NCBI GenBank assembly: GCA_949152475.1
Contig: OX424566.1
Location: forward strand, 11,431,177-11,495,176
Direction: 5' to 3'
From: Terebella lapidaria
Taxonomy: Eukaryota > Annelida > Polychaeta > Terebellida > Terebellidae
DNA length: 64,000 nucleotides
Under the pieces are notes generated by a model, which was not told the origin of the DNA, did no database searches, and saw nothing but the letters and a program-made list of their open reading frames with translations. This document shows, in pieces, positions 1-64,000 of this stretch. The position numbers and the translations under genes are program-made. Position 1 is the stretch's first letter. Each line of letters opens with the position of its first letter.

Positions 1-1104
1 ATGAAAATTTTCCTGTATCTTTGGGAAAATTCCAAATCGCAAAATAACCACAAATTGTTTTTCAAAATATTCTCCCATTTATATTTACATATCATACTTC
101 CATCCATTTGGAATAATGTTCACATCAATGTACATGCGATTGTTACATTCCAAGTACGTTATTCGTCCTACAAAATCATTTACGTTCTCTGTCAATTGCC
201 AATGACAATATTGCAGGCAAAGGCAAACTATGCAGTTCCCTTCCGCTGATAATAAGACAAATTAATTAGATTATTTGCTCCAGCCCTGGGCTCTGGTCTG
301 ATGGTGCTGATGAATGTCATCCTGATACAGGTCGCAACTAGCATGTCATCACAGGACACTGGGAAGTGGAAAAGGGTTGTATCTCTGTCATATTCAATTA
401 ATCACTGATAATGTCCTGACAGGGAAAAACGATTTTTGTCAGAAAATTATTACAACAGGTGCGAGAACGTGTTCGCACAATAACCAGTTGAGTGGGATAA
501 AGATGCAGACTTGCAGTAGCTGCATATCAGTTTGGATATACCTTGTGAACTGTAATAAATATAAGTGATACCGATTTGGTGTTGCTACTATATGGTTTAA
601 CACACGACTGATGTGTTTGTTGAAGTGATGGGTTGATGAAAAACTGTCAAAAGAGACACGTTCATCCGACATAGCTACATTCGTTTTCAAGTAACAGCAA
701 CAACGGACTTTGTTTCAGCATTGAAATTTTCATATCGAACTATCAGCTTTCTGTGGATGTGAAAAATTTGTATTGTTTTTTGACTCCTGACTTTGGTTTC
801 ATGATGTTATCCAAGTGTCCTTCATATACAAAAGTTTCATAAATTGTACACTTATGATCACATATTATGTTGCAGATAAAGTCATTAAACAAATGGACCC
901 CGTGTCTGCATGTATTGTCCACATGGAAAGATCAGCTTTCTATGGTTATGAATTATTTTTCACGTTTGTTATGACTGCTGGATAGAGTTCCTACAGGTTA
1001 CACAAGTGTTACTGATGATCTATACATCAGTGATTGTACAGGTATAGAATAAAGATGTACCTACCAACATATTGTACACATTAAACTGCAGTTGGAGTGA
1101 ATAA
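1..1104. repeat. Tandem duplication, copy 1 (left unit)
   Basis: This stretch is repeated at 3487-4330 in the same orientation, about 3.4 kb downstream. Shared landmarks are the opening block around 'catctttgggaaa', the 'cttccatccatttggaat' block near 100 and 3585, and the block ending 'aactgcagttgga' near 1097 and 4319. The copies differ by many substitutions and small indels, so the duplication is not recent. Reading frames here are short and are not preserved between the copies. I see no gene. Confidence 0.75.
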
Positions 1105-2305
1105 GCTTGGAGTTCGGCGGATATTCATAATCCGCCGAACACCAAGCTGGTAGACAGGCGGATGTACGGTATCTGGGCTTGCCTCGTGCGCTGTTACTAG
1201 TCGCTAGGATGTCACTGAACTCCATTAATACACTGGCTGGTATGGGCGGTCTGGGAACATTCAGTGTGTGTGTTGTGGAATGTCAGATGGATGGGTGACT
1301 GGGTGATGAGTGGCTCAATTTGCACTGGGGTAGTTGTAAGCCCACCTAGTGACTAACTGCCATTTTATTGTGTGTGTTTATGGGTTATGAGTCCACGTCG
1401 TTAGTGTGAAATATGCTTAGGCCTACTACATGTATACGTTGCCAGGTGACAAAATTTTCAGTATTTTGCTATACTTGGTCTGGATACTGAATTCTCCATG
1501 GAAACCTGATAAATATACTTTTGAGGATATTGAGTCACTTGTATTTTATATAACACAAGACACTAAGGAAAGGATTTATTCTGGACTAAACAAATTTTTT
1601 TAAAAAGTCAAAATTCAAGGGTATAAGTTAATGACAAAAGCATTTTCAACATGAAAGAAAAACAGGAAAATAAACAAAAAGTGAATGTTCAGATGATTCT
1701 GTAGCACACTGATAAACACTGTCAGCATCTCAAGAGGTGAGGAATCATCCTCACTTGTCACGCTTCACCCCCAGATTGTTTCCCTCGTGTTGATGGCCAC
1801 ATATACCCATTGTATGAATCGTGGCTGTATTGAGCTTCTGCACATCAGCCCTTTTTAAACTCTCCATGGACTCGGAAATCATCACGTTCAATTTAATTAA
1901 CATGGCTAATCATCAGCTGAACGCATGTACGTGCTTTCTTTTGTAGAAGGATGCACCGATAGATTGCTGAGGGGAAGAAATGTCAGTGTTTTACAAACAA
2001 CGTATGTATGTAGTAGGTCTATGTCTCATATTTCACACTAACGACCTGGACTCATAACCCATAAAAACACATAAAAATGGCAATTAGTCGCTAGGTAGGC
2101 TTAGAACGACCCTTGTGCGAATTATTTCACCGACCACTCAGTCACCCATAACACACACACTGCATGTTACCAGAGCGCCCATCCCAGCCAGTGTATCCAG
2201 GAGTCCAGTGACATCCTAGCGACCAGCAACAGCGCACGAGGCACGCCCAGTCACCATACATTCGCCAGTCTACCAGCTTGGAGTTCGGCGGATTATGAAT
2301 AATAT
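1105..2305. repeat. Large foldback: inverted arms of about 300 bp
   Basis: The left arm (about 1108-1437) and right arm (about 2008-2300) are inverted copies of each other. Both begin with the 'cttggagttcggcgg' block and share the 'gcctcgtgcgctgtt', 'gtcgctaggatgtcact' and 'actcataacccataa' blocks on opposite strands. The left tip is itself palindromic (GCGGAT/ATCCGC). The spacer of about 570 bp includes 1740-2000, which recurs inverted at 4660-4990. It interrupts the duplicated unit, because copy 2 runs on without it after 'ttggaatgaata' at 4319. This fits a foldback or MITE-type insertion. No target duplication was resolved. Confidence 0.65.
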
Positions 2306-2499
2306 ATGAGTCGCATAATAGCGGTCCCCACAGGAATTTTATATGTATATGCATGGATGTCGTATCCCGGTTGTAAAACGGATTGGATTTATCTATTGTG
2401 ATTAGATTTTGAGATAAAGAAATCTTTTATGCTTGACAAAATCGGGTAGGGATTGTGCTCTGCAGTAAATATACTTTCTTTTCCTTGTATGATTACTTT

Positions 2500-2830
2500 G
2501 CACTTCCAGTGCATATAGGCGTGTGATTCAGTGATTTATAGCCAACAAACTGACATAATTTAATGGATAAAGCTTTTTGACAGGTAAGACCCTTTATAAA
2601 ATGCTGATCTGCTAATAGCGTTTGATTGTGAAAACCCAGACGACATTAGTTTGTTGTATTTCGGGAAACTTATGCAGATTATTAAGCTCTTGTGTATAGT
2701 CAGTTGTTTTTGTCTTGTCATGCAAATAACGCAATTGGTTTATGACATTGCAACATTCATTCTAGTGAGCGAAATTGTGCCCAGGTTGCCTTGGCGTCAG
2801 AAAAAATATTAGTGTTTTAGCAAAGAGAAG
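2500..2830. repeat. Dispersed repeat shared with 10548-10830
   Basis: The block starting 'gcatataggcgtgtgattca' at 2511 recurs at 10551 in the same orientation. It is followed in both places by a similar series that includes 'gtcatgcaaata' and an 'atctgagcc' tail. A weaker relative of its distal part lies near 21190-21345. I see no gene. Confidence 0.6.
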
Positions 2831-3266
2831 AGAATGCAATGAAATCTGAGCCAAGGGAATCGTAATAAATAAAAATAACCACTGGCTGGGAACAATGAAG
2901 GTAATGTCTTGTTGCAGTGAAACTAACATCTAGTATTACCGGTATAACACTGGGATGGCAACATTCTTGAGCTAGAAACACAAAGAATACAAATTGTGTA
3001 ATCCCCATACTGTTCTTACGAAAAACGATAATGACACTGTCAATAAATCTTCCATGATAGTTTCAATCTCTCCATCCATGACTTATTCATATATTTCACC
3101 CCACAAGGTCTTATGTATACAGTTATGACCAGAGAAATGACCACTGAGTATGTAGTTCCTTGATGCAATGTGACAGCTGTGACCGACTCTGCACAGAGTA
3201 ATCAGATATACGTGGCAGGGATTTACGGAGTGCGCAGAAATTGTTGATTTCTTTTGCAGGACAAGG
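2831..3266. other. No gene seen
   Basis: AT-rich sequence with only short frames on either strand. No protein family, RNA gene or repeat structure was recognised. Confidence 0.5.
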
Positions 3267-3526
3267 TAGGTGATTATGCCACAGGGTGAGAAAATAACTC
3301 AATAAAATGTTATTCGAAACAGAGACAATATTTTACAGTATGAAATACAATGAATATTTTCTGGCATCTTTGGAAGATCTCCATATTTGCAAAGTTTAGG
3401 TGATTATGTTACAGAGTGCACGTAGGTGAGAAAATAACTCAATAAAATGATATTCACATCAGACACAATATTTTACATTATAAAGTACAATGGATATTTT
3501 CTGGCATCTTTGGGAAAGTTCCAAAT
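3267..3526. repeat. Two-copy tandem repeat, period 130 bp
   Basis: Units begin at 3267 and 3397 with 'taggtgattatg'. Both contain 'gagaaaataactcaataaaatg' and end with 'tattttctggcatctttgg'. The second unit runs directly into copy 2 of the larger left duplication, so this small duplication is nested at its border. Confidence 0.75.
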
Positions 3527-4330
3527 TGCAAAATAACCACAAATTGTTCTTCAAAATATTCTCTTATTTATATTCACGTAGCATACTTCCATCCATTTGG
3601 AATGTCCTGTTGGTAACCTAATGATAATGCTCACATCAATGTCACATGTGATAGTTACATTCCAAGTACGTTCTCCCTGCAAAATCATTTTCCTTCTCTG
3701 TCAATTGCCAATGATAATATTTCCTCATCTCAAGGCAAACTATGCAGTTCTCTTCCGCTGATAAGTAGAATAATAATTAGATTATTTGCGAAGACCTCCA
3801 GCCCTGGGTTCTGGTCAGATGGAGCTGAGGAATGTCGTCCAGAACAGGCCACAACTAGCATATAATCACAGAATACTCTGAGGTGGAATCGGGTTGTCTT
3901 TTTTGTCATATTCGACTAATCATTTATAAAAACAGACTTTGTGTCAGCATTGAATCGTACACATCTAACAATCATCTCCCTGTGAATGTATATACATGTA
4001 ATTTGTGTCGTATGTTGACTCCTGGGGTAGGTTTCATCATTTTACCCAAAATGTCCTTCATAATGCAGAGCATTATAAACTGTACCTCTATGATTGTATA
4101 TTATGCTGCCTATAAAGTAATTAGACAAGTGGGCTTCGTGTCAGCATGTTTTCTCCACATGGAATGGTCAGCTTTCTGTGTCTATGAATTATTTGCAACG
4201 TTTGTTATGACTCCTTGGCAGAGTTTTAAGGTGTTACTGATGGTCTATACCTCAGTGAATGTACAGGTATGGAATATATGTGTACCTGCTAGTACATAGT
4301 ACACATTCAACTGCAGTTGGAATGAATATA
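3487..4330. repeat. Tandem duplication, copy 2 (left unit)
   Basis: This is the second copy of the unit at 1-1104. It contains a 138-codon open frame (3883-4299), but copy 1 does not preserve that frame and the translation resembles no family. I treat it as non-coding. Confidence 0.7.
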
Positions 4331-5274
4331 CCTAAAAAAGGTATCCGAATTAAACGACTGTAAAATGAGTGAACGTCCGTGGTAGTTTCACATTTTACAC
4401 TTATGATTTATCATGTTTATGCATTCATACGTAGTTATGACAAGAGATCACACAGTTAGAGAGATCCTAGATGTGGCAGCTCGGCTTTTGTTTAGAGTAA
4501 GCATATATACATGGCGGGTAAATTTGGAATAGCAGTAATGACGATACAACATGGTGTATAATTTCAAACGAACTTTGAAAAACTTTTTCAAAAACCCCAA
4601 TGTAGTGTTTAATATGGTACACTGTCCTATTCGTCATAAATATTTCACATATATGGTTTGATCGGCCTTAATTGTAGTGCCACTCTGGAACACTGACATT
4701 TCTTCCCATCAGCGGTCTGTCCATTCTACAAGCAAAGCACGTACATGCCTTCAGTAGATGATTAGCCTTGTTAATTAGATTAAACGTGAAGATTCCCGAA
4801 TCCGTGGAGAGGACAGATAGGGCTGAGGTGCGGAAGCTCAATACAGCCACGATTCATACCGTGGGTACGTGGCCATTAATACGAGGGAAACAAAACAGTG
4901 TCTGGGGGTGAAGCGTGATCAATGATGATGATTCCTCGAGTTTTGAGATACCGACAGTGTATAGCAGTGTGCAGCAGAATCATCTGAGCATTCACTTTTT
5001 GTGTACTTTTTCTCACGTTTTAATAATGTTATAGTGTGCAAAACGTTATTTTATCTACATGTATAATGATTCGAATCATGGCAGTGGGCAAGCCACACTC
5101 GAATAATTAACACCAGAGGAATGTGCTGTTCAACGAGACAACTTTCCACGGAACCCATCGTTGATCGCTAGCGGAAGACACGTTAGCCCAGGGTGTTATG
5201 AAATGTCAATGTCTACATAATTATGGTTTTTATGTGTCAGATTCATCATCTCCCATATTGCATGGGACACGACG
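4331..5274. other. Gene-free; inverted relative of 1740-2000
   Basis: Positions 4660-4990 are an inverted, diverged copy of 1740-2000. Shared blocks on opposite strands include 'gacatttcttccc', the 'cacgattcat' region and 'cagaatcatctgagcattcac'. A weaker relative lies at 22690-22890. The rest is unrecognised AT-rich DNA. Confidence 0.5.
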
Positions 5275-5716
5275 TATTGGATGATAGCGCCAGCGTATGC
5301 TTTGTTTGTCTCACAACCTACACGCTATTTCTGAACCAGCTGCAGATATGTGGACTGTTCAAAGAAATTCCCAGCTGGTCTCTTGGCTGCTGCGAGACTA
5401 TTCCAAGAATAATAACTGCGTTTAAGAAATTTTATGAACGTCATCACTATCTAGTAGACAAGTACATCAAATATGTGACTGAGATCCAGCAGAACTTGTT
5501 TGCATATTTTTTTTTAAAAAATCATGACGGTTGTCACAAGTGGGGCAGGAAATGCTTACTCTTCCGCGACACCTGATTTCACCTCCTTATGGCCATATAT
5601 AGGGGTTCATGAAGTTCCATGAAATTGATAATGGGCTTTGAGATTGGACAATGGACTCTTGTGTTCGCTCGGATACTTCAAACTTGGGTATTGGTTCCAT
5701 GTTGGCTCCATATTCA
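5275..5716 (+). pseudogene. Decayed 3' fragment of a Penelope-like retroelement
   Basis: The plus strand aligns with the end of the RT ORF at 58470-60419. The peptide 'AAFKKFYGRHHDLVDKYSK' of the intact copy appears here as a run with several substitutions near 5413-5475. It is followed by the same 3' tail motifs, 'gtggggcaggaaatgct', 'acacctgatttcacctcc' and a diverged 'gggtattg' end near 5690. The upstream part, from about 5280, still matches the stretch around 'tttgtttgtctcacaacc' but carries frame breaks. Its divergence makes it clearly older than the other three copies. No RT catalytic motif remains. Confidence 0.75.
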
Positions 5717-5779
5717 TGTCATGATATAATCGGAGTCAGCTGTTGATACCAAACTTTGACCACACATGAGTGGCACATT

Positions 5780-5885
5780 TCCTACTCAGTCGGTGTCACT
5801 GCTGGTGGACGTTGAATCTGACCCCGAGGATACCATAAAAACAGTAGCCTTTTGGTTTATGATCAGGTAGTTATGTACTTGTCAT
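5780..5885 (+). repeat. Fragment of the 36512-36867 repeat family
   Basis: The block 'ggtgtcactgctggtggacg' at 5786 and 'cagtagccttttgg' at 5841 match the inverse strand of 36800-36860. It is the fourth, partial member of the family with copies at 20770, 36512 and 38426. Confidence 0.55.
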
Positions 5886-6331
5886 GCATCTTTTCCATTT
5901 TTCCCTTTTTACCATAGAGTAGAATAATCGGACACACATCGCAGAAATGTACTGAGAGAAGTTTAATTCATCCGACACAACATGATCGAAGACTTCGTCA
6001 GCAAGATGATGTGTAGGAGGGAATGTGGCGTGTTTCATTTGTAATTTTTCGTTCCTTACAGGTCCATCAATATTACGCTCATGTGTAATTTCCTCCAGAG
6101 CGGACATTCAACTCACGTGACAAAGATAGAGAACATCAAGCAGAAGAATTACACTGTAATAGCAAATGAGCTCGGTTGCCTGAATATGTTGTACTCTAGC
6201 ATTCTCACTATGCATAGTTTGAAACCTTTAAAACTATAACAAACTGCCTGAAATGATTAGTAAATTTTTCAAAAATGGTTCCAAGGTGAAGTGTACAACT
6301 ATCATTTACAAGTAATAATTAGTACGGATTG
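5886..6331. other. No gene seen
   Basis: Unrecognised AT-rich sequence. The 78-codon minus-strand frame at 5871-6107 shows no recognisable domain. Confidence 0.4.
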
Positions 6332-6335
6332 TTAA

Positions 6336-6875
6336 GGCAGCTGCCTTCGAAACCAGTCAATATTTTTTGAAAACTATATTTCATATTAAACATGCTAAAC
6401 TAACTGAAAGAAACATACTCACATCAAAAGTAATGAAAATAACCAGTCCTCTGGGAAATTTTGCTCATTTGAACAGGCGGTTGTCGCGTGAATACAGGAA
6501 CTGTATCCATCACACGCAGGTGTAAACAAAGCATAGAAATGCGAGATAGACTGACAATTCCACGCACATCATGGTATATCACTGATTATTTTCTCATAAC
6601 TACACTATATATGCACATACGAACTGGAAAATGTACTCGACGTGGACTTTTAAGCGCGATTTTAGCATTCGGTCACATTGGGTTTGATGGGTACACTTCG
6701 TTTGTTCATTTACAAAACCGGTACGAAATGGGCACAAAAACGGATGAAAAGACAACTCGGACGGACTGTAATCGTCGAAATCATTTAGCATACCTTTTGT
6801 TATATTGCATTAGATGTGTTTAACAAAAAGTGGTTTAAAAAAAAAATATATTGCATACATTCGAAGGCAGCAGCT
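6336..6875. mobile_element. piggyBac-type MITE, copy 1 (TTAA target duplication)
   Basis: A 540-bp non-autonomous element is flanked on both sides by TTAA (6332-6335 and 6876-6879). Its ends are inverted: the left reads 'ggcagctgccttcgaa' and the right, on the other strand, 'agctgctgccttcgaa' continuing 'tgtatgcaat'. The two halves are long, imperfect inverted copies of each other, for example 'tgtatccatcacacgcag' against the 'tttgatgggtacacttc' side. A second copy is at 37722-38273. Precise TTAA duplication is the hallmark of the piggyBac superfamily. No transposase is present. Open frames inside are by-products of the palindrome. Confidence 0.8.
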
Positions 6876-6879
6876 TTAA

Positions 6880-7640
6880 GAATAAGTATATCCGACTTCA
6901 TGTTGATTCTCTGGTGATAGACAAACCAGATTGAGGGAAAATTCTACCTGAGAAAGTTCAACTGGAAACCTCCTATATCGTTCTGAAGGCCATGCACCCA
7001 GACATTTCGAATGCCCAAAAAGAGAAGATTTATATGAATGAAAAGATTTTCATTGCTAAATTTCGTTCTGAAATTGACGCACTCCAAGCCCAAGGCCCAA
7101 GATTACCTGATTATTCCAAAAAGTGTTTTTCCGTCACAACACAGATCGTACGGAATCAAGCCTATTTTACTCGAGGTAGTGAATCATTGAGGCACTTGAC
7201 TCGTAACGTACTATTTTCTTGTCGTGAATAATTAAACACTCGTGGTATTTCCTTTCTCTTTGGTGAATGTTGTGTTCCATGTCCCGAAGGATGAGAATTG
7301 TAGGGCGCTTTTGCTGTCTCCAATCGGTGTCCATCAGTATGACGCTTTGAAATGGTGTTCTCACTATCAATGCTAAAGGCTACCATGTTTTGGAGTTCCA
7401 AAACAAATGTCAGAATATGATGCAAATTTAGCATTTCAAAACGTTTCCATGCAACAGGAGATACTAGGTATCAAGGTAGTTCAATTTTTTATCGTATCAC
7501 AGTCTATATATTTCAAAACGACATTCACATGGTATCGTTTTCTTGCTAGTATCATTTCTGTCTTGTGATTAGATGATGTGTCTATGGGACTTCTATCATC
7601 GTGGTATGAACGTCGTGCTATTTGTTTATATTATGCCAAA
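6880..7640. other. Possible degraded coding fragment, then repeat sequence
   Basis: A frame open from about 6937 to 7231 on the plus strand translates to a hydrophilic, Lys/Glu-rich peptide that is more protein-like than its surroundings. It contains 'MHPDISNAQKEKIYMNEK'. No family was recognised, and an overlapping frame just upstream also looks coding-like, so this may be a frameshifted element remnant. Positions 7160-7440 are an inverted relative of the 'aaaggaaatgccacgattgttcaa' repeat found at 14350, 15890, 17030 and 18725. Confidence 0.25.
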
Positions 7641-8621
7641 GATGTTCCAAGAGTGCCATGGGCAATGTTTTATGTATGTACATGTAATTTCACTTTCGCG
7701 GTTAACAGTAAGTACCTCCTTGATCGAAAAGTTCAGTGCAATAAACTTCCTCCTAATGTTTTAACGCTTCATCCAGTATTGCTATCGATGTGCCCTGTGG
7801 AAAACACCAATAGGCATTCTATCGTCGTGTAACGAACTCTATGCTATATATTTTCTAATAATGACGTTTTCTCGAATTTCTGCGTGGGATAAAAATTTCA
7901 CTTGACCTATTTGTATTGCATATAATATGACCACGAGGACGCCATACATAGCCAATGTGATAAAATATTTACTGGTATTTTTCTGTATATGACAATGACC
8001 TACTTGGGCTAGAAATACATCCCCATGCAATCGATATGCCCTGGTATCTTCATCATATGTCCTGAATAGTTAATAAGGTTCGATTAATTGGATCAGTTTT
8101 TTTAATGCATAAATTATTTGCCACATGAATGATTAACGAAAGCGCGTCTGGAAATACAGTACAGCTACCTTGTACATTAAGTAACACCGTAGGAATAAGG
8201 CAATGGTGTATGAAGAACATGTTATTGACACATTTTATGAAAATCCCAGAGAGCGCAATGAAACCACAACGATAAGTCCTTGAATAAATCATGGCCATGA
8301 TGAATAGTATATTATTATTGCTTCTACCTTTATGGTACCTATTGCTGAAGGTTCAATACACGTTGTATATAATTGCTGCAATATAATATACACAATTCAC
8401 ATTTATTCAAAGTTTCATACTTGTTGAAATCTGTTATTGCTCAAACACAGTCTGCTGGATATGTAATGTTTTGAGTCGCACGAAAATGTTCTGCATATAT
8501 ATTTCTTTGTCTTTCGCCAGCTGTAAAATGGATTGGATCCAACGTAGCCACAGCCATTGAGATATAGGAGATTTCCATGCAAAATCGAACAGGAGCTGTC
8601 TTTTGCAATTTGCTTTGTGGA
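7640..8621. repeat. 980-bp tandem duplication, copy 1
   Basis: Direct copy of 8622-10541. Both start 'gatgttccaaga' and run through 'ttaacagtaagtacct', 'ccctgtggaaaacaccaata' and 'gcgtctggaaatacagta' to 'tgcaatttgctttgtggatg'. Divergence is low, about a few percent by eye. The short frames 7578-7832 and 8557-8811 are the same shadow in both copies, with no domain. Confidence 0.85.
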
Positions 8622-9103
8622 TGTTCCAAGACTTCCATGGGCAATGTTTTATATATGTACATGTAATTTCATTTTCGCGGTTAACAGTAAGTACCTTCTT
8701 GATCGAAAAGTTCAGTGCAATAAACTTCCTCCTAATGTTTTAACGCTTCATCCAGTATTGCTATCGATGTGCCCTGTGGAAAACACCAATAGGCATTCTA
8801 TCGTCGTGTAACGAACTCTATGCTATATATTTTCTAATAATGACGTTTTCTCAAATTTCTGCGTGGGATAATAATTTCACTTGACCTATTTGTATTGCAT
8901 ATAATATGACCACGAGAACGCCATACATGGCCAATGTGATAAAATATTTACTGTTATTTTTCTGTATATGACAATGACCTACTTGGGCTAGAAATACATT
9001 CCCATGCAATCGATATGCCCTGGTATCTGCATCATATGTCCTGAATAGTTAATAGTTAACAAGGTTCGATTAATTGGATCAGTTTTTTATGCATAAACTA
9101 TTT

Positions 9104-9369
9104 GCCACATGAATGATTAACGAAAGCGCGTCTGGAAATACAGTATAGCTACCTTGTACATTAAGTAACACCGTCGGAATAAGGCAATGGTGTATGAAGA
9201 ACATGTTATTGACACATTTTATGAAAATCCCAGAAAGCCACATGAATGATTAACGAAAGCGCGTCTGGAAATACAGTACAGCTACCTTGTACATTAAGTA
9301 ACACCGTCGGAATAAGGCAAGGGTGTATGAAGAACATGTTATTGACACATTTTATGAAAATCCCAGAAA
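9104..9369. repeat. 133-bp direct duplication within copy 2
   Basis: Units 9104-9236 and 9237-9369 both start 'gccacatgaatgattaacga' and end 'gaaaatcccagaaa'. They differ at only a few positions. Copy 1 of the larger unit has a single version at about 8121-8253, so this arose after that duplication. Confidence 0.85.
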
Positions 9370-9449
9370 GCGCAATGAAACCACAACGATAAGTCCTTGA
9401 ATAAATCATGGACATGATGAATAGTATATTATTATTGCTTCTACCTTTA

Positions 9450-10249
9450 AGGCCCAGTCACACTGACGATACGACCAAGATACGACCTTGTTGCAACCTA
9501 AAATTTTTGTTATCGTGGACAAATCGTGACACGAACGTACGACTGGTCGCACAGGTCGTGAATGGTTGCAATCAAGAAACTAGTCGCAGCAAGGTCGATG
9601 GACATGTTCAAAACTTCCAACCTACGATCTCTGGTCGCACGTCGGTCTTGCACAATCTCGGACATTGTCGCACATTATTGACTAGCCAAAATGGTCGTGC
9701 TACTAGTCGTACAACCTGGCGACTAGTGGTGCAATCAGTCGTACAACTTCATGGTCAGTGGTGCGATTATTCACGACCTGTGCCGACTGGTAGTACGACC
9801 TTACGATTGGTGGTACCACCCATTTGAAGCTTCCAGAAAGGAGGATAAAACGCGCAGTGAAAAATATTTTACCAAACACAGTTTTGTGCCCTTCTATCTA
9901 ATCAGACGGCCGGTCGTGCTCTAGGCACGATTTGTCGTACGACTGGTCATTGATTGCAACGTCTGGTTGTACGACAGGTCTGTGGTCGCTACGATTGAAG
10001 GTACGACAGGTCTGTGGTCACTACGACTGAAGGCACGACAGGTCGGTGGTCGCTGCGACGTGGTCGTACGACTGCTTGCTATCAATCTTTTCCATTCTTC
10101 CCGCGATCGTGCCACCAAGCGTACCACCAATCGTATGAACAGTCGCTACTTGCGATTGCAGTTGCGATCACTGGTGATCAGTCGTAACTCAACAAATTTG
10201 AACCTGATCGTGCGACCATAAAATCGTACGACTCAGTGTGACTGGGCCT
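9450..10249. mobile_element. 800-bp non-autonomous DNA transposon, TTA target duplication
   Basis: The termini are inverted: 'aggcccagtcacactga' at the left and its exact complement at the right. TTA flanks both sides (9447-9449 and 10250-10252). The uninterrupted paralogous site at 8325-8345 reads 'ctacctttatgg', confirming both borders and a 3-bp duplication. A TWA target fits PIF/Harbinger, but without a transposase the superfamily is an inference. The interior is packed with short direct and inverted variants of 'ggtcgtacgac', so single strands could fold extensively. Base composition is richer in GC than the surroundings. The 139-codon frame inside (9408-9827) is not a recognisable protein. 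Confidence 0.85.
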
Positions 10250-10547
10250 TTATGGGACCTATAATGCTGAAGGTTCAATACACGTTGTATATAATTGCTG
10301 CAATATAATATACACAATTCACATTTATTCAAAGTTTCATACTTGTTGATTCTGTAATTGCTCAAACACAGTCTGCTGGATCTGTAATGTTTTGAGTCGC
10401 ACGAAAATGTTCTGCATATATATTTCTTTGTCTTTCGCCAGCTGTAAAATGGATTGGATCCAACGTAGCCACAGTCTTTGAGATATAGGAGATTTCCGTG
10501 CTAAATCGGACAGGAGTTGTTTTTTGCAATTTGCTTTGTGGATGATA

Positions 10548-10830
10548 AATGCATATAGGCGTGTGATTCAGTGATTTATAGGCAAGAAACTGTCAGAATC
10601 TAATGGATAAAGCTTCTTGATAGATAATGTCCTTCTTAAAATGTTAATTTGCTAATGGCCTATGTTTGTCAAACACCAAGCGCCATTAATTTGTTTATGA
10701 CCAAGATCTTCTGTAAAATATTAATCCTTTGTGTACCGTTTGTTGATTGTGTGCTGTCATGCAAATATGGCAATTGGCCTTGGTGCAAACGAAGAGTTTT
10801 TTTGCAAAGATAAATAATACAATACACATC
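10548..10830. repeat. Dispersed repeat, second copy
   Basis: Same-orientation counterpart of 2511-2830, with the same start block and a diverged tail. Confidence 0.6.
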
Positions 10831-11149
10831 TGAGCCCAGAAAATAGTAACAAGTTTAATTTGACCACTATCTGAAAACAGTCTTGATGAAAAAATTCAAT
10901 TGACCCTCTCCATTGATTTTCTACTTTGGAATAAGAAAAATGAAATAATGACGAAACAGTCGATGAATATCTAACGATTGTGCCACCCTTTACGTTCATA
11001 GTTTATTTATTCATGTATTCACTACAGCCCATTACCTCTAGTTTTTACATTGATAATCGTTGAGTCTTCTGTGATGTTTTCTGTGATGTAAAGGGTGTAC
11101 ATAATGCAATCGGATAAACATGGTAGGGTGAATGATGCTTGTCGCTAAC
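10831..11149. other. No gene seen
   Basis: Unrecognised AT-rich sequence with no repeat boundary or domain. Confidence 0.4.
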
Positions 11150-12490
11150 CTAATAATAACAAGTAAATCGCAGATGCTAGGCATCAAGAGCAATAACCAG
11201 GGCCCATGATTCATGTTCGGAGTTTAAACGTGACAAACTTTAATAATTAATGTTCGTGACTAACTTGAATTAATAATGTTGGAAAAAAGTCGGCCAAGAT
11301 CTAGTCTATACGCTCTTGGTTGATGTTGTCGATTCTCAAATAAAAAATAAAAAATGTTCCCGAACCTAGTTTGAGGATAGTGAATGATCGAGAAACCGAA
11401 TCACAGCATGCAACTTAGGCATATATTTAACTTACCTCCTTGTTTTCACTCTCCGCCAAATGAGACAAAGACGCTACCAGTTTTCAAAAACAGTTATTCT
11501 ATGTGGTTACCATGGTTACGTGTATGTGATAATACATATACAATTGTGATCAAGAATTGATTTACTATATTCCTCATGTTTTCTTCAAAGGACATATTAA
11601 CTGATAGAACGGTTCTCAACAATTATTCATCATTGAAATTTATTATCAACTGACGGTTTTTGATAAAAAATACTACTAGTACACAGAATCATCCTGTCTG
11701 TGCTGACTGCTATAATGATGGCACACCAGTAGTGCCAATGTGCCCGGCCAAGAGGTTTCAAGCCCAAATAAATCAAGCCTTAGAAATGAAATCATTAAAT
11801 TCATGTGTTACACATGATTTCAGTTCAAATTTTTTTTGGGCTTGATTTATTTGGGCTTGAATGCGTTTTTCATAAAAATTTATTTTCATATGTGTGAAAT
11901 GTCGTCCCGTCAAAAAAAAAAAATAAATAAAAAGTGCCCCCCTACCCAATTTTCTCTTGAGCTGAGGACGCTATTTTTTGCAAAATAAAAAATGAAAAAA
12001 AAGTCCCTCCCTATCCAGTCTTGAAAAAAATAGGAGGACGAGAAACAGAAAATTAATTTTTTAGGCCTAATCAACCCTTTAGACTATATTGGTAAACCGA
12101 ATAGATCTATAACAAATTAATCTTCCAATGTTTCAATTTGAGTAATTGATGCCATGAAGGGGTGTATTAACAGTAAGCATATGTAAAAGTATTGATGTGT
12201 TCCAATATCGAATATTGGTTACAGTGCGTGCCATATCAAGTGTTGAATAGGTGATGATCATGAACAGGTAAAATAGACGTGCCCGAATTTTACCCGTACA
12301 GTGTCCCCATCTATCGAACGGCGATAGAAATGCTGGCATTTGAAGCAAGAAAAAATGTACGGGTTTAATTCGACCCATCGAACTCCCGAGGGATAATACC
12401 AGATTCTGGGCGATAATACCAGTTTCCGGCAAAAAATTTCAATGTTACTCCAGTAAGCCGCGGCCCTGGGGGCCACGGCAATAACGACAG
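11150..12490. mobile_element. Dispersed repeat element, copy 1
   Basis: Copy 2 is at 46825-47612. Shared left block: 'atcgcagatgctaggcatca' to 'ggttgatgttgtc' (11157-11335 and 46837-47000). Shared right block: 'atcaaccctttagac' to 'agtaagccgcggccctgg' (12067-12466 and 47192-47587). The middle differs between copies. 'cagggcc' occurs near both ends in inverted orientation, suggesting a DNA transposon, but termini and target duplication are unresolved. Frames at 12133-12432 and 12258-12530 are shadows, with relatives in copy 2. Confidence 0.6.
11758..11860. repeat. 103-bp hairpin with a 22-bp perfect stem
   Basis: 'caagcccaaataaatcaagc' at 11759 is matched by its exact complement ending at 11860. 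The loop holds a second short stem ('gaaatca' and 'tgatttc'). It lies in the middle of the dispersed repeat, in a part missing from copy 2, and may be a tiny foldback insertion. Confidence 0.8.
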
Positions 12491-12952
12491 CATCAATATG
12501 AAATGTGAGCATTACCCTCCAGATATTCATCCTGCAAAATCATTTCCGTTCTCTTCACAACATTTCCTTTTCTCAAGGCGAAGAATATACAGTTCTCTTC
12601 GGCTGGTATTTACTCGTAATAATTAGATCAGATTTTTAGCTCGGAATGGTGAAAGCTCTATCAATACAAACAGGAGCAATACTACAAACATCTGCTCATG
12701 AAACACAGGATTCGAGGTGGAGACGTCTCCTCAAGAGGAGAGGTTGTCACTATATCTTCTCATTAATCAGTGTTAGAAGACTAATGAGAAATATTGGTAA
12801 TCTATGTTAGAAGAATTGACTATAGTTGAAACATGTTTGCGTGTTACCGAGTTGTTTGAAATATATGCGGATATTAAAAGTGATGTTGTATTGGTGTTCA
12901 TCTGTGCGTCTGCATTGTCTGGAACTATCTCAAACTGATAATATGCGAGTTT
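12491..12952. other. No gene seen
   Basis: Unrecognised sequence. A short imperfect stem ('ctcattaatc' with 'gactaatgag') lies at about 12757-12791. Confidence 0.4.
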
Positions 12953-13034
12953 GTTACCGAGAACGGGGATCGAACCCCGATCTCTGTGTTTTGAGACCGA
13001 CGCTCTACCAAGTGAGCTATAGGAATACCCCGCT
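12953..13034 (-). repeat. tRNA-derived SINE head or tRNA pseudogene
   Basis: On the minus strand, a D-arm-like A box 'tagctcacttgg' is followed at tRNA spacing by a perfect B box 'ggttcgatccc' inside a T arm that pairs (cgggg/ccccg). The presumed acceptor ends ('ggggtat' and 'ttctcgg') do not pair, and the anticodon stem has a mismatch, so a functional tRNA is unlikely. It could act as an internal RNA polymerase III promoter for a SINE extending leftward. Confidence 0.55.
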
Positions 13035-13439
13035 AGCCAAATAGCAGGAGCGAGGTCACACGTTATATATTACTCACTTTGATTCCATTGCATATTAGAA
13101 GGAACGTTTTGTGCAGACACTGTGTCAGGTACGAGTTTTCATGTGGCGCTCTGCTCATATTCCAACAAAAATATTCATGACAGGTTTTCCTCATTGGCTT
13201 CATAACAATGCATTGTATACGCCTTCTTCATTGGTTGATTAATGGCTCAGGAACCCACATCACACGTATAATTTTGACTCGATATGAATTTGAATTTGAG
13301 AGAAGACAGTCCATTTGACCGTGGTGCCAATAATCAATCATTCCCAGAAAAAAATATTATTGATTTACCAATCAAGAGGTTGTATGTTTCACATATTTTT
13401 TTTCCTTGCATGAATAATATTCTAACAACTAGCCTAAGG
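13035..13439. other. No gene seen
   Basis: Unrecognised AT-rich sequence between the SINE head and the four-copy array. Confidence 0.4.
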
Positions 13440-13870
13440 TTTTATGAAGCTAAAATGAAATCTGCCTTGTAACGTTTAATGCTTGAACTTCATTTTTTAT
13501 TTGATGAAGAAACATAACATATCATCAACAGTTTAGCCCTTCATCAAATGTTCATCCTCACTCGTCATGTGTAGCGTGCGGGATGAAATCTGTAGCTCGT
13601 TGAAAGCATCTCTGTATATGCAGACAAGTTTTCTTTTCATATTCGTCTGTATAGGTAATGCATCGAAAACTGATACAATTTCTCGCTAACGACCCGATAA
13701 CAACTCTTGATTTATTATTAATAATATCCTGAAGAAGATGCTTGGGCTGGAAGAACATTATCGATCGTCGCATGGAATGTATTTTTAGCACAATTAGGCT
13801 ATTAATATATTGTCATTCACAGAAAATAGCAATATATATTTTCCCACATTGACTATACATGAAGTCCTTG
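13440..13870. repeat. Four-copy array, copy 1
   Basis: First of four direct copies (others at 15060-15490, 17800-18260 and 19435-19860). Shared blocks include 'cgcatggaatgtatttt', 'agttatgcat' or a variant of it, and 'ataacaactcttgat'. A 77-codon minus-strand frame (13558-13791) is kept in copies 2 and 3 and broken by a stop in copy 4. Between copies 1 and 2 I counted about twice as many amino-acid-changing as silent differences, which looks close to neutral. Confidence 0.75.
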
Positions 13871-14089
13871 ATGCATTTTACATGAAAAACAAGTGTTATC
13901 CTATGGAGGAACTTGAACATTATAAGATATAGCTTGAACATTAGAAGATAAAAGTTCGTTAGACGATAATAAAACTCTCATTGGGTATTTCCACGAGGTA
14001 CATAGTGTGGACACAAAAACTGCTTGTGAAAAAATATATCCATTTAAAGTTGGTTGAACTAATGTATTTCTCGTGACTGCCATTCTCTA

Positions 14090-14470
14090 ACATTTATATT
14101 GGTGGACGTAATGGACAGTTGATGTCCTTGCATGTCATACATTTTAATGGACTGTATTCCTCATTGTTGCAGGAAACAGATTTAATGCGTTGAATCTATG
14201 CCAAAATTTTGACATTCATTTTAAAGTCTGTAATAATGTAGTGGTTTATAGTATGACATTTGACTCGTGATATTATTGAGTCTCATACCCATTGAAGACG
14301 ATACAATTGTCCTACAAGTCTACTGCTCTGGGCTATGGAACAGGAGCACACACCACAGAGAAAGGAAATGCCACGATTGTTCAATTATTCACGAGATGAA
14401 AATAGTACAATTCTGAGTCAAGTACCTCAATCAACCCTCACTACGTCGTGTTGATGTGTAAAGCTCTGTA
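14090..14470. repeat. Companion block of the four-copy array, copy 1
   Basis: Matches 15650-16020, 16780-17130 and 18540-18860. All share an 'aaaggaaatg' block, 'gttcaattattca' or 'ttattta' variants, and a 'ctacgtcgtg' or similar end. Together with the preceding block it defines the long tandem unit of this region. Confidence 0.65.
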
Positions 14471-14524
14471 GCTTGATTTTCTGCGCCTCGTGTCGTCTGC
14501 CTCGCAAAAGTACGGAAACACATC

Positions 14525-14765
14525 TCTGACATGCTGTTGAACCCACAAATGCGAAAGCGCCCACCAATGTAAAAGCGCCCACAATTGTAAAAACAAAGTT
14601 TATAAATCACCCACGAATGTAAAAAATTCACCCACTAATGTGAATACGTTTGTTGTCAATTACCTACAAATGTGAAAAAACTTTACCCACGAATGTGAAG
14701 AAACTCCACCCACAAATGTGAAAAAAGAATTCAAACACAAATGTGAAAACGTTTTTTCTCAATTG
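14525..14765. repeat. Degenerate short-period tandem array
   Basis: About eight imperfect copies of a unit resembling 'cacccacnaatgtgaaaaa', with spacings of roughly 20-35 bp. The core ACCCAYnAATGT-GAAAAA resembles the subterminal repeats of the mini-Polinton ('acccataaatgtttgaaaaa'), although the two arrays are otherwise unrelated. Confidence 0.7.
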
Positions 14766-14977
14766 CACACAATGGGAAATTCTAACACGACATGAGATTT
14801 AACATGAAAAATGTCATTTATTGTACGCCTTTAGTAAACATCACGGGTAATGAAGGCTGATGGCTGTGATGTTTGGCATGGAGAAAATTCATTAAGGAAG
14901 TATTTTTCATTGTCGCCCTAATCTCCGTCATTGTCTACATTTTTATGAAAATTCGTTTGATTCGATATGAGCACAAC

Positions 14978-15008
<31 letters not shown>
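14978..15008. repeat. Microsatellite (CAAT)n
   Basis: Pure tetranucleotide run of about eight units at the left edge of array copy 2. Confidence 0.9.
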
Positions 15009-15059
15009 AATATGTTGTATGTTTTCACAAATGTATTATCCTTTGCATAACATGCATTA

Positions 15060-15490
15060 CTAACATTCTGACTAGCCTAAGATTTTTATGAAGTAAATAT
15101 GAAACATGTCTGGTTGCTTTTGATGCTTTACCTTCATTCCTCTACATTATGAAAATGTCATCAACATTTCTGCCCTCAATCAATGTTTCATTCCGATCCG
15201 TTTATGTAGGTCGTTGTATAAGATCCGTAGCTCGTCGAAAACATATTTCCAGACGAGTTTTCATTTCGTATTCGTCTGAATAAGTTATGCATTGAACACT
15301 AATACAATTACTCGTCAACGACTCGATAACAACCCTTGATGTAATATTAAGAATATCGTGAAGAAGATGCTTGTGCTGAATAAACATTATCGATCGTCGC
15401 ATGGAATGTATTTTAGCACAAATAGGTTATTATCATTCCCAGAAAAATAGCAGTATATATTTTTTATCTTTAGAAATGACTATATATGTA
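15060..15490. repeat. Four-copy array, copy 2
   Basis: Direct copy of 13440-13870. The distance to copy 1 is about 1.6 kb. Confidence 0.75.
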
Positions 15491-15649
15491 GTGGTCATAA
15501 TATATGGGATAAAACTAGGCTAAACAAAATCGTTATCCCACACGGGAATTTCAATATTAGAAAATAATATAAAGTTACACGACAGCAGATTGCGTGGGCA
15601 CAAGAGTATTTCTCATGAGTGTCATTTTGGAACAGATACACTTGTAGAC

Positions 15650-16020
15650 GCAATCAACACTTAACGCACATATAAGTTATATAGTTGAGGAGATTGGACT
15701 CTTCCATCAGTATGGTATTCTTTGCTGTTACAGGAAGCCAGTTTAAATGTTGAATCTGCATCAACCGGTCAATAGTGGAAATATAAATATGATAGTGGAA
15801 CTACCGTTTAACCCATGATAGTTAGGGACAGATGACCATTGAAGACGATACAATTATCCTACAAATTTCATACCTCGAGACCGTGGAACAAGATCATTCA
15901 TAACACAAAAAGGAAATGCAAAGATTGTTCAATTATTCACTGGAGGACAACAGTACATTTGAGAGACTCAACGCACCGCCCTTCGTTGTTGTGTTGAAGT
16001 ATAAAGCTGGGCGTTAGTTG
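15650..16020. repeat. Companion block, copy 2
   Basis: Counterpart of 14090-14470, with a diverged 'ttgttgtgttgaagtataaagct' end. Confidence 0.6.
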
Positions 16021-16780
16021 CTTGGGTTCTTACTCCTTGTGTCGTTTACATTGCAAAAACACTTTCGGATAATTGTTGTCTCTGAACAAAGTTAGGCAGA
16101 TACTCTGGATTTGGGATCGTCGTGCCGCCACCGTCTTTTCGTGTCGTCTTTTCTTCATATTCGATCATTCATTGTCAGACGACTAGTGAGCAATATTTGT
16201 ATTTTTGTTGTATAACTATCACAATAGAATAGACAGCATATATTTGCACAGTATCGCGGGTATCGTGTTGTTTGCTATATTGATGCGGGCATCCACAGTG
16301 GCAGTGTATCGGGTGTCCATCTGGATTTGTCTGTTTGCTGAAGTAATGGAATGGTGACAAATTGTCAACAGACACGCTCGTCGACACACTCATCAAACAT
16401 TTGACATAAAATAACTAGACAAATGTACCTTGTGTCAGCACTGTATTGCCCTCAATAGGGAAAATGCATTATATTATACACTTAAATGTGAACATAACAT
16501 TCTTTTTATTGATAGACAGCCTTCACGATTTCTATTATTGTTATTGTTATTATTATTATTACTACTATTACCATTTCTCATTTATCCCCTTATTATGATT
16601 CAATGTACTAGAATAGGTTACCTATTACAAATTGGTTGGGCAAATTTAGCCGGTCCTAAAATGTAGATGAGGTCACAATATAATGTCACCTTTGATAAAG
16701 GCCACAGTTAGAAAACTGTCGTTTCGAAAAATTGTGATTGTTGTTCTGGAACACACACATATACGCACTGAACACATGAT
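16021..16780. other. No gene; ATT-rich microsatellite and a retroelement-like tail motif
   Basis: 16536-16576 is an imperfect TTA/TTG-rich run. 16686-16725 reads 'gataaaggccacagttag' then 'actgtcgtttcgaaa', which resembles the short conserved 3' tails of many invertebrate SINEs and LINEs. No complete element could be bounded. Confidence 0.45.
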
Positions 16781-17130
16781 GTCAATGTAGGTTATACAGT
16801 GGAATAGATTGGATTCTTTGTGCAGTATTCCTCGGGAAACAGGTTTAATATGTTGAATCTACACAACTATTTTGATATTCATTTGACCATTTGTAATATG
16901 TATATACAGTAGTTCATAGCATGGTTGTGGATATGGTGTTCAACCCATGGTACCGAGGGACTAATGCGCATTGAAGACTATACAGCTGCCCGACTATTCT
17001 CATCCCCTTGGCTATGGAACACCACCATTCACCACAAAGGAAGGAAATGCCACGATTGTTCAATTATTTACGAGAGGAAAATAGTACAATTCTGAGTCAA
17101 GTGCCTCAATCAACCCTCACTACATCGTGC
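16781..17130. repeat. Companion block, copy 3
   Basis: Matches 14090-14470, including 'aaatgccacgattgttcaat' and 'tctgagtcaagtgcctcaat'. It is followed by a block (17330-17720) that is duplicated at 19050-19430. Confidence 0.65.
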
Positions 17131-17329
17131 TTTGTTTCGGTAGATTGATTTCCTGTTCCTCGCGTTGTCTGCATAGCCACAGTATGGAAACGTATTGCTG
17201 CCATGCCAGAATATTTAAAAACCTCGAAATGATAAGATAAACCATACGCTTCAGTATCGAAGTACACTATACTGGACCAATCAGTTAATGGTGAACGTTT
17301 AGGAAAGCCTTGGTCCTGCCATAATTTAG

Positions 17330-17720
17330 AGCCAACAAATTTCAATGAGCTGATATCATGATATCAATAATATTAAGCATCCTGAAATGTATCTAGCAGA
17401 GTTTCCCTTCCAGCACATCAACACGAACACCAACACAGAGTAGAGGGTAAGAATTCCTTAAGACACTCGTGATGCCCTTCACTAGCTACCTCACTGCACC
17501 ACCTAAAGCCAGCGAATTCTTTCTGTCAATTATTCAAGCATTACTTCCGGGCTGTTGACTTGGAGTGGTTTACACACACGCACTGATGAATGGGTTACCA
17601 ATGCACACTACTAATGCACATTATCTAGTGGCATACCCGGCCTTGGGCTCGAACCACTTCTGGAAATGCATTAAATCAATATTCAAATAGGTTGGGAGGC
17701 ATCATTATAGAGATTGATAC
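17330..17720. repeat. Duplicated block, copy 1
   Basis: Shared with 19050-19430: 'tcaattattcaagcattact' and 'gacttggag', then the diverged continuation. I see no gene. Confidence 0.7.
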
Positions 17721-17799
17721 GAGCAAACAATCTTTTCCTTGTTTATTCCAATACTAGTATTAGTGACATTGATGTCTTAGCAATTAGCCTAATATATCT

Positions 17800-18260
17800 A
17801 TGAAGCCAATGGGAACCTTCCTTGTCACTTTCAATGCTTCACCTTTTAATTAGGGTTCCCCTATCTGTTTTCACTTTCTTCTTCCAGTCAGAAAACACTT
17901 TGATCAAGCTGGTCAATCATAACGCATCCGAACATGTTCATATGATTATGAATCAATTTTTCATTCTGATCCGTGTCATATGTTGCTAGTTGTATGAGAT
18001 CTGTAACTCGTCGAAAACATCTTTGTATTTCCAGACAAGTTTTCATTACGTATTTGTCTGTATAAGTTATGCATAGAAAACCAATACAATTATTCGCCAA
18101 CGACCCGATAACAACTCTTGATGTAATACTAAAAATATCCTGAGAAAGATGCTTGTGCTGAGCAAACACTATCGATCTTTGCATGGAATGTATTCTCAGC
18201 ACAAGTAGGTTATTATCATTCGCAGAAAAAACAACAGCAAATATATATAATCATCACCAT
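17800..18260. repeat. Four-copy array, copy 3
   Basis: Direct copy of 13440-13870. It holds the longest version (104 codons) of the minus-strand frame. Confidence 0.75.
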
Positions 18261-18539
18261 GACTATATATGGAGCTCTTGACGCACACTCTATGAATACA
18301 AATGTACTTAATAAAACTGTTACCCAGTTTCAACATCAGAAAATAATATCAAAGTCGCTAAATAAAATTGTTACCCAGCTCCAAAATTAGAAAATTACTT
18401 CAAATTCTTTAGATGATGCTAAAACTCTCGTTGTGTATTTCTATGAGGCAGACCGTATGGGCACAGGAGCTGCTTGTGAGAAAAAAATTAAACAGAATTC
18501 AGTTACAAAAAATGGTTGTTTGGAATTATGTCTTGTGAC

Positions 18540-18860
18540 TGTCATTCTGGAACAAATATACTGGTAGCCATAATGGAAAAATCAAACAAAGGACACATAA
18601 CGTCTTTGTAGGACTGAAATATGTATCGGTCTATAGCATGATAGGGAAATTATATTGAGGGACTCCTGTTCATTGAAAACGATTCAAATGTCCTAGAATT
18701 CTTATCCCATGGGCTATGGTACAGGATCATTCACAACAGAGAAAGGAAATGCCACTATTGTTCAATTATTCACCAGAGGAAAAAAAGTACAATTCTGAGT
18801 CAACTGGCTCAATCAACCCTCACTACGTCGTGTTGATGTGTGGAGCTGTGTTTAGGTAGC
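18540..18860. repeat. Companion block, copy 4
   Basis: Matches 14340-14470, with 'caacagagaaaggaaatgcc' and 'caaccctcactacgtcgtgt'. Confidence 0.65.
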
Positions 18861-19049
18861 TTGATTCCCTGTTCTTGTGTCGTTCCAAAATACGGAAACG
18901 TATTGTTGCCATGCCAGATTATTTAAGTCGGAATGAAAAGCGCACACGTACGCTTCGGTACTAAAGCACGATTAACTGAACTAAAAAGTGGATGGTGGAC
19001 GTTAATGAAGGTGAGTCTAGGCCCTATCTAGGCCGTTTTATCAAGCAAC

Positions 19050-19430
19050 GGAATCTCGAGATGTACCTAGCAGAGTGTTCCCTTCATCAGAGCAACACAG
19101 TGGAGAGTAAGATTTCCTTCAGAACCTCGTGATGACCTCCATTAACAGCTCACTACACCGCCTAAAGCCAGCAATATTCCAGTGTCAATTATTCAAGCAT
19201 TACTTCCGGACTTTTGACTTGGAGAGGTTTAGGCACGACACAGATGAATGGGTTACCATTGCGCGCTATTCATTATCCATAAATAACAGTTGCTTACATG
19301 GCCTCGGGCTCGAACCATTTCTGGAATACTGAATAACTATTTGAATAAATTGGTGACATAGTCACCATTATAGAGCGTAATACGAGCAAACAATCATTTT
19401 CTTATTTATTCCAATACTAGTATTAGTAAT
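19050..19430. repeat. Duplicated block, copy 2
   Basis: Direct counterpart of 17330-17720. The period is about 1.7 kb. Confidence 0.7.
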
Positions 19431-19434
19431 AATG

Positions 19435-19860
19435 ATGTCCTAGCAATTAGCCTAAGATTTTTTTCTGAAGCCAATAAGAAACCTGCCTAGTCATTTGTAA
19501 TGCTTCACCTTTATTTTTTTTATTTGATGAATATGTCATCAAAATTTCTGTCCTCCATCAATTTTTTATTCCCTTCCGTTCATGTGTAGCATGTGGTATA
19601 CAATTGATAACTGGTTGGGGGAATCTCTGTATTTCCAGACGAGTTTTCATTTCGTATTTATATGTGTAAGTTATGCATCGAAAACTAACACAATCACTCG
19701 CCAACGACCCAATAACAACTCTTGATATAATATTAAAAACCCATAGAAAGATGCTTGTGCTGAATAAATATTATCGATCATCGCATGGAATGTATTTTTA
19801 ACACAAGTAGGTTATCATTCGCAGAAAAAATAACATTATACATATTCATCACATTGTCGC
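19435..19860. repeat. Four-copy array, copy 4
   Basis: Most diverged in frame: the minus-strand ORF of copies 1-3 has stop codons here. Confidence 0.7.
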
Positions 19861-19899
19861 TGGTGTGCTGAATAAATCAATGTATTCCACACACTCGGT

Positions 19900-20700
19900 G
19901 ATTACTGTATCTGCCATGTATGTATCATTTCTTAGCGCAGCGTCGCTCAGAGTGTCACATTGCATCAGAGAACCCCAGATTCCGTGGTAAGTTCTGTTGA
20001 TCATAAATGTATCGTATATGGTAAGGCCTCAGGCATTTGGTGTCAACGCACGGTTAAGTATTGGGAATGTTGCACTCGTTTTGTGGTAAATATTTTGTAC
20101 TGAGATTTGACTTGAATTTGATGCCGACATATACGGTGGCTTATTTCCTCCAAGTTGACTTTTCTATTATGAAAAGCAAATTCATAATAGAAAAACTAAA
20201 TTCAAAATTATTTTGTGCAAATTGCCTAATAAAAAAGTGTATTGCAAATTAAAAAAAGGCAAACTGTTAATGGAAAAATGTGACCTTGGCGGAAATAAGC
20301 CACCGTAGACATAAATATTATATATGCACGTTGATAATTTACCAAGTAATGTTATCAAATATATTATGTTTGTTCCTCTGCATTATGGATAATGATATAT
20401 GAGAATCAGATACATAAAAATGCCACATGAGAGCACTGACATTCCGTGCATCCACCCGCCATAATACTACAGGAAGACATGTCTTCCGATACAGATCAAT
20501 GGTGGTTTTCAAGGAGAACTTTCTTTGTGAGTATAAAGCCCTTTGGTGTCAATTTGCCTTGCATCAGAGCAATATGGACTTCCATAGTGAGAGCTATCAT
20601 TTTACATCATATGTGTATGTTATGGAAAGCTAATGTGATAAGACTATTGTACACAGTTGTCATGTTTGTTCAAGCACAAACGTAATTGGTAGAGTTACAG
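19900..20700. repeat. Duplicated segment, copy 1
   Basis: Diverged direct copy of about 21590-22640. Shared blocks: 'tatattttgtac' and variants, 'gacattccgcgcatccacc' type, and the 'gaatgaaatatgtcag' type. Copy 1 holds the 176-bp MITE and copy 2 does not. Confidence 0.55.
20132..20307. mobile_element. 176-bp MITE with 6-bp target duplication GACATA
   Basis: The inverted ends 'tacggtggcttatttcc' are exact for 17 bp and continue imperfectly to about 35 bp. GACATA stands on both sides (20126-20131 and 20308-20313). The paralogous segment at 21705-21745 reads 'gaatttcatcctgacaaaaa' without the insertion, which supports the borders. The interior is very AT-rich. A 6-bp duplication with TACGG termini fits none of the commonest superfamilies that I can name with confidence. 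Confidence 0.8.
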
Positions 20701-20769
20701 TTTTGAACGATTTTTTTTTTAGAATTATGAAATACGTCAGTCGAGTTTCGATGTAAACCAGAAAACATA

Positions 20770-21013
20770 TATGGGGATTGTTTCGGATTCCTAAATTGTT
20801 TTCATAGGTTGTTGGGCAGTTGTGTTCTAATTCCATCAGGTGTACAGTAGAAACAACTACATTCAACACACTGTCTGCCCCAGATGACGCCAGTGTGTCT
20901 TTAGATAAACTATTTGGTCGGGCTTTGTTTCTATCTCAAAAGGTTGTAATTCATGTTTGTTATTGGTATCATCAAAATCTGACTGTATTGGTGGTAATAG
21001 ATTGGTACTTACA
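20770..21013 (+). repeat. SINE-like dispersed repeat, copy X
   Basis: One of three well-aligned copies (others, inverted, at 36512-36867 and 38426-38632). The core includes 'ccatcaggtgtacagtagaa', 'gccccagatgacgccagtgt' and 'ggtcgggctttgtttcta', ending 'gatNgNtacttac'. The same frame is open in all three copies across the core. The family extends 5' in the 36512 copy. No A/B box or RT was seen. Confidence 0.75.
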
Positions 21014-21589
21014 ATAATAATACTGTTTTTGAACACGAAAGTTTTTGCAGTTGTCCAAAAGAATAACTCAAAAGAGGGAATATTTTGATATGGTGATAAC
21101 AGCAGCAGGCCGATTTGTGATGTGGATTATGCAACATAGCAGCCCATTGTTTCACATCGTCGGCATATCAAGAGAAGAGGATGGTCGTTGTAAATATGGA
21201 CAGTATATCATTATTGTTCCTACATTTTGGGACCTGATGCTTAAGATTAAATACACTCAAGGTTGCGGAATAAAGTTGCCACAATTGGTCTCGGTGAAAA
21301 AGAAAAGTTATTCTTCAAAGATAAAAATGCAATGAACATTTGAGTCGAAAAAAAAAACAATAACAAGTATATTGACTGATTGAAAACAAATAAAGTATTG
21401 GAGTAATGTTCCCTGCTCAAGAGCATGTAATATCTCAATCAATGCTGAATTAATTTCCGGGGGCATACAATTGAGATTAGTCATTCCATATTGTTGTTAC
21501 TTTTGAAAAAGAAAAAAAAGAGAGCAAAACTGTCGATACATCATCTTGCCGAAAAGACCTTGGGATCATTTCTTTGTGTTGAGTCGGTC

Positions 21590-22640
21590 ACAGCTGTTAC
21601 ATTGTATTAGGGAACTCATTAGACATTTGCTGTGAATGCATTGTTTAAGTAATGGATATGTGACACTTGTTTTATGGTATATATTTTGTACGGACATTTG
21701 ACTCGAATTTCATCCTGACAAAAACATCAAATATGCGTTCGTAATTATGTCATCAAATAATTGGATACTTCACGGTCGTATCTCGCAATTATATGCAGAA
21801 TGATATACATGTATGTGGATTTCATACATTAAAGCCGCATATAAAAACTGACATTCCACGCATCCACCTGCAAACATGCCAAGTAATCTGTGTCTTAACG
21901 TAGTCCGCTACAAACATGGAGGTAAACGAGAGTCAAATTTTAAAAGTCATTTCTTGAATATTATCTCTTCAAAATGAGATTATTTTATAGAGTAAATGAT
22001 CAGCATCCTAATACTGAAAAGAAAATAGGGGGTCACCGTGCTCGTTTCTTCTACATAATCGATCAAAATCACACATATTTACCTAAAATGACATATATTC
22101 TGGCATTTTTGCACATTTTTTCGTCCATATTCACATCTTGCATCGTGTTTTCCATGAGAACGGATACGGTGACCTCCTATTTTCTTTTCAGTTTTAGAAT
22201 GCTGAACAGTTACTCTATAACATATATCATTTTGAAGCTCTAGATTATGTTGACACAGTTATTTTTTTTAAAAAACTCTTTGACCCCCTCCCCTCACTGT
22301 TTGGAGCGAACTACCTTAAAAGATTACTCTACAGGTGGCAATCATTCAAATGGGGCTTACCATGACTTGACTTAGGGCAAGATGATGTTCCATAGTAAGA
22401 GTTATTTTTAGTGATGTAGACGAATGTGATGTTGAATATCTCTGTTCCTGAAAGATGATTTTGAAAAATAAATCATGTAAATGAATCACAAAAATGTCAA
22501 TGTAATTCTCTGAATTACACGTTTGCGTGATCTTTTCAGAAGAATGAAATATGTCAGATGAGTATAAATGCAAACCTGTTTTCATAAAATACTAGCAAAA
22601 TGTTGCGCACAATAGCTTGTGCAGTTGTCAAGGAGAATAT
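21590..22640. repeat. Duplicated segment, copy 2
   Basis: Counterpart of 19900-20700. It holds the foldback at 21985-22220. The distal part 22600-22730 also parallels 21040-21190 ('gcagttgtc', 'catagcagccc' or 'acagcacatgg', 'tttcacatcgtcggcat' or 'tttcacaccgtcagcat'). Confidence 0.5.
21985..22220. mobile_element. 236-bp foldback with arms of about 66 bp
   Basis: Left arm 'ttatagagtaa', 'actgaaaagaaaatagg', 'ggtcaccgt' is matched on the other strand by 'ttactctataa', 'cctattttcttttcagt', 'acggtgacc'. The arms are imperfect and separated by about 105 bp. TA borders the inner repeat on both sides, which would fit a Tc1/mariner-type MITE, but no empty site was found. Confidence 0.75.
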
Positions 22641-22799
22641 CATATATGGTGTGGGCGAATTTGTAATCTATGACGAATGCAACAAAACAGCACATGGTTT
22701 CACACCGTCAGCATCCCGAGGGAACCATCGCTGTTTGTCACGTGTCACCCCAGACAGCGTGTCCTTACACTCGTGTGAGTCGTGGATATACTAGAAAAT

Positions 22800-23690
22800 C
22801 AACCCCAGCCGTTTCTGACCTTGTCCATGGACTAATCTAATTAGCTCAGTTGATTATCATCGTAAGATTACTACGTGCTTTGCCTGAAAAAATGATGCAC
22901 TAAAGGAGCATGAATGAGGAAAACATCCGAAAAAAAACAAACGTTACGACAGTGTTCAAAAGTATTACTACAAACGACACAAACAAGTATGTTGGTGTTG
23001 TGAAGTAGTTTCCAATGACAGAATAGTTTAACGTTGTGCCAAAACAAAACTACCCGACTTTTACTGCATTCTGTAAACGTAATAGTACAAAGAGACAAAA
23101 CTAAACTGATATACCCCCAATTACCATTCCATTATTACCGATACCTCAAATTTGATTAACAATTGATGAATTTAATCAACGACTGGAATCCTAATTGAAT
23201 CTGTCATCACCACTAGCTCGGTGATTATCGACCATGCAGATTGAATTACCTCAGCCAGAGTCAGTCGTAGCTGCCACTGTGGGCCACGCAACTGTCCAAC
23301 TAGATGTTATCTAGTCATAAATGAAATCAATACATATACTTATTTAGAATGAGGATTACTGGTGTGGGAGCATGAGTCATGAGCATTCGTGTGAAACTAT
23401 CATTGAAGATAATACCTTTTTTTTACAGTCCTTAAACATTTTCGTGTTGAAAGAAAGACCTTGCGGTTCACTTACATTCAACGAAGTTACATAAATATAT
23501 GTATACAACAAAAACAAATGTAATGTATGCATTATCATGATGCCGGCTATTATTAGCACTTGTGTTACGCCATGAAATTTTGTGACACAATGTGGTGCAA
23601 AATGTTCACATCGACAGCAACTGGCATTTCGATGCGAACAATAGAATGCTGACACAAGGTCCATTTGTCCTGTTTCCTGATATAAAATGC
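22800..23690. other. No gene seen
   Basis: Unrecognised AT-rich sequence. The minus-strand frames 22871-23098 and 23377-23664 carry no recognised domain. Confidence 0.4.
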
Positions 23691-23890
23691 TGTTGTGTTG
23701 GACGAACGTGCCTCTATTGACAATTAGTCAACAGTGCATTATTCCAACAAACACACAACAATCATGTGTCATAGTGTTGTCATCGGAACGTCATCACGGA
23801 TGGATATTTCAAATAATTGTAACAGAACACACTAAATATCAAGATATTCGTATGAACCATAAATTGTTGTTGAATTTCGTTTGATGGCCT
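23690..23890. repeat. Relic of the 25.9/27.6/35.6 kb repeat unit
   Basis: 'cctctattgacaattagtca' and 'acaatcatgtgtcat' correspond to 25890-25960, 27605-27680 and 35655-35730. It is the most diverged of the four. Confidence 0.55.
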
Positions 23891-25270
23891 GCTTTGCCAA
23901 TATCGTATTTTTGTTTTTATACCAATGCAATGCAAGAAATCATATGTATTCTCTAATATGACGAGTGGCCATTACAATTAAACAATGTTCGATTCCCTAT
24001 ATACTTACGGTTCATATAGCGTCCATTCACATCCTGGTATGAAGATCATGCCTGGATAAAGCACGTGCAAGTCGCAAAGTAAGGATTAGAATGATCCAAT
24101 GATTACTATTCTGATCACGTATCATAGAATTATGTTCATCTCGCTATTTCAGCATCTGAAGAGGGGAGAAACCACAAGACTTGTCAAGTGTTCTACCAAG
24201 GACACTAATGTCTTATAAAACCTGGGTCACGACCTGCCTTATTAGTCGGGCATGTCCGGGGAGTCCCTTTGCACCCCCCCCCCCCCCCATGATCCTCCAA
24301 AACCAACTTTTTTCTCGAGTTTTTTTAATACTAATAAACATTACATATGTCTCCGGTTGCGCATCCATTGCAAAAATTAGTTTTTTGGGCCATTTTTCAA
24401 AATGGCCGCCCCGCGAAATCTCGAATATTGAGATTGCTTCACTTTAGGCTGCATAGGTCTACAAAATAAAACCTTTGTTACCTTTTGCTGCTTATTGTAG
24501 GGGCGTGATACATTGTACATGAGAAAACAGTGGTTAAATAAATATTTTTAATATGAATATGTCTATAAATCCAAGATGGCCACCAAATTTAGATAATTTT
24601 TCACTAAAATGTCCATAACTTCGGATTGAGTCAACATAGGATGTTCATTTTGGGGTCTATACCTAGGTTTTCATACACAGGGAATCCATTCAGACCAAAA
24701 TAAATACAATCAAGCTATTTCTTTTGATGCTTGTACACCTGCACACATGGTACACGCTACGCATTCATCCAGATATATCTCGAACATAGCCCCCTTGACA
24801 CCCCTATGGTCTCAATTGTGGATCTTGCTTGGATATTCTGATAAAGACTTTTACTGATTTGCAATCCCAATAAATCCTTGAACAAATAGAGCTTGATTTG
24901 GTTAGTTTTTGGTAATTGAAATAAATCCAAGATGCGTGCTAAACACACCCCGAAAATTCAAGTTCGTAACTAATTGTGCTATAAAGATGTGTGATACTTA
25001 CTTACAAGGGTGTTTTGGTATGTAGATTCCATTTTGGTGTTATTCTAGCTATATAATATCAATTTAAAATGATAACAGCATCTCATTGATATGGAAAGCA
25101 AATAAGAACACATTGTTATTTGAATTTATTCATACACTTATGCATTACGCATTACTCACAAACATGCTTGGGATACTTTTTATATCACAAACAGAGAACA
25201 TAATGTAGAATATCTTCATTGGCTATCTTAACACATGAACATGATGGTACTATGGTACTAATGCTATATT
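23890..25270. other. Gene-free; poly-C tract at 24276-24290
   Basis: An uninterrupted cytosine run of about 15 lies near 24280 and would be prone to slippage. The two phrases 'caaaatggccgcc' and 'ccaagatggccaccaaattt' occur about 180 bp apart. A 63-codon minus-strand frame (24757-24948) is unassigned. Confidence 0.4.
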
Positions 25271-25273
25271 GGA

Positions 25274-25696
25274 TGAATTGATATATTAGTAGATCATGTC
25301 TTCACCATTACCCTGCATTCTTTTGTAGTACAACAACGTTGTCTTGAGCTGTCCGACATCATACCCCTCAACATCCTCTATCTCCTCAGTTCTGGAAAAT
25401 TCTACATCACTTTTGTCACTAGTATGTCTTTTGGGTTGTCACACACCCATCCCAATCGACCATATCCAAACTTGAAAACCCATAATATCAATCTGATTAA
25501 TGTTATTCAAGCACGAAAGGAGAGAACTGTTCTCAGTGAACCGAGACAAAGTACATGGTCTAATTACACACAATTGCAAAACATTTGGGATCAATTAGAA
25601 TCGGGCTATATTGATGAATATGTATTGAGGGATCTTGAGGATTTATTCAGACCAATGGTACCATTCAGGCCACCAGTTAGTTGTGAAAAATGTTGA
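25274..25696 (+). CDS. Unassigned open frame of about 140 codons
   Basis: A plus-strand frame is open from about 25274 to the stop at 25694-25696, with the first ATG at 25424 (90 codons). The C-terminal half is acidic and compositionally protein-like ('DEYVLRDLEDLFRPMVPFRP') and ends with a Cys-x2-Cys. I recognise no family. It could be an exon, an element fragment or a chance frame. There is no paralogous copy in this window to test conservation. Confidence 0.2.
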
Positions 25697-25884
25697 GTGT
25701 TATTTAAAATGTACCCGGTTTATTCTGGATAAGTACCATGAGTGACACTGCACAAAATTCGACTGCATGCACTCTTTAGAAGCCAAATATGCCAATGACA
25801 TCCCATGGCAACACTATGATGCTTGCACAAACTCAAATTACCCATTACATCATATTATTTACATGCATGTCTATAGATTGTCGT

Positions 25885-27120
25885 TGGGCATGTCTCTATT
25901 GACAATATGTCACCAGTCCATTATTTCGGCAAACACATCATGTGTCGTATCTCCTCACACTGATGACACCAAATCATTACGCACATCAATATATCTGTTA
26001 TCCCTCGCATGGCGTGTCATATGCTTATGCCATGTATATGTACAATGGATGAAAAGTGTCCCGTACAAGTCAGGAATATATCGATTGTACTCACTATGCA
26101 ACTTCAGTGCTTTCTTTAGTGATGTTGAAATTGGATATACACTCGTTTTCTATTGTTTGTAGCACTGTCCAGTAGCGACTACCAGGCTTTTATCCTTGGG
26201 TTGCCAATTTTATTAACTCCTCGTGGTTTGATATCTACATGTACCCTAGTGTCAAGTTTGAACCATGATAATATTACTTATTAAAATTAATCATAGAGAA
26301 TTGGACTCTATGAGATGTTCATGACGTTCACCTGACTGCTTTTTGCTGATATGAATGATAGACTATAGAGAATGACTGAATTTTTTAACCATAATAGCCT
26401 GAACCAAATGTATTGATGTTGTTTCATTTAGAATACAGGGATGCGCCATTATCAATTTTTGCAGTGATGTATTCTCTATTCAATGTGACACTAAATGATG
26501 AGTCCAGTGAATTTAACACGCACTTCCTCGTTATCGGGACGAACGTGGGGGAAACTTTCCCTTCAAGTTCTGATGATTGATAACCCATTAACAGAACTTT
26601 TACTTTAATTTGATCATGTGAACTAGGACGTATGTGGCTGTACTATCATGAAAATATGCATGTGATAGATATACTAAGTCACCCAGAAACATTATTGTCC
26701 TGTATTATAATAGTTTGGTTCACAGAAGACAGTACATAAAGAAGCTTGAACAAATTATCAAAGATCCCATCACATATTAGTACATTACCATGCATATCAT
26801 TTATACGCTTATAATTTGTGATAGGTTGTCATATAATGCCAATGTTATTCACCGAACCAGACAATGCCGTTTTTTGTAAGGTAACCCATCGTCACCTAAA
26901 AATGGAACACCTCTTTCTCTTCTGGGAACTTGTTTATCTCTCCAGTGCAAGCCAATCTCACTTTGTATAAGCACTCTTTTCTCCTAATCCATTTTTCGAC
27001 GTGCTTGTACATCAGAGTGAAACTAAATTACAGCAGGAAGGATGCAACATTTTTTAAAGAAAAAAATCAACCAAGACTAACAAATCCCCCAGTTCCTTGG
27101 TGTCACGTGATAGTTACAAG
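25885..27120. repeat. Tandem unit, copy 1
   Basis: Diverged direct copy of 27600-29860. Shared landmarks are 'tctctattgac' with 'gtcaccagtccattattt', 'gatagactatagagaatga' (26349, 29033), 'gtgacactaaatgatgagtc' type, and 'gcaagccaatctcactttgt' type (26946, 29608). No gene; the 131-codon frame at 25767-26162 is not preserved. Confidence 0.65.
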
Positions 27121-27363
27121 AAATATGTAACAGTGGGAACGGTTGTCACACTTTAAAGCACACAATCAAATGAATAAAAGTAGATTAAAGTATAAAAGCA
27201 TGCCGAAGCTTGGATTTTGAATGAAATATATTGTTCGTTTGGGGGAGAAACCCGTTGTTCTGGGAATAGTAACCATTAGGTCATACATTTGAAATGGTAA
27301 ATCTTCTTGAAGTTTTGAAATGTTTTCTTTTTCAGTTGGCTGAAAAGTTAATTTGTTCGACCT

Positions 27364-27369
27364 AACCAT
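27364..27369. other. Paralogous empty site of the mini-Polinton
   Basis: 'cctaaccatcaccaatgatt' here has a single AACCAT. At the mini-element the same context is split as 'cctaaaccat' before and 'aaccatcaccgatgatt' after. The sequence after it (27370-27450) continues to match 35493-35570. This confirms the insertion borders and the 6-bp duplication. Confidence 0.8.
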
Positions 27370-28275
27370 CACCAATGATTTTACATAAGATATTTTTTTC
27401 ATATACGAAGGTTGCACCCCAGCTTGTCCAGCATATGAATCACGCACTTGACAACACGGAAAATTTTTCATCAGCTGCGATGTAACTACATTTACAAGTA
27501 AAAACCAGACATGGTTATGCCATGCCGTGGTAAATATACAATGCTTACACAGGGTCCATTTACCAGTTATGTTACATATATCCATTTACATTGTATTCGT
27601 TGAACATGTCTCTATTGACGATTTGTCACCAGTCCATTACTTCAGCAAACACACCATGTATCATATGATATGGAGATGACACACAATCGTTGAACGTACA
27701 TACACGTAGCTTCCGTATGTCGTTTATTATAACACTATTCAGGGACTATCAAAAGGCCTATCCATCAAAGTTTATCATCAAAAGCGGCGAATAAAGTGCT
27801 CCCAAGAAAACAAATTATTCACGTAATCAACATAATTCAGATGAGCATTACTAGCATGACGTAGAATGGGCATGAGATGTAGGGAGCAAAAGATCTACAC
27901 TTGCTTGCTAAAAATGTAACAAATCATTAATATCATCCACGCAAGTCTAGTCAAGTCAATATATTGTTGATAAGCATTTTCAGAATGTGACTGAGATATT
28001 AGGCAATAATCATGTTGATTGATTGGATGCTCCACTGGTCACGATTCGCTTATGTGCAGTTTATTGTTATATGTCCTATGCCTATCAATGTGGCACTGGA
28101 TGGTGGGGCCAGTAATTTATCACTCACGTCTTTGTTACCGTCACAAAAAAGGAGGAAATTTTCTCTTGCCCCCTCAAGTTTTGATGATTGATAACACGCG
28201 AATTGAAGAATTTTTGTTACTTTTTTTTCATTAGCTGAATTATATGGCTTATACAAGTATATCAGCGCTCCACTA

Positions 28276-28350
28276 CCGGCTCCTGTAGGGCAGTGGTTTA
28301 GCTACAGGACTCGACGCCGGGAGGTTGTAAGCTCGATTCTCGCACTCCAC
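28276..28350 (+). repeat. tRNA-like SINE head
   Basis: 'tagggcagtgg' resembles an A box and 'agctcgattctc' a B box, at tRNA-like spacing (about 35 bp). The following 100 bp holds 'gatctagcactcc', a motif repeated in the adjacent hairpin. It is probably a polymerase III-type SINE. Acceptor pairing is absent. Confidence 0.5.
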
Positions 28351-28466
28351 CGTTTCCGTCCAATGGTGAGAGCAGTTCCAAGATATTTCGATCTAGCACT
28401 CCAGCGGGTAAAACATATCATTTGTTTGCCGTGACGGCTGTTTATTGGCATGTCGTGCGAGAAAAT

Positions 28467-28606
28467 GCATATGACATTGTATTCTCGTGCTAGATCGGTT
28501 CATCTAGCACTCTGATCACCATCTAAGCCTCGCCTAAAGGCTCGGCCTAGATTCGGTGACAGAGTGCTAGATAAACCGATCTAGCACTCGAAACAATGCC
28601 ATATGC
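28467..28606. repeat. 140-bp hairpin with long imperfect arms
   Basis: The left arm runs 'gcatatgacattgt', 'gtgctagatcggtt', 'tctagcactctg', 'tcacc'. The right arm mirrors it as 'ggtga', 'cagagtgctaga', 'aaccgatctagcac', 'acaatgccatatgc'. The loop ('gcctcgcctaaaggctcggc') is itself partly self-complementary. It may be a MITE or the 3' part of the SINE next to it. Confidence 0.8.
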
Positions 28607-29961
28607 TTATAATCCCATCGGTGACCGAGGGATTTTTTTATGGTTAACCCCACCAAGGGTGAATGTACTGTGGGCTGAATGGGTAGGCTGATTACTCAGC
28701 AGCGCTTTCTCACGTACGAGTACGATATTGGGGGACTTGGTGTTATGACTTAGAAATGGGGATAATTACACCACAGGGTCTGCAGGTGCTATATTCGCTA
28801 GACCTGCTTGACACCAGGACAGCTTCATGGAACTCCACAGTCGTGTACATATAACACACATCATGGTGAAGTTGAACAGAATAAATACAAAATCAGTTTC
28901 GCCTGACAAAAATATGAAAAAATAAATAAATGAGGAAATACATGAATAAAGAATATTCATACGTATCTTGTGAAATGATATCTTGCGAAAATGTCGATAT
29001 CTTCACCTGACATAATGTGTTATAAAATATGAATGATAGACCATAGAGAATGAATGAACGGTAATTGTTGAACGGTAATGAGCTCAACATAATTGATTAG
29101 TGTTCTTTATAGTATATCATAAAGAATTTTATTCCTATTTAATATGATGTATTCTCCGATGACACTAAATGACGAGTCCGGTAATTCATCAATCCCTTGT
29201 TTGTGGAGAATTTTTTTCCTGCAACTTTTGATGAATAATAATCCACTAACTGTACTTACTTCTATTTGATCCGGTGAACTATGGTGTATATGGATGCACT
29301 GTCATGAAAATGTGCATGCGACACAGGTTAGTAAATCGGCCAGAAACATGAGTGTCCTCTTTGTTCATAGTTTGATTGTGACGGGAGAAAGTACATAGCG
29401 AAACTTAAACAGATTATCCAAAATTCCATCATGTATTTATGCATTGCCATACACCCCATTCACATGCTTCCAAATTTCTAATAGGTTGCCATACAGTCGC
29501 CAATGTAAAGCACCGAGCAGGACAATACCATTTTGTAATGATAGCTCATCATCACTTTAAAATATGATTCTTCTTTCTCTTTGAGGAAATTGTTTTATCT
29601 ATCAAGTGCAAGTCAATCTCACTTTGTATAAGCACCCTTTTCTATCTTCCTTCCTCATTTTTGAACGTTTTTATTCAATGTGCTCATGCATTATAGTGAA
29701 TCTAAATTACAACAGCATGGATGCAAAAAATCAATTTTTAAAAATTCAACGATCCCCCAGTTCCTTCTTCTCATGCGATTGTTGCAAGAAATATGTGAAT
29801 GAATTTGTTTATTATAGTCACAAATGCATGTATAATAAAATAACAACAATGAACATACAGTAAAGAGAAACAGCATCCAGCCCTTTCAGGACTTATTAGT
29901 GACTCTTCTATCCAGAACTTTTGGTAGGGCAAAAGAGATTATCTGTAGTCTGACAACATCA

Positions 29962-30757
29962 TTATTTGTATACAATACTTTTCCGTTTTTCCCATAGCTG
30001 CATTATATATTTTGCACACAATTTCAAGTTATGACTCATACTGTACTTCAATTTCTCGACATCCGAAATATTTATAAAGTCAGGTACACATGATTTACAA
30101 AAATAAAAAAATTGTTTCCTTTCTTTCCGATAACCTTTGCATACAAACATGAAATGTATCTCGTCCTCAACATCAACAGAGTTACATATATTACAAGTTC
30201 TTTCTTCTATTGTCATTCTTCTGTATATGCCTTTAGTTGTATCGAATACATTTTGAAAGCGACCGGTTTCTGTGAGCAATGGGAGGATATCAAATCTGAA
30301 CTGTGCAAATACAGATCTAAAATACTTAGAACTACAGCAAATTATATAGGGTTCTACCTGGAAATCAAATTTAAATTCTCTATATGTTCTTAACTTTGGT
30401 TTCTTCTGTACAGTTGTTTTCCATTCATCACACATATGTTCATAACACCTGTTGTAAACCACAACATCATCAAATATAGACTTAGATTCATAAACATGTG
30501 CTAGACCTAATTCATCTGAAATTTTCATAATTTCACTGCACCAATTGTGACATGGATTATCATAACACCATAAAAATATTTTTTTTTGTAATTCTATTTT
30601 TGTCTAACTGAATGAGTCTGTTCCAGAATTTCAACATCTGAATATATATGTAATAGTATGAACGGTTGTTGCATTTTAAACCACAAAATGGTGTTTTTGA
30701 AGTAGAAACACACAGGTACATATAGCTGTTGCATGTATATATATTATTTAGTATCAA
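29962..30757 (-). pseudogene. C-terminal fragment of a non-LTR retrotransposon ORF2
   Basis: The minus-strand frame 30528-29962 (188 codons) has the layout seen downstream of RT in many animal non-LTR elements. An Arg/Lys-rich segment around 'KLRTYREFKFDF' is followed by 'RFDILPLLTETGR' and a zinc knuckle C-x2-C-x9-H-x4-C ('CNICNS' to 'HFMFVCKGYR'). A frameshift at a T run near 30580 separates it from an upstream in-family frame (30757-30590) that contains 'FWNRLIQLDKNRI'. The RT core, endonuclease and 5' part are missing, as expected of a 5'-truncated insertion. It is a different family from the element at the right edge. Confidence 0.75.
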
Positions 30758-31129
30758 ATCTTTTTTCTACTTGAGAATAAATTACATTTTAAAAAAAAGG
30801 CAATTGGAATTAATATTGCTTGCGTTATCGTGATTTTCATGTTGGAAATGAACCCTATTTTGTATATTCAAAAACTTCCACATATGTTTCAAGTAAATTA
30901 GTTGCCTCGGACTGACAACATGATGGTCAAGTCAAGTGATATTCATCCACGTTTATCTGATACACATACTTTTGAAAAGATGAAGATGAAAACTAGGAGT
31001 TTGCTTTGTGTTTCAGAATTCGAAAATACCCATCAAGGCATGGACAGTGTTTTCACTTACACTACAACATTCCCCACAAACAATTTGCACCGGATGATAC
31101 CAGCTACGAATGCTTGTCAATCATGAAAT
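30758..31129. other. No gene seen
   Basis: AT-rich sequence between the two truncated retroelements. The 74-codon frame at 30902-31126 is unassigned. Confidence 0.4.
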
Positions 31130-31846
31130 AGACGTGGAATCAATACCCAGTATTCCGAGCAAACAAAACAGGGTCCGTTATCCAATCTCATAATCCGGGG
31201 ACAGAAAGTCATATCAGCATACGAAGTGAGAGAAAACAAAAATGACAGGGAAACTCATGAACCCCCAAAAATGGCCATTAGGAGGTGAAATCAGGTGTTC
31301 CGGAAAGAGTGAGCATTTCCTGCCCCACAAGTGGCACCCGTCATGAATTCCCCAAAATTAACATGGAAATAGATCTAGTTGCATGGCAGATATGGATTTG
31401 CTGTATTTATCAACCAGATCATGATGACGTCCATAGAATTTCTTAAAAGCAGTTATAAGTCTTGGTAAAACATATCCTTGTCGCAGCAGTTTAGAGACTA
31501 GCTGGGCACTTCAATAGACAAAGTCCTCATATTTGCAACTAGATCTGGAATAGCGTATAAGTTGAGAAACAAACACACCATATATATATGCCGGTGACAT
31601 AGGAATGTTGCTGCTTAGAAAAGGGAAATTGACTGTGGAAAAATTGAAATCATCACGTTTGTCATATAATCTAGTTGACAGGTTAGAATCATTATCAATC
31701 TCCAACCTCAGGTCTAGATAGTTGGAAAAAATTGCGGAGTCTGTAGTAGTTAATTTCAAGTTCCTTAGGATATATGACATCCAAATAATCACCAAACTTG
31801 GGATTATTTAGCGACAATACATCATCTATGTATCGGAAATTGAAAT
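31130..31846 (-). pseudogene. 5'-truncated Penelope-like element, copy 1
   Basis: It starts with the shared 3' terminus 'agacgtggaatcaata' and matches 58234-58946, covering the 3' tail and the last part of the RT ORF from just after the YIDD region. The frame is broken by indels, including two extra bases in the 'catatatatatgcc' run and one in 'aaaaaattgcgg'. 'tgaaat' flanks both ends (31124-31129 and 31841-31846), a possible 6-bp target duplication, although the right one overlaps element sequence. Confidence 0.85.
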
Positions 31847-32486
31847 GTGGAAAGTGAAAACTCGTGCATTGTGTGTAAAATAGTTAGCATGAACTCATGT
31901 GATATTGTATACCACCATTGAATACATGCTCACTATGAGCTAAGGCTTCTAGTGATAAGTTTCCATTGAGTCATGTGCAATAGTAATATAACACCTTCGG
32001 AAATCTCATTGGGAAGGTATCAAAACACACAACATACGGCACGCTTTTACTTTTCATTTGTATGCGGAATATGAGGCATGTTAATTTCTTTAAGTGTTAT
32101 ATTTGTTTTCATTTCTCATTAGCTGAGTAAGAACGCCAGTTAATCATATTACAACTTTGACAACGTCCTAGAATAAGGATAAATTAAAATTAAAGTTCTT
32201 AATCAGTTATATTAACTATATCACATTTGTATGTACATGAACCAACTTTAATTACTTAGTGAGCAAATCACATTAAAAATATTTTTAAAAATCGAGACAG
32301 CTGAAAATTCCTCACTTCGTCCTCTTTGTTGCTTCTTGGTATTTCTTGTTGAGATTATGTGCATTTGGAGATATGTAATATTATCATACGCTAAACAGGC
32401 TATTGAGAATAGTGATGCTCTCGAAAGAACTTGAAACCTGAGCATAAATTAATATGAAATATCCATATAGTATTGTTAACATCCTA
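31847..32486. other. No gene seen
   Basis: Unrecognised AT-rich sequence. 31895-32000 resembles 40580-40710 in copy A ('gagctaag' or 'gagcg', 'tctagtgataa', 'gtcatgtgcaatagtaata'). Confidence 0.4.
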
Positions 32487-32492
32487 AACCAT
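32487..32492. other. Target-site duplication AACCAT (left)
   Basis: Six-base duplication matching 35487-35492. A 6-bp duplication is characteristic of Polinton/Maverick integration. Confidence 0.9.
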
Positions 32493-32554
32493 AGTAGTAA
32501 GGACCCCCCTTTGAGTTTTTTTTGGAAAAACCCATGGTTTTTGCTATGGTTATA

Positions 32555-32604
32555 TGATGTCACTTCCGGTTTTGGTTTCGGTGGTTATATGACGTCACTT
32601 CCGG
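32555..32604 (+). promoter_or_regulatory. Duplicated CRE/ETS-like modules in the left arm
   Basis: 'tgatgtcacttccgg' (32555-32569) and 'tgacgtcacttccgg' (32590-32604) join a CREB/ATF site (TGACGTCA in the second) to an ETS core (ACTTCCGG). Composite sites of this kind occur in TATA-less animal promoters. That they drive transcription inward from each arm is an inference. Confidence 0.5.
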
Positions 32605-32622
32605 TTTCTGTTTAGGGTTCGT

Positions 32623-32960
32623 CATAACGTACCCGTAAATGTTTGAAAAATCATAACGTTCCCATAAATGTTTGAAAAATCATAACGTACAACCCATGAT
32701 ATGGAATATCATAACGCACCCATAAAAGTTTGGAAAATCATAACGGTACCATAAATGTTTGGAAAATCATAACGTTCCCATAAATGTTTGAAAAATCATA
32801 ACGTACCCATAAATGTCTGAAAAATCATAACGTACCCATTTATGTCTGGAAAATCTTAACGTACCCATGATTGTCTGAAAAATCATAATGCACCCAAATG
32901 TCTCAAAAAATCATAATGCACCCATAAATTATCGACATTCATTACACACCCATAAATGTT
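32623..32960 (+). repeat. Subterminal repeat array, left arm
   Basis: About eleven imperfect units of 24-30 bp built on 'cataacgtacccataaatg' plus 'tttgaaaaat', with variants such as 'taatgcaccc' at the inner end. It could be a binding array for a trans-acting factor or a replication signal. It is not a CRISPR array, since units are contiguous and have no unique spacers. Confidence 0.85.
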
Positions 32961-33105
32961 TTGAATATTATGATATATATTTCAATACATTATGAAATCA
33001 TTTTTATTCACTTTATTAGTAAATTTTCTTTAACTTTGTTTTTACTATTTTTGTTTGATTTTTCCCTTTTTCAATCTATATTCAATCTGGAAAAAAAAAT
33101 GAGTG

Positions 33106-33253
33106 AGTATATGACATTTTTACAGGGTTCTTCATTTCACAGTACACATTTACTATACATACAATTTCTACATACAATCAAAAGGCATGTGAAAAAGTAC
33201 ACATGCACAATATACAGTTATCATGACAGATAGAGTGGGGTAGGGTTTTCTTC
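33106..33253. other. Short spacer between left arm and ATPase stop
   Basis: 148 bp with no frame of note. It forms the 3' untranslated region of the ATPase gene. The left arm beyond it provides AATAAA-type signals on the minus strand (around 33001-33015). Confidence 0.5.
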
Positions 33254-34876
33254 TCAATATTCAATGTCCTCATCCATGGAGTCCTCTTCTTCCGGCTGAA
33301 CAACATCATCAAAGAGATGATTGAGATTATCCATGGACAAATTCAGCGCTTCCTCAAAGTTGGCTCCCCGTCCCATATATTTTTCCACAGCTTTCATGAT
33401 TTCCGTGTGGATCATGCTTCTTTGCAACAAATGGTTCATCTTTACCATGGTTTTGTACATTTCCATCAACCCAATCTTCATTTCCAGTTTCGCCTCATCT
33501 TCGGGCAACTCGGGTGTATATTCCATGACGCGATGCAGCAGGTACTCAAAGGCCGTTTCGCATACGTCATGATCCTGGACTCCCTTGCATCCATTTTGGA
33601 ACCAGCTTACGACTTGATCGAACCAGTCATGTTTCATCATGATAGCCATGTTAAGCGCATCTTTGAATGTAGCACCTCGCGCTCTGTATTCTTCAACCGC
33701 CTTTTCAATTCCAGCATGAATCCGACTTCTCTGGAGCAGATGGATGCAATTCGCCACTCTCTGGTAGGTGTTAATCAATTCTTCTTTGATTTTTTGCGCG
33801 ACCTCCTCTTCCGGCACTTCTTTTTCCTCAATTTCGCCCTGAACAGACTTCAGCATGCGTTTGAAGGCGCTTTCGTCCATTTTTCTGGGGAACTCGTCTT
33901 CCGATGACTCGTCATCGTGTGCGGGACATCTCGGCAAGTGCATTTGTAGCTCATAGTTATTCGAAAACAGGGCTCCACAGCTGAAACATTTCATTGTCTT
34001 GTCTGACTGCCATTCTAGAGATTTTGTATTACTTTGAGATGCTGCGGGTTGGCCCGAGGCTGGACTCTCGGATGACTGACTGTGAAGCGGGTTCGGTCGC
34101 AGGCGTTTATTTTCCTGCGTTGTCGGTTTCAGGTCCACGACAAGATGTCCGTAGGGCTCAGAGGTTGCGCTGTCGAACTCTTGAAGAAACTTTTGGGGGC
34201 AGGCGGGATACATTTGCCTGGCCAGGGTCATGATTTGCTGCTGATCAATAGGGTTTCTGAACAGAGTCAGATAATGACAGTTTCTCCTCTGAGTCGGGTC
34301 CTTGCTGTAGTAGAGGTTCTGGTTCAAGCAAATGACGCTCAGGTTCCGATGGTGGCTCCCTTCCGTGAACAAGTCCGTGATTCTCGGATCCTTGGCGGAA
34401 ATAGACATGAGGTCGTCCAGGACGATGACGTTATTGTCCGTAGGTGAGACGAAGTCATCGGAATCCAGATTGATAGGTATCCCCTGTATGAACTGCACGG
34501 GAGGCTGCACACTAGACCTTACGATGTCGTAGAGGGGTTGCCATCTCTTGTACAGCCATATGATCCTGGTAGGGGCGGGGAATATTTGACCGGACTCCAA
34601 GAGGGATTTTACCCAAGCCGTCTTCCCACACCCAGTAGGTCCTGACACGTTCAGGGTGAAGGGGTGTTGAAATACCAGGGGATCCATATAATTGACGGAC
34701 CAGTGCTTTTGCTGCTGTGGCTGAGGATGAGGCTGCCAAGCCTGTGGCTGTGGCTGAGGCTGTGGCTGTGGCTGAGGCTGAGGCTGAGGCTGTGGCTGAG
34801 GATGAGGCTGAGGCTGAGGCTGAGGCTGCCAAGGCTTTGGCTGAGCCTGAGGCTGAGGCTGTGGCTGCCAAGCCAC
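33254..34876 (-). CDS. Polinton-type A32/FtsK-like packaging ATPase with C2HC finger and duplicated helical domain
   Basis: Numbering starts at the GTG at 34876, the first codon after a TGA. Residues 4-56 are Pro/Gln dipeptide repeats. The ATPase domain spans about 64-262, with Walker A GPTGCGKT at 79-86, Walker B NVIVLDD at 149-155 and 'LFTEGSHHRNLSVICLNQNL' at 169-188, typical of virion-packaging ATPases of Polintons and adintoviruses. A zinc finger C297-x2-C300-x12-H313-x3-C317 follows. Two imperfect copies of a helical domain of about 60 residues ('LLQRS.IH..I.KAVE.Y..RGA.F..ALN') lie near 356-415 and 456-515, then an acidic tail. No ATG lies upstream in frame. The first in-frame ATG is codon 64 (34685-34687), which keeps the whole ATPase core and would give 477 residues. 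The ATG supplied by the right arm (34880) is in another frame. In viruses this ATPase packages DNA; its role in a capsid-less element is unknown. Confidence 0.85.
   Translation of the reverse strand: MAWQPQPQPQAQPKPWQPQPQPQPHPQPQPQPQPQPQPQPQPQPQAWQPHPQPQQQKHWSVNYMDPLVFQHPFTLNVSGPTGCGKTAWVKSLLESGQIFPAPTRIIWLYKRWQPLYDIVRSSVQPPVQFIQGIPINLDSDDFVSPTDNNVIVLDDLMSISAKDPRITDLFTEGSHHRNLSVICLNQNLYYSKDPTQRRNCHYLTLFRNPIDQQQIMTLARQMYPACPQKFLQEFDSATSEPYGHLVVDLKPTTQENKRLRPNPLHSQSSESPASGQPAASQSNTKSLEWQSDKTMKCFSCGALFSNNYELQMHLPRCPAHDDESSEDEFPRKMDESAFKRMLKSVQGEIEEKEVPEEEVAQKIKEELINTYQRVANCIHLLQRSRIHAGIEKAVEEYRARGATFKDALNMAIMMKHDWFDQVVSWFQNGCKGVQDHDVCETAFEYLLHRVMEYTPELPEDEAKLEMKIGLMEMYKTMVKMNHLLQRSMIHTEIMKAVEKYMGRGANFEEALNLSMDNLNHLFDDVVQPEEEDSMDEDIEY
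34700..34872 (-). repeat. CAG/CCT-type repeat coding Pro-Gln dipeptides
   Basis: Imperfect hexanucleotide array. It reads as Pro-Gln in the ATPase frame and as Ser-Ala in the frame opened by the arm's ATG. Such arrays slip easily, so a one-base change here could connect or disconnect the arm's start codon from the ATPase frame. Confidence 0.85.
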
Positions 34877-35486
34877 TCATTTTTTTTTCCAGATTGAATA
34901 TAGATTGAAAAAGGGAAAAATCAAACAAAAATAGTAAAAACAAAGTTAAAGAAAATTTACTAATAAAGTGAATAAAAATGATTTCATAATGTATTGAAAT
35001 ATATATCATAATATTCAAAACATTTATGGGTGTGTAATGATTGTCGATAATTTATGGGTGCATTATGATTTTTTGAGACATTTGGGTGCATTATGATTTT
35101 TCAGACAATCATGGGTACGTTAAGATTTTCCAGACATAAATGGGTACGTTATGATTTTTCAGACATTTATGGGTACGTTATGATTTTTCAAACATTTATG
35201 GGAACGTTATGATTTTCCAAACATTTATGGTACCGTTATGATTTTCCAAACTTTTATGGGTGCGTTATGATATTCCATATCATGGGTTGTACGTTATGAT
35301 TTTTCAAACATTTATGGGAACGTTATGATTTTTCAAACATTTACGGGTACGTTATGACGAACCCTAAACAGAAACCGGAAGTGACGTCATATAACCACCG
35401 AAACCAAAACCGGAAGTGACATCATATAACCATAGCAAAAACCATGGGTTTTTCCAAAAAAAACTCAAAGGGGGGTCCTTACTACT
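34874..35486 (-). repeat. Right terminal inverted repeat (613 bp)
   Basis: Inverted copy of 32493-33105. It lies directly upstream of the ATPase gene and should hold its promoter, leader and an ATG (34878-34880). The CRE/ETS module is at 35375-35389, the weaker one at 35410-35424, and the subterminal array at about 35019-35356. Confidence 0.95.
35375..35424 (-). promoter_or_regulatory. CRE/ETS-like modules upstream of the ATPase gene
   Basis: Mirror image of 32555-32604: 'ccggaagtgacgtca' at 35375-35389 and 'ccggaagtgacatca' at 35410-35424. They lie about 500 bp upstream of the arm's ATG, at the outer tip of the element. This is a likely transcription-factor landing site; use is inferred. 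Confidence 0.5.
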
Positions 35487-35492
35487 AACCAT
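35487..35492. other. Target-site duplication AACCAT (right)
   Basis: Matches 32487-32492. The flanking sequence then continues as the tandem unit seen at 27370. Confidence 0.9.
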
Positions 35493-36430
35493 CACCGATG
35501 ATTTAACATAAGTTATTTTTCATACTCAAATTTGCACCCCAGTTTTCCAGTATACATATGAATATGATATTACATGCACAATACAATGCTTACACAAGGT
35601 CCATTCACCAGTTATGCTATATCTTTCACGTGCATATCCACTTACATTGTATTCAGTGAACATTGACAATTTGTCACCAGGCCATTACTTCAGCAAACAC
35701 ATCATGTATCATATGACACGGTGATGACGAATAATCATTAACGTACATACACATAGCTTTTATCCTACGTGTAACACGAACGAAAACGAACGAACGATCC
35801 TACCTGTAACATGTCATGTTGCATGTACAATGGATTTTACTTATTTCCATACAAGTCAGGGACATATAGTCAGTACTCATCGTATAAATGTGATAAGTTC
35901 CGTGAAGTAAGGCTCGGATTGAACAGTGTTAACAGTGGTCTGTTGTGTGTTATAACACGGTTCATGAGCAGAACTGTTTGGTATCACATTTTGTTGGGTT
36001 ATCTCGTCGAGGATTGTATCTAGATCCATCGTTCGTTTTTTTTATAGTTTTTTTGTATCACTTTCTATCAAATATTGATATCTTACACTTGACTTCTCAC
36101 TGTTCATATAAATGATTTACCTACGCCCGTTGCGATAAACGTAATCGAGCCGAATACAGTAATTCTGAGATAGGCCTATCCATCAAAATGTATTATCAAA
36201 AGTGGCAAATAAAGTGCTCCCAAGAAAACAAATTATTCACGTAATCAACATAACTCAAATGAGCACTATTGGCATCATGTAGAAATGGCATGAGATGTTG
36301 GGGGGTGGGGGTGGGGGGAAACTACTTTTGATTGGATTTTGCTCGAAGTGCTTACAAAAAAACGAGTCAATTAATGATAAGTCATATGTAGAATGTGAAT
36401 GAGATATTGGACAATAATGATCTAAACTCC
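35493..36430. repeat. Tandem unit, copy 3 (after the mini-Polinton)
   Basis: Matches 27370-27990: 'gcaccccag', 'cacaaggtccattcaccagt', 'gccattacttcagcaaacac', 'agtgctcccaagaaaacaaa'. I see no gene. Confidence 0.65.
36300..36318 (+). other. G-rich tract with quadruplex potential
   Basis: Runs of six, five and six guanines separated by single thymines. The homologous place at 27880-27890 lacks it. G-quadruplex formation is possible but untested. Confidence 0.5.
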
Positions 36431-36511
36431 ACTTATTGGTGTTCCACTATTTATGATGCGGATATGCGACTTTATCCATAGATCCAGTTGGAGACGGTTT
36501 ATTGTTATATG

Positions 36512-36867
36512 TAAGTAAGTATCGATCTATTACCACCAATACAGCCAAATTTTGATGATTCCAATAACAAACATACAGCTTTTTGCAATAGAAACAAAGC
36601 CCGACCAATTATTTTATCAAAAGACACACTGTCATCATCAGGGGCAGACAGTGTGGTAAATGTAGTTGTTTCTACTGTACACCTGATGGAATTAGTAAAC
36701 AACTGCCCAACAACCCATGGAAACAATTTAGAAATCCGAAACAAACCCATGGACTAGATATATGATAAGTACATAAGTACCTAATCACAACCCAAAAGGC
36801 TACTGAGTTGATGGTACCCTCGAGGATAGATTTAACGTCCACCAGCAGTGACACCGGCTCAGTGGTA
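36512..36867 (-). repeat. SINE-like dispersed repeat, copy Y (insertion in copy A)
   Basis: Longest member of the family. Copy B lacks it: 'gtcatatgt' joins 'tatacaccgatcaata' at 49711. Minus-strand order: 'cggtgtcactgctggtggac', 'cagtagccttttgggtt', then the core shared with copies X and Z. The 81-codon frame inside is open but has no recognised domain. Confidence 0.7.
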
Positions 36868-37206
36868 TGAACACCGATCAATGTGCTACTGGATGATGGG
36901 CCCAGCAATTTATTACACACGTCTTCGATACCGTGATGAAAAAGGAGAAAACATGCCCCTTCAATTCTGATAATAGATAATACGCTAATTGAATTATTTT
37001 ATTTTTACTTCTATTTCATATACTGGGCGATGACGTATATATGTATCCACATGTAGTCACTGCCGTCGAAATTGTGCATGTTAAAGTTTGCAACATAGAT
37101 AATGAATTAACCGAGAACGTATTGATACCTTTGGCTGATTATCTGATGGTGGCGAAAGAGATAACTTAACGAAGTTTGATCAAGACTGTATCACGTGTTA
37201 ATACAC

Positions 37207-37266
37207 TACCAAGCAAGGCCATTATTCCTCGTTTACATTACCAAGCAAGGCCATTATTCCTCGTTA
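37207..37266. repeat. 32-bp direct duplication
   Basis: 'taccaagcaaggccattatt' occurs at 37207 and 37239. The counterpart in copy B has a single diverged version near 50050. Confidence 0.85.
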
Positions 37267-37721
37267 TAGTTAGTCGCATAAATTGCAGAGCAAATTATCG
37301 AAGGCAGTACCAAGTATGCAAGGAAGATAAAATAATAAAGTTAAATATGAGGTGGTTGATATTTTAGTTAGTTGAAGTGAAAAATTCATTTTACTGTATT
37401 TCGTTTCATGACCACAACAACATCAGAAAAATATGATAACATGTATGGTATGCATATGGAAATTCAAGAGTTCAGAAAGGCTGTAAAATATTCATTTTAC
37501 TGTATTTCTATTGTACGTAATATTCTGAGTGATCTGAACCGAGTCCTTAATCCAATTTCGATATCCAGGGTGAGGCTAAATTTGGAATCTTTTGAGGAAC
37601 TTGCCATGAACTGCCATATATGGCCATAGAAGCAGAAATCAGTATTCCTTGGTCCACATGTGACGCCCATATCCATCTTAACACCACATATTCATCTTCA
37701 ACAATTTATGATGTAATTTAA

Positions 37722-38273
37722 AGCAGCTGCCTTCGAATGTATGCAATATTTTCTTCAAAACTAAATTTTAGTGCAACACATTTAATACAAGATAATCAAA
37801 CATGTGCACATTGATTTTGACGATTACACTCCGTCGGAGTTGTCTTTTTATCCGATTCATCACACATTTTATGCCAGTTTTGTATATAAACAAACGAGCT
37901 GTATCCATCACACGCAGATGTAAACAAAGCGTCAAAATGCAAGGTGGACTGACAATTCCACACATAAAACGGTATATCACTAAATATTTTCTCATAACTA
38001 CACCATATTTGCAGATACGAACTGGAAAATGTACTCAATGTGGAATTGTAGGGCCAATTTGGGCATTTGTTTTACATTCGGATTTGATGGATACACTTCG
38101 TTTGTTTTTAAACAAAACTGGCATAAAATGTGTGTTAAATCGGATGAAAAGACAACTCGGATATAGTGTAATCGTCAAAATCAGTGTGCACATGTTTAAT
38201 TATCTTGTATTAGATGTGTTGCACTAAGATTTAGTTTTGAAGAAAATATTGCATACATTTGAAAGCAGCTGCT
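37722..38273. mobile_element. piggyBac-type MITE, copy 2 (insertion in copy A)
   Basis: A 552-bp palindromic element of the same family as 6336-6875. Left end 'agcagctgccttcgaatgta', right end its inverted relative 'tttgaaagcagctgct'. TTAA precedes it (37718-37721) and TCAA follows (38274-38277), a TTAA duplication with one change. In copy B the site is uninterrupted ('gtaatttaagatcctc' near 50980). The 141-codon frame at 37802-38227 and its inverted counterpart come from the palindrome and are not a transposase. Confidence 0.85.
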
Positions 38274-38425
38274 TCAAGATCCTTATATGTTGCATAACAA
38301 TGCAATTGCAAGGCTAAAAATACAATCACAGGAAACCTAAAATGAATATTGATGAAACTATTATGAAACTTCCCAAAGACCAAACGAACATAGTATGAAT
38401 GACAGTTTGAATTTTAAAATTCGAA

Positions 38426-38632
38426 TTAATGTAGGTATCAATCTTTTACCACAAATACAGTAGATTTTGATGATGCCAATAACAAACGTAAAATACAACA
38501 TTTTGCAATAGAAACAAAGCCCGACCAAATAGTTTATCCAAAGACACACTGGCGTCATCAGGGGCAGACAGTGTGTTAAATGTAGTTGTTTCTACTGTAC
38601 ACCTGATGGAATTAGTGTACAACTGCCCTATA
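38426..38632 (-). repeat. SINE-like dispersed repeat, copy Z (insertion in copy A)
   Basis: Inverted copy of the family at 20770, with 'gtctgcccctgatgacgcca' on the minus strand. Copy B lacks it, as 'tataattcaaat' joins 'atatatatgaatcat' near 51135. It contains only the core part seen in copy X. Confidence 0.7.
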
Positions 38633-41600
38633 TTATATATCATTCATTACTTTCTGTGAGTTAACTCATCGCCACTTGAAAATGTGACACTTTGTCCTCT
38701 TTATGAGACATTTCTATTCAATTAATGCAGGCCGGTATAACTTCTTACTTTGTTTGAATACTCCTTTTTTTTCTTTAGTTCATCTTCATTTATTACAGAA
38801 AGGCTCTCTCCTGTCACACGGGATTGTATACCATGTATGTGTGCAATATAGCAATTTAAAAATATAGCGTTGAGGATGCAGCTAGACTTAGTTTCGATAC
38901 CCACCGAGACTAACAAATCCCCAGATTCTTGTAGTCACGCGATAGTAATGAAACATGTGTGGTAAGCAGAATGCTTGTCACATTATAAGTTTTTGTAAAT
39001 TATTGTTTTCCAAGGAGTAATATACAAGCGGAGATACTGTAGCTCGTGCAGGCATATTTCATTTATACAATGCTGTTGATACATAACAGGCTAGGTACAT
39101 TTCATAACATTGTTTGATTTTGTTTTGTATTGTCCAATGTATTCATAATTTGAAATGAGATGCAGAACGATAAAACTTGTTATCCCTCTGGATAATTTGC
39201 AATCTTGTAAACGTTGATCCATACACACTTTATTCTCGCTAGAGACGGTGGAACGTCTCTTGGGAAGTTTGAAACATGTTTGTTACAATATATCTGATAT
39301 AGATCTATATCCAAACCAAATTAATTCAGGAAGACGTGGAATGAAAACATATAACATTGTTTGCAATAAGTGAGAAACAGACGTAAAGGAAATAGGAAGC
39401 AATTGCTTGCAATTGTCAGAATTATTCTAAGCAGATGCATGCAGTTGAGTGCTGAGTAAGAATTTATCTACTCGAACGAAACAAAAGTTTTCCATATCCT
39501 GAACATATAATTCAATAGGATATAAAACAATAACAAAATATAATTTTGTTTGGCCTGACAGCTAGATAATAATAGTATGTATGATATTACATGTTTTCTT
39601 TCACTCTTGTATTTCTTATACTATTGACAATATGAAGTTTCGAATATGACTTTGTTTTTCCAGTGTCACTACCGACTGGGTTTCACTGGCACTAAAACAT
39701 TCACACGAAGTAATCACTAAATAATGTCCGCTACAAAAACAAATAATATCAGATGCATTCTATGGCTTGGAATTTCTAGTGGTAGTTATTGAGGAGTAAT
39801 GATTATTAGTAATACGAAACCAGCAGGGAAGATGAAACCAGCACGGAACCTAGCAGGGAAGATAATTCAACTCACATTGCTTGGCATTAAACTTTGTTTC
39901 ATTTGGGAAACTACATGCAATAGCAAACCAATCCTCGTATATATCCCGCTGTGCCTTCCTTCAAATGACAGTGTATGCTTATTACTAATTAGTAGAACCA
40001 GGATCAGTGGTATATTTCTCGGTTTCAACTGGAAAACTTAAAACGTGTCATTTGTGACACTGGAAGTTAACTGGGTGTAAGTCTATGTAAGGCTGATATA
40101 CTTGACAATGGTAAGTTTGAGAGCATGCATGTTTTTACGGGAGAATTGTGTGCAAGATGAGACACTTAAAGTCATCCGGCCGTCCTTCGTAGCACCCTCT
40201 TGAATTGTGACACTTGGCACCATTCAAGTTTCATCTCTGAGTGATGAATGTTAATTCATTGACTTGAAATAAGTTTGCATGAACCTTCGTCTTCAAAATT
40301 ATTTTTTCCCATTCCGTGAATAAAACGTATTCTGATGTGAAACGAGGAGATGAATACACGTTGCCTTGCATGGGCTGGCTTTTTAATCTAATCCATGAGA
40401 TACACGTTCTGTTATCTGATATGTCCAATAAAACGCAATTGAAAACCGTTGGTTTATCAGAAACAGAAAGGGAGAATACTCGTCAAGCAGTAACACTGTA
40501 TTCTGAGAAACTATACACATTCACACAAACTGCACCAAACGGTTTCACCTAGAGATGCTTCATAATTATAAAGAATCATATATCGCGTGTAAAATAGGAG
40601 TAGTCACGTGATACTCTAAGGGAATGCATGCACGCTATGACCCAGAGCGTCTAGTGATAACTATCAAGTTTTTATGAAGTCGTGTGCAGTGGTAATACAA
40701 AACCATCAGAAACTTCGGTGGCAAGATGACGTGAACCACAAGACTCGGTAAAGAGCAAACCTTTTTTTAAATTGGGAAGACATGGGGCATGTAGATTATT
40801 TCTGTGAACATTTTATGTTATGTTATTTAGTTATCTAATCAAACGTGTCGTGTGCTGTTCACGTCTTCTCTGGATACACCATTCTAGAGTCTTATGTAAA
40901 TACTTGGTCATGCTTTGGTTTAGTTTCAAGTACTTCATTTCAAGTTTTTTAGTTGATTCATCGAAGTCTGATACTTGAAATAGGCCAGGTTATGAGAGTA
41001 CATGGCAATAACTGGATAATCGATACAACCACACCAAATTACATTGACTTGTAATGTTTAATGCAGGCATGCATTATTGCAGATATGTTAGAACTCCTCC
41101 CATGAAAGGATTTTCGTAAGCACTTCAAAGTATGATCTTGCTTTCCCTCTATGGTTGAAAGTGACCTTCCGTATCTTCGTTGCTTTTACTGTGAAATCAT
41201 GTTTTAGCACTGTTCGGTAGAGTCAGAATGCCTTTTTTGCAAACTGCCTTTTTTCACCGAACTGAGATATCAACATCCTGTAAAAGCTTCCCTTATCCAT
41301 GTGTCGCACTCTCACATATCGGAATTGAGACATCATGACTGGACGTCCACTTTATCACGATATGTAATTATGATATCATGATACATTATGATACATATTC
41401 TGTTTTATTCATCTATCTGATGCAGTTGACAAAAGGATATTGAAAGCCGTCAGTTTGCTATTTGGAAATCAGAATGACCCAAGAAAACACCGAAAGTGTC
41501 TTCATGAACACTGAATCCTTCACGCAGATAACCTGCATCGAAAGATATCACCATTTTTTTTACATGAAAAATCATACATGTATATCAGGTGTAAAGTGTC

Positions 41601-44201
41601 CGACAGAAACGTGATATCATTAGTTGATGCCTGCACTCTGTGACCCAGAGCGTCTCGTGATAATTACTCAAGTTCCATGGAGTCATGACCGTTGATGGTA
41701 GTATGAATACATCGAGAACCTCATTGATTCTGAATCTTGATTAGAAAGTTGATTCTGCACGCAACACTTTTCACACAAAAATAGTTTTCATAAGAAAAAT
41801 GTGATTTATGTTTGGCTGTAGTATCAACTCATTAGTAATTAGAGATTGGTAATTAGAGAGGGGTTTAAGTTCTACATTTTTAGGCGTGAGTTAGAGAAGT
41901 ACTGACAAACAAGGAGTGTGCCCGAGAGCACCTCTCAGACTGACACTTACCAGTTGCCAGTTTGATAGCGTGCATGTTATTCATGTGCGAGTTCGATGCA
42001 AGATTTAATACTCAAAACAATGCATCGTGCATGATTACATATTGAATTGTGACACTTGCACATCAACACCGTGATAGGGCAGTAGATGCACTTGTACTTG
42101 GTGTTTGGCTTTCTTTGTGGGTTCAGGTCGTGAGAAGTGGACCATATCCGTTTTTGACAAACTCATTCCCTGGACCACAAAACAATTTCATATGCATTGT
42201 GAATATTGTGATATTTTATGATTTTCATGCACAAGTTGGTTTCCTTGCTGGAGCAAGATCTCATGAACATGTCTATTTACTAATTGCTCCTCTTTTAGGA
42301 CATCATCATTCAAGATGAAGGTTATGTTCTATCACATGAGTTTTTATTCCAAAATCTTGTGAATTATATAGTGACTTACCAATAAAGCAGGCATGGTATG
42401 ACCATCATGACTGAGAAATCCCCAGTCCTTTTTTGTCATGTGATTATGATAACAATTATGTTTTGGTGGAAAAAATATAATATTTTTAACCATGAAAACA
42501 TTATACTCTATGCAGACACTAAATTACACATGACCTGTTAAAGTGAATTTGAAAACTTTTGAGCACGGAAATAAGTTTAGCAGAATGCATCATATTCCGA
42601 ATCCCACAGCATTACAATCTGCTATAACTTGACGAGTGTGATTCGAAAAGGGGGAAAACTACCATGTCAATTCTGGTTGACTCAATGGAGGATTAAGCAC
42701 AAACAAATACTAAGTAGACACCATTTCTGATATCTCATCTTGTGATAACTAGACGGCTGCTTGCCATGGCATCTGCTATTGGTAAAAATAGGAGTAGGGT
42801 ATGATTTCTTGGCAATGCTTCTGTCTATGAAATGGATGCTTTCCAGAGATGATGTGTTTTGAAACTGTTGGTACACAAATGCATAAAAACATTATTTGCA
42901 TTCGGTTGAAGAATGTGATAAATATTGCGATATAGTGTAGATGGTAACTGCGACATTACTGTAATGATGTTGATGAGTCGCATATTAAAATAACCCTTCC
43001 ACAACGTGTTCTGCTTGATGGACATTTGCAGTGTGAAGTAAGATGTGTGATGATGAACAGTTTTCATTTGAATGTACTGAGTTTCAAACGTACCAATATA
43101 GCGCTATCAAGATAGCTATTACATGCAGTATTTTGAATTAAATTCTCACTGCTAATGACGTGGCCCTAATTGAAGGTAAATATAATTACAAATTTGTATT
43201 TTAATGAAGTGTTGTTCAGTAACTTTCTTTCTTGATTGCAATATTCCTGTTGAACCTGAGATAATACTTCTTGGGTACTAATTTAGTACATTATATCCAT
43301 TCATCCCCACACGTCACCAATTAGTCACCAATTAGCATGCCATCATCTTCCACCAAGGAAAAAAATATCCAAAACAGAGGGAAAGAAGTTGTTCAATATG
43401 GAGACGCAAAGAATATTATATCAGATTTTTAGAAATGATTTCTGTCATCAAATACTACGCCACACTTAGAACATCAGGAAATGTTTGGGATAATTGTATG
43501 ACTATAAATTCCACTTATTTGGAATAATACAGTAATTTTAAATTGCATGATATTTTAGGCTAGAATACATGCATTATTGCATAAAACGTTTTGTCCTGAC
43601 AGTACGATTGTTGAGGGTTCTAACTGTTGCCATATGGAACCTAATAGTTTTCAACTATTATAATTAATGTTAGGATCATATAAACATGTATCATGATAAA
43701 CTAAGAGAAATCATTCGATCATGAAGCCGATTGTATAGCATATCTCGACCCACTTCTATAACAAGATTATGATAATTCCAAGGTAAAAACTGAAATAAAT
43801 TAGTTTGTTTGATTGATAATGCTCATTGCACAATGAAAGGTACATGACATTTTCTTTTTATCCTTAATAATGATTGAGAATGAATAAATTATCGTTGCCA
43901 TCCATATTGAAGTTTTCCAAACGATTCATGCTTCACCATACTGAGTGGCGCATATCATCACTATTTGCTCGTAATCTTTTTATTCAAATAAATTTAAATT
44001 ACTCAAATTTGATTCATGATAATGTTTTTTTATTGTTATCTATATCGATTTGTTTGTGACATTTATTTAGGATCTAGCTCTGTGTTACCACATGTTGTAT
44101 GATAAAGGGTGATCTTGAAATAATTCCACACCTCCATGCATTATGTTCAAGTTACCACTGCTTGCTTGTGACCCATAAAAACGTTTTTGTCTAGATCGAG
44201 T

Positions 44202-44204
44202 TAT
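44202..44204. other. Empty site of the Penelope insertion found in copy B
   Basis: 'gatcgagttatatttgtaca' is continuous here. In copy B the same context is split by the element at 58234-60423. This fixes the insertion borders. Confidence 0.85.
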
Positions 44205-44694
44205 ATTTGTACACCTTTTAGGTAATTGACATGTCTTTATTCCGTACTCGAAATGACCCTTCAATCCGTTTGTCACCTTTATGATCCTCATTGAATAAAT
44301 GAGAAAGTAAGTGCAGGATATGATAGGTGGGAAGTAATTCCTTGTCAACGAAGCTGTGTAACCTGCCACATTCTTATATGTGACCAGACAATGAAACACG
44401 AGAGTTCTTGATATGGCGTTTGTGTTGAGCATCCTGTTTTGGCATGGACCTGACTTGATCAGTGCAGAAAAGCTGAATCTAATTTCGTATTTCCAATCCT
44501 TTCCAGTCATGTTTTAACGTTGCCATGCATCCTGTGACTGCTAAGTGATTATCAAACGCCACATGCCATATTTCACTCTGCATGCCACCCATATCGTGTA
44601 CAATACAGCTAGGATACTGCTGAAGATGTATTACATAATTATATCTGGCCTGTACCTTATATAATCATCGGTAGTACACATTGACCAGTGATTA

Positions 44695-45108
44695 AAGCTA
44701 TAATCACTTTCAGAATCGACAAAATTTATTCATTCTGCGATAGCTTTATTCTGTCTATTGAATGAGAAATTATACAAATTTGGTTCTGAAAATGTGTATT
44801 ACGTGCCTAAATTGAGTTTCCAAATCAAGAGTTGTATCATTTTATCCCTAAAAGCGGCCCGCCTTTTGGGCGAGTTCTATACACAGTCTGATGACGTCAT
44901 TGGTATTCGTCTAGATACCGTGGCAGTGTAGGCAGGCCGATCATTCTCTATTCACTGTTTTCATGCACGATCAACGGCAATTTTCTGAGTATCTGTTGTC
45001 GAACTGTTCAAATTTCCTATATATTCCCGACTATCTCGAGATGTACTTTTAAGTTTGCGTGACAAAAAAGAATGCTAAACTTGGCTGATTTTAAAGTGAT
45101 TCCAACTT
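44695..45108. mobile_element. 414-bp Tc1/mariner-type MITE (insertion in copy A)
   Basis: Inverted ends: 'aagctataatcactttc' at the left; the right, read on the other strand, is 'aagttggaatcacttta'. TA flanks both sides (44693-44694 and 45109-45110). Copy B reads 'cagtgtttaactaaaaacag' without it (60888-60907), which has a single TA. TA duplication is the signature of Tc1/mariner. There is no transposase. Confidence 0.8.
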
Positions 45109-45124
45109 TAACTAAAAACAGGAT

Positions 45125-45620
45125 TTTTTTTTAAAGATCACAAATTTGATATCGTATTCTCCTGGGGTAATTTTTGCCTCCTCTGTAACAACTGATTCTA
45201 CGTCAAAAGATCCGGGATAGCCAATAAATATATATTTGATCCATTAGTTTACTATACTAGTCCTCAAAGCGTGATCAGTTTACGATGAAAAGTAGCATTT
45301 TTGTAACTTGTTATGCATCCAATGCATGTGACATCCCTTTGTCAGGGATAGATTCCTGGGTATGCTGATTCCATGGCACGATAATTGTTTCTTTGTGCAT
45401 TGATATTATTTCGATATCGTCTTCCTAATGAAATTGTTCTTATATTCCATGCGCTTTACATTATGATAAGCTAGTAATTCTATCATGCACAATCATTGTG
45501 TATTTTATTCTAGTATTTCCCATATTGACTTCGTATTACGGAACTGAACATTCACCTTGTTCCTTGAGAGTTCCGACAGGGTTGTTTTACAAAGGACAAT
45601 CTGTATTGATGTCTAAAAAA
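45125..45620. other. Stretch present in copy A only
   Basis: About 500 bp between 'aactaaaaacagga' and 'aatagattggagtatat' has no counterpart in copy B near 60910-60940. Whether it is an insertion in A or a deletion in B is open. No inverted ends were seen. Confidence 0.6.
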
Positions 45621-46824
45621 TAATAGATTGGAGTATTGGAGTATAATAGATTGGAGTATATATATGAATATATTTTGAAATAAACACACCTCAACTCCTT
45701 TTTGTTGGTCGGCAAATCGGTTTACACGGATGATTACATAAGAAATGGGGCGATTCAATCTGTCATTTTGGGTGGAGTTGACATATTGCACAGATTAATT
45801 TGCAGACAAGTTGTCTATCAAACCCATAGTTTCTTGCCACAATTCTGTGATTCCTGTATTATTCTCACGATTTCTTTAACACCATCACTGGGGAATGATA
45901 TATATTTTGTCTTCAAAACAATAACACAATGACATCCATTGATGATGAAAAAAGTTTATTACAAGCTTTTAAAATATTGGATGAATGGTATGAATGTGCC
46001 CAGTTCAACACCACAAAGTGACACTTGCTAAAAATACCCGACACACGGGCAAATAGTGCAATCCTGAAACATTTCACAAGTTGAGTATAATTCTCTGTTG
46101 GATGTCATAAGGACTAAATACTTCGAGATTCCATGACTGGAAATGACGGGGAATGTGTTTATCACATTGTAATACACCAGGAAGTCTGTGAAAACTGGAC
46201 AATAGTCTGAAAAATACAATATTAGTAAGCCTACCGATATCAGAGTCTACATATACGTGTACCTACTTCACATATGAACCGTCAATAGTCGCCGACTTGA
46301 ACACACTTAGGAAAGGCAAACGGACAGTGGTCGAGACAGAGCATGCAAGTCTCGTATTTGTCTCTGTCTCATTCCAACGTCAGTTTATTATTTTCTAGGG
46401 TCTCAGACATGTGCCGTCGTCACGAAATGCTGTTGATTCATTATCCCTTGTGGTGTTATAGAGTAACAGTTTGCACGACTACTGGACACACATTGGAGTT
46501 TTGTGCTGGAAATATCCATTGGTACTGTATGTCCATTCTTCCCTGGTATTTTGAGTCAATATGAAAATATTTCTCCAAAATGTATATTATTGTTCATAAT
46601 TATGTTGACTTGATAAGTACAAAGACGGCAATTTTTGCAATCGGGATTAATTAATAGACACCTGAAAATGGCAAAACGTGAACGTGAGATGTCCGCCATC
46701 GAGTCCGTCCGAAATATCATGCGAGACTTCATGTCCAGTTCATCAACATGTGTATTTTCTTCTCAATGATCATGTAAAAATCTGTGAATCACCACGTGTT
46801 TTTCGTGGCATTGTGCGAAAGTAG

Positions 46825-47612
46825 TAACAAGTAAAATCGCAGATGCTAGGCATCAAGAGCAATAACCAGGGCCCATTCATGTTCGGAGTTTAAACGTGAC
46901 TAACTTGAACAATTAATGTTCGTGACTAACTTGAATTAATAATGTTGGGAAAAGTAGGCCAAAATCTAGTATATAGGCTACGCTTTTGGTTGATGTTGTC
47001 AACGTATGTATTTATATGGGTTTCCTCATTTTAGAGGATCGAAATAAAATAAATAAATAATATTTTCATAGTATGAAAATTGAGCAATTTACTAATTCAG
47101 TAAGGTGTTGATACTTCAAAGTTTGACGTATTCTAAGTCTTGGTGTTTTGGGGCATGCTTCTATTACATTCCAAAATGTTACATTTACTATAATCAACCC
47201 TTTAGACTATATTGGTAAACCGAATAGATCTAAAACAAATTAATCTCCCTATGTTTCAATTTGAGTAATTGATGAAGGGCTGTATCAACAGTAAGCATAT
47301 GTAAAAGTATTGATGTTTTCGAATATCGAATATTGGTTACAGTGCGTGCCATATCAAGTGTTGAACAGGTGATGATCATGAACGAGTAAAATAGGCCTGC
47401 ATGAATTTTACCCGTGCAGTGTCCCCATCTATCGAATGGCGATAGAAATGCTGGCATTTGAAGCAAGAAAAAAATGTACGGGTTTAATTCGACCCATCGA
47501 ACATTCGAGCGATAATACCAGATTCTGGGCGATAATACCAGTTTCCGGCAAAAATTTTCAATGTTACTCCAGTAAGCCGCGGCCCTGGGGGGCCCCGGCA
47601 ATTAGAGAAGTC
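46825..47612. mobile_element. Dispersed repeat element, copy 2
   Basis: Counterpart of 11150-12490 with a different, shorter middle. Ends at 'gccgcggccctggggggcc'. The frames at 47230-47601 are shadows also present in copy 1. Confidence 0.6.
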
Positions 47613-47651
47613 ACAACAGTGCTAGTGACCCGCTGTCCTTGTTTTTTCCAG

Positions 47652-47894
47652 CTTTTTGATATCACGTCTATCCTGAATGTCCATCAGTATTTGTATAAGA
47701 CCTGCAGTTACACCTACATTCCATGTGGTACATCACCTATATCCCAAAGGGGGATATATCCATTTGCTGTGAAGTGCCGAAGGACGTTTCAATCCTTCAC
47801 AAAGTGTGTGAACAAGCGAGAGTGTGACATCCAGCACCAAAGTCACGGTCAAGTACTGATAGGGCTTCTAAACATATTAGATAAAAAAATATGA
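47652..47894 (+). CDS. Possible terminal exon of a cysteine-containing protein
   Basis: A pyrimidine-rich tract ending in 'tgttttttccag' (AG at 47650-47651) is followed by 80 in-frame codons and a TGA stop at 47892-47894. The peptide starts LFDITSILNV and has cysteines in 'KTCSYTYIPCG', 'VKCRRTF' and 'TKCVNKRECDIQ'. Paired, spaced cysteines of this kind are common in secreted invertebrate proteins. The open frame extends upstream of the acceptor into the dispersed repeat, which should not be coding. No preceding exon was found, so this could be an orphaned exon captured by duplication. I cannot name a family. Confidence 0.35.
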   Translation, partial: LFDITSILNVHQYLYKTCSYTYIPCGTSPISQRGIYPFAVKCRRTFQSFTKCVNKRECDIQHQSHGQVLIGLLNILDKKI

Positions 47895-48074
47895 ACGCGA
47901 CACAAAATGGTCAGGTAGGATTTGTTAGAGAATTATCGCATACTTTTATTTATCATTTTAGGTAGCCATTTGCATTATTCAACTCCCAACATCGTGGAAA
48001 TATGACAGGTTTGATGCATGCATTTTATGTTTCCCTCTTCTGGGCAATTCGCTTGTGAACAGAAACCATGTCAT

Positions 48075-49106
48075 AGACGTGGAATCAATACCCAGTATTA
48101 AGTATTCCGAGCAAAACAGGGTCCGTTATCCAATCTCATAGTCCGGGGACAGAAAGTCATATCAGGCATACGAAGTGAGAGAAAACAAAAATGACAGGGA
48201 AACTCATGAACTCCCCAAAAAGGCCATTAGGAGGTGAAATCAGGTGTTCCGGAAAGATTGAGCATTTCCTGCCCCACTAGTGGCACCCGTCATGAATTCC
48301 CCAAAATTAACATGAAAATAGACCTAGTTGCATGGCAGACATGGATTTGCTGTATTTATCAACCAGATCATGATGACGTGCATAGAATTTCTTAAACGCA
48401 GCTATAAGTCTTGGTAAAACATAACTTTGTCGCAGCAGTTTAGAGACTAGCTGGGCACTTCGATTGACAAAGTCCTCATATTTGCAACTAGCTCTGGAAT
48501 AGCGTATAAGTTGAGAAACAAACACACCATATGCCGGTGACATAGGAATGTGCTGCTTAGAAAAGGGAAATTGACTATGGAAAAATTGAAATCATCACGT
48601 TTGTCATATAATCTAGTTGACAGGTTAGAATCATTATCAATCTCCAACCTCAGGTCTAGGTAGTTGGAAAAATTAGCGGAGTCTGTAGTATCCTTAATTT
48701 CAAGTTCCTTAGGATATATGACATCCAAATAATCACCAAATTTGGAATTATTTAGCGACAATACATCATCTATGTATCGGAAAGTGAAATTAAAATTACA
48801 TGTTAGTTTCTTAGAACCTCTTCGTTGTAAATGTTGGATAAAATCTGATTCATATGACTATAAAAACAGGTTTGCCAATAATGGTGCACAGTTTGTACCC
48901 ATGGGAATACCAATAGTTTGTTGAAATATTCGACCACCAAATTCCACAAAAATATTATCAATCAGAAAATTAACCATATTTACCACATCTATTTCAGTAT
49001 ATTTGTATGGGGCATCAGAGTCGCCTTTAACAAAGTAAGCGGTATTATATTTAACTATAATGTAGTGGTACCGACGTTGGCCATTTTTAGAGAAAAATGA
49101 ATTATT
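48075..49106 (-). pseudogene. 5'-truncated Penelope-like element, copy 2
   Basis: It matches 58234-59266 closely, from the shared 3' end 'agacgtggaatcaata' to 'aaaaatgaattatt', after which the sequences part. It keeps the RT block with GIPMGTNCAP and, on the other side of a frame break, the region after YIDD. A one-base loss in 'ggaatgtgctgc' (near 48547) and a stop inside the 'LANLFL' region disrupt the frame. The element lacks the N-terminal half. Confidence 0.9.
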
Positions 49107-49645
49107 TTTCATATATTCATGCCAGCTCCCGGTGTGATATACACATAGAAAGCAGCATGGTAGATGTGTAAATAGCCTCAAGAAATGTTTCTAGCCGAAA
49201 ACGTGATGAGAATTGCTCATGTAGCAACATACACTGCTGAAATATACTGATATTGTTATTTTTGTATCCATGATTATTACATAATACATTATTACATATA
49301 GCCATTAACAATGGAATGTATAGTAACGAAAGATGGATGATATTAGTGCTCCGTAGCATAGTTAAATGTCACGAGACTGGGTCTTAATAATTTTATTAAT
49401 TTTATACTGTCGGCATGCGTCTGCAGAATTGTAGTGAGAATGAGTTAGGAACGCTATGTGTGTATATCCAGTTCATTGATTATATGATCATAATTGCTTT
49501 CTGATACACACACTGCTCCTGTTGCCCAATGGTCATCCACACAAAACATACTAGTTACATATATGTACTTGATGTGTTCAACAGTTGTCCCTTTTCTGTT
49601 GATTTCATTGTGAGTTTCAATCATGACCGAAACTTGATTGAGTGG
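49107..49645. other. No gene seen
   Basis: Unrecognised sequence between the truncated Penelope copy and copy B of the large duplication. Confidence 0.4.
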
Positions 49646-50192
49646 TGTTTCACTATTTATGATGCCGATATGCGACTTTATCCATACATCTAGTTGGAGA
49701 TGGTTTACTGTCATATGTTATACACCGATCAATAAACCACTGGATGATGTCCCCAGCAATTTATCACTCACGTCTCTGTACAAAAGGAGGAAAATTGCTC
49801 ATGCCCCTCAAGTTCTGATGATTGATAATACGCCAATTGAATCAGTTTTGTTACTTCTATTTCATATACTGAGCGATGACGTATATATGTATCCACATGT
49901 AGTAACTGTCGTTGAAATTCTGCAGGTAAAAGTTCGCAACATAGATTATGAACGAACCGAGAACGTAGTGATAAGTTCGGCTGAATGTTTGATGGTGGTC
50001 AATGAGATAACTTAACGAAGCTTGATCAAGACTCTATCAGATGTTAGTACATTATCAATCGAGGCCAATATTCCCCTTTCTAATAGCTAGTCATATAAAT
50101 TGCAAAGCAAAGTATCGAACAAGGCAGTACCAAGTATGCAAGGAAGATAAAAATAATCAATTTAAATATGAGGTGGTTGTTATTTTACTTAA

Positions 50193-50896
50193 CCCCTTCA
50201 CTGCGAGGCTCAGTGAAATCGCCTGTGCGGAGGAAAAATGGCAAAATATGATATATACTCAGATATTATGAATATTTCAACAAAGAATGGGAATATTATT
50301 GTGATTTTTTTTTTATAAATTTGATACTATACTTTATTTCCATCAATGCTACTGCAACGCCAATGTCTGTTCGCTATGTAGCAGGTGACCATGGCAACGA
50401 TCACATTCAAACAAATAAACCATGATTTTCACAGGACATTAAATTATTCCCAACACACACAAACTTAGGTCTCAATTCCATTGACCCGATCAGATATATC
50501 ATGTAAGAGCTATAACCTGAAGAATTCACGGTTGTTTAGCAGCGTGTTGCCATCATAAATGTCCAAATAAACAGCACATAGATATTGTAAATGACATATA
50601 TTGCCATGTGTGCATATAAATCAAAATTGCCATGTACACGAAATATGTGCCGGTTCTCATCTCTTCTGCAGAAGCCCATCTAAAGACATACATTACTTTG
50701 AGATGACTGATGCTCATTGCATTATCTTACAGTGTCCGTGCATGCATACCAAACTTGGGTGAAATATCGTAACGATCTTGACACCCCACGCTGACTTATC
50801 ACACATTGTTCAGAGCCCGAGACCTTCTCGGGCTATACGCACACTGGAATTGACGTTAGTGCCCGAGACCTTCTCGGGCTATACGCAGTGAAGGGG
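50193..50896. mobile_element. 704-bp MITE with CCCCTTCACTGCG ends (insertion in copy B)
   Basis: Exact 13-bp inverted ends 'ccccttcactgcg' and 'cgcagtgaagggg'. TTAA precedes the left end (50189-50192) but is not clear on the right, where 'aagcagaaatcagta' resumes the unit seen at 37627. Near the right end, 'gcccgagaccttctcgggct' occurs twice (50815 and 50867), and each copy is a small palindrome. The TTAA-CCC start recalls piggyBac-type elements. No protein is encoded. Confidence 0.7.
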
Positions 50897-53748
50897 AAGC
50901 AGAAATCAGTATTTTCTGCCCCACTTGTACCAGTATCAATCTTAACACAACATATCCATCTTCAACAATTCATGATGTAATTTAAGATCCTCATATTTTG
51001 CATAACAATGCAAAATCAAGGTTTATAATACAATCAGAGAAACCTAAAGTGAATAACTGTTGAAATTATTAACTTCCCAACGACCAAACGAACATAGTAT
51101 GAATGACATAGTTTGAATTTTATAATTCAAATAATATATATGAATCATATTTATCAATGCTTCTATGCACTCATTTATTATTTTTTGTGAGGTAACTCCT
51201 CGCCACTTGAAAATGTGACACTTTGTCTTGTTTATGAGACAGGTTTATCCAATAAATGCAATCCCGTCTTACTTCTTACTTTGTTTAAATACTTCCTTTT
51301 GTTCTTTAATTTATCCTCATTTATTACAGAAAGGCTCTCTCCTGTCACACGGGATTGTATACCATGTATGTGTACAATATAGTAAATGAAAAATATAGCA
51401 GGGATGATGCAGCTAGACTTCGTTTTGATACCCACCAAGACTAACAAATCTCAAGATTCTTGTAGTCACGGGATGGTAATGAAACTTGTGTGGTAAATAG
51501 AATGTGTGTCACATTATCAGTTGTTGTAAACTATTTTTTCCACACAAGCGGATATGCAACACACAAGCGGATATACTGTAGCTCGTACAGGCATATTTCA
51601 TTTAAACACTGCTGTTGGTAAATAATATACTAGCTACATTTCATAACACTGTTTGATACTGTTTTGTAGTGTCCAATGTATTCATCAATTCCCATAAGAT
51701 ACAGAACGATAACACTTGTTATCCCTCTGGATTATATGCAATCTTGTAAACACTGCTCCATACACACTTTATTCTCGCGAGAAACGGTGGAACGTCTCTT
51801 GGGAAGTTGGAAACACGTTTGTTGCAATATATCTGGTACGTTTGTTGCAATATATTTATATCCAAACCAAATTAATTCAGGAAGACGTGGAATTAAAACT
51901 TATATAACATTGTGTGCAATAAGTGAGAAACAGATGTGAAGAAAACAGAAAGCAATTACTCGCAATTGTCAGAATTTTCCTAGCAGATGTATGCAGTTGA
52001 GTGCTGAGTAAGAATTTATTCACTCGAACGAAAGAAAAGTTTTTCCCTATCCTGAACATATAATTCAATAGGATATAAAACAACATATAATTTGGACTTG
52101 GCCTGACAACTGGATAATAATAATATGTATGATATTACATGTTTTCTTTCACTCTTGTATTTCTTATACTATTGACAATATGAAGTTTCAAATATGACTT
52201 TGTTATTCCAGTGTCAGCGACGACTGGGTTTCACTGGCACTAAAACATTCACACAAAGTAATTAATAAGCACATAATAATGTCCCCTACAAAAACAAGAA
52301 TATCAGATGCATTCTATGGCTTCGAATATCTAGTGGTAGTTATTGTGGAGTAATGATTATTAGTAATACGAAGCCATCTGGAACCTAGCCAGGAAGATGA
52401 TTCAACTCACATTGCTGGGCATTAAACTTTGTTTCATTTGGGAAACTACATGCAATAGCAAACCAATCCTCGTGTATATCTCGCTGTGCCTTTCTTCAAA
52501 TGACAGTGTATGCCTATTACTAATCAGTAGAACCAGGGTCAGTGGTATATTTCTCCGTTTCAACTGGAAAACTTAAAACGTGTCATTTGTGACACTGGAA
52601 GTTCACTGGGTGTTAGTCTATGTAAGGCTGATAAACAAGGAATGTGCCCGAGAACGCCCCTTACACTGATACTTGACAATGGTAGGTTTGAGAGCATGCG
52701 TGTGAGTGAGCGTGAATTGTATGCCAAATGAGACACTTAAAGTCATCCTGCCGTCCTTCGTGGCACCCTCTTGAATTGTGACAATTGGCACCATTCAAGT
52801 TTAACCTCTGAATGATGAATTTGAATTCATTGACTTGAAAAAACATTGCATGGACCTTCTTCTTCAAAATTAAAATTTTTCCATTCCGTGAATAAAACGT
52901 ATTTTGATGTGAAACGAGGAGATGAGTACACGTTGCCTTGCATGGGCTGAGTTTATAATCTAATCCATGAAATACACGTTCTGCCCATTGTTATCTGATG
53001 TGTTCAATGAAACGTAATTGAAAACCATTAGTTTATTAGAAAGAGAAAGGGAGAATACTCGTCAAGCAGTAAAAATGTATTCTAGGATACCTTATACATG
53101 TACATTCACACATAAGCTGCACCGAACGATGTCACCTATAAATGCTTTATAATTTAAAGAATCATATATCGCGTGTAAAACAGGAGTAGTCACGTGATAC
53201 CATCTGCGAATGTATGCACGATATGGCCTAGAGCGTATAGAGATAATTATCGAGTTTTCATGGAGTCATGTGCAGTGGTAATACAAAACCACAAAAACTT
53301 CGGTGACGAGATGGTGTAAACCACAACACTGTAAATACCAAAAAATATCTAAATTGGGAAGACATGCGGCATGCAGTTTATTTCTGTGAACATTTTATGT
53401 TATGTTATTTAGTTATCTTATCAAACGTGTTGTGTGCTGTTCACGTCTCTGGATACACCATTCTAGAGTCTTATGTAAATATTTGGTCATGCTTTGGTTT
53501 AGTTTCAAGTACTTCCTTTTAAGCTCTCTATTTGATTCAACGAAGTCTGATACTTGACATAGTTCAGGTTATGAGAGTACATGGCAATAACTGGATAATC
53601 GATACAACGACACCAAATTACATTGACTTGTAATCTTTAATGCAGGCATGCATAATTGCAGATATGTTAGAACTCCTCCCACGAAAGGATTTTCGTGAGC
53701 ACTTCAAAGTATAATCTTGCTTTCCCTCTATGGTTGAAAGTGACTGGT

Positions 53749-54084
53749 ACAAAATTATCTGACGAGAATATGTTCAACTCTGTAATCCTCAACGTCGGCT
53801 TTTCTGCTATAACCTGACGTGTATCACCAAAATGTTAAAAAGAAGCTTGTCATGCTTGACAGGATGGTTTCACAGAGGATTACAAAACAATTATACATTC
53901 AGTAGATATTTCAAAATAATATGTCATTTGTGTCATTTCCATACATGATAAGCAGACAGCTTACAATGAAATTTGCTGTGTGGGCAAAGTAGGATTCTAT
54001 TGGGACATGAAATTTTAATTATCGTTAGGAGGATTGTTTCCTTGACAACACTTTGCACGAAAGTTAGTCTTCACTGGAAAAATA
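53749..54084. other. Stretch present in copy B only
   Basis: Absent from copy A at 41163. It shows weak similarity to 42600-42800 in copy A ('tctgctataac', 'tgacg'), so it may be an older internal duplication. I see no gene. Confidence 0.45.
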
Positions 54085-54585
54085 TTCTGTATCTTTATTG
54101 TTTTCACTGTGAAATCATGTTTTAGCACTGTTCGGTAGTCAGGATGCCTTTTTTGCAAACTGCCTTTTCACCGAACTGAGATATCAACATCCTGTAAAAG
54201 CCTCCTTAATCCATGTGTCGCACTCTCACATATCGGAATTGAGACACCATGACTGGACGTCCACTTTATTATGATATGTAATTATGATATCATGATACAT
54301 TATGATACATAATCTGTTTTATTCATCTGTCTGATGCAGTTGACAAAAGGATATTGAAAGCCGTCAGTTTGCTATTTGGAAATTAGAATGACCCAAGAAA
54401 ACACTGAAAGTGTCTTCATGAACACTGAATCCTTCACGCAGATAACCTGCATCCAATGATATCACCATTTTTTTTACATGAAAAATCATACATGTATATC
54501 ACGTGTAAAGTGCCCGACAGTAACGTGATATCATTAGTTGATGCCTGCCCTCTGCGACCCAGGGCGTCTAGTGATAATTACTCGA

Positions 54586-55444
54586 AGCCTAACGAGAGTG
54601 AAAAAATAGCTTTTTTTAGTTTAGTGTCAATATCAAAGACGGAAGTCTGGGGATCATTTCTGTTTTTGCAAAAATGAAATATCTTGAATAGTCACTAATT
54701 TATGGCGATTTGTTTATGACATGTCCTATTGACCTTTCGGGGTTATATGCAAATATGCAAATGAGCAATGATGACGTCATATGAGTCACTGAAAGATAAT
54801 GAGCTCATTGAAACCAGTACTGCATAATATTAAAGAACTTGAAAATAATTTTTGTTCCACATAATGACTCCATACAGAAAATATTCAAATTTTAAATAAA
54901 TTTTGTTGGCGTCATGGCAACGAGCCGGAATATGGCCCATAGCAACCACGTTGCCATGGAGATTTTGTCGCCAACCACTGATGATTCCACATCATTAGGA
55001 CCTCAAGTTTTGTTACCTTATGATCCTTTGTAAAATGTTAAATGAAAGTAGCACCTTCACATGTCCTAACAGTTCAATTGTCCATAGCAACCCACCCAAC
55101 AACTGGTTGCTAAGGGGCGCTAGCTCTGAATGTGTAGCCTTGACAACATGATGGCATAACATAAGACTGACTATGCATTACCCCAAAACATATCAGTTTC
55201 TATAGGAACCTTTATCTACATCAAAACCCTTGCATGAATGAGGTTTAGATAGCTAATTATGGTACTTGACTCATATGACGTCCTGAGGTCCTGCAAAAAG
55301 CTGATTGATTAGAAAAAAGTAATTCACGAAAATAGAAATATCTCCGGTTGTGGTTGAGATTTTCAAGCTCTGTAAAAACCAAAATGATCAGGGAAACCAT
55401 CTCCATGGTATAAGAACATAGAAATTATACACTCTAGTTAGACT
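54586..55444. mobile_element. 859-bp TIR element (insertion in copy B)
   Basis: Ends 'agcctaacgagagtg' and, on the other strand, 'agtctaactagagtg' (13 of 15 match). Internal inverted blocks 'gacgtcatatgagtca' (54773) and 'tgactcatatgacgtc' (55266) strengthen the fold. Copy A is continuous here (41668 onward: 'attactcaagttcca'). The target duplication is unclear. There is no protein frame. Confidence 0.65.
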
Positions 55445-57396
55445 TTAAGTTTGATGGAGTCATGATCGTTGATGGTAGTGTGAATACATCGAGAACCTCG
55501 TTGATTCTGATTCTTGATTAGAAAGTTGATTCTGCACGCAACACTTTTCACACAAAATATAGTTTTCATAAGAAAAATGTGATTTGTGTTTTGACTGTAG
55601 TATCAACTCATTAGTAATTAGAGATAGACTATAACGAATGGTTTCGTCAACAACAGAGGGGTTCAAGTTCTAGATTTGTTAGTTTGATAAGGATGAGTTG
55701 GAGAAGTACTGACAAACAAGGAGTGTGCCCGAGAGCACCTCTCAGACTGACTCTTATCAGTTGCCAGTTTGAGAGCATGCATGTTATTCATGTGCGAGTT
55801 CGATGCAAGATGAAATGCTCAAAACAGTGCATCATGCATGATTACATATTGAATTGTGACACTTGCACATCAACACCGTGATAGGGCAGTAGATGCACAT
55901 ACTTGGTGTTTGGCTTTCTTTGTGGGTTCAGGTCGTTGGAAGTGGACTATATCCTTTTTTGACAAACTCATTCCCTGGACCACAAAACAATCTCATATGT
56001 ATTGTGAACATTGTCTTATTATATGATTTTCACGGCAAGTTGGTTTCCTTGCTGAAGCAAGACTTCATGAACATGTCTATTCACTAATTGCTCCTCTTTT
56101 AAGACATCATCATTCAAGATGAAGGTTATGTTCTATCAGATGAGTTTTTATTCCAGAATCTTGTGAATATAGTGACTTAACAATATAGCAGGCATGGTAT
56201 GACCATCATGACTGAGAAATCCCCAGTCCTTTTTTGTTGCGCGATTTTGATAACAATTATGTTTTGGTGAGAAAAGTATCATATTTTTAACCATGAATAC
56301 ATTACACTCTATGCAGACACTATATTACACATAACCTGTTGAAGTGAATTTAAAAACGAAAACGAAACGTAACGAAAATAAGTTTAGCAGAATGCATCAT
56401 ATTCCGAACTCCACAGCATTACAATCTGCTATAACTTGACGAGTGTGATTCGAAAAGGGGGAAAACGTACCATGCCAATTCTGGTTGACTCAATGGAGGA
56501 TTAAGCACAAACAAATACTAAGTAGACACCATTTCTGATATCTCATCGTGTGATAACTAGACGGCTGCTTGCCATGGCATCTGCTATTGGTAAAAATAGG
56601 AGTAGGGTATGATTTCTTGGCAATGCTACTATCTATGATATGAATGCTTTCCAGGGATGATGTGTTTTGAAACTATTGGGACACAAATGCCAAAAAAACA
56701 TTATTTGCATTCGGTTGAAGAATGTGATAAATATTGCAATAGAGTGTAGATGGTAACTGCGACATTACTGTAATGATGTTGATGAGTCGCATATTAAAAT
56801 AACCCTTTCACAATGTGTTCTGCTCGATGGACATTTGCAGTGTGAAGTAAGATGTGTGATGATGAGAAGTTTTTCCTTGAATGTACCGAGATTCAAACAT
56901 ACCAATATAGCGCTATTACGATAGCTATTACATGCAGTTTAATATGCGATAGCTATTACAACAGCGAAGTCAAATTTCGCTGCTAATGACGTGGCCCTAA
57001 TTGAAGGTAAATATAATTACAAATTTGTATGTGAATGAAGTGTTGCTCAGTAACTTTCTTTCTCGATTGCAATATTCCTGTTGAACTTGAGATAATACTT
57101 CCTGGGTACTAATTTAGTACAATATATCCATTCATCCCCACACGTCACCAGTTAGTCACCAATTAGCATGCCATCCTCTTCCACCAAGGAAAAATATCCA
57201 AAACAGAGGGATAGAAGTTGTTCAATATGGAGACGCGAAGAATATTATATCAGATTTTCAGAAAAGGTTTCTGTCATCAAATACTACGCCACACTGAGTA
57301 TATCAGGAAATGTTTGGTATAATTGTGTGACTATAAATTCCAAACACTTATTTGGAATAATACAGTAATTTTATATTGCATGGTATTTTAGGCAAA

Positions 57397-57588
57397 AAGA
57401 TTTAGTTAATGCCTTCAGAACCCAGACAATGGGCTCACACCTTCGTGTGTGAGTAAAACATGTTTTTTGTAACTATGTACGTCTTCATCTTGGTCAGTGT
57501 AAGCTATTCTTTGTGTTTTTTTATTGGAAAAACATGTTTGTTCGTGACGATTTCTTGTCCATGTAGTTTGAATTACTTTGCGTGGGTA
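57397..57588. other. 192-bp stretch present in copy B only
   Basis: Absent at 43561 in copy A. Contains a small perfect hairpin 'ctcacac'/'gtgtgag' near 57431. It could be an insertion or an A-side deletion. Confidence 0.45.
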
Positions 57589-58233
57589 GAAAACATGCAT
57601 TATTGCATAGAACGTTTCGTCCTGACAGTACGATTTTTGAGGGTTCTAACTGTTGCCATATGGAACTGAACAGTTTTCAACTATTATAATTAATGTTAGG
57701 ATCATATAAACATGTATCATGATAAACTAAGAGAAATCATTTGATCATGAAGTTGATTGAATAGCATATATCGACCCACTACTATAACAATTATGATAAT
57801 TATGATAATTCCAAGGTAAAAACTGAAGTAGATCAGTTTGTTTGATTGATAATGCTCATTGCATAATGAAACGTACTTGACATTTTCTTTTTATCCTTAA
57901 TAATGATTGAGAATGAATAAATTATCGTTGCCATCTATATTGAAGTTTTCCAAACGTTGCATGCTTCACCATACTGAATGGCGCATTTCATCACTATTAA
58001 ATTTTTTTTATTTAAATAAATTTAAATTACTCAAATTTGATTCATGATAATGTTTTTTTTATTGTTTTTTATATCGACTTTGTTTGTGACATTTGTTTAT
58101 GATCTAGCTCTGTATTACCACATGTTGTATGATAAAGGGTGATTTTGAATTAATTCCACACCTCCATGCATTGTGTTCAAGTTACCACTGCTTGCTTGTG
58201 ACCCATAAAACTTTTTTGTCTAGATCTAGTTAT

Positions 58234-60423
58234 AGACGTGGAATCAATACCCAGTATTAAGTATTCCGAGCAAACAAAACAGGGTCCGTTATCCAATCTC
58301 ATAGTCCGGGGACAGAAAGTCATATCAGGCATACGAAGTGAGAGAAAACAAAAATAACAGGGAAACTCACGAACCCCCCAAAATGGCCATTAGGAGGTGA
58401 AATCAGGTGTTCCGGAAAGAGTGAGCATTTCCTGCCCCACTAGTGGCACCCGTCATGAATTCCCCAAAATTAACATGAAAATAGATCTAGTTGCATGGCA
58501 GACATGGATTTGCTGTATTTGTCAACCAGATCATGATGACGTCCATAGAATTTCTTAAACGCAGCTATAAGTCTTGGTAAAACATATCCTTGTCGCAGCA
58601 GTTTAGAGACTAGCTGGGCACTTCGATAGACAAAGTCCTCATATTTGCAACTAGCTCTGGAATAGCGTATAAGTTGAGAAACAAACACACCATATGCCGG
58701 TGACATAGGAATGTTGCTGCTTAGAAAAGGGAAATTGACTATGGAAAAATTGAAATCATCACGTTTGTCATATAATCTAGTTGACAGGTTAGAATCATTA
58801 TCAATCTCCAACCTCAGGTCTAGATAGTTGGAAAAATTAGCGGAGTCTGTAGTATCTTTAATTTCAAGTTCCCTAGGATATATGACATCCAAATAATCAC
58901 CAAACTTGGGATTATTTAGCGACAATACATCATCTATGTATCGGAAAGTGAAATTAAAATTACATGTTAGTTTCTTAGAACCTCCTCGTTGTAAATGTTG
59001 GATAAAATCTGATTCATATGAGTATAAAAACAGGTCTGCCGATAATGGTGCACAGTTTGTACCCATGGGAATACCAATAGTTTGTTGAAATATTCGACCA
59101 CCAAATTCCACAAAAATATTATCAATCAGAAAATTAACCATATTTATCACATCTATTTCAGTATATTTGTATGGGGCATCAGAGTCGCCTTTAACAAAAT
59201 AAGCGGTATTATATTTAACTACAATATAGTGGTACCGACGTTGTCCTTTTTTAGAGAAAAATGAATTATTGATTAGTTTTTTAAGCTGAGACTTCAGTTC
59301 AGAATGAGGTATAGTTGTGTACAAAGTGGAGAAATCAAATGTTTTGATAGACGTTACTTTTGAAAGTGTGTGAGCATGTAGGTATTCCAATAAAGATTTG
59401 GAATTTTTTAATATCCACATTTGGTTTACACCACTTCTAGAATAGATGGTTTCAGAGTACTTTTGGAGACCCTGTTTAATTTTAGACAATATAACAGTTA
59501 ATATTTTTGAAAGGGCTTTGGTAGAACATGACGCTGAACCTGAAATATATCTTTGTTTGTGTGGATTTTTGTGCAACTTTGGGATCCAATATAAGTTTGG
59601 TAGATTAGAATCTTTACATGAGGTAGTAATACCAAACGAATGCAATACGGACACATGATTTGATAAGATATCCTGTTTGGGCACGGTAATGGCTTGGTAT
59701 GTACTATTGGAATTAGTATTGTTGGCAATACCCAGTTCGTTAAACAGACACTGTATATAGTATGCTTTACAAACAAAAACAACATTATTAGAAGCTTTAT
59801 CTGCAGGGACAATGACGAACCTTTCTTTAAGTTTCAACAAACTATTAGTAACCACGGGATCATTGAAGACAGAGCTGTATTTAGTACTAACTGACTTTGA
59901 CAAAACATTAATGCGTTTGTTTACCAATGACCTAATCTGTTTGACCCATTCTGACAGAGAATCAGTTTCTGCCTTTTCTCGCTTTGTCCATTTTCTGGCA
60001 TGCTCCTCAACTGCATCCATGATTAACTTGAAATTGTATCTCCATGAAAACGACGTGGGCTCTCTATATTTGGGACCTTTGGACAAAATGTCTTTCAATG
60101 ATTCATTCTCCACTATATTGAGGTCGCCTGAAATAACATGCCCAACTGGATCGTGTATGAACGGAGAGTTAATGCAAGTGCAGGAGGGTGGGTTATGTAA
60201 GAGATCATCAATATCCAAATCATTCAATGTTTGTTTGTAGTTGAATATCTCGGAAGCAACAGATTTGGTATATGAGTAGGATATAGATGGAGCGGCCGTG
60301 TCAGTGAAGTATGATGGTACCTGGGACTGAACAGACTTATGATGTAATATATTACTGATGTTAATTGCATCGATACCTTTATTGGCAAATTTTATCTTCA
60401 GAAAAGACCGTTTGGACAAGATG
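58234..60423 (-). mobile_element. Penelope-like retroelement insertion in copy B
   Basis: Bounded by comparison with the empty site at 44202. Left flank 'tctagttat', right flank 'tatatttgtac', giving a 3-4 bp duplication (TAT or TATA). The minus strand runs RT ORF, then a 236-bp 3' tail ending at the terminus shared with copies at 31130, 48075 and, decayed, 5716. The 5' border lies a few bases before the first codon read, so the copy is probably 5'-truncated. No long terminal repeat is present. Confidence 0.9.
58470..60419 (-). CDS. Penelope-like reverse transcriptase, long intact ORF
   Basis: 649 codons without a stop, from a TTG at the insertion border; the true start is missing. The N-terminal region has a C-x-C (80-82) in 'SCTCINSPF'. 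'IPKLHK' (279-284) is the PxxHK-type motif typical of Penelope RTs. RT motif A is 'FDFSTLYTTIP' (Asp362), motif B 'GIPMGTNCAP' (449-458), and motif C YIDD (494-497) with both catalytic aspartates. There is no C-terminal GIY-YIG endonuclease, unlike canonical Penelope. That fits endonuclease-lacking clades or the group with an N-terminal endonuclease (Naiad/Chlamys type), whose 5' part would be lost here. RT would copy element RNA at a nick or DNA end. The intact frame implies a recent insertion. Confidence 0.85.
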   Translation of the reverse strand: MSKRSFLKIKFANKGIDAINISNILHHKSVQSQVPSYFTDTAAPSISYSYTKSVASEIFNYKQTLNDLDIDDLLHNPPSCTCINSPFIHDPVGHVISGDLNIVENESLKDILSKGPKYREPTSFSWRYNFKLIMDAVEEHARKWTKREKAETDSLSEWVKQIRSLVNKRINVLSKSVSTKYSSVFNDPVVTNSLLKLKERFVIVPADKASNNVVFVCKAYYIQCLFNELGIANNTNSNSTYQAITVPKQDILSNHVSVLHSFGITTSCKDSNLPNLYWIPKLHKNPHKQRYISGSASCSTKALSKILTVILSKIKQGLQKYSETIYSRSGVNQMWILKNSKSLLEYLHAHTLSKVTSIKTFDFSTLYTTIPHSELKSQLKKLINNSFFSKKGQRRYHYIVVKYNTAYFVKGDSDAPYKYTEIDVINMVNFLIDNIFVEFGGRIFQQTIGIPMGTNCAPLSADLFLYSYESDFIQHLQRGGSKKLTCNFNFTFRYIDDVLSLNNPKFGDYLDVIYPRELEIKDTTDSANFSNYLDLRLEIDNDSNLSTRLYDKRDDFNFSIVNFPFLSSNIPMSPAYGVFVSQLIRYSRASCKYEDFVYRSAQLVSKLLRQGYVLPRLIAAFKKFYGRHHDLVDKYSKSMSAMQLDLFSC

Positions 60424-61710
60424 TATATTTGTACATCTTTTAGGTAATTGACATGTCTTCATTCCGTACTCGGAATCACCTTTATGATCCTTATTGAATA
60501 AATGAGAAAGTAAGCGCAGGATATGATACGTGGGATGTAATTCCTTGTCAATGAAGCTGTGTAACCTGCCACATTCTCATATGTGAGCAGACGGTGAAGC
60601 ACGATAGTTTTTGATATGGCGTTTGTGATGAGCATCCTGTTTTGGCATGGATCTGACTTGATCAGTGCAGAAAAGCTGAATCTATATTCGTATTTCCAAT
60701 CCTTTCCAGTCATGTTTTAACGTTGCCATCCTGTGACAGTTAAGTGATTATCAAACGCTACATGCCATATTTCACTCTGTACGCCACTCATATCGTGTAC
60801 AATACAGCTAGGATGCTGCTGAAGATGTATTACATAATTATATCTAGCCTGTACCTTATATAATCATCGGTAGTACACGTTGCCCAGTGTTTAACTAAAA
60901 ACAGGAATTTATTGAAACAGTTTCTTCTCCAAGATATAAAATAGATTGGAGTATATATATGAATATATTTTTGAAATAAACAGACCTTAGCTCCTTTTTG
61001 TTGGTCCGCAAATCGGTTTACACGGATGATTACATAAGAAATGGGGCGATTCAATCTGTCATTTTGGGTTCAGTTGACAAATTGCACAGACTAATTTGCA
61101 GACAAGTTGTCTATCAAACCCACAATTTTTTTATCCACAATTCTGTTATTCCTGATTTATTCCCATGATTTCTTTAACACCATTATTGGGAAATGATGGT
61201 GGAATATTGGATGAATGGTGTAAATGCCCCTGCTTCAACACCACAAAGTGACACTTCCTCATTATACCTGAAAAATATTACAAACCTAAACAAATTCACA
61301 AGCTGAGGTACAGTTCTCTGATCTAAAAGTGTTACAAGGACTTGATAGTTCGAGATTTCATGACAGGAAATGTAATGCACCGGGAAGGCTGTGAAAACTG
61401 GACAACAGTATAAAGAATACATTATAGTACACCTGGTATAAGAGTATATGTATACCCGAACTTACTTTCCGTATGAACTGTCAATAATTACCGTCTTGAA
61501 CACGCTTAGGAATACCAAACGGGACAGTGGTGGAGATAGAGCATGCAAGTCTCGTATTTGTCTCTGTCTTATTCCAATGTCAGTTCATATTTCCAGGCTC
61601 AGATATGTGCCGTCGTCACGAAAGGCTCTTGATTCATTAATCATTATCCCTTGTGATTTCTCAGTGTCAATATACAGTAACAGTTTGCACTATTACTGGA
61701 CAAACAATGG

Positions 61711-61884
61711 AGCTTTAGATAATTGGTGGGTATTAATTTAATTTAAACGTAATTTATTTATCGAGGATTTTCAAACGCATATTTACATGCACAGACATGA
61801 ATCTCCTCGTCCAGGACGGGTCGTACAAACCTAGCGATTTCGTTCTCACTTTCAAAAAAACAACAACATTAATTATCATTCATT
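61711..61884 (-). other. 3' untranslated tail of the right-edge non-LTR element
   Basis: On the minus strand, the sequence after the stop codon runs about 150 bp to an A/T-rich end ('aataaattacgtttaaat'). It joins copy B sequence near 61711-61735. The exact end is uncertain. Confidence 0.5.
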
Positions 61885-64000
61885 TCACAAGAATTGATTT
61901 GATTCTGAAATATATAGATAAAATGCATCAAATAAAGCATGATTATCATCAATAGAGAGTGAAATATTACCCTTTAAAAATGTATCACATATAAATCTCA
62001 TCTGAGCAGAACTTAAGTTCTCAACTGTGAAAGGTCCAACTAGTTGTGATAGGAGGGGGGCACAGGTGGCGAGCATCTTGAGCCGGGCAGCTCGATAGGT
62101 TGGGCAATGTAGAATGTAATGAATGGTATCCTCGTTGCAGAAGCCACAGCTTCCACAAACTGAACTATTAATGAAGTTATATTTCTTCCTATGACTGTTT
62201 AGTCCACTTAGCCCCATTCGCATACGAGCCTGATGTACAGGACCACGGCCTGTACCGTAACAATATAAGGGGTTACTCTCTGGGGAAAATGAATCGTTAA
62301 TCCTTCGCTTGAATACAGGAAAAGAAGGGGCCAATTTTATAGAAGAACTTAAATTATTCCATGCAGCTGCAGCGGAAATGAAAAATGATTTCTTATAGGC
62401 AAGTGTCCGAGCTCGGGGAACTCTTAGGTCTCTAGCATTCCGTACTTCATAATGATGTGTTGCGGAAACCACGCCCGGGCAGAGTTCAGAGAGATACGGC
62501 GGAGTAAGGCCATTCATTACTTTATACATCATGCATAACCGATAATAATTTCGTCGCACCTTTAGTGTGGGCCATCCCAAGTCATTGAGCAGGGCAGTAT
62601 TACTGACTGAATTATAAGCACCAGTGCATGTCAACGCTGATGATCTCTGGACCCGCTCCAAGGCACCCGACAGATAATCTGGACAGTTGTTATGTATCAA
62701 ATTTCCATATTCCAAAATAGGTCTAATAAAAGTGGTATAAATAGTCTCCTTACATTTCCTTGGCAATACATAAGCCAATCTTTTCAGCATATTCAACATG
62801 GGCCCAGCTTTAGAAATCCGATCATGGATATGCATGTCCCAAGTCATGTCTTCTGTGAAAATAATTCCCAGATGTCTATGTTGAGCCACTCTAGAAATTT
62901 CTTGCTTATTAAAAATAATAGGATCATAATTTAATCTGTCTTTTTTTCTCGAGAACACGATCATATTAGATTTTATGGCGCTGAATGAGACAGCCCATTG
63001 ACCGGCCCATTGATTCAATGTTTCGAGATCTAGGTTCAATTCCATGATGTTTTTTCTTGGGTCAGTAATTACTTTCATGAGGCATGTATCATCTGCATAT
63101 AGGAAAATATCACTCTCAATACCAACAGTTATGTCATTAATGAAAACTAGAAATAACAGTGGTCCCAGAATAGACCCCTGGGGAACACCTGCGCCTATGC
63201 CGAGAAAAGGAGACTGCTGACCTTGAATGACCACGCGTTGTGATCTGTTCATCAAGTAATCAACTATCCATGATAACATTGGTCCTGAAACACCTATTGA
63301 TTGAAGTTTATGAATCAAGCCGGCATGCCATACTCTGTCGAATGCCTTGGAGATGTCCAGAAATACCATACAAACATCCATATGCATGTCAAGATTCTGA
63401 TATATATTATGTGTTAACATGACCAACTGATTCATTGCTGAATCCAACGGTTTAAATCCCGAATTTCTCCATGTTAAGAGACCGTTCGTCAGACAGTAGT
63501 TATACAACTGATTGAATACAAGACGTTCTAGTACTTTCCCCAGAACAGAAATTAAGGACACAGGTCTATAATTTGATTTGATATTGCTGTCACCTTTTTT
63601 ATAAAGAGGTGTAATATTGGCCCGTTTCCACAAGTCAGGATATTTTCCAGTACGTAGTGAAAAATTAAATAGATCGGTTATATGACCACATACAGAAGGA
63701 GATACATTTCTTAGAAGTCTATTGCTTATGCCATCTGGGCCATTCGCTTTGTTCGTATCGAGATGAGAGAGCACGTTCAACACATCATTGTACTGAACAC
63801 GTACATCTGTGAAACGGGAACATGTTGTATAAAACAAGGGTGGCATTGCACTGGGGGGTTCAAGGATCGAACACTGTTCAGCAAAATATTCATTTAGTAA
63901 CGTAGTTTTGCCTATATTTGTCGAATAGCTTGACCCATTATCAATGAGAGTTGGAATACCAGAATTTACCTTTGCGCCCAATAAGCTTTTGGCCACCTTC
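61885..64000 (-). CDS. Non-LTR retrotransposon ORF2, RT to zinc knuckle (partial, runs off the right edge)
   Basis: At least 703 codons open to the window edge. The RT domain spans about 80-390, with 'KANGPDGISNRLL' (83-95), motif A 'FLDISKAFDRVWH' (212-224), motif B 'GVPQGSILGPLLF' (270-282) and motif C YADD (300-303). A thumb and connection region follows, then a C-terminal knuckle C617-x2-C620-x5-H626-x4-C631. The arrangement fits the CR1/Jockey-type group, which has an APE endonuclease N-terminal to RT; that part lies beyond the window. Target-primed reverse transcription by the encoded protein is the known mechanism of the group. The uninterrupted frame suggests a young copy. The family differs from the fragment at 29962. 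Confidence 0.9.
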   Translation of the reverse strand, partial: KVAKSLLGAKVNSGIPTLIDNGSSYSTNIGKTTLLNEYFAEQCSILEPPSAMPPLFYTTCSRFTDVRVQYNDVLNVLSHLDTNKANGPDGISNRLLRNVSPSVCGHITDLFNFSLRTGKYPDLWKRANITPLYKKGDSNIKSNYRPVSLISVLGKVLERLVFNQLYNYCLTNGLLTWRNSGFKPLDSAMNQLVMLTHNIYQNLDMHMDVCMVFLDISKAFDRVWHAGLIHKLQSIGVSGPMLSWIVDYLMNRSQRVVIQGQQSPFLGIGAGVPQGSILGPLLFLVFINDITVGIESDIFLYADDTCLMKVITDPRKNIMELNLDLETLNQWAGQWAVSFSAIKSNMIVFSRKKDRLNYDPIIFNKQEISRVAQHRHLGIIFTEDMTWDMHIHDRISKAGPMLNMLKRLAYVLPRKCKETIYTTFIRPILEYGNLIHNNCPDYLSGALERVQRSSALTCTGAYNSVSNTALLNDLGWPTLKVRRNYYRLCMMYKVMNGLTPPYLSELCPGVVSATHHYEVRNARDLRVPRARTLAYKKSFFISAAAAWNNLSSSIKLAPSFPVFKRRINDSFSPESNPLYCYGTGRGPVHQARMRMGLSGLNSHRKKYNFINSSVCGSCGFCNEDTIHYILHCPTYRAARLKMLATCAPLLSQLVGPFTVENLSSAQMRFICDTFLKGNISLSIDDNHALFDAFYLYISESNQFL

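Follow-up and report, generated by a model that had tools for sequence, protein, structure and literature searches.

A probable 3-kb non-autonomous Maverick/Polinton carrying a packaging ATPase as its one long gene

Architecture of the element

The element described here spans 2994 bp (32493-35486) of the window, by which we mean the whole 64-kb stretch of DNA that was analyzed, and is bounded by inverted arms and a target duplication. Its features are as follows.

32487..32492, target site duplication AACCAT, left copy (flank comparison)
32493..33105, plus strand, left terminal inverted repeat of 613 bp, starting AGTAGT (612/613 match to the right arm)
32622..32961, plus strand, 29-bp tandem array of 11.8 copies within the left arm (TRF score 359; repeat families D2/D3)
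33003..33017, minus strand, two putative AATAAA hexamers of the poly(A) type, within the left arm and 3' of the ATPase gene on the gene strand (pattern scan)
33106..33253, 148-bp spacer that separates the left arm from the stop end of the ATPase gene (arm and ORF coordinates)
33254..34687, minus strand, packaging ATPase ORF, 477 aa (Pox_A32, homologues, domain copies, model and fold search)
34688..34876, minus strand, Gln/Pro-rich codons in the ATPase frame, without ATG (stop-to-stop ORF of 540 aa)
34714-34867, 6-bp tandem array within the Gln/Pro-rich stretch (TRF)
34874..35486, minus strand, right terminal inverted repeat, ending ACTACT and carrying, on the strand of the gene, TATATA at 35005
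34878..34880, minus strand, ATG within the right arm, at its inner edge, in a frame not shared with the ATPase (122-aa ORF)
35018..35357, minus strand, 29-bp tandem array of 11.8 copies within the right arm (TRF score 366)
35487..35492, target site duplication AACCAT, right copy (flank comparison)

The initial annotation had reported nearly identical 613-bp inverted repeats, AG ends, a 6-bp target duplication and a single gene, and on each point our analysis agrees with it. The two arms differ only at arm position 446, the AG ends belong to the longer motif AGTAGT (left) and ACTACT (right), and a perfect AACCAT abuts the element on either side, the flanking sequence being TAAACCAT to the left and AACCATCACC to the right. 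The runner-up inverted-repeat pair in the whole window measures 221 nt (scan with a seed of 16 and a minimum of 60 nt), and the terminal 17-mer has two matches in the window when up to three mismatches are allowed, both of them the ends of the element (0.05 expected). Between the arms lies a core of 1768 bp, 1434 of which are taken up by the ATPase ORF. The joined flanks match no unoccupied copy of the site within the 64-kb window, and Rfam gave no matches in it. An assembly artefact was dismissed by inference from the perfect target duplication, the published end motif and the unbroken ORF. The sequence supports the view that the element is complete and was inserted recently.

The packaging ATPase gene

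The one long ATG ORF of the element lies on the minus strand and encodes 477 aa; when the 1768-bp core was shuffled by single bases 300 times, the longest ATG ORF per shuffle averaged 84 aa and never exceeded 175 aa. Against Pfam it matched Pox_A32 (E 5.4e-5) with 23.2 bits, just over the cut-off of 22.8. We found 528 homologues, the best 120 of which were used in the homologue analyses. The best 50 of the 985 fold matches of the ATPase model included adenovirus IVa2 and A32-like packaging ATPases, with an adintovirus FtsK-like protein at rank 17 and Sputnik V3 at rank 24. Pfam, homology and fold concur in identifying an A32/FtsK-type packaging ATPase, as had been proposed for the sole gene from the outset. 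Sequence searches of solved structures count against this: the query alone gave two weak unrelated matches and no packaging ATPase, and the family profile retrieved mainly zinc fingers and weak P-loop matches (e.g. guanylate kinases), with no packaging ATPase among the best 60 of 88. PHROGs returned weak matches only (best 0.0021, to a function-unknown family), residues 255-477 searched alone gave 599 candidates but none at E up to 1e-3, and in the tree the query falls within no well-supported group.

The protein consists of an ATPase core (approximately residues 1-205), a C-terminal Cys-rich finger (approximately 234-254) and, after it, a helical domain present as a tandem duplicate (293-361 and 404-474). 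Both copies match the family profile, with 34.4 and 44.9 bits, and share 32/71 amino acids and 118/213 nucleotides, and none of the 87 relatives that carry this domain has it doubled. From this divergence the duplication is judged to be old; since it is also unseen in those 87 relatives, no full-length Maverick with such an ATPase is known among the 120. At the other end, an N-terminal zinc finger is found in 34 of the 45 relatives whose core is preceded by at least 60 aa. This count covers 45/120; in the remaining rows the stretch ahead of the core is shorter than 60 residues or was missed by the pattern, and many of them may be fragments or have wrong starts. The finger is absent from the ATPase of the element, where the inner arm edge occupies the place in which it would stand. 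A linker rich in Pro or Gln (P or Q making up at least 25%, counted by eye) occurs in 26 of the same 45 relatives. The Gln/Pro-rich stretch at 34688..34876 is similar to the linker seen in many relatives. Expression is uncertain, as the ATG at 34880 lies in a different frame from the ATPase.

The ATPase of the element, which sits on a long branch (end branch 0.43, median 0.18), retains all 78 core columns that are at least 90% conserved; the median relative retains 100% of the columns at the 95% level and 97% at the 90% level. In both the tree and the column analysis, P0047 was omitted from the 120 (cutting motif missing), and the latter excluded columns in which fewer than 90 other rows were filled or the query had a gap. 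The ATPase has experienced selection, although not provably while in its short form.

Maverick affiliation and missing machinery

According to the available text of a 2021 vertebrate survey (PMC8097293), the commonest end motif of Mavericks is AGTAGT/ACTACT, with (AG)3//(CT)3 as an alternative, intact copies have terminal inverted repeats of 46-1447 bp, and a 6-bp target site duplication serves as a criterion. The element has this commonest motif, which is taken from vertebrate Mavericks, arms of 613 bp that fall inside the vertebrate range, the 6-bp duplication, and a Maverick-type gene, the A32/FtsK-type ATPase. Autonomous Mavericks measure 12.7-24.6 kb, also given as 15-20 kb (PMC8097293, PMC4028283, as far as these texts were available), and at 2994 bp the element falls well below this size.

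Seven of the 120 relatives, chosen for visible additional parts, were scanned for extra domains. An rve integrase was found in P0040, a chromodomain in P0074 and P0092, and an adenovirus-type protease in P0039 and P0115 (above the cut-off) and in P0050 and P0083 (below it). Among these linked relatives, Pox_A32 was below the cut-off in P0040, P0050, P0083 and P0092 and gave no match in P0039 and P0115, and the domain joins may be gene-prediction fusions of adjacent genes. One further locus (L001), kept out of three pattern-matching stretches in prokaryote genome contigs, lies in a mussel-symbiont assembly and is read as host Maverick DNA inside it; fragments adjoining its ATPase are, by their motifs, presumably polymerase. 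The arms of the element gave no significant match to L001. Capture of the ATPase from an unrelated source was considered and rejected, as relatives are linked to other Maverick genes. The initial annotation had left open whether the gene was kept or captured; the former fits better and the latter is not favored, because relatives continue into Maverick genes and the frame ends at the inner arm edge.

Tblastn against the window (E up to 0.01) detected no integrase, protease, chromodomain or polymerase-like part, the queries including the integrase parts of relatives, the protease part of P0115 and the polymerase-like fragment of L001. The length of the core relative to that of the ORF leaves no space for capsid genes next to the ATPase. 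Because polymerase, integrase and protease are unmatched and capsid genes lack space, the element is very probably a non-autonomous Maverick, and its replication and integration would take place in trans. This upholds the earlier description of a non-autonomous Polinton derivative, with Maverick ends, duplication and ATPase but no match to the machinery. Comparison of the element and its terminus with the 64-kb window revealed no second copy, viral contigs held no relative by protein, alignment or terminal 17-mer, and phage records gave no match to the element. Helpers are to be expected, since Mavericks were reported from all mollusc genomes analyzed in one survey, as far as its text was available (PMC10294476).

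Origin, alternative readings and significance

We consider it very probable that the element is a non-autonomous Maverick/Polinton, derived from a full-length parent by deletion and mobilized by a helper, in which the ATPase ORF is still translatable. Directly observed are the two arms with their ends, the target duplication, the genes present and the ATPase core with its conserved positions; an origin by deletion, mobilization in trans and expression of the gene are inferred. From a full-length Maverick, both arms would have survived together with a packaging ATPase gene truncated at its linker, all else being lost. The protein-primed polymerase of a helper would then copy the element starting from the arms, and its integrase would insert it, giving rise to the 6-bp duplication. 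The ATPase gene would read inward from the right arm towards the left arm with its poly(A)-type hexamers, its translation starting from the internal ATG directly ahead of the ATPase core. That the ATPase benefits the element in some way is somewhat less likely than not. Three of the alternatives considered below (a one-off deletion, a satellite and a decoy) are narrower forms of this explanation and overlap it.

The first, to which we give even chances, is that the middle of a full-length Maverick was deleted during insertion or not long before it, the ATPase being a chance leftover and the 3-kb form having no other members. A single copy is known from the window, viral contigs and phage records that were compared, and the missing N-terminal finger, the upstream frame devoid of ATG and the preceding out-of-frame ATG are signs of a cut through the gene; moreover, with one mismatch in 613 the insertion is recent, so the ORF would stay intact even without selection. 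Such a deletion, however, would have had to spare the ATPase core and C-terminus, and the old helical-domain duplication, absent from the 87 relatives with that domain, does not sit easily with it.

A multiplying 3-kb family, whose own ATPase loads the short genome into the particles of a helper Maverick, as in the hyperparasite suggested by the initial annotation, is on balance unlikely. It would account for the retention of the ATPase as the sole long gene, for core columns that are fully intact despite the long branch, for a doubled C-terminal domain whose two copies both fit the family profile and for complete, nearly identical arms and ends. On the other hand, the window, viral contigs and phage records yielded neither a second copy nor a helper, selection may have operated in the full-length ancestor, and retention of conserved columns is common in the family. 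The pattern in nine capsid-less Mavericks is also the opposite, as these lack the ATPase and protease as well (PMC4028283, in the text available). Slightly less probable still is the wider proposition that Mavericks have virus-like parasites in animals, in the form of a family of 3-kb satellites, each coding only for a modified ATPase, with the finger lost and the C-terminal domain doubled, that would load its short genome into helper particles.

We regard as improbable a decoy or defence element, in which the N-truncated ATPase would enter the motor complexes of the helper and poison packaging, whether it serves interference at the level of the element or has been domesticated by the host. 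Loss of the finger, doubling of the C-terminal domain and an intact ATP-binding core might suit such an interfering variant, but the near-identical arms and perfect duplication point to a recent mover rather than a settled host gene. Capture of a Maverick ATPase by a different cut-and-paste transposon is highly improbable: Gingers, with integrase-like transposases, are short (Ginger1 approximately 2.6-7 kb, arms 40-270 bp), but in the available text of their description the duplications measure 4 bp, or 5 bp in TDD-4 and TDD-5, rather than 6 bp and Ginger1 ends start with TGTNR rather than AGTAGT (PMC2836005), while the 613-bp arms are within the Maverick range (PMC8097293, in part).

Among known systems, the element shares with Mavericks/Polintons (Polintoviricetes; adintoviruses) the AGTAGT...ACTACT ends, the 6-bp duplication, the long arms and the kind of packaging ATPase. 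It differs from them in its size (3.0 kb versus 12.7-24.6 kb), in lacking matches to polymerase, integrase and protease as well as space for capsid genes, and in an ATPase with the N-terminal finger missing and the C-terminal domain doubled. MITEs and non-autonomous elements of other superfamilies retain two arms, have lost their machinery and are presumably moved in trans. The element resembles MITEs in the arms kept, the machinery lost and the presumed movement in trans, whereas MITEs carry no gene and the element retains an intact packaging gene. Phage satellites that redirect packaging, and virophages, are small elements dependent on a larger partner in which the packaging function is kept by the small partner; the element recalls them in its size, presumed dependence and retained packaging function, but its helper, its particle and any redirection of packaging would be hypothetical. 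Partial gene loss is likewise seen in capsid-less Mavericks, although the nine lacking MCP are also without ATPase and protease, as far as the available text goes (PMC4028283), whereas the element retains the ATPase alone. In the literature searched, which lay outside Repbase and most subscription papers, we found no miniature or non-autonomous Maverick or Polinton so named, nor, within what was searched on such elements, an ATPase-only Maverick.

Mavericks encode capsid genes, and their particles were described as unobserved in the available text of the 2021 vertebrate survey (PMC8097293). Even as a lone deletion product, the element would be a clear-cut non-autonomous Maverick whose ends are complete and which displays candidate minimal cis-acting sequences, namely the arms with their 29-bp tandem array; if it belongs to a multiplying family, it would provide genetic evidence for selection on packaging in animals and would predict both a helper and a particle.

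Structure of the element and its surroundings

The element is complete at 2994 bp, and its two terminal inverted repeats (the arms) are 613 bp each and differ at 1 position. AACCAT flanks it on both sides as a 6-bp duplication. The inverted repeats, target duplication and single gene described in the initial annotation were therefore borne out, the core between the arms (1768 bp) containing one long ORF.

Features in and around the element
32493-35486: the complete element
33254-34687, minus strand: its single long ATG frame, 477 residues (the ATPase)
29962-30528, minus strand: 188-aa ATG frame, no Pfam match
31190-31846, 48138-49106 and 58301-60700: one end of a retroelement, in three copies
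35487-36986: right flank of the element, with pieces of several dispersed repeats that match other sites in the window at 81-95% identity
37718-38277: hairpin-like element, a 221-nt inverted repeat (87% complementary, arms 118 nt apart)

The element starts with AGTAGT and ends with ACTACT, which reinforces its previously noted Polinton hallmarks. In the portions of PMC8097293 that deal with vertebrate Mavericks (Polintons), the commonest end motif is (AGT)2 // (ACT)2, intact copies are marked by 6-bp duplications, arms measure 46-1447 bp and intact elements 12,723-24,620 bp; the ends of our element equal this published motif, which was taken from vertebrate copies. Two terminus matches were found in the window, both of them the ends of the element (0.05 expected by chance). 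Either arm contains a 29-bp tandem unit in about 11.8 copies, and G+C content is 49% in the core, 31% in the arms and 36% in the 5-kb flanks on both sides. Since the arms differ by one mismatch, either the insertion would be recent or the arms would have been evened out at the last replication.

Regarding the neighbouring repeats, the two shorter retroelement copies are 96-97% identical to the longest, which carries, on the minus strand, a frame of 662 aa for a reverse transcriptase (RVT_1, 27.9 bits vs a cut-off of 29.6). PF01541 (GIY-YIG) occurs in 7 of 120 relatives listed, and the retroelement is probably Penelope-like. The Cys-rich end of the 188-aa frame is similar to the tail seen in polymerases of non-LTR retrotransposons.

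The ATPase and its linkage to Maverick genes

The longest frame in 300 base-shuffled cores reached at most 175 residues. The 477-aa ORF matched Pfam Pox_A32 barely over the cut-off (5.4e-5) and Adeno_IVa2 under its cut-off. Its structure model (mean pLDDT 79.6, pTM 0.51, above 90 across most of residues 1-200) yielded 985 fold matches, 78 with E up to 0.001; the best 50 of these 985 included adenovirus IVa2, A32-like packaging ATPases from giant viruses, the FtsK-like protein of an adintovirus associated with Drosophila at rank 17 and Sputnik V3 at rank 24. TM-scores rose to 0.70 when target-normalised and were 0.22-0.34 when query-normalised, because the core alone aligns. A protein search returned 528 homologues, the best 120 of which were used. 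Organism names are absent for most of these 120; those named are Pecten, Mizuhopecten, Mytilus, Pinctada, Mya, Solemya, Mercenaria and Ruditapes, all bivalves, together with one bacterial symbiont assembly (Sedimenticola).

Seven of the best 120 relatives, chosen for visible extra parts, were scanned for domains. In single predicted proteins, the ATPase continues into an rve integrase (P0040) or a chromodomain (P0074, P0092), or is joined to a protease of the adenovirus type, which scores above the cut-off in P0039 and P0115 and below it in P0050 and P0083. Pox_A32 exceeded its cut-off in one of the seven (P0074) and was not listed for P0039 and P0115, whose identity as ATPases rests on the protein search, not on Pfam. 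Some joined proteins may be gene-prediction fusions of neighbours; linkage would be evident even so. In the four protease-bearing relatives, the protease occupies the place of the C-terminal helical domain seen in others. Furthermore, in L001, a contig from a mussel-symbiont assembly, the ATPase adjoins frames that we take, by their motifs, to be broken pieces of a protein-primed polymerase. Maverick-type ATPase genes were seen in bacterial-symbiont assemblies (L001, 1-5687, and P0069; Thiodubiliella of a Bathymodiolus mussel and Sedimenticola), and are probably DNA of the host animal that ended up in the symbiont bin. A mollusc survey (PMC10294476) reports Mavericks in every genome analysed.

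Of the 45 relatives in which 60 residues or more precede the core, 34 have an N-terminal C2H2 finger and 26 a linker rich in Pro or Gln (25% P or Q, or more). Neither a finger nor an in-frame ATG was found upstream of the ATPase ORF in the element, where Gln/Pro-rich codons continue in frame until they meet a stop codon at the right arm's inner edge. The only two ATGs on this strand between arm edge and core lie at 34880, inside the arm, out of frame and opening a 122-aa ORF, and at 34687, the start of the ATPase ORF. Because in-frame linker codons persist while the finger and in-frame ATG are gone, the arm seems to have taken the place of the gene's start; by the same pattern, no finger is seen in 11/45 relatives either. 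In P0062 and P0079 an Ala-rich stretch replaces the Pro-rich one before the core, resembling the Ala/Ser-rich out-of-frame reading of the element's linker.

The C-terminal helical domain is doubled in this ATPase (profile scores of 34.4 and 44.9 bits), a second copy being present in 0 of the 87 relatives carrying the domain. As the two copies share 32/71 residues and 118/213 bases, the doubling is, judged by this divergence, old.

Missing functions and possible mobilization

According to the sections of PMC4028283 on Polintons, these span 15-20 kb and encode polymerase, integrase, ATPase and protease. Here, the ATPase ORF fills 1434 bp of the 1768-bp core, and there is no room for capsid genes. 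When the window was searched with parts of the relatives (tblastn, E up to 0.01), the ATPase was the sole match, with none for the integrase, protease, chromodomain or polymerase-like parts. Given these missing polymerase and integrase matches and the lack of room, the element should be incapable of copying or integrating itself. Its ends, the ATPase-linked relatives and these missing matches make it highly probable that it is a non-autonomous Maverick derivative, as the initial annotation had proposed. An ATPase-only element was absent from the papers listed by searches of mostly open-access literature, Repbase not included, and the terms tried for miniature or non-autonomous Mavericks or Polintons did not occur in the texts covered.

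The arms and ends would function in cis, while a full-length helper Maverick would provide a polymerase that primes at the ends and an integrase that yields the 6-bp duplication. Transcription of the ATPase could run from the right arm, which has TATATA at 35005, into the left arm, where AATAAA hexamers lie at 33003-33017; these are consensus matches only.

Two more specific forms of this non-autonomous Maverick interpretation can be considered. It is an even chance that the element is a unique deletion copy. That it represents a family of packaging-motor satellites, along the lines of the hyperparasite of Polintons suggested earlier, is plausible, if less likely than not. The terminal branch of the ATPase in the tree is long (0.43 vs a median of 0.18). 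At conservation levels of 95%, 90% and 80%, defined on the other 119 rows of the alignment, the query keeps 53/53, 78/78 and 94/97 core columns, and the median relative 100%, 97% and 95%; despite the long branch, its core is by this measure as well kept as that of the family. Since core columns are retained at the family level, the sequence indicates that the ATPase gene has been constrained for most of this branch, either while still part of a full-length element or after the short form, of which one copy is known, had arisen.
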